From contig CAIWVP010000001.1 of the NCBI GenBank assembly GCA_903916195.1, positions 1 through 44,693 of the forward strand: a DNA stretch of 44,693 nucleotides, written 5' to 3'. The notes under the pieces are model-generated. The model made no database searches. It was not told the DNA's origin and was given only the letters and a program-made list of their open reading frames with translations. This document shows positions 1 to 44,693 of this stretch, piece by piece (position 1 is the stretch's first letter; each line of letters starts with the position of its first letter). Source of the DNA: an uncultured Verrucomicrobiota bacterium (lineage in GTDB: Bacteria; Verrucomicrobiota; Verrucomicrobiia; Limisphaerales; UBA9464). Both the position numbers and the translations under genes were made by a program.

Positions 1-311
1 AGCTCTGTCAGGCGATGAAGATCGCTGCCTACGACACGGACCTCACGGATGACCGATGGACGCGGGTGGAACCGATGCTCCCACCGCCCCGGCCCTTGGG
101 CCGGCCCCGCGCGGATCTGCGGCGCATCCTCAACGCGCTGCTGGGTCGTCGAGCGCACTTTCGGCTGGCTCATGCACCACCGACGCCTCGTCCGCGACCA
201 CGAGACCTCCAACGACAGCGCTGAAGCCTTCGTCCTCCTCGCCATGTCACGCACCCCGATCCGAAGATCGGCTTGATCGCTGGCTGTCCGGTGTTTTCCA
301 ACAGGCGCTTA
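1..311. mobile_element. Remnant of an IS5-family insertion sequence (right end)
   Basis: The stretch contains both ends of an IS5-type transposase joined across a large internal deletion. It closes near 292-311 with a TTTTCCAACAGGCGCTTA-like sequence that resembles the right terminal inverted repeat of IS427-group IS5 elements (established family pattern, matched from memory). The left terminus lies outside the window, so no target-site duplication can be shown. It lies immediately upstream of the fliW control region. Confidence 0.55.
15..276 (+). pseudogene. IS5-family transposase, internally deleted and frameshifted
   Basis: The first ~40 codons (frame starting at 15) read like the DUF4096 N-terminus of IS5-type transposases, with the LTDDRW, EPMLPP and GRPR motifs. 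After about position 140 the similarity continues in another frame (the frame of position 49) with the C-terminal end of the same family: WVVERTFGWL, RRLVRDHE and EAFVLLAMSR. The catalytic core between them, normally several hundred bases, is missing, so the gene cannot encode an active transposase. The family calls are from motif recognition; the deletion and frame change are visible directly. Confidence 0.7.
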
Positions 312-490
312 AACAAAACTTGTTGGAATCGTTACCCTCGAACAGATTCTGCCAGGTAACCATCTGCGGGGTGGTCCAGCCGGTAAAATTGTCCGTTCGC
401 TAGGCGGAAACTTCCCTGCCGTTGGCTGGCAAAATCATTCGACCGCTGAAATCAGGCCGGTTCGCCCGCATTTCCCCGCCCCACTACCTT

Positions 491-506
491 TGGCACATCC
501 GCTGCT
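491..506 (+). promoter_or_regulatory. Predicted sigma-54 (-24/-12) promoter of fliW-csrA-flagellin
   Basis: The element reads TGGCACA-TCCG-CTGCT against the consensus TGGCACG-N4-TTGCW. Ten of twelve defined positions match, including the invariant GG and GC at the correct spacing. Transcription would begin near 517, just ahead of the ATG codons at 526 and 529, so the leader would be very short. A sigma-54 activator gene lies 2 kb downstream and a second such element lies at 4120-4135. The match is seen in the sequence; function is inferred. Confidence 0.6.
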
Positions 507-525
507 TATTGTTCGTCAGCTGCTT

Positions 526-957
526 ATGATGACCCCAGTGATACCCGAAAACGAGTCAGAAACGGTCACAACCGAGAGCGAGGTCCATCTTCCGCTGGGG
601 CTGCTGGGCTTCGAGCGCACCAAGCACTACACCTTGCTGGCCAATCCCGGTGAAATGCCGTTCCGCTGGCTGCAGGTGGTTGGTGACCCCAGCCTCGCGT
701 TCCTCGTCGTGCCGCCTTTCGAGGTGCTGCCAGACTACGAGCCGGACATCAGCCCGGAGGATGCCGCATTCCTGGAACTCGATTCGCCGGAGGATGCGCT
801 CCTGTTCAACATCGTGACGCTGCGGGCCAATGGGCGCGCCACCGTCAACCTCAAGGGGCCGCTCGTCCTGAACCGCTATTCGCTGCGCGGCAAGCAGGTC
901 GTGCTCGCCAACGCCGCCGACTACGCGCTCCAGCATCCGCTGCCTGTCGCTGACTGA
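526..957 (+). CDS. fliW: Flagellar assembly factor FliW
   Basis: The 143-residue product is a FliW. In known systems FliW binds flagellin and antagonises CsrA, so that flagellin translation is coupled to export. The protein shows the family hallmarks LPLGLLGFE near the N-terminus, FRWLQVVGDPSLAFLVVPP, and LFNIVTLR followed by VNLKGPLVLN. Length is normal for FliW. A TTG at 490 would extend the frame by 12 codons, but it lies in the predicted sigma-54 element and the extension is not family-like, so ATG 526 (or 529) is preferred. It is followed after 14 bases by csrA and then by flagellin, the classic regulatory triad. No other flagellar structural gene is in the window. Confidence 0.92.
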   Translation: MMTPVIPENESETVTTESEVHLPLGLLGFERTKHYTLLANPGEMPFRWLQVVGDPSLAFLVVPPFEVLPDYEPDISPEDAAFLELDSPEDALLFNIVTLRANGRATVNLKGPLVLNRYSLRGKQVVLANAADYALQHPLPVAD

Positions 958-971
958 TCACCCCGCCTGCC

Positions 972-1235
972 ATGCTCATACTCTCCCGCAAACTTGGTGA
1001 AAGCGTCGTCATTGACGGCCGCATCATCGTCAAGATTGTCCGCCTGGATGGGGACGTCGTGAAGGTCGGCATTGAAGCCCCCGCCGACGTGCCGGTGCAT
1101 CGCCAAGAGGTTTACGACGAAATCCAGCGTAACAACCGCGAGGCCCTGACGAAGGTCCACCCCGTCGTGCCCAAACTACCCCGCAAGCTCTCGGTCCGGA
1201 CGGAAACCCCGGTGACCGATGTGGCCCCAGCCTGA
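972..1235 (+). CDS. csrA: Translational regulator CsrA
   Basis: CsrA is a homodimeric RNA-binding protein that blocks or modulates translation by binding GGA-containing leaders. The first ~60 residues are canonical: MLILSRKLGES, then a GDVVKVGIEAP segment, then VPVHRQEVYDEIQ. The gene lies 14 bases downstream of fliW and 36 bases upstream of flagellin, so it is very probably the CsrA sequestered by FliW and acting on the flagellin message. At 87 residues it is longer than the usual 60-70. The extra ~20 residues at the C-terminus (rich in P, V, K and T) may contribute to FliW binding or be unstructured; that is inference. Confidence 0.95.
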   Translation: MLILSRKLGESVVIDGRIIVKIVRLDGDVVKVGIEAPADVPVHRQEVYDEIQRNNREALTKVHPVVPKLPRKLSVRTETPVTDVAPA

Positions 1236-1271
1236 TCCTCGCCACGTAATCATCCACCACACGCGCACATC

Positions 1272-2081
1272 ATGGTCATCAACTCGAACATCGCCGCCCA
1301 AGTCTCCGCCAACAACCTCATGAGCTCCCAAGCTCAGTTGGGCAAATCCCTCGCGCGCTTGTCCTCGGGGTCCAAACTCGTCTCGCCCGCGGACGACCCC
1401 GCCGGCCTGGCCGTCGCCTCGCGGCTCGACGCGCAGATCAATCGCACCAACGCCGCCAAGTCCAACGTCGGCAACGCCGTCTCCTTCACGCAGACCCAGG
1501 ATGGCTATCTCAAGAAAGTCACCAAGGCCCTCGACCGCATGGGCGAGCTGGCCGTGCTCGCTCAGGACGTGACCAAGACCGACCCCGACCGCGCGCTCTA
1601 CAACAACGAGTTCACGCAACTCGCTAACTACGTCACCAGCACGGCGACGAAGCAGTTCAACGGCGTGGACCTCTTCTCCGCCACGGCGGCGACGTTGAAC
1701 GTGACGATCGACTCAGAAGGCAGCTCTTTCGCGATGGCCGCCATCAACCTCGGCGCCACCGCCTACACCGCCGCCACCGGTTCCGGCGTGGGCACCGCCG
1801 CCACCGCCGCCACCGCGCTCACCAACGTGAAGGCCGCCATGACCCAGCTCTCCAGCGACCGGGCGACCATCGGCGCCTATCAGTCCCGCCTGGACCTCAC
1901 GGCCGAGCAGCTCACCATCAGCGAGGAAAACCTCTCCGCCGCCAGCTCGCGCATCCAGGACGTGGACATGGCCGAGGCCAGCACGGAATTCGCCCGTGCG
2001 AACATCCTCATGCAGTCCGGCACCGCGATGCTCGCCCAAGCCAACCAGACTCCGCAAACCGTCCTCCGCCTGCTCCAATAA
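1272..2081 (+). CDS. fliC: Flagellin
   Basis: The 269-residue protein is a minimal flagellin, the filament subunit exported by the flagellar type III apparatus. The N-terminal D0/D1 region has VINSNIAAQ, a RLSSG motif and DDPAGLAVA. The C-terminal D1/D0 region has SRIQDVDMAEASTEFA and ends in a QANQTPQTVLRLLQ helix. The middle is short and A/T/G-rich (about residues 145-180), so the surface D2/D3 domains are essentially absent. The ATG at 1272 gives the standard MVINSN start. It is the third gene of the fliW-csrA-flagellin set and probably shares their sigma-54 promoter. No separate sigma-28 promoter was recognised in the 36-base gap. Confidence 0.95.
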   Translation: MVINSNIAAQVSANNLMSSQAQLGKSLARLSSGSKLVSPADDPAGLAVASRLDAQINRTNAAKSNVGNAVSFTQTQDGYLKKVTKALDRMGELAVLAQDVTKTDPDRALYNNEFTQLANYVTSTATKQFNGVDLFSATAATLNVTIDSEGSSFAMAAINLGATAYTAATGSGVGTAATAATALTNVKAAMTQLSSDRATIGAYQSRLDLTAEQLTISEENLSAASSRIQDVDMAEASTEFARANILMQSGTAMLAQANQTPQTVLRLLQ

Positions 2082-2621
2082 ACCGGCTGGCTTGAGATCC
2101 CGGCGAGCCAGACCTGGCCGACCGCTCCCCAACTTTCCCGCTTGGCGTTGCGCGAAGAAACAATCTGCGAGCCGCACGCTTCAGGCCGCGACCGGAACGT
2201 GCGGGAACCCGTGACAGGGCTGATAGGGGCGACGAAGTGCGCTCCGAGCCGCTCGTGGACGTGACAGGTGTTCATCGCTGGTATCGGGCCGGTCGACCGA
2301 ACGCCAATGCTGGCTGCAGCCGTCGTGCAACGTCTGGCGATCGCTTTCGTCGCGAGGTCGCCAAGCGGGGCGGGAGCGACGTCACGGACGGACCCGGTGA
2401 TGCCGACGTCGAGGGCCTACCGGTGTCGGGCCGGCACGGCAGCGACGGTGAAGGCGGCGCCCATGCCGCCCGGCATGAGGGGGCGACGTTCCGGCCGGAT
2501 TTTTGCATCGCCGGACCGATCAGCCGCGGAGGCGCGACCTTGTCCGGTCGCTGGTGATCTGGGTCCGAGCGCGCTGTGGACAGGGTGGGGCGAGGGTTTC
2601 CTTCACGGAGGCGGACCTGGG
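2082..2621. other. Intergenic region with no recognised gene
   Basis: These 540 bases separate flagellin from the 3' end of the convergent sigma-54 regulator. Open frames on both strands are GC-driven, have low-complexity or arginine/proline-rich translations, and match no family I recognise. No T-tract terminator was seen. Confidence 0.5.
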
Positions 2622-4001
<1,380 letters not shown>

Positions 4002-4119
4002 GCAGATGCAATGCGATAGTGTTGCGGTGTGGGATGTTTGCAATCAAAAGCGGCGGGCGGCACCGCCGGATTCCGTGGAATAGCGCCGGTTACGGCGGTT
4101 GGTCGCCAAGTTCATCCGC

Positions 4120-4135
4120 TGGCGCGATCCTTGCT
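4120..4135 (+). promoter_or_regulatory. Predicted sigma-54 (-24/-12) promoter of the DUF4114 gene
   Basis: The element reads TGGCGCG-ATCC-TTGCT and matches 11 of 12 defined positions of TGGCACG-N4-TTGCW, with the invariant GG and GC correctly spaced. The transcription start would be near 4146, 17 bases before the ATG at 4163. The gene is divergent from the sigma-54 activator that ends its start codon at 3999. A 6-6-6 inverted repeat (CGGCGG...CCGCCG, 4051-4068) lies about 50 bases upstream and is a possible but unproven activator site. Confidence 0.7.
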
Positions 4136-4162
4136 TCTGAGTTCACCGGAATGATCACAGAT

Positions 4163-5095
4163 ATGCAGAAGCTGCCTCCGAGCAACCCGCAACGGTGGAC
4201 CCGGATCCTGGCCCTTCTGATACTCGCCCACGGCCCGGTCGGCCTGCTGGCGGAATCCTCCGAATCCTTGGAAGCCAAGGAAGCCGAGGTCCAAGCGGCC
4301 AAGGAGGTGGAGGACACGAGGCGCAAGGAGAGGCGCAAGGAGGTGGAATCCGACTCCTCCACGGCGAAGGACGCCGGTGTCGCGGTCCCGTCTCCCGTCC
4401 AATCCGAGGTGCGCCCGATGGGGCTCAGTTTGGTGGGACCGGTGATGTCCGCCGGATCGGACACCGGTTCGGCGACTTTCCAAACGACGTTGCTCCTCTC
4501 GTTGACGGAGTTCCTCGACACCAAGCTGAGCCAGACCAAGAAGGTCGACGACGCGGCCATGTTGTTGGACCTGTCCAAGCTGAAGTTGCTGACCGACTCC
4601 GACGTCCGGGCCTATTTCGTGGCCGAAGGCGCCGGCGACAAGAACACGCTGGGGTTCAACATCAGCGGGGTCGGTGTGGAGAAGGGCGATTCCCAGCTGA
4701 TCTTCCCCCACGCCTCCAGTCCGGTGGCCAGCTATGATCCCGGATTGAAGGCCATCCGTTCGGCCTCGTCGCCCTTGCTCCCGGGTGACTTCGTCGACCT
4801 GGGCAAGATGTCCTCCGGGACCGTGCTGAACTTCTTCCTTATCGCCGACGGCGCGAACGGGGGTATGAACGTCCATTCGACGGACCGATCGGCGAATCCC
4901 GACGGCATCAACCACGTCGTCTCCTTCGCCTACGCGACGCCGGGAAGCTCGTTCCTCATCATCGGGTTCGAAGACCTGGTCGGCGGCGGCGACCGCGACT
5001 CCAACGACCTCGTCTTCGCGGTCGACATCGGCGCGCGCAACATCGCCGCGCTGACCGGCCCCCCCGTTCTATCAGCCCCTTGCGAAGCGGGTTGA
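4163..5095 (+). CDS. Secreted DUF4114-domain protein
   Basis: The 310-residue protein has an N-terminal signal sequence (an RW-x-R segment, then LALLILAHGPVGLLA). A very charged E/K/R-rich stretch, probably helical, covers about residues 27-60. The C-terminal half ends in a DUF4114 domain: FFLIADGAN, then FEDLVGGGDRDSNDLVFAVD, whose acidic residues resemble those of calcium-binding extracellular domains. DUF4114 proteins are often surface or matrix proteins in Gram-negative bacteria. The tail stops soon after the domain and shows no PEP-CTERM sorting motif, which relatives often carry. The ATG at 4151 is in frame but would leave almost no leader behind the -24/-12 element, so 4163 is chosen. 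Specific function is unknown. Confidence 0.8.
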   Translation: MQKLPPSNPQRWTRILALLILAHGPVGLLAESSESLEAKEAEVQAAKEVEDTRRKERRKEVESDSSTAKDAGVAVPSPVQSEVRPMGLSLVGPVMSAGSDTGSATFQTTLLLSLTEFLDTKLSQTKKVDDAAMLLDLSKLKLLTDSDVRAYFVAEGAGDKNTLGFNISGVGVEKGDSQLIFPHASSPVASYDPGLKAIRSASSPLLPGDFVDLGKMSSGTVLNFFLIADGANGGMNVHSTDRSANPDGINHVVSFAYATPGSSFLIIGFEDLVGGGDRDSNDLVFAVDIGARNIAALTGPPVLSAPCEAG

Positions 5096-5720
5096 AGATT
5101 CCGCCGGGGCCGGAGACGTCCTCAGCGTCCTGGCATCCCGCCAGCATCGGGTCCATCAGATCTGCCTCGCTCCGTGAGGCATCCACGGCATTCTCCTTCT
5201 TTTCGGAGATAACCCTTTTCTGCCTTTCAGGTCATGCCCCGCACGCAAAGATCCGGATAGGTCTGCCTCAACCCGTGGGCCCACGCCGATGCGCTCGGTG
5301 TGCCCTCGATCGCGTTCCGCTTCTGGAGTCCCATAGGGTGCTCGCCACCACCAGACTCCGGTGCGTTTGTCTCTCGCAGAGGCAGTGCCCGCTTATGGGA
5401 TACTCCCCGCAGAGGCCCCTGGCCCACCCGGACCGGTACTGCATCCGCGTGTTTTTTGCCTGGCTAGCCGACTGCACTGGGTACTTTCCACTCCGGCCGG
5501 ACACACCGCCCGCCTTCCCGGCACGTCCATATCGGAACTTTCCGCCGTCCACTCGCCCCCCGACCCGGGGCCGGCTGTGACGGCCTGATGGTCTCCACGC
5601 CTGAGGTCCGCCATCGACAGCCTGTCCGCCGAGACATAGGCGCTGTCGACATACCTGTATCGGCTCAAGATTCTGGCTCAAGATCCTGGTTGCCGGAGGC
5701 GGGATCAGGCAGCCCTTCAA
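5096..5720. other. Intergenic region with no recognised gene
   Basis: About 620 bases downstream of the DUF4114 gene hold only open frames with unconvincing, unrelated translations on both strands. The region precedes an ABC-transporter remnant and a heptamer repeat, so it is probably decayed DNA. No RNA gene or transposon end was recognised. Confidence 0.45.
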
Positions 5721-5724
5721 GGGG

Positions 5725-5854
5725 CTCAACGACGAAGGCATGACCCTCGTCATGGTGCGCCCCAATATCCAACGCGGCCTACGGCAAGCGGATCATCCGG
5801 TTGCGCGACGGTTGGATGGAGAAACAGGAGCAGGGCACGGCCTTCCCCGACACC
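5725..5854 (+). pseudogene. 3' remnant of a MacB/LolD-type ABC transporter ATPase
   Basis: The first part reads LNDEGMTLVMV in the frame of 5725. From about 5774 another frame continues with AAYGKRIIRLRDGWMEKQE. Together they reproduce the C-terminal end of LolD/MacB-like ATPases (typically L-x-EGMT-VMVTHN-x-x-x-AAYG-RI-R-LRDG), with the THN switch segment corrupted and about two bases lost between the halves. Nothing of the Walker motifs is recognisable upstream. This is a degraded tail, not a functional gene. Confidence 0.6.
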
Positions 5855-5863
5855 GGTCTTCGG

Positions 5864-5933
5864 CCTTCGACCTTCGACCTTCGACCCGAGACCTTCGACC
5901 CGAGACCCGAGACCCGAGACCCGAGACCCGAGA
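5864..5933. repeat. Ten-unit heptamer tandem repeat
   Basis: Ten consecutive 7-base units occupy this interval: CCTTCGA three times, CCCGAGA once, CCTTCGA once, then CCCGAGA five times. The mixture of two unit types in blocks is read directly. Similar heptamer runs occur at 41239-41273, 41280-41307 and 41941-41968. It lies 60 bases before xylB and does not code for anything recognisable. Confidence 0.9.
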
Positions 5934-5993
5934 TCGCGTCCCCATCCGGACGTGGACACGATGGCCTCGGTTGACCACTCTCTTCTCGTTCCT

Positions 5994-7520
5994 ATGGCAC
6001 GCACACTTCTCATCGGCATCGATTCCGGCACGCAGTCCACCAAAGCGCTCGTCGTCGACGCGCGGTCCGGCAAGGTCCTCGGCTCCGGTTCCGCCGCCTA
6101 CGGGCTCATCGAGGGGTTGCCGTCCGGCGCCAAGGAGCAGCATCCGCACACCTGGCGCGAGGCGACTTCGAAGGCCGTCCGTGCCGCGCTCAAGGAGGCC
6201 AAGGCCACCGCGGGCGAAGTGGTCGCCATGGGCGTGAGCGGTCAACAGCACGGGTTCGTGCCGCTCGACAAGGCGGGCGAGGTCATCCGCCCGGCGAAAC
6301 TCTGGTGCGACACCGCCACGGCGGCCGAATGCGAAGAGATCACCGCGGCGCTCGGCGGACCGAAGGCCGCCATCAAGGCGGTCGGCAACGCCGTGCTCCC
6401 CGGTTTCACCGCCTCGAAGATCCTCTGGCTGAAGCGGCATGAGCCGAAGAATTTCGCGAAGCTCGCGACGGTGCTGCTGCCGCACGACTACCTGAACTTC
6501 TGGCTGACCGGCGTCGCGTCCATGGAATTTGGCGACGCCTCCGGGACCGCGCTGATGGACGTCCGCAAGCGCCGTTGGAGCGAGGCCGCCGTGAAGGCCA
6601 TCGATGCCGAGCTGATGGGCAAGTTGCCGACATTGGCTTCCAGCGACGCGCCGGCCGGCGTGCTGGGCGCGGCCACGGCGAAAGAGCTCGGGCTCTCCGC
6701 GGGCGTGCTCGTGAGCGCGGGCGGCGGCGACAACATGATGGGCGCCATCGGCACCGGGAACACCCGCGAGGGCGTCGTGACCGCGAGCTTCGGCACGAGC
6801 GGCACCATCTATGCCTGCGCGGAGAAACCGGTCGTCGACCCGAGGGGCGAGATCGCGGCCTTCTGTGATTCCACGAACCGTTGGTTGCCGCTGCTCTGCA
6901 CGATGAACGTGACCGTTGCCACCGAGATGGTGCGGCGCGAGCTCGGGCTCGACCATGCGGCCTTCGAGAAGGCGGCGTCCAAGGCGCCCGCGGGTTCCGA
7001 CGGTCTGCTCCTGCTGCCGTATCTCGAAGGCGAGCGCACGCCGAACGTTCCCGACGGCACCGGTGTCTTCTTCGGCGTCCGGTCGAAGACGTCCACCGCG
7101 TCGCACCGCGCGCGTGCCGCGATGGAAGGCGTCACGATGGGTATGAACTTCGGGCTCCGCCGTCTCGCCGAGCTGGGCGTGAAGGCCACGCAGGTCCGCG
7201 CCACCGGCGGCGGCGCGAAGTCGAAGCTCTGGCGGCAGATCATGGCCGATGTCTTCGGTGCCGAGGTCGTGACGCTCAAGGTCGCCGAGGGCGCGGCCTA
7301 CGGCGCGGCGTTGCAGGCGCTCTGGTGCTGGCGCCGGTCGAAGGGCGAGCGGGTCGGCATCGAGGAGATCACGGACACCTTCGTGGTTCTCGACAAGTCA
7401 CAGACCTCGGTCCCCGACGCCAAGGCCACCGCGATCTACGGTGGGCTCCAGTCGGTCCAGGACGAGCTCGGCCAGGTGCTCCGTCCGGCCTTTGCCAAGC
7501 ATCGCGCGCTGCTCGCGTGA
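5994..7520 (+). CDS. xylB: Xylulokinase (FGGY carbohydrate kinase)
   Basis: The 508-residue cytoplasmic enzyme would phosphorylate D-xylulose to xylulose 5-phosphate, feeding the pentose phosphate pathway. The N-terminal FGGY half begins LLIGIDSGTQSTKALVVD (phosphate-binding region) and continues with MGVSGQQHGFVPLD and LWCDTATAAEC, typical of xylulokinases. The C-terminal half contains TASFGTSGTIYA, LPYLEGERTPN and the RATGGGAKSKLWRQIMADVFG ATP-binding segment. Length fits the family. ATG 5994 (MARTLLIGID) is chosen over an upstream ATG at 5961, since the fold begins immediately. No xylose isomerase or transporter is adjacent, so the substrate assignment rests on the protein alone. Confidence 0.9.
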   Translation: MARTLLIGIDSGTQSTKALVVDARSGKVLGSGSAAYGLIEGLPSGAKEQHPHTWREATSKAVRAALKEAKATAGEVVAMGVSGQQHGFVPLDKAGEVIRPAKLWCDTATAAECEEITAALGGPKAAIKAVGNAVLPGFTASKILWLKRHEPKNFAKLATVLLPHDYLNFWLTGVASMEFGDASGTALMDVRKRRWSEAAVKAIDAELMGKLPTLASSDAPAGVLGAATAKELGLSAGVLVSAGGGDNMMGAIGTGNTREGVVTASFGTSGTIYACAEKPVVDPRGEIAAFCDSTNRWLPLLCTMNVTVATEMVRRELGLDHAAFEKAASKAPAGSDGLLLLPYLEGERTPNVPDGTGVFFGVRSKTSTASHRARAAMEGVTMGMNFGLRRLAELGVKATQVRATGGGAKSKLWRQIMADVFGAEVVTLKVAEGAAYGAALQALWCWRRSKGERVGIEEITDTFVVLDKSQTSVPDAKATAIYGGLQSVQDELGQVLRPAFAKHRALLA

Positions 7521-7542
7521 GTCCACGAGCCCTGCGTGGCGC

Positions 7543-7869
7543 TTAGGGCTGGAGCAGGGCCCGGAGCAGGCGGCGGCAAAGCGACCTGCCGGTCGCGCCG
7601 ACGCGCCGAGCGGCGTCCTCCGTCATCGCTGCTTTGTCTCTGCCGTCGGCGTCGATGACCTTGGGGTCGCAGAAGCCCGGCACCAGCCCGGGACCGGCTT
7701 CCAGCGGACGCATCAAGGTCGCGATGAACCCTGGGTCCCGGTGGTCGTCGAGGACCAGGATCTCCAGTCCGCGGTGGCTCTGCCGGCAGGCGCTCAGCAC
7801 GGCCTGGCGGAGCAGGGCGGGCCGGTTGAACGTCGGGACGCGGACCGTAACTAGTGGCAACCCGGACAT
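7543..7869 (-). pseudogene. Truncated family 2 glycosyltransferase stub
   Basis: The first ~50 residues (LPLVTVRVPTFNRPALLRQAV, then LEILVLDDHRDP) match the nucleotide-sugar-binding start of GT2 glycosyltransferases. After this the reading frame loses resemblance and stops at about 109 residues, a third of normal length. No acceptor-side domain is visible. It is divergent from rsmH and sits in its upstream region. It is probably a decayed gene, though expression of a short protein cannot be excluded. Confidence 0.5.
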
Positions 7870-7910
7870 CGGGGGCATCATATTGGCGCGACAAGATCGA
7901 AGTCTCCCCA

Positions 7911-9086
7911 ATGATGGCACCGACAGACCCACCCTCCCCCGACCGTCCGAAGCGCCGCGTGCGCTATCAGGGCAAGAACCCGCGTCGCTTCGACGAGAAA
8001 TACAAGGAGCACGACCCGGTCCGCTACGCCGCCGATGTGGCGAAGGTGGTCGCCGGCGGCAAGACGCCGGCCGGTTCGCATCGGCCCATCATGGTCGCGG
8101 AGATCCTGGAGGCGCTCGCGCTCCAGCCCGGTGGGGTCGTCGTGGATTGCACGCTCGGCTACGGGGGGCACGCCCGCGAGTTGCTGGCGCAGGTCGCGCC
8201 GCGGCACCCCGGCATCCCGTCCGCTGCGGAGGCGGTGACGACGGACGGGACCAGGAGTCCCGGAGCCACCTTCTCCGAGGTCACCGCCGCGACCACGGGG
8301 GGCGTTCCACAAGGCCGCCTCATCGGCCTTGATGTGGACCCCATCGAACAGCCGAAGACCCTCGCGCGGTTGCGCGACGCGGGTTTCGGCGAGGACGTCT
8401 TCACGCCCGTCCGGCGCAACTTCGCCGGGTTGCCGCAGGTCCTTGCGGAACTCGGTATCGAGGGCGCCGACGCCATCTTGGCGGATCTCGGCGTCTCCTC
8501 GATGCAGCTCGACGACCCCTCGCGCGGCTTCACCTTCAAGGACGACGGTCCGCTCGACCTGCGCCTGAACCCGCAGCGTCCGCCCTCGGCATCGGATCTT
8601 TTGGCGTCCATCCGCGTCGACCGGTTGGAAGCGCTCCTCGCGGAGAATTCCGACGAGCCCGACGCCGCGACGCTCGCCCGCGAGATCGTCGCCGTCCGCG
8701 ACCGCGTGCCGATCACCCGCACGCGGCAGCTCGCCGACGCCTTGCGCGGGATCCTCGCCGGGTCGCGGCTCTCGCGCGGCCGCGATGCCGACAACGACTG
8801 CGTGCGCCGGGTGTTCCAGGCCTTGCGCATCGCGGTGAACGACGAGTTCGGCGTGCTCGACACCTTTCTTCGCAACCTGCCGGGCTGCCTTCGTCCTGGA
8901 GGCCGTGTGGCCGTGCTCACGTTCCACTCGGGCGAGGACCGCCGGGTGAAGAAGGCTTTCCAGGAAGGCGAGAGGAACGGGACCTACTCGGCCGTGGCCC
9001 GCGACGTCGTCCGGGCGACGCCGGAAGAACAACGGTCGAACCCCCGCAGCGCACCGGCGAAGTTGCGCTGGGCGGTCCGCGCCTGA
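7911..9086 (+). CDS. rsmH: 16S rRNA (cytosine-1402-N4)-methyltransferase RsmH
   Basis: RsmH methylates N4 of C1402 in the 16S rRNA decoding centre using S-adenosylmethionine. The core begins HRPIMVAEILEAL, followed by VVDCTLGYGGHARELL (SAM-binding motif I) and GLDVDP. Later come ADAILADLGVSSMQLDDPSRGFTFKDDGPLDLR and the C-terminal GGRVAVLTFHSGEDR-VKKAF. A basic ~55-residue N-terminal extension (KRRVRYQGKNPRRFDEKY) precedes the core and is known to me from PVC-group RsmH proteins. Between motif I and GLDVDP lies an extra 36-residue segment encoded by 8205-8312. The gene stands outside any cell-division (dcw) cluster. ATG 7914 is an equally possible start. Confidence 0.93.
   Translation: MMAPTDPPSPDRPKRRVRYQGKNPRRFDEKYKEHDPVRYAADVAKVVAGGKTPAGSHRPIMVAEILEALALQPGGVVVDCTLGYGGHARELLAQVAPRHPGIPSAAEAVTTDGTRSPGATFSEVTAATTGGVPQGRLIGLDVDPIEQPKTLARLRDAGFGEDVFTPVRRNFAGLPQVLAELGIEGADAILADLGVSSMQLDDPSRGFTFKDDGPLDLRLNPQRPPSASDLLASIRVDRLEALLAENSDEPDAATLAREIVAVRDRVPITRTRQLADALRGILAGSRLSRGRDADNDCVRRVFQALRIAVNDEFGVLDTFLRNLPGCLRPGGRVAVLTFHSGEDRRVKKAFQEGERNGTYSAVARDVVRATPEEQRSNPRSAPAKLRWAVRA
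8205..8312 (+). repeat. In-frame 108-base hairpin-bearing insertion within rsmH
   Basis: Exactly 36 codons separate the usual ...QVAPR and GRLIGLDVDP segments, which are normally joined. The insert carries nested inverted repeats: GGCGGTGAC (8231-8239) with GTCACCGCC (8280-8288), and inside it GGGAC (8247-8251) with GTCCC (8257-8261). It is rich in T, A, G and S codons. The frame is preserved. It resembles a mobile palindromic repeat rather than an evolved domain; that origin is inferred. Confidence 0.6.
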
Positions 9087-9216
9087 TCCGACCGGCGGGC
9101 GGGGTGGCGCCTCCTGTCATCGTGCCGAGGACTGCTCTTGGCCGGCCGTCGTGGAGCACGGGCCGCTATGTCTTTTGCATTCCGCCCGCGATGCTCCAAT
9201 CTCCGCATACCGCACC

Positions 9217-9942
9217 GTGAAGATCTCCATCGTCATCCCCGCCTACAACGAAGAGAAGCTGTTGCCTGCGACGCTGCGCGCGGTGCAGGCGGCGCGGACG
9301 GCGTTCACGGAGCGCGGTTGGGACAGCGAGGTCATCGTCTGCGACAACAACTCGACCGACCGGACCGCCGGGATCGCGCGTGCCGGCGGAGCCGCGGTGG
9401 TCTTCGAGCCGATCAACCAGATCGGCCGCGCCCGGAACACCGGGGCCGCCGCCGCCACCGGTGATTGGATCCTCTTCGTGGACGGCGATTCCGAGCCATC
9501 GGCCGGGCTCTTCGGCGAGATGGCCGACGCCGTGTCCAGCGGGAAGGTGCTGGCCGGTGGTTCGACGTTGCGGACCGATGCGCGGAGCTGGTGGTACGAC
9601 CTCTTCGCGTGGATGTGGTGCCAGTGGAGCCGGATCGCCACGCACATGGCCGGCTCGTTCATCTTCGTGGAGACCGCGGCGTTCCGCGAGCTGGGCGGCT
9701 TCTCCGACAAGCTCTTCGCCGCCGAGGAGCTGGATCTGTCGGTGCGTCTCAAGAAGCTGGCCGGGCAGCGCGGCAAACGCGTCGTCATCCTCCACCGGCA
9801 TCCGCTCATGACCTCGGCGCGCAAGGCCGAGCTCTATTCGCTGCGCGAGACGGTGGTGTTCATCGTCAAGACCGTCCTGCGCCCGAAGAAGATGCTATCC
9901 GACCGCTCGGCCTGCGCCATCTGGTACGACGGCCGCCGCTGA
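9217..9942 (+). CDS. Family 2 glycosyltransferase
   Basis: The 241-residue protein is a GT-A fold glycosyltransferase. It starts [18 protein letters not shown], continues with [11 protein letters not shown] (nucleotide-binding Asp) and [23 protein letters not shown] (DxD-type metal site), and has [15 protein letters not shown] as a likely catalytic-base region. The GTG at 9217 (VKISIV) is used because the upstream in-frame residues from 9151 are not family-like. A hydrophobic stretch near the C-terminus ([11 protein letters not shown]) may touch the membrane. The neighbours, rsmH and guaB, give no pathway. The sugar donor and acceptor cannot be told from the sequence. Confidence 0.88.
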
Positions 9943-10066
9943 CGCAGAGATCCGGTCGCGCGAGGAACGCCTGCCATCCGGACCCGATCACCATGGGCGG
10001 GTGGGCTGCCTGACGAGGGGACGATTCTCCCTTGCCAGCCGGGCATCGGCTCCCCGATTTTCACGC

Positions 10067-11647
<1,581 letters not shown>

Positions 11648-11738
11648 ACGGGCCGTCCGGCGGCCGCGGGGCAGATACTACGCACCCGTAGTAAATCCTT
11701 TGCCAACGTCCGGTGCGTGCGAAATGTTCACGTCCGTG

Positions 11739-12869
11739 ATGAAGCCGTCCTCGCTCCGCCTCCGCGTCGCCGCGCTGCTGTCGGCCTTGTGTGCTGTCGT
11801 CGCGGTCCAAGCCGCGTCCGATTGGCCGATGTTCCGGGGGCAACCGTCGCTCGCAGGCACCAGCGACGCGCGGTTGCCGGATAAACCGGTGTTGAAGTGG
11901 ACCTTCAAGACCGGCGGCCCGGTGAAATCATCGCCGGCGATCGTCGGCGGCAAGGTGTTCTTCGGTGCCGGCGACTCGAACCTCTTCTGCGTCGACCTCG
12001 CCGCCGGCAAGAAGGTCTGGTCGTTCCAAGCCGACGGACCGATCGAGGGATCGCCGCTGGTGCTCGACGGACGTGTCTATTTCGGGACGGAGAACACCAA
12101 CTTTTTCGCCATCGACGCCGCGACCGGCAAGGAGCTCTGGCGCCACGGCGTCGAGGACAAGATCCTTTCGAGCGCCAACTGGGTGCGGTCGCCCGACGGC
12201 GTGCGCAAGTCGGTGCTCATCGGCGCCTACGATTACCGTCTCTACGACCTCGACGCCGTGACCGGTAAGACCAACTGGGTCTTCGAGACCGGCAACTACA
12301 TCAACGGCTCGCCGGCGATCGGCGACGGGCTCACGGCGTTCGGCGGATGCGACGCCATCATCCACGTGCTCGGGCTGGCCAAGGGCGAGAAGATCAAGGC
12401 GATCGAGGCCGGCGCCTACATCGCGGCGTCCGGCGCGCTGGTGGACGGCAAGCTCTACGTCGGCCATTACGAGAACGCCTTCCTGTGCGTGGACCTCAAG
12501 GAAGGCAAGATCGCCTGGACCTACAAGGACCGCGCGTTCCCGTACTTCTCGTCGCCCGCGGTCACCCAGGAATTCGTGGTCGTGGGCGGTCGCGACAAAC
12601 GACTGCACTGCATCCGGCGGGCCACCGGCGAGGGCGTCTGGACCTTCGCCACGCGGGGCAAGGTGGACAGCTCGCCGGTCGTGGCCGGCGACAAGATCAT
12701 CGTCGGATCCGACGACGGCCGGCTCTATATGGTGTCGCTCGCGACCGGCAAGGAGCTGTGGAACTACGAGATCGGCCAGCCCGTGCAGAGCTCGCCCGCG
12801 GTGGTGGACGGCCACATCGTGGTCGGGTCCGAGGACGGCTCGGTCTATTGCTTCGGGGAGAAGCGATGA
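11739..12869 (+). CDS. Secreted PQQ-like beta-propeller repeat protein
   Basis: The 376-residue protein starts with a signal peptide (RLRVAALLSALCAVVAVQA) and then DWPMFRGQPSLAGTSD, the usual opening of PQQ-like (outer-membrane-assembly-like) propellers in this group. At least six blades follow, each with a W-x-F/Y and SSPAI/V-x-DG-x-V-x-GSxD-type motif and an AATGKELW-type turn. No alcohol-dehydrogenase PQQ-site residues or heme motif were seen, so enzymatic activity is doubtful; a scaffolding or binding role is more likely. ATG 11724 is an alternative start five codons upstream. The gene ends 80 bases before the transposase-associated direct repeat. Confidence 0.85.
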   Translation: MKPSSLRLRVAALLSALCAVVAVQAASDWPMFRGQPSLAGTSDARLPDKPVLKWTFKTGGPVKSSPAIVGGKVFFGAGDSNLFCVDLAAGKKVWSFQADGPIEGSPLVLDGRVYFGTENTNFFAIDAATGKELWRHGVEDKILSSANWVRSPDGVRKSVLIGAYDYRLYDLDAVTGKTNWVFETGNYINGSPAIGDGLTAFGGCDAIIHVLGLAKGEKIKAIEAGAYIAASGALVDGKLYVGHYENAFLCVDLKEGKIAWTYKDRAFPYFSSPAVTQEFVVVGGRDKRLHCIRRATGEGVWTFATRGKVDSSPVVAGDKIIVGSDDGRLYMVSLATGKELWNYEIGQPVQSSPAVVDGHIVVGSEDGSVYCFGEKR

Positions 12870-12950
12870 GCCGCGTGTGCCAAGGCAAGTCGTCCCGCAT
12901 CGCCCCGGCGGCCTCTGTCGCGCGGAACACGGTCGTGTGCGGCGACGCGA

Positions 12951-13292
12951 CCTACGACCCGAGATATCTGTTGTGAAAAGGAACGCGACAATTGTGGGGG
13001 CATGCCGATGCTGGCACCGCTGCGCGGTGCGGTCCCGTTGCGTCCGGTTCCGGGGGTGTCGTCGCTGCGCTCCTCAACCCCCGGCTAATCGCTCGCAACG
13101 CTCCGCGTTGCCCCGAACGTTGATCCTCCGGGAGCGTAAGGTACCACTTTGGGTCCAATCGCACCCACTCTTGGCCCATTCGCACCTGCGCCCGTTTCGG
13201 CAAGCCGGAGGCTTGCCAGCCATTAGCCGGGGGTCGAGCGCAGCGACATCCCCGGTCGGCGGTCCGAACCCAAGCGCATCGCGAAGCGATGC
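12951..13292. repeat. Left ~340-bp direct repeat with REP-like hairpins
   Basis: This copy begins with CCTACGACCCGAGAT, which encodes the last eight residues of the transposase plus stop, and runs to a GCATCGC-GAA-GCGATGC hairpin 15 bases before the transposase start. It matches 13726-14053 over most of its length. Both contain hairpins of the form CCGGGGGT...ACCCCCGG with a CGCTGCGCTC loop, GCAACG...CGTTGC and GGCAAGC...GCTTGCC. Some loops are followed by CAGC, and the mirror-image units start GCTGG, so each copy is also a long imperfect inverted repeat. Confidence 0.85.
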
Positions 13293-13307
13293 CAGCCCCG
13301 TGATCGC

Positions 13308-13751
13308 ATGGCTTCCACCTTTCTAAGCCTCCACTACCACCTTGTCTTTTCGACGAAGGAGCGGCGGCCGTTTATCCGGCCGGACCGGCGTTCTCGCCTG
13401 CATGATTACTTGGGCGGGACGGTCAACGGGCTTGGTGGCATCAGCCAGCAGGTCGGCGGCGTCGCCGACCACGTCCATCTGCTCATCGGCCTGAAGGCGA
13501 CGCATTGCCTTGCCGCCTTCATGCGCGAGCTGAAAAAGGCTTCCTCTGCTTGGGCGCGGACGGATTTCGAACCGGAGTTCGCGTGGCAGGACGGCTATGC
13601 CGCCTTCACGGTCAGCGCTTCCGTGCGTGAGCGGGTGCTGGATTACATCCGGAGGCAGGAAGAACATCACGCTCATCGGGAATTCGCCTCCGAATTGAAG
13701 GAACTGCTCGAGAAGCACGGCGTGGCCTACGACCCGAGATACCTGCTGTGA
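13308..13751 (+). CDS. REP-associated / IS200-like Y1 transposase
   Basis: The 147-residue protein is a Y1 HUH-family transposase that would cut and rejoin single-stranded DNA at hairpins. It shows LHYHLVFSTKERRP at the start, the metal-binding HUH pair H55-V-H57 (DHVHLLIG), and the catalytic Tyr113 in the YIRRQEEHH motif. The C-terminus KHGVAYDPRYLL is typical of this group. It is full length with no frame damage and so may be active. It starts 15 bases after a REP-like hairpin and is enclosed by long direct repeats. No TnpB or IscB partner is present. Whether it is an IS200-like element or a domesticated RAYT is not settled by the sequence. Confidence 0.9.
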   Translation: MASTFLSLHYHLVFSTKERRPFIRPDRRSRLHDYLGGTVNGLGGISQQVGGVADHVHLLIGLKATHCLAAFMRELKKASSAWARTDFEPEFAWQDGYAAFTVSASVRERVLDYIRRQEEHHAHREFASELKELLEKHGVAYDPRYLL

Positions 13752-14053
13752 AAAGGCACGCGACAATTGTGGGGGCATGCCGATGCTGGAACCGCTTCGC
13801 GGTGCGGTCGCATTGCGTCCGGTTCCGGGGGTGTCGTCGCTGCGCTCCTCAACCCCCGGCTAATGGCTCGCAACGCTCCGCGTTGTCCGGAACGTGGACC
13901 CTCCGGGAGCGTAATGTGGCACTCTTCGTCCAAATGTATCTGCGCCCGTTTCGGCAAGCCGGAGGCTTGCCAGCCATTAGCCGGGGATTGAGCGTAGCGA
14001 CATCCCCGGTCGCCGGGTCGAAGACGAGCCGCACCGCGAAAGCGGTGCCAGCC
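13726..14053. repeat. Right ~330-bp direct repeat with REP-like hairpins
   Basis: This is the second copy of 12951-13292, starting within the transposase 3' end and ending at a GCACCGC-GAAA-GCGGTGC hairpin followed by CAGC. Its two halves are mirror images: GCTGG-ACCGCTT-CGCGGTGCGG and TCGCTGCGCTC-containing units on the left reappear as complements on the right. Stems differ from those of the first copy while loops stay the same. It lacks about 20 bases found in copy one near 13150-13180. Confidence 0.85.
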
Positions 14054-14129
14054 GACGGCTACGACCGCGCCGAGGCGACGATGGATACCCGGGGGTCTGC
14101 TTGCATGGCTGAGCGGTGCGTTCCTTCCG

Positions 14130-14202
14130 CGGCTCATCCCGCGGGTGACTTCGCTGCGCTCCTGAACCTCGGGCGAACGGCCGACAACCCTCAGGGTTGG
14201 TC
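14130..14202. repeat. Third, diverged REP-like unit
   Basis: A further unit has CGCGGGTGACTTCGCTGCGC followed by CTCCTGAAC and then CAACCC-TCA-GGGTTG. It keeps the TTCGCTGCGCTCCT loop of the flanking repeats with different stem bases. It lies between the right direct repeat and the mrr gene, ending 24 bases before the mrr start codon. Confidence 0.6.
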
Positions 14203-14225
14203 ACGGAAACAATTTCCAAAGACCC

Positions 14226-15134
14226 ATGCCTGTTCCTGACTTTCAAACGATGATGCTGCCTACTTTGGAGGCATTGGTTGATCAGAAACCACATACATCA
14301 CGCGAAGTGGCCGATTCTGTCGCCGCGCGCCTCAAGGTTTCGGATGCCGAGCGGAAAGAACTTCTGCCAAGCGGTGTCCAATCGAAGTTCACCAATCGCG
14401 TGGCGTGGGTGAAGACGCATCTTGGATTTGCCCGCCTACTAACGAGTCCTGCCCGCGGCCAGATGCAGATTTCTACAAGGGGGCTGGAAGTGTTGGCGAA
14501 AAAGCCTGCGCGCATCGACCTGAAGTTCCTGCGACAGTTTCCTGAGTATCTTGAAGCACGCGGCGGTAAAAAGGACTCTCCGGAACCATCTCCTGAACTG
14601 CCAGACGCTGGAACTGGCTCGCCCTTGGAGACGTTGCAGAAAAGTTTCGCCGACCTTCGCACCACCCTCGCTGCCGAATTGCTGGACACCATCAAAGCTC
14701 GCTCTCCGCAGTTCTTCGAGCGGCTGGTCTTAGAACTGATGCTGAAGCTCGGCTACGGCAGCTTCATCAGCGACGCCACGGAACATCTTGGCCGCAGCAA
14801 CGACCGTGGACTCGATGGCGTCATCAGGGAGGACAAGCTGGGCTTGGACGTGATCTACATCCAAGCCAAGCGATGGGAAGCAGCCGTCGGCCCAGCGACG
14901 GTGCGGGAATTTCTCGGCGCTCTCGACCAGGCCGGTGCAAAGAAAGGGGTGCTCATCACCACAAGCACCTTCACCAAGGAAGCTCGGCTGCCTTTCAGCA
15001 AGAGCGACAAGAAGGTGTCGCTGATCGATGGACTCACGTTGTCCAATCTGATGATCGATCATGACCTTGGCGTCACCCCGGTCGAGACCTTCCAGATCAA
15101 GCGCGTTGACTCCGACTATTTCGAGGAAGACTGA
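14226..15134 (+). CDS. mrr: Mrr-type restriction endonuclease
   Basis: The 302-residue protein matches Mrr, a type IV enzyme that cuts modified DNA. Residues 1 to ~90 form the winged-helix Mrr_N DNA-reading domain (LPTLEALVDQKPHTSREVAD, KFTNRVAWVKTHL). The catalytic Mrr_cat domain includes FFERLVLELMLKLGYG, then the active-site Asp197 (RGLDGVI) and Gln213-x-Lys215 (IQAKRW), a Q-x-K variant of the PD-(D/E)xK site that is normal for this family. The base composition is visibly less GC-rich than the neighbours, and the gene abuts the transposase repeats, so it is probably acquired. No methyltransferase is next to it, as expected for type IV. The next gene starts three bases after its stop. Confidence 0.9.
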   Translation: MPVPDFQTMMLPTLEALVDQKPHTSREVADSVAARLKVSDAERKELLPSGVQSKFTNRVAWVKTHLGFARLLTSPARGQMQISTRGLEVLAKKPARIDLKFLRQFPEYLEARGGKKDSPEPSPELPDAGTGSPLETLQKSFADLRTTLAAELLDTIKARSPQFFERLVLELMLKLGYGSFISDATEHLGRSNDRGLDGVIREDKLGLDVIYIQAKRWEAAVGPATVREFLGALDQAGAKKGVLITTSTFTKEARLPFSKSDKKVSLIDGLTLSNLMIDHDLGVTPVETFQIKRVDSDYFEED

Positions 15135-15137
15135 CCC

Positions 15138-16487
15138 ATGAGCTCCATCACCATCGCCCCGCCGCCGAAGACCGCCGGTCCCCCCATCCAGAAGGAGACG
15201 ACGGCCGGCAACTACTTCGTCGCGAACTACCCGCCGTTCGCCTTCTGGAAGCAGGAGGCCGTCCCCGAGTTCGCGGCCGCGCTCGAGATGCCGCCCCGGC
15301 CCGGCGTCCCGCTCGGCCTCTACACCCACATCCCGTTCTGCCGGAAGCGCTGCCACTTCTGCTATTTCCGCGTCTACACCGACAAGAACGCGGACGACAT
15401 CAAGGGCTACATCGACGCCTTGCTCAAGGAGCTCGCCGTCTACGCCGCGAAGCCGTTCATCGGCGGGCGCAAGCCGAAGTTCATCTACTTCGGCGGCGGC
15501 ACTCCCAGCTATCTGTCGCCGGACCAGCTGAGATTCCTCACCGACGGCATGAAGGCGCTGCTGCCGTGGGACGAGGCCGAGGAGGTCACCTTCGAGGGCG
15601 AGCCCGGCACGCTCACCGACCACAAGCTCCGCGCCATCCGGGATCTCGGCGTCACCCGCCTCAGCCTCGGCATCGAGCACTTCGACGACCACATCCTCGA
15701 GGTCAACGGCCGCGCGCACCGGTCCAAGGAGGTCCTGCGCGCCTACCACTATGCCCGCGAGATCGGCTTCCCGCAGATCAACATCGACCTCATCGCCGGC
15801 ATGGTCGAGGAGACCGAGGAGAAGTGGAAGGAGACGGTCGCCAAGGCGGTCGAGCTGCGGCCGGATTCGGTGACCATCTACCAGATGGAGGTGCCCTACA
15901 ACACGGGCATCTACCAGCAGATGAAGGCCGAGGGGAAACTCGTCGCGCCCGTCGCCGATTGGGCGACCAAGCGCCGCTGGGTGGATTTTGCGTTCGGCGA
16001 GTTCGAGAAGGTCGGCTACACCGTCACCAGCACGACGACGGTCGTGAAGGATCCCGCCCAGGTGAAATTCGTCTATCGGCAGGGCCTCTTCACCGGCGCG
16101 GACATCCTGTCGATCGGTGTCGCCAGCTTCGGCCACATCAACGGCGTCCATTACCAGAACCACCACGATTTCCAGCCGTACGTGGATGCCGTGGAAGCCG
16201 GCGGCTTGCCCACGCATCGCGCCTACACCGTGCCGGACGACGAGCGCTACCTGCGCGAGTTCATCCTGCAGCTCAAGCTCGGCAGCGTGGGCGCGGAGGC
16301 GTTCATCCAGAAATTCGGTCGCGACCCCCGCGAGCAGTTCGCGGGGCCGTTGGCGACGTTGAAGGGGCAGGGGTACCTGACGGAGGACGGCGACCGCATC
16401 GGGCTCACCCGCGACGCGCTGCTCCAGGTCGACCGCCTGCTGCACGAGTTCTTCAAGCCGGAGCACAAGACGGGTCGCTATGCGTGA
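15138..16487 (+). CDS. HemW-like radical SAM protein (coproporphyrinogen III oxidase family)
   Basis: The 449-residue protein is a radical SAM enzyme of the HemN/HemW family. The iron-sulfur site is C68-x3-C72-x2-C75 (FCRKRCHFCYF). It lacks the fourth Cys of true HemN oxidases, which points to HemW-type heme chaperone or related function. Family segments include FIYFGGGTPSYLS, VTFEGEPGTLT, LSLGIEHFDDHILEVNGR and INIDLIAGM. A HemN C-terminal domain ends the protein (DDERYLREFILQLKLG, then TRDALLQVDRLLHEFF). A GAGGAAG ribosome-binding site within the end of mrr precedes ATG 15138. Whether it makes heme, transfers heme or has another role is open. Confidence 0.85.
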   Translation: MSSITIAPPPKTAGPPIQKETTAGNYFVANYPPFAFWKQEAVPEFAAALEMPPRPGVPLGLYTHIPFCRKRCHFCYFRVYTDKNADDIKGYIDALLKELAVYAAKPFIGGRKPKFIYFGGGTPSYLSPDQLRFLTDGMKALLPWDEAEEVTFEGEPGTLTDHKLRAIRDLGVTRLSLGIEHFDDHILEVNGRAHRSKEVLRAYHYAREIGFPQINIDLIAGMVEETEEKWKETVAKAVELRPDSVTIYQMEVPYNTGIYQQMKAEGKLVAPVADWATKRRWVDFAFGEFEKVGYTVTSTTTVVKDPAQVKFVYRQGLFTGADILSIGVASFGHINGVHYQNHHDFQPYVDAVEAGGLPTHRAYTVPDDERYLREFILQLKLGSVGAEAFIQKFGRDPREQFAGPLATLKGQGYLTEDGDRIGLTRDALLQVDRLLHEFFKPEHKTGRYA

Positions 16488-16505
16488 CGACTTGATCGCC
16501 GTCCG

Positions 16506-17228
16506 ATGTCCATCGAAACCTTCCGTCCCATGATGCCGGACACGTCGCACTCTGAATCGCACTTCACCGCCAGCGAAGCGGTGCGCGACATCGTCATCGG
16601 CATGGCCGACGGGCTGACCGTGCCGTTCGCCTTGGCCGCGGGCCTCACCGGCGCGATCGCGCAGAGCAAGCTGGTGGTCACGGCCGGCTTCGCCGAGATC
16701 GCGGCCGGGTCCATCGCGATGGGCCTCGGCGGTTATCTTGCGGGCAAGAGCGCGTGCGAGCACTACGACGCCGAGCATGCCCGCGAGGAGCGCGAGGTGG
16801 TCGAGAAGCCGGACGCGGAGGTGCGCGAGGTCGAGGAGGTCTTCGCCGCCTACGGTCTCACCCGGGAGCAGACGGCGCCGATGATCGAGGCCTTCCGGCG
16901 CAACCCGAAGGCGTGGGTCGAGTTCATGATGCGTTTCGAGCTGGGCCTGGAGAAACCGGATCCCGGACGCGCGCTCAAGAGCGCGCTCACCATCGCCGGC
17001 GCGTACATCGCCGGCGGTCTCATCCCGCTGTCGCCGTACCTGGTCCTCGTCGACGCGCACAAGGCGCTGTTGCTGTCGGCGGGGCTGACGCTCGCCGCGC
17101 TGTTCGTCTTCGGCGCGGTGAAGGGCCGCTTCACCGGCACCCCCGCGATGCGCAGCGGGGGGCAGACCTTGCTCATCGGCGGACTGGCTGCCGGCGCCGC
17201 CTTCGTCATCGCCAAGCTCGTGTCATGA
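16506..17228 (+). CDS. VIT1/CCC1-family iron/manganese transporter
   Basis: The 240-residue membrane protein belongs to the VIT1/CCC1 family, which moves Fe2+ or Mn2+ out of the cytosol. TM1 contains VRDIVIGMADGLTVPFALAAGL and TM2 AGFAEIAAGSIAMGLGGYLAG, with the family's Asp and Glu residues in the membrane. A charged cytosolic helical segment follows (about residues 80-150; HYDAEHAREEREVVEKP, metal-binding-like). Three further hydrophobic segments lie at the C-terminus. The next gene overlaps its stop codon (ATGA), so the two are probably co-transcribed. The nearby HemW-like gene suggests an iron theme, which is inference. Metal specificity cannot be read from the sequence. Confidence 0.88.
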   Translation: MSIETFRPMMPDTSHSESHFTASEAVRDIVIGMADGLTVPFALAAGLTGAIAQSKLVVTAGFAEIAAGSIAMGLGGYLAGKSACEHYDAEHAREEREVVEKPDAEVREVEEVFAAYGLTREQTAPMIEAFRRNPKAWVEFMMRFELGLEKPDPGRALKSALTIAGAYIAGGLIPLSPYLVLVDAHKALLLSAGLTLAALFVFGAVKGRFTGTPAMRSGGQTLLIGGLAAGAAFVIAKLVS

Positions 17229-19339
17229 GGACCTTCCCCGCTCTTTCGTTTCTCCTTCTCGCCCGATGGATGGCCCGGATCGGCGCCATCGCGCTCGTCG
17301 CGGCGGTCGTCCGGGCCGATCTCTACGTGTCGCCGATGGGGTCCGATGCGGCGGAGGGCACGGAGGCGCGTCCGTTCGCGAGCTTGGAGCGCGCGCGCGA
17401 AGCCGTCCGCGGGCTGAAACGTGACGGCAAGCTGCCGAAGGCCGGCCTGACCGTCTGGCTGCGCGGCGGCGACCACCTGAGGACCGACGCGCTGGAATTG
17501 ACCGAAGCGGACTCCGGTTCCGCCGGTGCGCCCATCGTCTGGCAGGCCTATCGGGGCGAACGCGTCCGGCTGTTGGGCGGCCGCAGGCTCACCGGCTTCG
17601 TGCCGGTCACCGATGCCGTGGTGCGCTCGCGTCTCGATGCCGCGGCCCGCGACCCGGTCGTGGTGCTCGACCTGCGCTTGCTCGGTATCCAGGACTTCGG
17701 CGAGATGCGGTCGCGCGGTTTCGGTCGTCCGACCACGCCCGCCCATTGCGAGCTCTTCTTCGGCGGGCGGCCGATGACGCTCGCCCGCTGGCCGGACGAA
17801 GGTGCTTGGGAGAAGCTCGCCGGCTTTCCGGCGGGCAGCGGCAAGAACGACGACCACGGCGGCGACATCGGCGACCTGCCCGGTGGGTTCCTCTACTCGG
17901 GGGAACGGCCGCGGCGCTGGAAGGACACCCGCGACGTCTGGGTCCACGGCTATTGGGCCTGGGATTGGGCCGATTCGTACGAACGCATCGCCGAGCTCGA
18001 TCTCGACCGGCACTTCATCCGGACCGCGGCTCCGCACGGCTTGTACGGGTTCCGCAAGGGGCAGCGGTTCCATTTCCTCAACGTCCTTGAAGAGCTCGAC
18101 CGACCCGGTGAGTGGTACCTCGACCGCAAGGCGGGGGCCCTCTACTTCTGGCCGCCGTCGCCGGTGGGCGCGTCGGAGACCGTCCTGTCGCTGCTCGACC
18201 GGCCGTTCTTCAAGCTGGCCGGCGCGAGCCACGTCACCCTCCGCGGGCTGGTGCTGGAGGCATCGCGCGGCAACGGCATCGAGATCCGCGGCGGATCCGG
18301 TGCGCGCGTCGTCTCGTGCGTGCTGCGGAACCTCGGCGACCTCGGCGTCGTGGTCGAAGGCGGCAAGGACCACGGGGTCGTGGCCTGCGATATCTTCGAC
18401 ACCGGGGACGGCGGCGTGTCGTTGACCGGCGGCGACCGGCAGACGCTGGAGCCGGCCGGCCACTTCGTGGAGAACTGCCATCTCCAGCGGCAGGCCCGCT
18501 GGTCCAAGTGCTACGCTCCGGCGATTGCCATGACCGGCGTCGGGCTCCGCGCCTCGCACAACCTGATCCATGACCATCCGCACTGCGCGATCCTCTTCTG
18601 GGGCAACGACCACCTGATCGAGGCGAACGACATCCACCACATCGCCCTGGAGACCGGCGACGTCGGCGCGATCTACACGGGACGCGACTACTCGTTCCGC
18701 GGGAACCGGATCGTGGGCAACTTCATCCACGAGACCGGCGGCGTGGGCATGGGCTCGATGGGCGTGTACATGGATGATTGCGTGAGCGGCACCGAGGTGA
18801 CCGGCAACGTCTTCCACAAGGTCCATTGGGCGATGTTCATCGGCGGTGGGCGCGACCATCGCGTGGAGAACAACCTGTTCGTCGATTGCGACCCGGCCGT
18901 GCGCGCGGACGGCCGCGGCCTCGACACGTCGCCCGTGTGGCGCGACATGGTGGACGACTTCATGCGCAAGCAGCTCGCCGCGGTGCCGGCGGCGCTCTAC
19001 CGCGAACGCTATCCGGCCATGAAGTCGCTCGATGCCTTCTATGGCGCACCGGGCGGACCGGCGGTGGCCGGTGCCGATTTCAAGGGCGTGCCGCCGGACG
19101 GCAACGTCGTGGCGCGGAACGTCGCGGTTGGCAAATGGCTCGACCTCGGCTGGAACGCGAAGCCGGAGATGTTCGATGTGCGCGACAACCACGTGACGAC
19201 CGATCCGGCGCAGGTCCTGCCGGGCTTCCAGCTGCCGAAGGATTCGCCGGCCTGGAAGCTCGGGTTCAAGCCGATCGCGTTCGATCAGATCGGGCTGCGT
19301 CGCGACGCCGATCGGCAAGGACTCGACCCCATCCGATGA
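17225..19339 (+). CDS. Secreted right-handed parallel beta-helix protein
   Basis: The 704-residue protein has a signal peptide (IGAIALVAAVVRA) and then LYVSPMGSDAAEGTEARPFASL, the usual start of large secreted beta-helix proteins that often act on polysaccharides. A jelly-roll-like N-terminal part (to ~residue 320) contains VHGYWAWDWADSY. PbH1-type helix coils follow (VTLRGLVLEASRGNGIEI, HNLIHDHPHCAILFWGNDHLIEANDIHH, NRIVGNFIHETGG, VTGNVFHKVHW, RVENNLFVDCDPAV). Homologues are annotated as glycosidases or lyases, but no assigned catalytic residue is evident. It overlaps the transporter gene upstream by four bases (ATGA) though the functions look unrelated. Confidence 0.82.
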   Translation: MRTFPALSFLLLARWMARIGAIALVAAVVRADLYVSPMGSDAAEGTEARPFASLERAREAVRGLKRDGKLPKAGLTVWLRGGDHLRTDALELTEADSGSAGAPIVWQAYRGERVRLLGGRRLTGFVPVTDAVVRSRLDAAARDPVVVLDLRLLGIQDFGEMRSRGFGRPTTPAHCELFFGGRPMTLARWPDEGAWEKLAGFPAGSGKNDDHGGDIGDLPGGFLYSGERPRRWKDTRDVWVHGYWAWDWADSYERIAELDLDRHFIRTAAPHGLYGFRKGQRFHFLNVLEELDRPGEWYLDRKAGALYFWPPSPVGASETVLSLLDRPFFKLAGASHVTLRGLVLEASRGNGIEIRGGSGARVVSCVLRNLGDLGVVVEGGKDHGVVACDIFDTGDGGVSLTGGDRQTLEPAGHFVENCHLQRQARWSKCYAPAIAMTGVGLRASHNLIHDHPHCAILFWGNDHLIEANDIHHIALETGDVGAIYTGRDYSFRGNRIVGNFIHETGGVGMGSMGVYMDDCVSGTEVTGNVFHKVHWAMFIGGGRDHRVENNLFVDCDPAVRADGRGLDTSPVWRDMVDDFMRKQLAAVPAALYRERYPAMKSLDAFYGAPGGPAVAGADFKGVPPDGNVVARNVAVGKWLDLGWNAKPEMFDVRDNHVTTDPAQVLPGFQLPKDSPAWKLGFKPIAFDQIGLRRDADRQGLDPIR

Positions 19340-19358
19340 TCCGTTTCCGTCCTGAACC

Positions 19359-19940
19359 ATGAGACTTCCTGTCCATCCTCGTTCCCAGGTCCATCCGCTC
19401 GACGAGTTCTACGTCCGCGCCGGGCGCGCCCTGTTGCCGTTCACGGTCGTGTCCGGCGACGCGGTGCCGGAACCGTATCGGGCGCTCCTGGTCCACGAGC
19501 GGGACATGACGCGGACTCTTGAGCAGCATCACGGCGGGTCGATCCATCTGCGTGTGCTGTCCAGTCATCAAGCGGGCGAAGCGTATTGGCGGGAATCCGT
19601 CCTCGAGCTGGATGGTTCGGACCGTGCGGTCGAGTTCGGAGCGATCAAGATCCATCTCGATCGCTTCCTGGAGCCGTGGCGCACGCAGATCCTGGAGGAG
19701 CATCTGCCGCTGGGCGGCATCCTCAACGCCAGCGGGATCCGCTACACCAGCCGGCCGACCGCCTATCTCTGCTTCAAGCCGGACGATTTCATCACGGCTG
19801 CGTTGCATCTGGAGGGTGCCGGGGCGCTCTACGGCCGACAGAACACGCTGCGCGACCTCGCCGGCCGGACGCTCGCGGACATCATCGAGATCCTCCCATC
19901 GGCCCTTCCGCGGTCTCCCGGACCGCTGAAGATCTCGTAG
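19359..19940 (+). CDS. Chorismate lyase-like (DUF98) protein
   Basis: The 193-residue protein resembles the UbiC/DUF98 chorismate lyase fold. Characteristic segments are PYRALLVHERDMTRTLEQHHG, YWRESVLELDG, VEFGAIKIHLDRF and GGILNASGIRYTSRPTAYLCF. Known family members make 4-hydroxybenzoate from chorismate or bind similar aromatics, and the Arg/Glu-type residues of that site cannot be assigned with certainty by eye. It starts 20 bases after the beta-helix gene. The next gene, 160 bases on, is a halogenase-like flavoprotein, which raises the possibility of a shared aromatic-compound pathway. There are no ubiquinone genes nearby. Confidence 0.65.
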   Translation: MRLPVHPRSQVHPLDEFYVRAGRALLPFTVVSGDAVPEPYRALLVHERDMTRTLEQHHGGSIHLRVLSSHQAGEAYWRESVLELDGSDRAVEFGAIKIHLDRFLEPWRTQILEEHLPLGGILNASGIRYTSRPTAYLCFKPDDFITAALHLEGAGALYGRQNTLRDLAGRTLADIIEILPSALPRSPGPLKIS

Positions 19941-20099
19941 GAGGCCAGGGCAGGGGGATGGGTGGCACGCGCCGTCGCGGGGTCGGCGGGCACCGCGCGG
20001 GACCGTCCCGGAGAGCGTTCCATCCGATGACGGCATCGGAAAAAAATCTGCTTCTCGACGGTTGCGTGTTCGCTGATCTGGCATTCAATACGTCTACGT

Positions 20100-21380
20100 A
20101 TGAAACGAGTTGAGGTCTTCGACGTGGTGATCATCGGCGGCGGTCCGGCGGGATGCTCGGCCGGCGCGGTCCTGGCCGAGCAGGGCCATCGGGTCGTGGT
20201 GCTCGAGCGCGAGAAGTTCCCGCGCTACCACATCGGCGAGTCGATGATCCCGTTCACCTACCAGCCCTTGGAACGGATCGGGATGATCCCGCAGCTCAAG
20301 AGCTCGGCCTTCACCAAGAAGTTCTCCGTCCAGTTCGTCGCGCCGTCGGGCCGCGCCAGCCAGCCGTTCTATTTTTTCAACCGGTACGACCGCGAGACCG
20401 TCGCCCAGTCCTGGCAGGTGCTCCGCAGCGAGTTCGACCAGATGATGATGGACAACACCCGCTCCAAAGGGGCGGATGTCCGCGAGGAGATGGAGGTCGT
20501 CGAACTGCTCCAAGAAGACGGCCGGCATGTCGGCGTCGTCGCCCGCGACAAGGCGGGGGAAGCCACCGAGTTCCGCGCGCCGATGACCATCGATGCCACC
20601 GGGCGCGATGCCATCGCCGCGACGAAGAAGGCCTGGCGCCGTGGCGACCCGAAGCTGAACAAGGTCGCCGTGTGGACCTATTACAAAGGCTCCAAGCGCG
20701 ATGCCGGCATCGACGAAGGCCAGACCACGGTGGCTTTCATCCCGGACAAAGGCTGGTTCTGGCACATCCCGCAGCACGGCGACATGGTGAGCGTCGGCGT
20801 GGTGGCGGACGGCAAGTACCTGGCGCGGGACGGCTTGAAAGACCCCGCGACCATCTTCCACCGCGAGGTGCCCAACAATCTGTGGATCGCCGACCGGCTC
20901 GCGACCGGCACGTGCACCGGCGAATATTGGCTCACGGCCGAGTACACCTTCCGGTCCGAGTACTGCGCGGCGGACGGTCTGGTGCTGGCGGGCGATGCGT
21001 TCGGGTTCCTGGACCCCGTCTTCTCCAGCGGCATGATGCTCGCGCTAAAGAGCGGGGTGCTGGCGGCGGACGCGGTCCACGAGGCCCTGGAGGCCGGGGA
21101 TTTCCGGTCCGAGCGGTTCGCGGCCTACGGCGAGGTGATGCGGGAAGGCATGGAGAACATGCGCAAGCTCGTGTACGCCTTCTACGATCCCGCGGTGAGC
21201 TTCAAGGCCGTCGCCGAATTGGATCCGGCCATCGCGGACGACCTCACCGATTGCCTCTCGGGTGATGTGAACAAGGATTTCTCGCGGCTGTTCGGCGCAT
21301 TCGCCGGGATCACCGAGTTGCCGGACAAGCTGCCGTACGGCGTCCCGCAACCGGGGCGGGCGCCGCTTGTCCCGGCGTGA
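20100..21380 (+). CDS. FAD-dependent oxidoreductase, flavin-halogenase-like
   Basis: The 426-residue flavoprotein has the FAD-binding GGGPAG (13-18), an FPRYHIGES segment (40-48) and a VLAGDAFGFLDPVFSSG FAD motif near residue 300. It also carries W219-F-W-H-I-P224, matching the WxWxIP fingerprint of flavin-dependent halogenases, and lysines 73-74 in FTKKFSVQF where halogenases have the chloramine-forming Lys. Many relatives with this pattern, including geranylgeranyl-reductase-like proteins, are not proven halogenases, so the reaction is uncertain. Start and stop are clean. The stop overlaps the next gene (GTGA). Upstream are 160 bases with a weak promoter-like TTGCGT-N16-TTCAAT. Confidence 0.78.
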   Translation: MKRVEVFDVVIIGGGPAGCSAGAVLAEQGHRVVVLEREKFPRYHIGESMIPFTYQPLERIGMIPQLKSSAFTKKFSVQFVAPSGRASQPFYFFNRYDRETVAQSWQVLRSEFDQMMMDNTRSKGADVREEMEVVELLQEDGRHVGVVARDKAGEATEFRAPMTIDATGRDAIAATKKAWRRGDPKLNKVAVWTYYKGSKRDAGIDEGQTTVAFIPDKGWFWHIPQHGDMVSVGVVADGKYLARDGLKDPATIFHREVPNNLWIADRLATGTCTGEYWLTAEYTFRSEYCAADGLVLAGDAFGFLDPVFSSGMMLALKSGVLAADAVHEALEAGDFRSERFAAYGEVMREGMENMRKLVYAFYDPAVSFKAVAELDPAIADDLTDCLSGDVNKDFSRLFGAFAGITELPDKLPYGVPQPGRAPLVPA

Positions 21381-22717
21381 AACGACGCTACCGTCGCCGT
21401 CGCGTGAACCTCGTCCAGATCACCCCCGGCGCCGGCGGCATGTATTGCGGGAACTGTTTCCGCGACAACGCGCTCGTCGCGGCCCTCCGGCGGCAAGGCC
21501 ACGACACCGTCATGGTGCCGCTGTATCTGCCGATGACGCTGGACGAGACGTCGTCCACCGCCGGGACGCCCACGTTCTTCGGCGGCATCAACGTCTTCCT
21601 CGACCAGAAATCCGCGCTCTACCGCGGCGCGCCGAGCTGGCTGCGGCAGTTGCTCGATTCGCCCGCGCTGCTCAAGTGGGCCGCCGGCAAGACGGCGAAG
21701 ACGCGGCCGGACGACGTCGGCGAGTTGACGGTATCGATGCTCCAGGGCGAGCTCGGCAACCAGGCCCGCGATCTCGACGAGTTGGCGGCGTGGCTCCAGC
21801 AACTGCCGAGACCCGACGTGGTGTTCCTCTCCAACGCGCTCCTCGCGGGTTTCGCCCGGCAACTGAAGGCTGCGCTCGGCTGCAAGGTCGTCTGCTTCCT
21901 CCAGAGCGAGGAGTCGTTCCTTGATTCCTTGCCGGAGCCTTGGCGCACCCAGGCGTGGGCCACGCTGAAGGAGCGGGCCCCCGACATGGACGGCTGGATC
22001 TCGCCGAGCCGCTACTTCGCGGGACGGATGGCCGGGCGCCTCGGCCTCACGCCGGACCGGATCCAGGTCGCACCGAACGGCATCAGCCTCGCGGGCTACG
22101 ACTCGTTGCCGCCGCGCTTAGCCAAGCGGCCGGGCGACGATCTCGCGATCGGTTTCTTCGCGCGCATGTGCCCGGAGAAGGGCCTCGACACCGTGGTCGA
22201 CGCCTTCATCGAGGTCCGCCGGCGCGGACGCGTCCCACAGGTCAAGCTGCGGATCGGCGGCGGCTGCGGTCCCGGCGATGAAAATTTCGTCGCGAGACAA
22301 AAGGACAAGCTCTCGGCGGCCGGTCTCTCGGCCGAAGCGACGTTCCATCCCAACCTGTCGCGCGAGGACAAGGTCGCCTTCTACGCGGGATGCGACCTTC
22401 TCTCCGTGCCGGCGCGGACCAGTGAATCGTTCGGCCTCTACGTCATCGAATCGCTCGCCGCCGGCACCCCGCTGGTCCAACCGGACGCCGTGACGTACCC
22501 CGAGCTGCTCGCCGCGACGGGCGGCGGCGTCATCAGCGGTCCGGACACGGCGGTCGCGCTCGCCGACGCGTGGGAGCCGCTGTTGCTCGATCCCGCGCGC
22601 TTGCGGTCGCTGGGCGACGCCGGCCGGACGGCTGTCCATGCCCGGTACAACGACGACGCGATGGCCCTCGGCATCGCCCGCGTCACCGAGGAGCTGATCT
22701 CGAAGAAGTCGCCGTGA
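21377..22717 (+). CDS. Family 4 glycosyltransferase
   Basis: The 446-residue GT-B glycosyltransferase has an N-terminal Rossmann domain starting VNLVQITPGAGGMYCGNCFRDN (acceptor side) and a C-terminal GT4 domain with DLAIGFFARMCPEKGLDTVVDAF, LRIGGG and the E-x7-E motif in SESFGLYVIESLAAGTP. Its translation starts with GTG at 21377, overlapping the flavoprotein stop, and its own stop overlaps the next gene (GTGA). The coupling implies the three products are made together, so it may glycosylate the product of the flavoprotein. That is inference; neither sugar nor acceptor is known. Confidence 0.87.
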   Translation: MKRRYRRRRVNLVQITPGAGGMYCGNCFRDNALVAALRRQGHDTVMVPLYLPMTLDETSSTAGTPTFFGGINVFLDQKSALYRGAPSWLRQLLDSPALLKWAAGKTAKTRPDDVGELTVSMLQGELGNQARDLDELAAWLQQLPRPDVVFLSNALLAGFARQLKAALGCKVVCFLQSEESFLDSLPEPWRTQAWATLKERAPDMDGWISPSRYFAGRMAGRLGLTPDRIQVAPNGISLAGYDSLPPRLAKRPGDDLAIGFFARMCPEKGLDTVVDAFIEVRRRGRVPQVKLRIGGGCGPGDENFVARQKDKLSAAGLSAEATFHPNLSREDKVAFYAGCDLLSVPARTSESFGLYVIESLAAGTPLVQPDAVTYPELLAATGGGVISGPDTAVALADAWEPLLLDPARLRSLGDAGRTAVHARYNDDAMALGIARVTEELISKKSP

Positions 22718-23580
22718 AGTCGGCCGTTTCGACCGCGATCCCTGGGCTTCGTCTCCCGATCGCGCCACGTTCCATCCAGAAGGGTGGCACGCTCAAGGAC
22801 CTGCTCGACCGCGAGGCCATCGCCTGCTTGGCGCACAACCTCTCGCTTGCCCATCCCGCCTTCGACGGCGCTGCGTTCGGGCGCTCCGCATCGGACGGCC
22901 TCGGACCGCTCGGGATCCTCGACCGCGGACAACATCTGGCGGAAGCGATGCGCCGGCACTTGCCGGCCGGTTATGCCGACGCGGTCGACGTGTTGCTCCG
23001 CTCGCTGACTCCGCCGCTCGATCGGACGTCGGACCTCGGGTTGGGCGTGTTCTTCTACCTGCCGCACGTCCGCTTTATCGCGACCTACGGACTGGATGAC
23101 GGGCACGATGGTGGTGCTGATCCCTTCGAGGTCTCGATGACCGCGCAGCGGGAGCTGACCCGGAGGTTCAGCGCGGAGTTCTCGATGCGACCGTTCTTGG
23201 TGCGCTGGCCGGAACGCACGCTGGCGCGGTTGATGGATTGGACCCGGGATCCGGATCCTCATGTGCGCCGGCTCTGCACGGAGGGCACCCGGCCGAGGCT
23301 GCCATGGGCGATGCGGATCCCGGCCTTTGTCGCCGACCCGCGGCCGACCTTGCCGATCCTGGAAGCGCTCAAGGACGACCCGGATCTCTACGTCCGACGC
23401 AGCGTGGCGAACCATCTCGGCGACATCGCCAAGGACCATCCGGCACTGGCCTTCCAGATCTGCGGGCGTTGGCTGGAAAGTGCCACCCCGGAACGCTGCT
23501 GGCTCATCCGCCATGCCGTGCGTCATCCCGCCAAGAAGGGGGTCGCCGAGGCGATCCGGCTCCGGCTGTCGGCCCGCTGA
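22714..23580 (+). CDS. HEAT-repeat DNA alkylation repair-like protein
   Basis: The 288-residue protein resembles the AlkD/AlkC-like HEAT-repeat family that excises alkylated bases. Recognisable parts are MRPFLVRWPERTLARLMDWT, DPDPHVRRLCTEGTRPRLPWAMRI, LPILEALKDDPDLYVRRSVANHLGDIAKDHP and CWLIRHAVRHPAKKG, the last two being HEAT-type helical pairs. GTG 22714 is the start; its first two bases precede the stop of the glycosyltransferase, giving a GTGA overlap. No catalytic residue can be assigned with certainty. Co-transcription with a flavoprotein and a glycosyltransferase is unusual for a repair enzyme. Confidence 0.75.
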   Translation: MKSAVSTAIPGLRLPIAPRSIQKGGTLKDLLDREAIACLAHNLSLAHPAFDGAAFGRSASDGLGPLGILDRGQHLAEAMRRHLPAGYADAVDVLLRSLTPPLDRTSDLGLGVFFYLPHVRFIATYGLDDGHDGGADPFEVSMTAQRELTRRFSAEFSMRPFLVRWPERTLARLMDWTRDPDPHVRRLCTEGTRPRLPWAMRIPAFVADPRPTLPILEALKDDPDLYVRRSVANHLGDIAKDHPALAFQICGRWLESATPERCWLIRHAVRHPAKKGVAEAIRLRLSAR

Positions 23581-23685
23581 ACGGGGGGCCGATAGCCCGC
23601 TCCGGACCGGGGCCGGCCGGTGCGTCCCGATGGACGTCGGCGTTTTTCTTTGGCCGGGGTGCGCCGGTCGAGCATCATCACCGCC

Positions 23686-25620
23686 ATGACTGGACTCATC
23701 GCCATCGTCGGACGGCCGAACGTCGGCAAGTCGGCGCTGTTCAACCGCATCGTCCGCAAACGCATCGCCATCGTGCACGACATGCCGGGCGTGACGCGCG
23801 ACCGCGTGACCGCGGAGGCCGAATGGCACGGCCGGCCGTTCACACTCGTGGACACCGGCGGCATCGGCCTGCTGCGCGGTGAGAAGTCCGAGGACGTCAT
23901 CATCAGCGCCGCCTTCGACCAGGTGCAGATGGCGATCGAGTCGGCCCACGTCATCATCTTCGTGGTCAACGTCCAGGAAGGGATCGTGCCGCTCGACGCC
24001 GAGGTCGCGAAACGCCTCCACGCCGCCGGAAAGCCCGTCATCGTCGCCGTCAACAAGGTCGACACCTACCGGGCCGAGGGCGGCCTCACCGAGTTCTCGG
24101 CGCTGGGGTTCGAGAAGCTGCTGCCGGTCTCGGCGATCCACGGCGAAGGTCTCGACGACTTGATCGGGGCGGCGTTCCGCCATCTTCCGAAAGCCGAGCC
24201 GGTCGCGCTGCCTGCCGAGCCGGAAGATAATTACGGGAAGTTCGTCAAGAAGCCCACCGACAAGGAGAAGGCCGTGGCACGCGAGGCCGAGGAAGCCGCC
24301 GCACCGGTGAAGATCGCCATCGTGGGCCGGCCCAACGTCGGAAAGTCCTCGCTCATCAACAAGGTCACCGGATCCGAGCGCGTCATCGTCAGCCCGATCC
24401 CCGGCACGACCCGCGACGCGGTCGACGTGCCGTTCGAGGTGGACACCGAGGGCGTGCGGCAGAAGTACGTCCTCATCGACACCGCCGGCGTCCGGAAGGC
24501 CCGTCGCATCGACGACACCGTGGAGCTCTTCAGCGTCGAACGCACCAAGGAGGCCATCGCCCGCTGCGACATCGCCGTCCTCGTGCTGGACGCCGAATCT
24601 GGGATCTTGGAACAGGACAAGAAGGTCGCCGCGATCATCACCGAGAACCGGCGCGCCTGCATCGTGGTCGTGAACAAATGGGACCTCGTCGCCACCGATG
24701 TCCGCGAACGGCGAGAGAAGGAGATCGCTGAGCGCCGCGACCGGACCCGGGACCGCGACGACCGCGCGAAGCGGCCCACGATGCTCGTGGAGTTCGGGGC
24801 CTGGGTGCAGGAGAAGCTCTTCTTCTTGGACTACGCGCCGGTGATCTTCACCTCGGCGAAGGACGGGTTCCAGCTCGACCGGTTGCTCGAAGCCGTCCGC
24901 TACGTCGCCGCCCAAGGCCGCCAGAAGGTGCCGACCGCCATCCTCAACCGGACCCTGCAGGACGCGATCGTCCGCAAGCAACCGGTGAGCGACAAGGGGC
25001 ATCATCTGAAGTTCTACTACGCGACCCAGGTACGGCAGAGCCCGCCGACCTTCCTGCTGTTCGTGAACAAGGACGAGCTGTTCAACATCGCCTACGAGAA
25101 GTACCTGATCGGCGAACTGCGGACGGCCTTCGGGTTCGAGGGATGTCCGATCGTGATCGTGCCCAAGGCCAGGCCGAAGACGATCGCGCCCGTCCGGAAG
25201 TACCAGACCGCGACCGGCGAACCGTTGCCGCGGATCACGCCGCGGAAACCGAAGGGCAAGTCGTATCATCCGGACTTCCGCGACGGGCGATGGCTCCCGC
25301 CGGGCCCGGATGCGGCCCCGGCGGCCCCGGCGCGCCGTGGGAAGCCTGCCGCTGTCGGTTCCCCTGGAGCCAAGCCTGGAGCAAAGCCTGGAGCAAAGCC
25401 CGGACCTCGGACCGCCAAGGCCACGTCCTTCGACGCGCGGCCTGCGCGGCCGGGCACCGGCAAGCCCAAGCGCACGATGCGCGGTGGCCGTCCGATCGGG
25501 AGCAAGGTCGGGAGCAAGGTCAAGCCAGCGATGCGGGGCGGACGCCCGATCGGCAGCAAGGTAAAGTCGGCCGGGAAATCCGTCGCCAAGCCCAAGCCCA
25601 AGCCGAAATCCAAGGCCTGA
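23686..25620 (+). CDS. der: Ribosome biogenesis GTPase Der (EngA) with long basic tail
   Basis: Der is a double GTPase needed for 50S ribosome maturation. The 644-residue product has two G domains, each with GRPNVGKS (about residues 8-15 and 214-221), DTGG/DTAG switch II, and NKVD/NKWD specificity motifs. A KH-like C-terminal domain follows (TAILNRTLQDAI, LKFYYATQVRQSPPTFLLFVN, VPKARPK). Beyond it lies a ~145-residue tail rich in K, P, G, R and A, with GAKPG units three times and MRGGRPIGSKV twice. Typical Der proteins end near residue 440-500, so the tail is an addition, plausibly rRNA-binding. ATG 23686 (MTGLIAIVG) is the start; the upstream frame from 23620 is not conserved-looking. Confidence 0.95.
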   Translation: MTGLIAIVGRPNVGKSALFNRIVRKRIAIVHDMPGVTRDRVTAEAEWHGRPFTLVDTGGIGLLRGEKSEDVIISAAFDQVQMAIESAHVIIFVVNVQEGIVPLDAEVAKRLHAAGKPVIVAVNKVDTYRAEGGLTEFSALGFEKLLPVSAIHGEGLDDLIGAAFRHLPKAEPVALPAEPEDNYGKFVKKPTDKEKAVAREAEEAAAPVKIAIVGRPNVGKSSLINKVTGSERVIVSPIPGTTRDAVDVPFEVDTEGVRQKYVLIDTAGVRKARRIDDTVELFSVERTKEAIARCDIAVLVLDAESGILEQDKKVAAIITENRRACIVVVNKWDLVATDVRERREKEIAERRDRTRDRDDRAKRPTMLVEFGAWVQEKLFFLDYAPVIFTSAKDGFQLDRLLEAVRYVAAQGRQKVPTAILNRTLQDAIVRKQPVSDKGHHLKFYYATQVRQSPPTFLLFVNKDELFNIAYEKYLIGELRTAFGFEGCPIVIVPKARPKTIAPVRKYQTATGEPLPRITPRKPKGKSYHPDFRDGRWLPPGPDAAPAAPARRGKPAAVGSPGAKPGAKPGAKPGPRTAKATSFDARPARPGTGKPKRTMRGGRPIGSKVGSKVKPAMRGGRPIGSKVKSAGKSVAKPKPKPKSKA

Positions 25621-25621
25621 G

Positions 25622-25667
25622 GCGGGCGGCCGTCGGAGGCGCCGATCAGAGGGCCAAGGCCGCCCGC
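25622..25667. terminator. Candidate hairpin between convergent der and DUF1499 genes
   Basis: A perfect 10-bp inverted repeat, GCGGGCGGCC (25622-25631) and GGCCGCCCGC (25658-25667), lies right after the der stop and reaches into the end of the convergent gene. There is no T-tract, so it is not a classical intrinsic terminator; a role in stopping convergent transcription is only a suggestion. Confidence 0.3.
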
Positions 25668-26095
25668 AGCTTCTCGATCCGGCGGCGGTTCACCCCGAGG
25701 TCGGAATGGCCGACCCGCGAGGCGGACCGCACGTGGACGACCCGGGCGGGTCCGTCGTAGAGGAACTCCACGTCGTCCACGAACCGGAAGAGCAGGGAGG
25801 TGGACTCCGCCCGGAGGTAGCCTTCGCGCTCTTCGGTGACGCGGGTCCTCGGCTCGGCGAGGACAGCGGCCTTCAGCTTGGCCATCGTCTCCTCGACCGA
25901 CCCGCGGACCGACAACGGCGCGATCAGGTGGTCGGGGTCGGGGTCCTGGCTGCCGACGCAGTTCGGCGAGCCGGGGCAGGGCAAGAGCTTGCCTGCGACG
26001 GGGCCGAGGACGGGAGGGCGGTTCATGCGGCAGCCGAGGACCGTCGCCGCTGCGGTCGCCGACGCCAACCAGAGAAGGATCCGGATCCGTTTCAT
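25646..26095 (-). CDS. DUF1499 lipoprotein
   Basis: The 149-residue protein has a lipoprotein signal sequence with lipobox VLGC (Cys22), so it is probably membrane-anchored outside the cytoplasm. The remainder matches DUF1499: CPGSPNCVGSQ, then VRGSVEETMAKLKAAV, LLFRFVDDVEFLYDG and VHVRSASRVGHSDLGVNRRRIEKLRAAL, which is the complete and well-conserved C-terminus of the family. ATG 26095 is chosen because the signal peptide starts there; longer frames are not family-like. It converges on der and diverges from the pilus operon. The biochemical function of DUF1499 is unknown. Confidence 0.85.
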   Translation of the reverse strand: MKRIRILLWLASATAAATVLGCRMNRPPVLGPVAGKLLPCPGSPNCVGSQDPDPDHLIAPLSVRGSVEETMAKLKAAVLAEPRTRVTEEREGYLRAESTSLLFRFVDDVEFLYDGPARVVHVRSASRVGHSDLGVNRRRIEKLRAALAL

Positions 26096-26159
26096 GGGGG
26101 CACGGTAGCCCGGTCCGGTCCGGGCGCAGCCGGAAATCCGGCGCGACGCTTGCCAAACA

Positions 26160-26177
26160 AGTTTATGTTCGTAAACT
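26160..26177. promoter_or_regulatory. Inverted repeat, possible operator
   Basis: AGTTTA-TGTTCG-TAAACT is a perfect 6-bp palindrome with a 6-base centre, in the divergent space between the DUF1499 and pilus genes. It is AT-richer than its surroundings and sits 54 bases before the -35 hexamer of pilB. It resembles a dimeric repressor site, but no regulator can be named. Confidence 0.3.
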
Positions 26178-26230
26178 TCGCCTGTTCCACGGGTGTACGC
26201 GTCGCGGACCGCTTTGTCGGGGGTCAGCGT

Positions 26231-26259
26231 TTGACTTTCGTTTTGTCGGTCCCTTAACT
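26231..26259 (+). promoter_or_regulatory. Predicted sigma-70-type promoter of the pilus operon
   Basis: TTGACT (26231-26236), a 17-base spacer and TTAACT (26254-26259) form a close match to TTGACA-N17-TATAAT, in a locally AT-rich stretch. Transcription would start near 26266, giving a ~60-base leader to GTG 26326. Confidence 0.6.
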
Positions 26260-26325
26260 CTCGCGCACTTGTCCCCGGGCGTTGTGGCGACACGCGTGGA
26301 CGCCGTGGGCCGGGAAAGGGCAGCT

Positions 26326-28047
26326 GTGGCAGCCAAAGACGATTATCTCATCGATACGATGCTCGACATGGGTCTCCTGACCCACGAGCAGGTGGAGGCC
26401 GGTCGCGCCGAGGCAGAATCGGCGGGCGAAGGCGTGCTCGACACCATGACGAAGAGCGGCTCGATCGAGCCGACCATCGTCGTGATGGCGAAATCCACCT
26501 ATTTCGGGGTCGAGTCCGTGAACGTCTCCGACCTCCGGTTGGCCGACGATGTCATCGGCTTGCTACCTCGCCACGTCGCCAAGAAGTTCGACGCCGTGCC
26601 GGTGGGCCAGAGCGATTCCGGCGCCGTGGTCGTCGCGCTCGCCGACCCGTCCGATATCGACGCCGTCGACGGACTCCGGCATGCGTTGAACCGCGACATC
26701 GAGCTCCGCGTCACCAGCCAAGCCGACATCGAGGCGTCGTTGGCCAAGTACTACGGCGGTGCCGCCCGCGACGACGGCGGCATCGGCAAGATGATCCAGG
26801 ACATCACCGAGGGTGAGGTCGAGATCAATGCGTTCAAGGGCGATGTCGGCGACGACGAGTCGGCCGTCGAGGCCGATGCGCCGATCATCAAGCTGGTCAA
26901 CCAGGTCATCGTGGACGCCTTCAAGAAGCGGGCTTCCGATCTCCACCTGGAGCCGCTGGCCAAGCGCTTCCGTCTTCGGTTCCGCATCGACGGCGTCTGT
27001 GTCGAACAATCCGACCTCCCGAAGCGGCTCCAGGCGCCGATCATCGCGCGTCTCAAGATCCAGGCCGGGATGAGCATCGCCGAGCGCCGCATCCCGCAGG
27101 ACGGCCGCATCAACGTGCCGGTCGGCGCCGGCGGCAAGACCATCGATCTCCGCGTCAACTGCCTTCCCACGCAGCACGGCGAGTCGATCGTCATGCGTAT
27201 CCTCGACAAGTCCGGCCTGAAGCTGGGCTTGGCCGAACTTGGTTTCTTCGCGGACGACCAGCAGAACTTCGAGCGGATCATCGGCCTGCCCGACGGCATC
27301 CTGCTCGTCACCGGTCCGACCGGTTCCGGTAAGACGACCACGCTGTACTCCTGCCTCAACTACATCAACCGGCCCGACCGCAAGATCATCACGGTCGAGG
27401 ACCCGGTCGAGTACATGCTCGCCGGCATCAACCAGGTGCAGGTCCACGAGCAGATCGGATTCACCTTCGCGCTGGCGCTGCGCTCGATGCTCCGCCAGTC
27501 GCCGAACGTGATCATGCTCGGGGAGATCCGCGACATGGAGACGGCGTCCATCGCCATCAACGCGTCGCTCACCGGCCACCTGGTCTTCTCCACGCTCCAT
27601 ACCAACGATGCACCCGGCGCGGTGACCCGTCTCATCGACATCGGCGTGAAGCCGTTCTTGGTGGCGTCCTCCGCGCGCTGCCTCATGGCGCAGCGTCTCG
27701 TCCGCAAGGTCTGCAAGAGCTGCGGCGCGGCGCACGTGCTCGACCCGGCCGAGGCCGATTCGATCGGCATCACGCCCGGACAGGTCGCCCAAGCCAGCGC
27801 CCGTAAGGGCAAAGGCTGCGGCGAGTGCAACAAGACCGGATGCAAGGGCCGCTTCGGCATCTTCGAGATCTTCAACATCAACGACGAGGCCCGGAAGATG
27901 ATCTTCGACAAGGTGCCCGCCAACGTCCTCCGCGTGAAGGCCCGCGAGATGGGCATGCGCACGCTGCGCGAGGACGGCGTCCGCAAGGTCCTTGCCGGCC
28001 TCACCACCGTGGATGAGGTGATGCGCGCCACGGTCACCGACCACTGA
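26326..28047 (+). CDS. pilB: Type IV pilus assembly / type II secretion ATPase (PilB/GspE), first copy
   Basis: The 573-residue hexameric ATPase would power pilus extension. The N-terminal MshEN-like domain (to ~residue 140) is followed by a GspE core with VNQVIVDAFKKRASDLHLEP, Walker [15 protein letters not shown], the Asp box ITVEDPVEY, Walker B IMLGEIRDMETA and the His box [14 protein letters not shown] zinc site is present (CKSC...CGEC). GTG 26326 is chosen over TTG 26269: it has a GGGAAAGGG-type ribosome-binding site and the predicted promoter would leave the TTG without a leader. A second, diverged copy is two genes downstream, so this one could serve a different machine (pilus versus pseudopilus). 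Confidence 0.92.
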   Translation: MAAKDDYLIDTMLDMGLLTHEQVEAGRAEAESAGEGVLDTMTKSGSIEPTIVVMAKSTYFGVESVNVSDLRLADDVIGLLPRHVAKKFDAVPVGQSDSGAVVVALADPSDIDAVDGLRHALNRDIELRVTSQADIEASLAKYYGGAARDDGGIGKMIQDITEGEVEINAFKGDVGDDESAVEADAPIIKLVNQVIVDAFKKRASDLHLEPLAKRFRLRFRIDGVCVEQSDLPKRLQAPIIARLKIQAGMSIAERRIPQDGRINVPVGAGGKTIDLRVNCLPTQHGESIVMRILDKSGLKLGLAELGFFADDQQNFERIIGLPDGILLVTGPTGSGKTTTLYSCLNYINRPDRKIITVEDPVEYMLAGINQVQVHEQIGFTFALALRSMLRQSPNVIMLGEIRDMETASIAINASLTGHLVFSTLHTNDAPGAVTRLIDIGVKPFLVASSARCLMAQRLVRKVCKSCGAAHVLDPAEADSIGITPGQVAQASARKGKGCGECNKTGCKGRFGIFEIFNINDEARKMIFDKVPANVLRVKAREMGMRTLREDGVRKVLAGLTTVDEVMRATVTDH

Positions 28048-28123
28048 GCCCACGAACACCGCGACGACGACGAAACGCGCCGCGCCGAGGCGCACCTGAA
28101 ACATCCGATCCCGTTCTTCCGAC

Positions 28124-29230
28124 ATGTCGTATCAAATGTCCGATCTGTTGCAGTTGATGGTCTCCGAAGGGGCCGCCGACCTGCACATCCGAGTGAACAT
28201 CCCGCCGGTCATCCGGCTCCACGGCATCCTCCACCGCGTCGAGGGCCCGCCGTTGAAGGCGGAGGACACCGAGGAGCTGATGCGTTCGATCACGTCGGAG
28301 GACCACATCCAGCAGATCCGCGAGAAGGGCGGCGCCGATTTTGGCTTCGCCTTCGGGGAGCTCGCCCGCTTTCGCGTCAGCGCCTTCAAGGAGAAGGGCA
28401 ACTTCGCCCTCGTGCTCCGGCAGATCCCCAGCAAGCTCCTCACGATGGAGCAGATCGGCATCCCGCCCAGCGCCCGCGAACTGCTCTACCGTCCCCGCGG
28501 TCTCGTCCTCGTGACCGGTCCGACCGGTTCGGGCAAGACGACCACCCTCGCGTCGATGATCAACATCATCAACGAGGAGCGCGACGAGGCCCACATCATC
28601 ACGATCGAGGACCCCATCGAGTATTACCACAAGCACAAGAAGGCGGTGGTGACCCAGCGCGAGGTCAATGTCGACGTCCCGAACTTCGCCGAGGCGCTGC
28701 GGCGCGCGTTGCGGCAGGACCCGGACGTGATCCTGGTCGGTGAGCTGCGCGACTTGGAGACGATGGAGGCCGCGATCACGGCGGCGGAGACGGGTCACTT
28801 GGTGTTCGGCACGCTGCACACCACGGGCGCGGCCAAGACCATCGACCGTATCACCAACGCCTTCCCGATGAACCAGCAGGAGATGATCCGCATCCAGCTG
28901 TCCACGGTGCTCCAAGCGGTCATCTCGCAGCTGCTCGTCCCGCGCCACGACAAACCGGGACGCGTCGCCATCTTCGAGATCATGGTCAACACTCCGTCCA
29001 TCGCAGCGCTCATCCGCGACAACAAGACCTTCCGCATCCAATCGGACATCCAGACCGGTGCCAAGTTCGGCATGGTGACCCTGGACAGCTTCCTCATCGA
29101 CAAGTGGCAATCGGGCCTGATCGCCGAGGAAGAGGTCATCAACAAGGCGCAGGACCCGACCACGATCATCCAGAAACTGCAGGAGATGAAGGCGGCGAAG
29201 AGCGAGGCCGAGGCCTCCGGACGCCGCTGA
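28124..29230 (+). CDS. pilT: Type IV pilus retraction ATPase PilT
   Basis: The 368-residue ATPase would depolymerise pili, which underlies twitching and DNA uptake. It has a short N-terminal PAS-like domain ([19 protein letters not shown]), Walker [15 protein letters not shown], Asp box [11 protein letters not shown], Walker [14 protein letters not shown] and the His box [18 protein letters not shown]. Downstream, [17 protein letters not shown] is the equivalent of the AIRNLIRE retraction motif. It lies between the two PilB copies and is probably on the same transcript. Length and motifs are standard for PilT. Confidence 0.95.
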
Positions 29231-29242
29231 ACCAGGTGACTT

Positions 29243-30958
<1,716 letters not shown>

Positions 30959-30979
30959 GCTCCGAAGGAAAGTAAGGCT

Positions 30980-32323
30980 ATGCCCAAATTCAACTACGTC
31001 GCCATGGACTCCCGAGGCAAGGAGACCAAGGGCACGCTCGAGGTCGGCAGCCAGGCCGACGCGATCAACCGTCTCAAGGAGATGGGCTTCTTCCCCACCA
31101 AGGTGATGGAGGCCGAGAAGCCTGCCGCCAAGAAGGGCGCGCCCGCTCCAGGCACCGCGAAGGGCGGGGCCAAGAAAGGCATCAACCTCAACTTCAAGAT
31201 CCCCGGCCTCGGTGGAGGCGTGAAGACCAAGGTGCTCACCACCTTCACCCGCCAGCTGGCCACGCTGGTGGACGCCGGTCTGCCGCTGCTCCGCGGGCTC
31301 CGTGTCCTGGAGAAGCAGGAACGCAACCCGACGCTCAAGGGCGTGCTCAACGACCTCGCCATGTCGATCGAGGGCGGCAGCACCTTCTCCGAGGGCCTCG
31401 CCCAGCATCCGAAGGTCTTCAACAAGCTTTTCGTCAACATGGTCAAGGCGGGCGAGCTCGGCGGCGTGCTCGAGGTCGTCTTGAACCGTCTCTCCGAGTT
31501 CATGGAGAAGGCGGAGAAGATCAAGGGCAAGGTCATCGCGGCCATGTTCTACCCGTCCGCGGTCATGACCGTGGCGGTCGGCATCTTGGCGCTGCTGATG
31601 GTGGTCGTCGTGCCCAAGTTCAAGCAGATCTTCGCCGACATGCTCGGCGACGCGGGCATGCCGGCGTTCACCGAGTTCGTCCTCAAGATCTCCGAGATCA
31701 TGAAGGACTACACCATCGTCTTCCCCGAGTGGGCGGGCGGCTTCCCGGTCCCCGGGCCGGTCGTGGTCGGCATCATCGTCTTCGTGATCTTCTTCAAGGT
31801 CGGCGTGAAGACCAAGAAAGGCCGATGGTTGTTCGACAAGTTCAAGCTGCACATGCCGGTCATCGGCAGCGTGGTCAGCAAGGTCGCCATCTCCCGTTTC
31901 TGCCGGACCCTCGGCACCTTGGTGAGCTCGGGTGTGCCCATCCTCCAAGCCTTGAACATCGTCAAGGAGACCGCTGGCAACGTCATCATCGCCAACGCGG
32001 TCCAGGCCATCCATGAGAGCGTCAAGGAAGGCGAGACGATCACGGCCCCGCTGGAGAAATCCGGGGTCTTCCCGCCGATGGTGATCTCGATGGTGGACGT
32101 CGGCGAGCAGACCGGCGCGCTGCCCGAGATGTTGCTGAAGATCGCCGACAACTACGACGACGAGGTCGACAACGCGGTCGCGGCCATGACCTCGCTGCTG
32201 GAGCCGATCATGATCGTGTTCCTCGCCGTCATCGTCGGCAGCATCGTCATCGCGCTCTTCCTCCCGCTCATCTCGCTCATCGACAAGCTGGGTGGCGACG
32301 AAGGCAGCGGCAAAGGCGACTAG
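30980..32323 (+). CDS. pilC: Type IV pilus inner-membrane platform protein PilC
   Basis: The 447-residue protein is the polytopic platform on which PilB and PilT act. Two GspF domains are visible: FTRQLATLVDAGLPLLRGL...GELGGVLEVVLNRL (first), and ISRFCRTLGTLVSSGVPILQALNIVKETAGN...GEQTGALPEMLLKIADNYDDEV (second). Hydrophobic segments AVMTVAVGILALLMVVVVP, VVVGIIVFVIFF and PIMIVFLAVIVGSIVIALFLP span the membrane. An N-terminal soluble part ends in a K/A/P/G linker. It ends the operon, 25 bases before an intrinsic terminator. Confidence 0.94.
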   Translation: MPKFNYVAMDSRGKETKGTLEVGSQADAINRLKEMGFFPTKVMEAEKPAAKKGAPAPGTAKGGAKKGINLNFKIPGLGGGVKTKVLTTFTRQLATLVDAGLPLLRGLRVLEKQERNPTLKGVLNDLAMSIEGGSTFSEGLAQHPKVFNKLFVNMVKAGELGGVLEVVLNRLSEFMEKAEKIKGKVIAAMFYPSAVMTVAVGILALLMVVVVPKFKQIFADMLGDAGMPAFTEFVLKISEIMKDYTIVFPEWAGGFPVPGPVVVGIIVFVIFFKVGVKTKKGRWLFDKFKLHMPVIGSVVSKVAISRFCRTLGTLVSSGVPILQALNIVKETAGNVIIANAVQAIHESVKEGETITAPLEKSGVFPPMVISMVDVGEQTGALPEMLLKIADNYDDEVDNAVAAMTSLLEPIMIVFLAVIVGSIVIALFLPLISLIDKLGGDEGSGKGD

Positions 32324-32348
32324 GCTTTCCGAGCCCCCCGTCCCGACA

Positions 32349-32384
32349 GCGGCCACCGGAGATCCCGGTGGCCGCTTTTCTTTT
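32349..32384 (+). terminator. Intrinsic terminator of the pilus operon
   Basis: GCGGCCACCGG (32349-32359) pairs perfectly with CCGGTGGCCGC (32365-32375) around a 5-base loop, followed by TTTTCTTTT. It lies 25 bases after the pilC stop and is a textbook rho-independent terminator. Confidence 0.9.
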
Positions 32385-32432
32385 CCCCCGGCCCGTCCCG
32401 GAGCGGCGTAAATCGTTCGTCAAAACCAGCCG

Positions 32433-34025
32433 GTGATGGATTCTTCCGACGTGGAATTTTCCGCCTACGGTCCGGATGCGTCCATCCTCCGCTTCGCCGA
32501 GCGGGCGGACGAAGCGGCGTTCCGGCGGTCGCGACAACTCGTCGAGGAGCTTGAGCGATGTCCGCTCCCCGGACAATCCGAGGTCGTCCCGGCCTTCAGG
32601 ACACTGCTGATCTGCTTCGGGGCAGGGGCCGCGTCGGCGGCGAACGAGGCCGGTCTCGCCGCCTTCTGCGGGCGGATCCGGGAGGCCGGTCCGCCGTCGG
32701 TCCACGAAGGCGGCCGCCTCGTCGAGATCCCGGCCCGCTACGATGGACCGGATCTTGCCCGCGTCGCGGGAGCGGCGGGCATGTCGGTCGAGGAAGCGGC
32801 CGCGCGTCATGTCGCGCCGGACTACCGGGTCCATTGCCTCGGGTTCGCTCCCGGCTTCCCGTATCTCGGCGGGCTCGACCCGTCGTTGGCCACGCCGCGG
32901 CTCGCCACGCCGCGCACGTCGGTCGCGGCCGGCAGCATCGCGATCGGTGGCGAGCACACCGGGATCTACAGCACACCCAGCCCGGGCGGATGGAACCTCA
33001 TCGCCCGCACCGGCGCGCCGCTCTTCGATCCTCGGGCGGCCTCGCTCGGAGCGATGTTCCTTCTGCGCGCCGGTGATCGCGTGCGCTTCATCCCGGGGCC
33101 GGACGGAGCCGCGCTGGCGCGGGATGGCCTGCGCGAGGCCCGCCCTGGAACCATCGCGTCCGCCCCGCCGTCACCGCCGGTCCTCCGGGTGCTCGCGTCC
33201 GGCGCCGGCCTCGCGATCCAGGATCGCGGACGCCCGGGCTTCGCGCGCTTCGGCGTGCCGCCCGGCGGCGCGATGGATCCGTATGCGGCGGCATGGGCGA
33301 ACCGACTGCTCGACAATCCGCCGTCCGCGCCGGTGCTCGAGCTCTGCCTGCAGGGCCAACGTCTCGAAGTGCTCAAAGACGGCTGGTTTGCCATCGCCGG
33401 GAGCGCGGGCGGAGCGGCGGGTGGGTCCGCCCGTCGTCGTCGCGTCGGGGAGGTCCTGGAGTTTCCGCCGGGCCCGAGCGGCGTCTGGACCTACTTGGCG
33501 GTGCCGGGCGGATTCGGCGGGGGCACGGTGCTAGGAAGCGTCGCCACCGACGCGCGCGCCGGGCTGGGACGTGCTTTCGTCGATGGCGACCGCATCCCCG
33601 CGGCGACGTCGACGGGGTCCGCGCCCCCTTCCGCGGTGGCTTCGCGGCGGATCGCGCGGGATGAGCGCCGCGACCCCGCGCATCCGCCGACGCTGCGTGT
33701 GTGGCCGGGACCGCAGTGGTCGGCGTTTTCGTCGGCGGACCGCGAGCGGTTCTTCGCCACCGGTTGGACGGTCTCCACGCGTTGCGACCGCGTCGGTTAT
33801 CGGCTCGACGGCCCGGCGCTGGCACCCCCGTCGTCGGAAGCCGTCTCCGAGCCGGTGGTCGTGGGCACGGTCCAGGTGCCCGCGGACGGCCGACCGATCG
33901 TGACGATGCCGGACGGGCCGACGCTCGGCGGCTACGCGAAGCTCGGGGTCGTCGATCGCGATGATCTCGCCCGGCTCGCCCAACGCCGCGCCGGGCAGGT
34001 GGTGCGTTTTGTTCCGGCCCTTTGA
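32433..34025 (+). CDS. Fused 5-oxoprolinase subunits PxpB-PxpC
   Basis: The 530-residue protein joins the two subunits that, with PxpA, cleave 5-oxoproline (pyroglutamate) to glutamate at the cost of ATP. The first ~230 residues are PxpB (KipI/allophanate-hydrolase-subunit-1-like; FAPGFPYLGGLDPSLATPR, IGGEHTGIYSTPSPGGWNLI). From about residue 245 comes PxpC (KipA/subunit-2-like; LAIQDRGRPGFARFGVPPGGAMDPYA, then AVPGGFGGG-type and FSSADRERFFATGW-like segments). The fusion removes any chance of different stoichiometry. pxpA follows after 87 bases. ATG 32433 and 32436 are equally possible. Gly/Ala/Ser-rich linkers lie at 405-425 of the PxpC part. Confidence 0.88.
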   Translation: MMDSSDVEFSAYGPDASILRFAERADEAAFRRSRQLVEELERCPLPGQSEVVPAFRTLLICFGAGAASAANEAGLAAFCGRIREAGPPSVHEGGRLVEIPARYDGPDLARVAGAAGMSVEEAAARHVAPDYRVHCLGFAPGFPYLGGLDPSLATPRLATPRTSVAAGSIAIGGEHTGIYSTPSPGGWNLIARTGAPLFDPRAASLGAMFLLRAGDRVRFIPGPDGAALARDGLREARPGTIASAPPSPPVLRVLASGAGLAIQDRGRPGFARFGVPPGGAMDPYAAAWANRLLDNPPSAPVLELCLQGQRLEVLKDGWFAIAGSAGGAAGGSARRRRVGEVLEFPPGPSGVWTYLAVPGGFGGGTVLGSVATDARAGLGRAFVDGDRIPAATSTGSAPPSAVASRRIARDERRDPAHPPTLRVWPGPQWSAFSSADRERFFATGWTVSTRCDRVGYRLDGPALAPPSSEAVSEPVVVGTVQVPADGRPIVTMPDGPTLGGYAKLGVVDRDDLARLAQRRAGQVVRFVPAL

Positions 34026-34112
34026 AGGACGAAACCGCCAAGGCCCGGAGAAGATTCCTGTCCCGCTCTCGTCTTCGCGTCTTCGCCCCTTTGCTGTTCA
34101 CTTCCGCCCGTG

Positions 34113-34832
34113 ATGACCGACCTCAACTGCGACCTCGGCGAAGGCGAGTCGTCCGCGCGGACGCGGGCACTGGTGCGGTGGGTCACGTCGGTGAACATCG
34201 CGTGCGGAGGCCACGCCGGTGATGCCGGGTCGATGGAACGTTGCGTCGTGATGGCGCATGGGCTGGGAGTCCGCATCGGCGCGCATCCGGGCGTACCTGG
34301 AGAGGGTGGCCGCGGCGCGGTGGAGATCACGGCTTCGGGGCTCCGGACCTTGGTGCTGCTACAGGTCGGGGCGCTCCATCGTCTGACGGAGGTCCACCGG
34401 ATCCGGTTGCACCACGTGAAGCTCCACGGATCTCTCTATCACGCGGTGGAACGTGATCCGGCGCTCGCGCGGGCCTATGTCGGGACCATCGCGCGGTGGT
34501 TCGGCGGCACGCGGATCTACGCGGCGTGTGGCGGTCGGGTCGCCGAGGCCGGCGCTCGCGCCGGGATGGCCGTATGGGAGGAGGCCTTCGCGGACCGCGG
34601 GTACGCCGAGGACGGATCGTTGGTCCCTCGCGGCATGCCGGGCGCGATGATCATGGGTGTCTCCGAGGTCGCTGCCCGGGCGAAGTCGATCGCGGAGGGC
34701 AGGGGGGTGACGACGGTCGCGGGCACGGTGCTGCCGCTCCGGCCGAGGACGTTGTGCGTCCACGGCGACACGCAAGGTTCGGTGGGCCTCGTCCGGGCGG
34801 TGAACCGGGCGTTGGCGGACTCCCTCGGCTGA
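34113..34832 (+). CDS. pxpA: 5-oxoprolinase subunit A (LamB/YcsF family)
   Basis: The 239-residue protein is PxpA, the subunit thought to open the pyroglutamate ring together with PxpBC. It has TDLNCDLGE, VNIACGGHAGD, GAHPGVPG, ADRGYAEDGSLVPRG and CVHGDTQGSV, all at normal positions. The usual HVKPHGALYN motif is here HVKLHGSLYH, with the Pro and final Asn replaced. ATG 34113 is preferred; a GTG at 34110 immediately precedes it. The neighbour is the fused PxpB-PxpC gene, which confirms the assignment. Confidence 0.92.
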   Translation: MTDLNCDLGEGESSARTRALVRWVTSVNIACGGHAGDAGSMERCVVMAHGLGVRIGAHPGVPGEGGRGAVEITASGLRTLVLLQVGALHRLTEVHRIRLHHVKLHGSLYHAVERDPALARAYVGTIARWFGGTRIYAACGGRVAEAGARAGMAVWEEAFADRGYAEDGSLVPRGMPGAMIMGVSEVAARAKSIAEGRGVTTVAGTVLPLRPRTLCVHGDTQGSVGLVRAVNRALADSLG

Positions 34833-34928
34833 CCCCGGGACCGGTCACGATTTGGGGTTGCCCGGACGATGCCTTCGGCCAATCTGCGTCGTCGCGGAAC
34901 CCGACCGTGTCCCCAACCGAGCATTGCC

Positions 34929-37900
34929 ATGGCCATCCACGTCGCGCTGCACCACAAGACGCACTACACCTACGACCGGCCGGTCGGCCACGCCCCGCAC
35001 GTCGTCCGCTTGAGGCCCGCGCCGCATTGCCGGACCCCCATCCTCAGCTATTCGATGAAGGTCCGCCCGACGGAACACTTCATCAACTGGCAGCAGGATC
35101 CGTTCGCGAACTGGAACGGCCGGCTCGTGTTCCCCGGGATGTCGAAGGAGCTGTGCATCGAGGTCGAGCTCGTGGCCGAGATGGCGGTCTATAACCCGTT
35201 CGACTTCTTTCTCGAACCGTCCGCCGAGATCTATCCGTTCGCCTACGAGCCCGCGCTCAAGAAAGAGCTCGCGCCGTTCATGGCGCTGCCGGCGCCGACG
35301 CCGAAGCTGCTCGCGATGGTCGACGAACTGCTCGGGGCCTACCTGACGAAGGGCGCGCGGACGATTGATTTCCTGGTGGAGGTCAACCAGCGCGTCCAGA
35401 AGCATGTCCGCTACACCATCCGCCTGGAGCCGGGTGTGCAGACGCCGGAGGAGACGCTCACCAAGGCCAGCGGGTCGTGCCGCGATTCGGGTTGGCTCTT
35501 GGTCGAGGTGTTCCGTTCGATGGGTTTCGCGGCCCGCTTCGTCAGCGGCTATTCGATGCAGCTCAAGCCCGACCAGAAGTCGCTGGACGGCCCGAGCGGC
35601 GTCGAGGTCGACACCGTGGACCTGCACGCGTGGGCCGAGGTCTTCTTGCCCGGGGCCGGATGGATCGGGTTGGATCCGACGTCCGGGCTGTTCTGCGGCG
35701 AAGGCCACATCCCGCTCGCCTGCACGCCGGATCCCGGCAACGCCGCGCCGATCACCGGCGCCGTGGACGAGTGCGGGTCCAAGCTCGTCCACGAGATGAC
35801 GGTGACCCGCATCTTCGAGTCGCCGCGCGTCACCCAGCCGTACACCGACGAGCAATGGTCGGACATCGAGGTGCTCGGCCACGTGATCGACGAGGACCTC
35901 GAGAAGGGCGACGTCCGCCTGACGATGGGCGGCGAGCCGACCTTCGTCTCCATCGACGACCCGGACGGACCGGAGTGGAACTTCACCGCGGTGTCCCACA
36001 AGAAGCGCGCGCTTTCGGGAACGCTGATCAAGCGGCTCCGCGGCAAGTTCGCGCCCGGCGCGTTGCTGCACTACGGACAGGGCAAATGGTACCCGGGCGA
36101 ACCGTTGCCGCGTTACGCGCTCGCCGCGTATTGGCGCAAGGACGGCGTGCCGATCTGGAAGGACGATTCGCTCATCGCCGACGAGTCGAAGGACTACGGC
36201 CACGGCGCCAAGGAGGCCAAAGCGCTCGCGACCCGGCTCGCGCGCACGCTCGGCGTCGATCCCGCGCACCTGATCCCCGGGTACGAGGACGTCTTCTACT
36301 ACACCTGGAAGGAGCGGCGCCTGCCGTCCAACGTCACCCCGGAACAGTCACGCCTGAAGGACAAGCAGGAGCGCGCCCGCCTCGCACGGTTGTTCCAGGC
36401 AGGATTGGGCGAGGTCGTGGGCTATTCGCTGCCGCTCAAGCGCGCGGTCTTCGGCGCGGAGCGCGGATGGATCTCCGGCGCGTGGTTCTTGCGCGACGAC
36501 GACACGCTGTGGCTGACCCCGGGCGATTCGCCGATGGGTCTGCGCCTCCCGGTCGATTCCATCCCGTGGGTCGCGGAGAAGGATTTCCCGTGGCAGCACC
36601 AGCCGGACCTGATGAAGAAGCTCGCGGCTTTGCCGAGGGACTTCTCGTACAAGCCGCGGCCCGAGTCGTCGGGACAACGCTTCGTCCCGGGCCCGGGCGT
36701 TCCGGCGGCTCCCGGCTTCGGTCCCGGCCAGCGGGCGCAGATGCTGCCTCCGGACCAGGCCGGCGGGCGAAAGCAGATCGAGCGCGACCTCGACCCGGCA
36801 CGGCGTCCCGCCCCGCAGGAGAGCGCGCCTTGGATCATCCGCACCGCGCTCTGCGTCGAGCCGCGCGACGGTCGTCTGCACGTCTTCCTGCCGCCGGTCG
36901 AGAGCACCGAGGATTACCTCGACCTGGTCGCCGGCATCGAGACCGCTGCGACCGAGCTGGGACTGCCCTTGATCATCGAGGGCGAGGCACCGCCGCGCGA
37001 CCCGCGCCTGAACAAGCTCGCGGTGACCCCCGACCCGGGCGTGATCGAGGTCAACATGCATCCCAGCAAGTCCTGGGACGAGCTCGTCGAACGTACGACG
37101 GTCCTCTACGAGGAAGCTCGGCAGACCCGGTTGGGCACGGAGAAGTTCATGGTCGACGGACGCCATACCGGCACCGGCGGGGGCAACCACATCCTCATCG
37201 GCGGCGAGACCCCGGCGGATTCACCGGTGCTGAGGCGGCCCGACCTGCTGCGGTCGCTGCTCGCGTACTGGCAGAACCATCCGTCGCTGAGCTGGCTCTT
37301 CAGCGGTCTCTTCATCGGCCCGACCTCGCAGGCACCCCGCGTGGACGAGGCGCGCAACGACTCGCTCTACGAGCTCGACGTCGCCTTCCGCCAGCTGCCC
37401 GGGGCCGGCCAATGGACCCCGCCGTGGCTGGTCGACCGCGTCTTCCGCAACCTGCTGACCGATTCCAGCGGCAACACCCATCGTGCCGAGTTCAGCATCG
37501 ACAAGCTCTACTCGCCCGACGGCCCGGGCGGACGTCTCGGCCTGGTCGAGATGCGCGCCTTCGAGATGCCGCCGCACGCCCGGATGAGTCTCGCGCAACA
37601 CCTGCTCCTGCGCGGCCTCGTGGCGAAGTTCTGGAAGGAACCGTACACCAACGGCCTCGTCCGCTGGGGCACGGACATCCACGACCGCTGGATGCTGCCG
37701 CACTTCTGCGAGACGGATCTCGGCGACGTCATCCGCGACCTGCGGGGGGCCGGCTATCCGTTCGAGGCGGAGTGGTTCAAGCCGCACCTCGAATTCCGCT
37801 ACCCCCGCATCGGCGACTTCGCGCAGCGCGATGTCCAGGTCGAGCTGCGCACGGCGCTCGAACCGTGGCATGTGCTCGGTGAGGAACCGGCCGGCGGCGG

Positions 37901-38345
37901 GACGGTCCGCTACGTGGACAGCTCCTTGGAACGCCTCCAAGTGAAGGCCCGGGGTCTCGTGGGCGATCGTTTCGTCATCACCTGCAACGGACGCCGCGTG
38001 CCGCTCCATCCGACCGGCACGAACGGTGAATCCGTCGCCGGCGTGCGTTACCGCGCGTGGCAGCCGCCCAATTGTCTCCAGCCGACCATCCCGTCGCACG
38101 CCCCGCTGGTGTTCGACCTGCACGACACCTGGAACGAGCGTTCGCTCGGCGGCTGCACCTACCACGTCGCGCATCCGGGCGGCCGCAACTACGACACCTT
38201 CCCGATCAACAGCTACGAGGCCGAGAGCCGTCGGCTCGCACGCTTCGTCGCCAACGGGCACACGCAGCAGAAGTCCGCTCCTCCGGTCGAGCCGTTGAAC
38301 CGGGACCTGCCGTTCACGCTCGACCTGCGCCTGCCGGCGGCTTAG
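34929..38345 (+). CDS. Transglutaminase-like / DUF2126 large protein
   Basis: The 1138-residue protein begins with a bacterial transglutaminase N-terminal domain (VALHHKTHYTYDRPV...HVVRLRPAP) and a transglutaminase core with the catalytic triad Cys184 (SGSCRDSGW), His233 (DLHAWAEVF) and Asp249 (GLDPTSGLF). From about residue 330 comes DUF2126, starting MGGEPTFVSIDD, and including NMHPSKSWDELVERT, GGGNHILIGG and SLSWLFSGLFIGP. The family is usually found next to alpha-E and ATP-grasp (DUF404/407) genes, but no such gene lies here. ATG 34929 begins the family-like MAIHVALHHKTHYTYD; the in-frame upstream ATG at 34869 does not. It probably acts on a peptide or amide substrate; which one is unknown. 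Confidence 0.88.
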   Translation: MAIHVALHHKTHYTYDRPVGHAPHVVRLRPAPHCRTPILSYSMKVRPTEHFINWQQDPFANWNGRLVFPGMSKELCIEVELVAEMAVYNPFDFFLEPSAEIYPFAYEPALKKELAPFMALPAPTPKLLAMVDELLGAYLTKGARTIDFLVEVNQRVQKHVRYTIRLEPGVQTPEETLTKASGSCRDSGWLLVEVFRSMGFAARFVSGYSMQLKPDQKSLDGPSGVEVDTVDLHAWAEVFLPGAGWIGLDPTSGLFCGEGHIPLACTPDPGNAAPITGAVDECGSKLVHEMTVTRIFESPRVTQPYTDEQWSDIEVLGHVIDEDLEKGDVRLTMGGEPTFVSIDDPDGPEWNFTAVSHKKRALSGTLIKRLRGKFAPGALLHYGQGKWYPGEPLPRYALAAYWRKDGVPIWKDDSLIADESKDYGHGAKEAKALATRLARTLGVDPAHLIPGYEDVFYYTWKERRLPSNVTPEQSRLKDKQERARLARLFQAGLGEVVGYSLPLKRAVFGAERGWISGAWFLRDDDTLWLTPGDSPMGLRLPVDSIPWVAEKDFPWQHQPDLMKKLAALPRDFSYKPRPESSGQRFVPGPGVPAAPGFGPGQRAQMLPPDQAGGRKQIERDLDPARRPAPQESAPWIIRTALCVEPRDGRLHVFLPPVESTEDYLDLVAGIETAATELGLPLIIEGEAPPRDPRLNKLAVTPDPGVIEVNMHPSKSWDELVERTTVLYEEARQTRLGTEKFMVDGRHTGTGGGNHILIGGETPADSPVLRRPDLLRSLLAYWQNHPSLSWLFSGLFIGPTSQAPRVDEARNDSLYELDVAFRQLPGAGQWTPPWLVDRVFRNLLTDSSGNTHRAEFSIDKLYSPDGPGGRLGLVEMRAFEMPPHARMSLAQHLLLRGLVAKFWKEPYTNGLVRWGTDIHDRWMLPHFCETDLGDVIRDLRGAGYPFEAEWFKPHLEFRYPRIGDFAQRDVQVELRTALEPWHVLGEEPAGGGTVRYVDSSLERLQVKARGLVGDRFVITCNGRRVPLHPTGTNGESVAGVRYRAWQPPNCLQPTIPSHAPLVFDLHDTWNERSLGGCTYHVAHPGGRNYDTFPINSYEAESRRLARFVANGHTQQKSAPPVEPLNRDLPFTLDLRLPAA

Positions 38346-38457
38346 TTGCCGACCAGGACACGGCGCGCGGTCCAGCGGGCGGGAAGGTCACGTGTCTTTC
38401 CGGCCGCGGGCTGTCGCCGTCGTCGCCTCGCCGCAGGTGATCGCTCTCCCGGGACGA

Positions 38458-39231
38458 TCAGCGGCGCGCCGGTTTGTGCGCTTCGAACCAGACCTGGCTG
38501 CCCAGGTGCGGCGACAGCCACGTGACCGGCGACCCTGACACGCGGTCCAGCTCGAACCGCGCCGCGATGCGCGCCCGGAGGGATCGCCAATTGAACCCCT
38601 TGTGGTGGTGGAAGGGCAGTTTGTCCGCACCGAAGTGGACCTCGCGCGCCATGTGCTGCTGCGCGCCGGCGAAGACACCGCGGACCACGTCGGGCCACGA
38701 ATAGGCGAGCGTGGTGGCGTAGTCGCCGATCCCCCGCCAGCCGGCCACGCGCCGGACGGTCTGCTTCACGAGCAATGGAAGCCCGATCTCCACCGGCACG
38801 CTGATCAGCAAGCGTCCGCCGGGCACGAGCAGCCGGACGAACAGATCCAACAGGGGGTCCGGATCGACCACGTGCTCCATGACCTCCATGCACACGATGG
38901 CGTCGAAGCGCCCTTCCATGCCGGGCCGTTCCAGTGCGTCCGGTTCGGCGAAGGCGATGCCGGGCTTGCCGGCGAAGCGACGGCGGTCGTCCTCCACGAC
39001 GCGCCCGTCACGGTCGACGCCGAACGCCGAGGCCGGCGCGTGCGGCGATCGGGACAGGAGATCGAAGTAGGTCGCATCGCCGCAGCCGTAGTCGAGCAGG
39101 CGTCCCTCCGCGAACGCTGCCGACCGGCCGACCGCGACCTCGAACCGACGCTGGTGGCTCCAGCGGATCAATCGGCTGCGCGAGGAGAGCTGCTTCTCGG
39201 CGTAGGCGCCGGACTGGATCGCCGGGGTCAT
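38458..39231 (-). CDS. Class I SAM-dependent methyltransferase
   Basis: The 257-residue protein has the methyltransferase motif I LLDYGCGDATYF, an acidic ribose-binding Asp in FGVDRDGR, and the motif IV region FDAIVCMEVMEHVVDPDPLL, with LLVPGGRLLISVPVE as post-motif. The pattern is that of small-molecule or quinone-type methyltransferases (UbiG-like). The C-terminal part (GFNWRSLRARIAARFEL) resembles methyltransferases of glycan and lipid clusters, but the substrate cannot be deduced. It lies 31 bases downstream of the DUF3500 gene on the same strand, and converges with the transglutaminase gene. Confidence 0.85.
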   Translation of the reverse strand: MTPAIQSGAYAEKQLSSRSRLIRWSHQRRFEVAVGRSAAFAEGRLLDYGCGDATYFDLLSRSPHAPASAFGVDRDGRVVEDDRRRFAGKPGIAFAEPDALERPGMEGRFDAIVCMEVMEHVVDPDPLLDLFVRLLVPGGRLLISVPVEIGLPLLVKQTVRRVAGWRGIGDYATTLAYSWPDVVRGVFAGAQQHMAREVHFGADKLPFHHHKGFNWRSLRARIAARFELDRVSGSPVTWLSPHLGSQVWFEAHKPARR

Positions 39232-39262
39232 CCGGGTTCGGTCGCGCTCGGCGGCCGCAGGA

Positions 39263-40273
39263 TCACTTGCCGTCGTGGCCGGCCTTCAGATGCTCGGCGA
39301 GCAGGTCGCGGCCGAAGTCGCCGGCGAAATCGCGCCACACCGCGTGGACGTGGTTGGCGTCGTTCTGCGTGTTGTCGTACTCGAGCACGAAGGTCGGCCC
39401 GTGGACGCGGTAGTAGTGGCGCTGGCCACGCTCGAAGCTGCCCATCCAGGCGAAGCGGATGTCGTCCATGCCGGCCTTCTCCAGTTTGGCCATGTCGGCG
39501 GTCGCGACGTCCCAGCGGGCGCGGTCGATATAGGCGCGGATGAGCTTCATCGCGGTGGTGCGCTGGTCGGACGTCATGTCGCCGAGCCGGAGTCCGGCGG
39601 GCTTGCCGAGATCGGCCTTGCGGACGGCGAGGGTGAGGATGTCGTCGGGCGCCTTGGTGTCGAGGACCGCGGTCTTGCGCTGGTCGTCGGTGAGCGATCT
39701 GACCAGGTCGCGGCCGAGCTCTTCCTCGGCACCGAGCACGCGCACGCCGGCGCGCGGCCCTTTGCGGACCTCGCCGGGGTTCGTGCCCATGAAGTTCGGC
39801 GTGCCAGAAGCCACCTTGCCATCGACGAGGGTGAAGTTGACCGAGAGATGGTGGCCTTCGACCCGCCAGCCCCACGTGCCCTTCTCCGATGGCGTGCCGA
39901 AGATGCTGACGTGGTAGAGCTGCGGATCGCGCGGAAACCTGCGGTCCGGCCCCTCCAAGTCCTGCAGGATCTGCTCGAGGCTCATGATGGTCGTGGCCTG
40001 GGCGAAACCACGCTGGCTGAGACCGCTGCTGAGCAGCGCGAAGGCGAGCGGACGCTGGGCGGGGGCCATGTCCTTCACGGTGAGGCCCTTCCTCTCCTTC
40101 GGGATGAAGTGCCAGTTCTCGCGCTCGTCGGAATCGAAGGCGAAGGCGGCCTTGGACTTCTGGCCGTCGTCGAGCGCGGCCAGGAAGTTCTTGGCGGCGG
40201 AGGCCATCTCTTCCGGCGCGGCGGCGATCGCGCGCAGGCAGAGCAGTGCGGAGAGGATCAGAGGAGACTTCAT
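39263..40273 (-). CDS. Secreted DUF3500 protein
   Basis: The 336-residue protein has a signal peptide (LILSALLCLRAIAAAP) and the DUF3500 family features: FDSDERENWHFIPKERKGLTV, LLSSGLSQRG, WGWRVEGHHLSVNFTLVDG, GPRAGVRVLG, and near the C-terminus DDIRFAWMGSFERGQRHYYRVHGPTFVLEYDNTQNDANHVH. These His- and Asp-rich conserved segments suggest a metal-binding secreted or periplasmic enzyme, but the activity is unknown. ATG 40273 is chosen since the frame upstream is not signal-like. It is divergent from the prepilin-like gene and in line with a methyltransferase. Confidence 0.85.
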   Translation of the reverse strand: MKSPLILSALLCLRAIAAAPEEMASAAKNFLAALDDGQKSKAAFAFDSDERENWHFIPKERKGLTVKDMAPAQRPLAFALLSSGLSQRGFAQATTIMSLEQILQDLEGPDRRFPRDPQLYHVSIFGTPSEKGTWGWRVEGHHLSVNFTLVDGKVASGTPNFMGTNPGEVRKGPRAGVRVLGAEEELGRDLVRSLTDDQRKTAVLDTKAPDDILTLAVRKADLGKPAGLRLGDMTSDQRTTAMKLIRAYIDRARWDVATADMAKLEKAGMDDIRFAWMGSFERGQRHYYRVHGPTFVLEYDNTQNDANHVHAVWRDFAGDFGRDLLAEHLKAGHDGK

Positions 40274-40374
40274 ACGGTGAGCGTGGTCCCGGGAGCCGCA
40301 CGCACCCAAGGAAAAAAGCGTGACGCCCGGGGACGGTTGCCGGTTCATCGGCATCTCCCACCGCTGTCCCCGCC

Positions 40375-41226
40375 ATGAACGCGTATCCCGTCCATCCGTG
40401 CCCGTCGTCCCGCCGGGCTTTCACGCTGATCGAGCTTCTGGTCGTCATCGCCATCATCGCGATCCTCGCCGGGATGTTGCTGCCCGCGCTGGGCAAGGCG
40501 AAGGACCGCGCGCTGCTCGCCAACGACCTCAGCGGTATCCGGCAGGTGATGCTCGCCGCGCATATGTTCGCCGGGGACAACAACGACTACCTTCCGTATT
40601 CGAGCTGGGGCTATCCCGCCGACCGCGACAACTGGGCGCACGCGAAGAACATCCCCGACGGCTCCGGCAAGGATGATCCGTTGATCATGTCGAACCAGGT
40701 GGAGTCGTTCCGCAAGGGCCAGCTCGGGAACTATCTTCAGGCGGTCAAGCTGCTGACCTGTCCGAAAGACGCGGCGGAACGCGGTGGTGGCAAGGGCAAG
40801 GCGGACTTCAAGCGCCGGCAGATCAAGATCACCAGCTACGTCTGGAACGGCGCCATCATCGGCTACCAATCTCCGCCAGCGGCGCAGCTCACCTCGGCCT
40901 ATAAGCTCGGAGGCCTGCGTCCGACCGGTATCCTCATGTGGGAAGGACCCGAGAGCGAGGAGAGCTACCTCTTCAACGACGTCGGCAACCAACCCCACGA
41001 AGGCGTCTCGCAACGCCACGGGGCGACGCGCCGTCCCAAGGACCAGACCGAGCAGGTCGGCGGCATCGCGCCGGTCGGCCGCCTCGACGGATCCGCGGCC
41101 GCGCTGAAGATGCAGCAGTGGTTCTCGCCCATCTACGCCGGCAAACCGATCTGGCCCGCCACCGCGAAGTTCGAGGGCCCGAACGACTGCTGGTTCAATC
41201 CCGGCGCGAAGGACGGGGGATATTGA
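40375..41226 (+). CDS. Type IV prepilin-like (pseudopilin) protein
   Basis: The 283-residue protein starts with a short basic leader, then RRA|FTLIELLVVIAIIAILAGMLLPAL, the N-methylated helix of type IV pilins and pseudopilins; Glu at +5 is present. The residue before the cleavage site is Ala instead of Gly, as often seen in PVC-group proteins of this type. The helix continues into KAKDRALLANDLSGIRQVMLAAHMF. The globular C-terminus has two Cys and a WFNPGAKDGGY end and no recognisable pilin structure. It could be made by the PilB/PilC machinery encoded at 26-32 kb. The many paralogues typical of this family make a specific role unknowable here. Confidence 0.88.
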   Translation: MNAYPVHPCPSSRRAFTLIELLVVIAIIAILAGMLLPALGKAKDRALLANDLSGIRQVMLAAHMFAGDNNDYLPYSSWGYPADRDNWAHAKNIPDGSGKDDPLIMSNQVESFRKGQLGNYLQAVKLLTCPKDAAERGGGKGKADFKRRQIKITSYVWNGAIIGYQSPPAAQLTSAYKLGGLRPTGILMWEGPESEESYLFNDVGNQPHEGVSQRHGATRRPKDQTEQVGGIAPVGRLDGSAAALKMQQWFSPIYAGKPIWPATAKFEGPNDCWFNPGAKDGGY

Positions 41227-41238
41227 AACAGGCGGAGG

Positions 41239-41273
41239 TCTGGGGTCTGGGGTCTCGGATTTCAGGTTTCAGG
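41239..41273. repeat. Heptamer tandem repeat (five units)
   Basis: Five consecutive 7-base units read TCTGGGG twice, TCTCGGA once and TTTCAGG twice. On the other strand they are CCTGAAA, TCCGAGA and CCCCAGA, the same kind of units as at 5864-5933 but in the opposite orientation. It lies between the prepilin-like gene and the PVC heme-protein gene. Confidence 0.8.
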
Positions 41274-41279
41274 TCATCT

Positions 41280-41307
41280 GCGTCACGCATCACGCGTCAC
41301 GCATCAC
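41280..41307. repeat. Heptamer tandem repeat (four units)
   Basis: GCGTCAC and GCATCAC alternate, two copies each, immediately after the first heptamer run. The unit length is again seven, although the unit sequence differs from the neighbouring array. Confidence 0.8.
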
Positions 41308-41367
41308 GGACGCTCTTCGTTGTGCCGCTTCTCTTGCCGTGACGTGGCCGCACGATAGCCTCGACGT

Positions 41368-44300
41368 GTGAGATTCCTCCGGACGCTTCTCGGCCTTGTC
41401 GTCCCTCTGGTCTGCTGGGCGCAGCACGCCACCAATCCACCTGCCTTCGCCGCGGCGGCCGGGGATGCCAAACGCTTCCAGCTCGCGCCCGGCCTCAAGC
41501 TCGGCGTCTGGGCGGCCGAACCGCAGCTCAGCAACAGCGTCGCCTTCAGCATCGACGGCAAAGGGCGCATCTTCCTCGCGGAATCCGACCGCTGGGCCGT
41601 CAGCGTCTTCGACATCACCGCGCACACGAACTGGCTGCTGCAGGATATGTCCTTCCGCACCGTCGCCGATCGCGCCGCTTTCCTGAGCAACCAGTTCGCG
41701 ACCAACATCACCTTCCTTACCAAGGACAGCGAGGTCGTGCGGCGGATCGAGGACCGCGACGGCGACGGCCGGGCCGACCCTCCGGAGATCATCGCGACCG
41801 GCTTCAACTCGGTCGTGGACGGCACCGCGGCCGGCGTGCTGGCGACGGGCGATGATCTGTATTTCGCGAACATCCCGAACCTTTGGAAGATCTCGGCGGT
41901 AGGACCACGGATCGCGGATGGCAGCGCCGCCAGTTCCCCGACCCTCGACCCTCGACCCTCGACCCGAAGCGCCTTGGCCACCGGTTTCGGCGTCCACATC
42001 GGCGTGTCCGGGCACGATCTTCACGGCTTGATCAAGGGTCCCGACGGCCGGATCTACATGAGCTTCGGCGACCGCGGCGTGTGCCTCACCAACCGCGAGG
42101 GCTCGGTGATCAACCTGCCCGATTGCGGCGGGGTGCTGCGCTGCGAACCCGACGGTAGCGACCTGGAGCTCTTCTGCTCCGGCCTGCGCAACCCGCAGGA
42201 ACTCGCCTTCGACGACCTCGGCAATCTCTGGACCGTCGACAACGACACCGCCGGCGCCGATCCGTGCCGTGTGCTGCATCTGGTCGAAGGCGGCGACTAC
42301 GGCTGGCGCACCAGCTACCAGCACATGGACGGCTTCGGCCCGTGGGTGCAGGAGGAGCTTTGGAAGGGCGGCCAGGACGGCATCCTTCCGCCCGCCGGCA
42401 CGGTGAGCCAGGGACCGAGCGGGCTCGCGTATTATCCCGGCACCGGCTTCGGTGAGCGGCTCGCCGGCACGTTCTTGCACTGCGATTTCCCCGGCGGCGT
42501 GACGTCGTTCACGGTGAAGCCGCGCGGCGCGAGCTACGCCGTGGACCGGCAGGAGAAGTTCCTCTGGAACTGTTGGCCGACCGACGTGGATTTCGGGCCC
42601 GACGGCGCGGTGTACGTGCTCGATTGGGTGAGCGGCTGGACGCAATCGCCCAAGGGCCGGATCTACCGCATCATGCCTACCGACGTAGCCGCCGAGGTCA
42701 CGAGGCGGACCGGCGGCGACACGGCGGGTGCCTCCGCTTCCTCGGGTCGGCGGCTCCCGGAACCGGAACTGATCGCCCAAGTGAAGCGGTTGCTCGGCGA
42801 AGGCATGGCGGCGCGCGGTGAGAACGAGTTGCTCGGACTGCTCGGCCACCCCGACCGTCGCGTGCGGTTGGAGGCACAATGGGAACTGGCGGGGCGCTAT
42901 CGCGCGCCGAGCACGGCGGGGGTGCTCGCCACGATCAAGGCGGAGATGTTCAAGAATTCAACGCTGCCGGCGCGTCTCTACCGGATGGTTTCAGACTCCA
43001 AAGATTCCCTGGCTTCGGTCCACGCGCTTCGAGTGTTGGAAGGCTGGATCCGCACACAACAAGCGGACTTCATGCCGATGCTCGATGTGATCGGTGCGAC
43101 CAATAGCGTCGTCCGGACGGAAGCCGTCCGCGTCGCTGGGACGGCCGGCATCATCAATGCCATGCCTGCGCTGCGGACCCTTTCCACCAACGATCCGCCC
43201 GCGCTGCGTTTCAACGCTGCGATGGCGCTTGCGCGGCTCGCCAAATCCAGTCGCCTCCGCTTCTTCTTGGACGGTTCAGCGATGGTATCGAACTACCTTG
43301 TCCTGAACCGGGCACGCGCCGCCGCTGGTTTGGACACGCCGCTGCCTCAGCCGACCGCGGTTGACGCTTTTGCCATCCTCTCCGCGAATCTTACCGACGA
43401 CCCTTTCATCGAACACGCGGCGGTCTGGATCCTCACGACCTTGGGGGACACCAATAGTCTCGCAGCTGCGGCCACGGCTTCTGATTTCCGGACACGCCGC
43501 GGAGTTCTCCTCGCGCTCCGGCGTCTCACCCACTCCACGGTCACCCACTTCCTCTCCGACCCCGACCCGCGCCTCGTGGTCGCTGCCGGGCGCGCCATCC
43601 ACGACGTGCCCATCGCCGAGGGCTTCCCGGCGTTGGCGGGGCTCCTCTTGCGCGTCGATTGCCCGACGAACCTGATGTCCCGGGTGATCGACGCCTGTGC
43701 CCGCCTGGGCACGCCGCAGCACGCGCAACAGCTCGCCGGATTCGCCAAGCGCCGCGATGTGCCCGACGCCGCGCGGGCCCTCGCGCTGCGCACCTTGGCC
43801 GAATGGGGATCGCCGCCGCCGCTCGACCGCGTCAACGGCCTGTGGCGGCCCATGGTGACCGGAGCGCGGGCGGCCCGCCCGCGCGGAGCCGACGAGACCA
43901 GCCCCGCTGCCGACCGAGCGGATGGGCCATCCACGCTTCCGGCCGACCTCGGTCGTTCCGCGTCGTTCGAGGAAGGTGTCGCCGTGAAACGCAACGATGC
44001 GCCGGCGAAGCGCGCCTTCCTCCGTGTCGCCGGCGAGATCATGGATCCGTCCACGCCGGACGAGATCGGTGTGGTGGTGGGTGGCGCCCCGGCGTCGGCC
44101 ACCGTCCAGGTCGCCGTGGTCGATGCCGCGGTGGGATTGCGCACCAAGGAGGCCTCGACCCCGCTGTTCGCTTTGTACACGCGTCCGGGCACGCCGCCGG
44201 AGGTTCGCCGAGCCATCGTCCCCGCGCTCGCCCAGCTCAAGGTGGCGCAGGCCGGCGAAGCCGTGAAGATCGCGCTCGCCGATGCCGATCCGAAGCTGCG

Positions 44301-44693
44301 TTCCGCCGCGCTGCCGCATCTCGACCGGCTCGAAGGCGAGGATTCGGTGGGGTTGTTGGCCGGGCTCGTGGCGGCCGAGGTGACGAGGCAGAAGCAACCT
44401 CCGGCCGATCCGCCTCCTTACGTCGGTGGCTACGCCCTCGCCCAAGCCGCGCTGGCTGCGTTGGCGAAACTTCCTGGGACCCAAGCCGACGAGGCATCGC
44501 GCGGGTTCTTGGCTTCGCTCGAAGCCGGCCGGCTCCCGCCGGAATTGGCGCTCGATGTGCGTGAAGCCGCACGGGCGAGGACCCGTGCGCCGTCGGCGGC
44601 CACGGCTGCGGCGGCCAAGACGACCGTGCTCCGCGATACCTTGGTCGGCGGGGATGCGTCGCGTGGACGCGGGATCTTCTTCGGGAACCAGAC
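41368..44693 (+). CDS. PVC-type membrane-bound dehydrogenase / HEAT / heme-binding protein (partial, runs past the window)
   Basis: The open reading frame starts with GTG at 41368 and continues without a stop for 1108 codons to the window end. A signal peptide (FLRTLLGLVVPLVCWA) is followed by a PVC beta-propeller dehydrogenase-like region (FQLAPGLKLGVWAAEPQLSNSVAF, GHDLHGLIKGPDGRIYMSFGDRG, GLRNPQELAFDDLGNLWTVDND, VDFGPDGAVYVLDWVSGW) to about residue 440. HEAT-like repeats follow. The last residues, GDASRGRGIFFGNQ, begin the cytochrome-c-like domain whose CxxCH would lie just beyond the window. The protein carries three or four inserted repeat-derived segments in frame (separate entries). It is probably a secreted sugar or alcohol dehydrogenase; substrate unknown. 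Confidence 0.85.
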   Translation, partial: MRFLRTLLGLVVPLVCWAQHATNPPAFAAAAGDAKRFQLAPGLKLGVWAAEPQLSNSVAFSIDGKGRIFLAESDRWAVSVFDITAHTNWLLQDMSFRTVADRAAFLSNQFATNITFLTKDSEVVRRIEDRDGDGRADPPEIIATGFNSVVDGTAAGVLATGDDLYFANIPNLWKISAVGPRIADGSAASSPTLDPRPSTRSALATGFGVHIGVSGHDLHGLIKGPDGRIYMSFGDRGVCLTNREGSVINLPDCGGVLRCEPDGSDLELFCSGLRNPQELAFDDLGNLWTVDNDTAGADPCRVLHLVEGGDYGWRTSYQHMDGFGPWVQEELWKGGQDGILPPAGTVSQGPSGLAYYPGTGFGERLAGTFLHCDFPGGVTSFTVKPRGASYAVDRQEKFLWNCWPTDVDFGPDGAVYVLDWVSGWTQSPKGRIYRIMPTDVAAEVTRRTGGDTAGASASSGRRLPEPELIAQVKRLLGEGMAARGENELLGLLGHPDRRVRLEAQWELAGRYRAPSTAGVLATIKAEMFKNSTLPARLYRMVSDSKDSLASVHALRVLEGWIRTQQADFMPMLDVIGATNSVVRTEAVRVAGTAGIINAMPALRTLSTNDPPALRFNAAMALARLAKSSRLRFFLDGSAMVSNYLVLNRARAAAGLDTPLPQPTAVDAFAILSANLTDDPFIEHAAVWILTTLGDTNSLAAAATASDFRTRRGVLLALRRLTHSTVTHFLSDPDPRLVVAAGRAIHDVPIAEGFPALAGLLLRVDCPTNLMSRVIDACARLGTPQHAQQLAGFAKRRDVPDAARALALRTLAEWGSPPPLDRVNGLWRPMVTGARAARPRGADETSPAADRADGPSTLPADLGRSASFEEGVAVKRNDAPAKRAFLRVAGEIMDPSTPDEIGVVVGGAPASATVQVAVVDAAVGLRTKEASTPLFALYTRPGTPPEVRRAIVPALAQLKVAQAGEAVKIALADADPKLRSAALPHLDRLEGEDSVGLLAGLVAAEVTRQKQPPADPPPYVGGYALAQAALAALAKLPGTQADEASRGFLASLEAGRLPPELALDVREAARARTRAPSAATAAAAKTTVLRDTLVGGDASRGRGIFFGNQ
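41941..41968 (+). repeat. Heptamer repeat within the coding sequence of the heme-protein gene
   Basis: ACCCTCG occurs three times followed by ACCCGAA, another 7-base unit. It is translated as TLDPRPSTR in frame, between LWKIS and LATGFGVHIGV. Homologues usually have a charged calcium-binding-like DTDGDG segment here, as far as I recall. The repeat is related in form to 5864-5933 and 41239-41273. Confidence 0.75.
42685..42757 (+). repeat. In-frame hairpin repeat A in the heme-protein gene
   Basis: Two 25-base arms, 42685-42709 and 42733-42757, pair imperfectly (18 of 25) around a 23-base loop. The left arm (GTAGCC, GCCGAG, ACGAGGCGGA) is 21 of 25 identical to the left arm at 44368-44392. It reads VAAEVTRR in the protein and the frame is kept throughout. 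It resembles a mobile palindromic element. Confidence 0.65.
43864..43884 (+). repeat. In-frame GC hairpin in the heme-protein gene
   Basis: GCGCGGGCGG (43864-43873) pairs perfectly with CCGCCCGCGC (43875-43884) around one base. It is followed by GGAGCC, as is the GGGAC...GTCCC hairpin of the rsmH insertion (CCC then GGAGCCACC). The translation is an Ala/Arg/Pro-rich segment unlike the surrounding repeats (ARAARPRGADE). Probably a second type of inserted palindrome. Confidence 0.5.
44368..44433 (+). repeat. In-frame hairpin repeat B in the heme-protein gene
   Basis: Arms 44368-44392 and 44409-44433 pair imperfectly (18 of 25) around a 16-base loop. The left arm matches that of repeat A at 21 of 25 positions and is read in the same frame, giving VAAEVTR again; the right arm reads PPPYVGGY. 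Finding the same element twice in one gene in the same frame is strong evidence of a repeat family. Confidence 0.65.

Follow-up and report, generated by a model that had tools for sequence, protein, structure and literature searches.

The 3' end of the window, the whole stretch of 44,693 nucleotides that was analysed, raises the question of how a single gene came to carry two palindromic repeats without losing its reading frame. The ORF (1108 aa, 3' open) has a TIGR02604 match of 130.4 bits (cut-off 122.2), which identifies its product as a PVC-type heme-binding CxxCH protein, and further matches to DUF7133, HEAT_2 and GSDH. Since the gene runs past the contig end at 44691, the C-terminal cytochrome domain lies outside the window; in the orthologs the C, C and H columns of the CxxCH motif are nearly invariant. 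The features of the locus are as follows.

41368..44691, + strand: host gene for a PVC-type heme-binding CxxCH protein with a beta-propeller followed by HEAT repeats; runs off the contig end
41939..41965, + strand: heptamer array CGACCCT, 3.9 copies (TRF), residues 191-200, a loop of variable length among orthologs
42685..42757, + strand: REPIN-type doublet A, residues 440-464, with same-site copies in orthologs L121 and L122
42685-42709: left arm of A, type 1
42710-42732: spacer of A (23 bases)
42733-42757: inverted right arm of A, type 2, decayed
43862..43883, + strand: single REP of a second family (GAGCGCGGGCGGCCCGCCCGCG), earlier called a GC hairpin, about residues 832-839
44368..44433, + strand: REPIN-type doublet B, residues 1001-1022, present in 0 of 32 covering orthologs
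44368-44392: left arm of B
44393-44408: spacer of B (16 bases)
44409-44433: inverted right arm of B

The coordinates, arms, VAAEVTR translation and open frame that an earlier note had reported for A and B were all recovered. So were the heptamer array (TRF 41939-41965), the GC hairpin (palindrome 43862-43883) and the 21 matching positions of the two 25-base left arms. Each element consists of inverted REPs around a spacer, as in a REPIN, with 18 of 25 positions complementary between its arms. Within the host gene alone, such a pair is only mildly unlikely, as 10 of 200 codon shuffles contained one. The description of both elements as imperfect hairpins was borne out for A, which as single-stranded DNA folded better than shuffles (z -2.84); since the folding of B was no better than that of shuffles (z -0.22), the B 'hairpin' is a degenerate inverted pair only. 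GTAG was found at the start of 15 of the 24 type-arm matches, GTGG in five and other starts in four, so that the arms bear the tag of the GTAG superfamily. The consensus stem CCGCC/GGCGG (5 bp, loop of 10 bases, determined by eye) falls within the 5-13 bp stem and 2-20 base loop of such repeats, close to the lower limit published for GTAG REPs (PMC3733652, Table 1).

The consensuses of the two arm types had 24 and 22 matches in the genome (≤3 mismatches), their reversed patterns 0 genome-wide at the same threshold, and the arms are repeated in the genome far beyond chance. The matches fall at 19 places, 12 of which hold inverted pairs, and the pairwise identity of the eight spacers compared, all different, had a mean of 0.34 and a maximum of 0.52 (n=28). 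Seven copies were judged from codon-position GC to lie well inside genes; C34, C39b, C57b, C64, C128, C198 and C206a were excluded because the copy touches the end or first part of a coding-like ORF. At ≤2 mismatches, 20 of the 58 genomes searched (this genome counted) had matches, 1 to 235 each, and GTAGCCGCCGA repeats are abundant in some of them, such as G030 (235 arms). At ≤5 mismatches and within about 1.5 kb, this REP was found beside Y1_Tnp genes at 0 of 32 loci (18 genomes; about 100 matches listed), and the three RAYT-like genes of this genome adjoin other repeats. A cognate RAYT could have been missed, as the genome is 96% complete and in 211 contigs. As none with the same REP was found, the elements are called REPIN-type doublets and not confirmed REPINs.

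It had been proposed that the repeats are tolerated perhaps because their sequence has one open frame, and many genomic copies inside and outside genes, often in the same frame, were to count in favour. Copies of both kinds were found at the 19 places; the frame, however, was not constant. Two forward frames are in use, split 4 and 3 among the seven in-gene copies: A, B, C50 and C57a are read as VAAEVTRR or VAADVRRR, and C39a, C207 and C96 as RRREEA, RRGDEA or PRREEA. Between A and B, the frame in which the second arm is translated differs. Of the three frames of a forward arm, two are normally open, and the one reading the TAG of GTAG is always closed; in a type 2 arm having T in the loop a second frame is closed as well, and a reverse arm is open in two or three frames. 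Whole elements were open in 41 of 66 frames as compared with a fraction of 0.73 for random window pieces; the elements are therefore not specially open, and the proposed reason for tolerance was abandoned. Both forward frames and one reverse frame occurred in seven ORF rows at the fetched REP loci of G003, G006, G014, G018 and G030, a sample smaller than the 235 arms of G030 and in which L189 and L190 are one locus.

For the ages of the two insertions, 40 of 64 ortholog loci were aligned, two pairs among them identical; the 24 left out were three fragments (L141, L147 and L085), one split gene (L143) and second copies of the same gene from the other collection. B is absent in all 32 orthologs covering its site, including L115 (93% identical), the other eight not spanning it, and is judged from these alignments to be a young insertion. 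A occupies the same place in 2 of 40 orthologs, L121 and L122, from two genomes of another genus, where the spacer is of equal length and identical at 14/23 and 16/23 positions. The closest relative, L115, retains a remnant but has lost much of A. Between the same anchors there are 35 residues here, 28 in L118, and 10-17 in 36 of 40 orthologs. A is thus, on the same kind of comparison, an old insertion shared with another genus, and 'entered twice', if taken as one kind of event in time, does not hold. The same residues in distant homologues, which had been named as counting against insertion, were seen at A, but only for the reason that the homologues have the DNA element too, and B was absent from the 32 covering orthologs; orthologs without the repeat DNA lack the peptide. 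The elements of 73 bp (A) and 66 bp (B) correspond to gene gains of about 60-63 and 42-45 bp, so that each insertion seems to have been accompanied by the loss of some host bases. No clean target duplication was readable at A or B when relatives were compared, since the host bases around the inserts differ among them.

In the protein model, stretches with pLDDT <50 (180-196, 446-460, 830-854 and 1014-1019) overlap all four repeats, B only partly, low confidence at inserts being partly expected where homologues have no insert. The VAAEVTR part, the left half of B, was modelled as a helix extension (H992-1008) and not as a disordered loop.

It is very probable that A and B are REPIN-type doublets which entered the gene at different times and survived in flexible joints with the frame kept. 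Each would be a non-autonomous mobile unit made of two GTAG-tagged REPs of 25 bases, inverted around a spacer and presumably moved in trans by a transposase of the RAYT type (IS200-like). A would have landed between the beta-propeller and the HEAT domain and B, at a different time, between two HEAT helices. Element lengths that are not multiples of three are compatible with this as long as the net change kept the frame; survival is proposed to reflect this net change together with the location in flexible joints, and the protein probably still works despite its inserts. The earlier suggestion of mobile repeats tolerated as linkers is supported by the copies in and out of genes, the empty B site and the overlap with low-confidence stretches; the repeats also lie in variable loops.

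A different origin for the old copies, in which gene segments passed from one lineage to another (gene conversion) and no insertion in a common ancestor is needed, is unlikely. A, C50 and C207 are shared with G014, of another genus, and the genus mates G002 and G004 are empty (the G020 match for C50 begins after the site; C207 orthologs were chosen by ORF length and confirmed by BLAST, the G003 stretch taken not being an ortholog; C57a and C39a stood outside the comparison). The C50 copy is missing from G003, the nearest genome to this one, and just after the copy the identity between the two genomes drops from >90% to 53-82% (residues 473-650). In the window gene, the HEAT segment at residues 541-720 is unlike 9 of 10 tabulated orthologs, all except G003; a search of 293 genomes with residues 436-720 yielded no donor, long matches other than G003 being 31-41% identical. 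However, the unrooted concatenated trees of the three genes group this genome and G003 with G014, G020, G017 and G032 (support 99.9/93 for N parts, 96/92 for C parts), so that common descent plus losses fits as well; the host DNA directly beside the C50 copy is nearer to G003 than to G014, and B requires a new insertion regardless.

A broader, speculative and rather doubtful reading is that PVC-type heme proteins have, at their joints, shared landing sites which repeatedly capture unrelated small repeats in frame (palindromes of the CCCTCTCCC and GCCGGTTTG types, GTAG REPINs and heptamer arrays), the captured REPINs then being kept homogeneous. The GC palindrome at 43862-43883 is a REP with a RAYT beside it. 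It folds better than shuffles as single-stranded DNA (z -2.85), has 28 genome places at ≤2 mismatches (reversed pattern 1), and its residues are also present in L115. The RAYT ORF C98:7665-8405 (NF047646, 86.4 bits, cut-off 80) is surrounded by this REP at 7609 (1 mismatch) and 8450 (exact), with a further exact copy at 7716 within its 3' part. Different repeats occupy homologous loops in relatives. On the broader reading, the arms of captured REPINs would be near-fixed over genus-level divergence while spacers drift, and conversion by other copies, or DNA/RNA selection, would act on elements fixed in a gene.

It is improbable that the repeats were retained for a function, whether as DNA or RNA structure (a gyrase or nuclease site, or a signal that pauses transcription) or because the linkers they encode are useful, with arms under selection. 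At A, C50 and C207, arms are identical to those of G014 at 137/150 positions and spacers at 39/68 (Fisher p 1.7e-8; flank identities, distorted by an indel at C207, excluded), as selection on arms would predict, but searching this genome by arm sequence favours well-kept arms in it. Four of seven in-gene copies lie in TIGR02604 genes, which account for about 2.0% of the genome; with a coding density of 88% assumed, the binomial p is about 1e-5, or 2.4e-4 when A and B are counted as one gene (3/6). Against this, the elements are missing from the majority of orthologs (the A site is short in 36 of 40 and the B site empty in 32 of 32), much of A was lost in the closest relative and B folds no better than shuffles. 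That VAAEVTR is a protein-level repeat such as a HEAT helix, with DNA likeness secondary, is scarcely credible despite the helix prolonged by B, and was ruled out by copies outside genes and in other frames and by orthologs lacking both DNA and peptide.

The C96 copy, elsewhere in the genome, is a clean insert in a family having solved structures, inside a 28-residue gap between stretches aligning to the adjoining residues 25-185 and 184-350 of 6gkv_A, with a same-place copy in G003. Together, these are time-ordered cases of mobile palindromes turning into protein, one young with an empty site and several older and shared; as relatives differ in the repeats that occupy homologous loops of a single protein family, neutral capture in linkers becomes testable by comparison.

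The A/B family resembles REPINs (Bertels and Rainey 2011, PMC3116915) in its two inverted REPs with a spacer, its scattered copies and its conserved REP pair; in contrast to REPINs, which were described as extragenic and near a cognate RAYT, it is intragenic at 7 of 19 places, and the 32 Y1_Tnp loci yielded no cognate RAYT. Like Rickettsia palindromic elements (RPE), as these are treated in PMC3733652, the repeats are palindromic and in frame within coding genes, but their ends are of GTAG type, unlike the CGTC ends in R. conorii, and the family was not assigned to the RPE. A close counterpart, described by Di Nocera et al. 2013 (PMC3733652), is the verrucomicrobium Opitutus terrae, of the same phylum, for which intragenic GTAG-REP dimers were published, some genes being hit twice, and whose authors already propose flexible linkers or loops. 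Both have short stems, the GTAG tag (mostly GTGG in the GTAG-20 elements of O. terrae), which faces outwards in head-to-head dimers and whose TAG serves as stop codon, and numerous intragenic copies that each encode 20-30 residues; the likeness is to the superfamily, with GTAG-1 to GTAG-24 as its named families. DNA-repair hosts are stressed there, whereas four of seven in-gene copies here lie in PVC-type heme proteins. Repeats of this sort inside genes were thus known before; added here are old and new insertions distinguished against orthologs, differing repeats at homologous loops, and arms conserved over spacers.

The window gene (41368-44691, forward strand), which comprises 1108 codons and is open at the contig end, encodes a PVC-type heme-binding CxxCH protein (TIGR02604) with a beta-propeller followed by HEAT repeats. 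Both repeats described in the earlier note were confirmed, and a single open frame of this gene runs through them:

42685-42757, repeat A, translated in the open frame of the window gene
44368-44433, repeat B, translated in the same open frame as A

The left arms of A and B are equal at 21 of 25 positions, as had been stated, and in both elements the two arms show complementarity at 18 of 25 positions. Short 7- and 14-base tandem arrays (GGTCTGG, TTTCAGG, GCGTCACGCATCAC) could be observed directly upstream of the gene, at 41237-41308.

In the window genome (4.39 Mb, 211 contigs), the arm types GTAGCCGCCGAGGTNACGAGGCGGA and GTAGCCGCCGACGTNAGGAGGCGGA gave 24 and 22 overlapping matches at up to 3 mismatches, and the reversed patterns of both gave none. 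With arms within ~200 bases pooled, these correspond to 19 places, 12 of which have an inverted partner (up to 6 mismatches), with the GTAG ends on the outer sides of the pair. Spacers of the inverted pairs measured 16-41 bases, and 153 at the copy on contig C64. Copies were found both in and out of genes, an outcome that the earlier note had named as supporting its proposal; 7 places were judged by us, from codon-position GC, to lie well inside genes, namely A, B and the following copies, named after their contigs:

C50 copy, in a TIGR02604 gene
C207 copy, in a TIGR02604 gene
C39a copy, in a PSD1/PSCyt2 gene
C57a copy, in a GST-like gene
C96 copy, in a CMAS-type methyltransferase gene

At C34 and C39b the neighbouring reading frame ends at the TAG of the GTAG tag. 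Arm matches with up to 2 mismatches were found in 20 of 58 genomes searched, the window genome included, with 235 in G030 and none in the genus mates G002, G004 and G005. Many matches in G030 form regularly spaced head-to-tail tandem rows (L189, L192-L198 and other loci), and L189 has four arms inside one ORF. In the flanks of L029, L012, L024 and L020, several copies are followed by a repeat of type CCGAGGTAGGGCGGAGCTGCCGCT, which appears to represent another GTAG-type family.

The proposal that the repeat has one open frame was wrong. In sense, the first arm of A, B, C50 and C57a is translated as VAAEVTRR or VAADVRRR, and that of C39a, C207 and C96 uses the third frame (RRREEA, RRGDEA, PRREEA), so that in-gene copies use two forward frames (4 and 3 of 7). 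The frame of the forward arm through TAG is always closed; some loop bases close a reverse frame and, in type 2 arms, also a second forward frame. For whole elements, 41 of 66 frames are open versus 0.73 of random 73-base pieces of the window, and the elements are therefore not specially open.

The 35 named loci coding for relatives belong to metagenome-assembled genomes, titled as Verrucomicrobia or a group within Verrucomicrobia. Site B is empty in all 32 orthologs spanning it, including the 93% identical L115 of G003; between the same two anchors, the window protein has 29 residues and L115 has 15. Site A is short in 36 of 40 orthologs. The same 73-base element is present at the same place in two (L121 and L122, genus g8), with spacer identities of 14/23 and 16/23 against a background between different sites of 0.34 on average and 0.52 at most. 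L115 holds a remnant of A with 33 bases gone, and L118 has an unexplained longer loop. Hence A either predates the split of these genera or was transferred between them, and B is young. Two elements are indeed present in one gene, as claimed, but they differ in age.

The 74-base C50 copy is common to the window genome and G014 (spacer 17/24) and missing in the other 8 orthologs spanning the site (G001-G007, G017), close relative G003 among them. The C207 copy is also present in G014, starting from the same base and with a spacer that is equal in length but unlike in sequence (8/21), and is missing in the other 4 orthologs read (G002, G004, G017, G020). Thus 3 of 4 sites with a G014 ortholog read are common to both genomes, the exception being B. 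G003 has the C96 copy at the same position. At A, C50 and C207, 137/150 arm and 39/68 spacer positions are identical to G014 (p 1.7e-8), a difference to which ascertainment may contribute, because the window-genome copies were located via their arms; those of G014, unlike these, were located by position.

Unrooted concatenated trees of the three genes group the window genome and G003 with G014, G020, G017 and G032; the window-gene protein tree (without G003) places it with G002 and G004 (99/95). Given these trees and a mosaic pattern of identity along the genes, the sharing of old copies may reflect either descent with losses or exchange between lineages. The window gene looks mosaic around a HEAT segment (42985-43527, residues 541-720), which is 15-37% identical to 9 of 10 tabulated orthologs and 78-93% to G003, with both flanks aligning well; a search of 293 genomes yielded no donor. 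Four records titled Akkermansia muciniphila (L123, L137, L141, L148) have orthologs that cluster, where in the tree, with uncultured Verrucomicrobia bins, and these titles look doubtful.

The 27 TIGR02604 genes above cut-off (~90 kb, 2.0% of the window genome) contain 4 of the 7 copies lying inside genes (binomial p ~1e-5, or 2.4e-4 for 3 of 6 genes; 88% coding density assumed), a small sample with in-gene calls from codon-position GC. C50 and A lie at a matching joint at the propeller end, directly after GRIWRVVY and GRIYRIMP. Homologous loops of relatives hold other putative repeats, recognised by eye from palindromic or tandem form: palindromes at the B loop in G014 (CCCTCACCCCGGCCCTCTCCC...GGGAGAGGGCTGGGGTGAGGG) and G020 (GTGCTGCCGGTTTG...CAAACCGGCAGCAC), and at the C207 loop a GGGGAGAGGGCCGGGGTGAGGG repeat in G020 and a CTCGAAA heptamer array in G002 and G004. 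The linker before LPADLGR carries the GC palindrome in the window gene and L115; in G014, and partly in G020, it has longer insertions (SPSPRPSPSG...PSPGGEGRGEGG).

This GC palindrome, GAGCGCGGGCGGCCCGCCCGCG, represents a second REP family and occurs at 28 places in the window genome (up to 2 mismatches; reversed pattern, 1), including both flanks and the 3' part of a RAYT gene on C98. Two further RAYT-like genes, L055 (C170) and L056 (C176), adjoin their own repeats, GCGGACTTTCCAGTCCGC and GCAGGTTTGCAACCTGC, each with several occurrences in the surrounding sequence. The genes on C98 and C170 score above the NF047646 cut-off of 80 and that on C176 just below it (78.7); no A/B-family arms were found around the three genes. 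At 13326-13658 the window holds an IS200/IS605-like transposase gene (Y1_Tnp; NF033573, 60.6 bits); within 1.5 kb of it there is neither a GTAG REP nor an exact match to the GC palindrome core.

In an AlphaFold2 model of the window protein (20 sequences; mean pLDDT 74.4, pTM 0.74), 199 of 1108 residues have pLDDT <50. The predicted low-confidence stretches include 180-196, 446-460, 830-854 and 1014-1019, overlapping the heptamer array, A, the GC palindrome and B, respectively; this is partly expected, since insertions missing from homologues tend to score low anyway. At B the stretch covers the right half only, and the left half is modelled as an extension of a helix. It is concluded that A and B are REPIN-type doublets, each formed by a GTAG REP, and that they were captured at variable joints with the reading frame kept.
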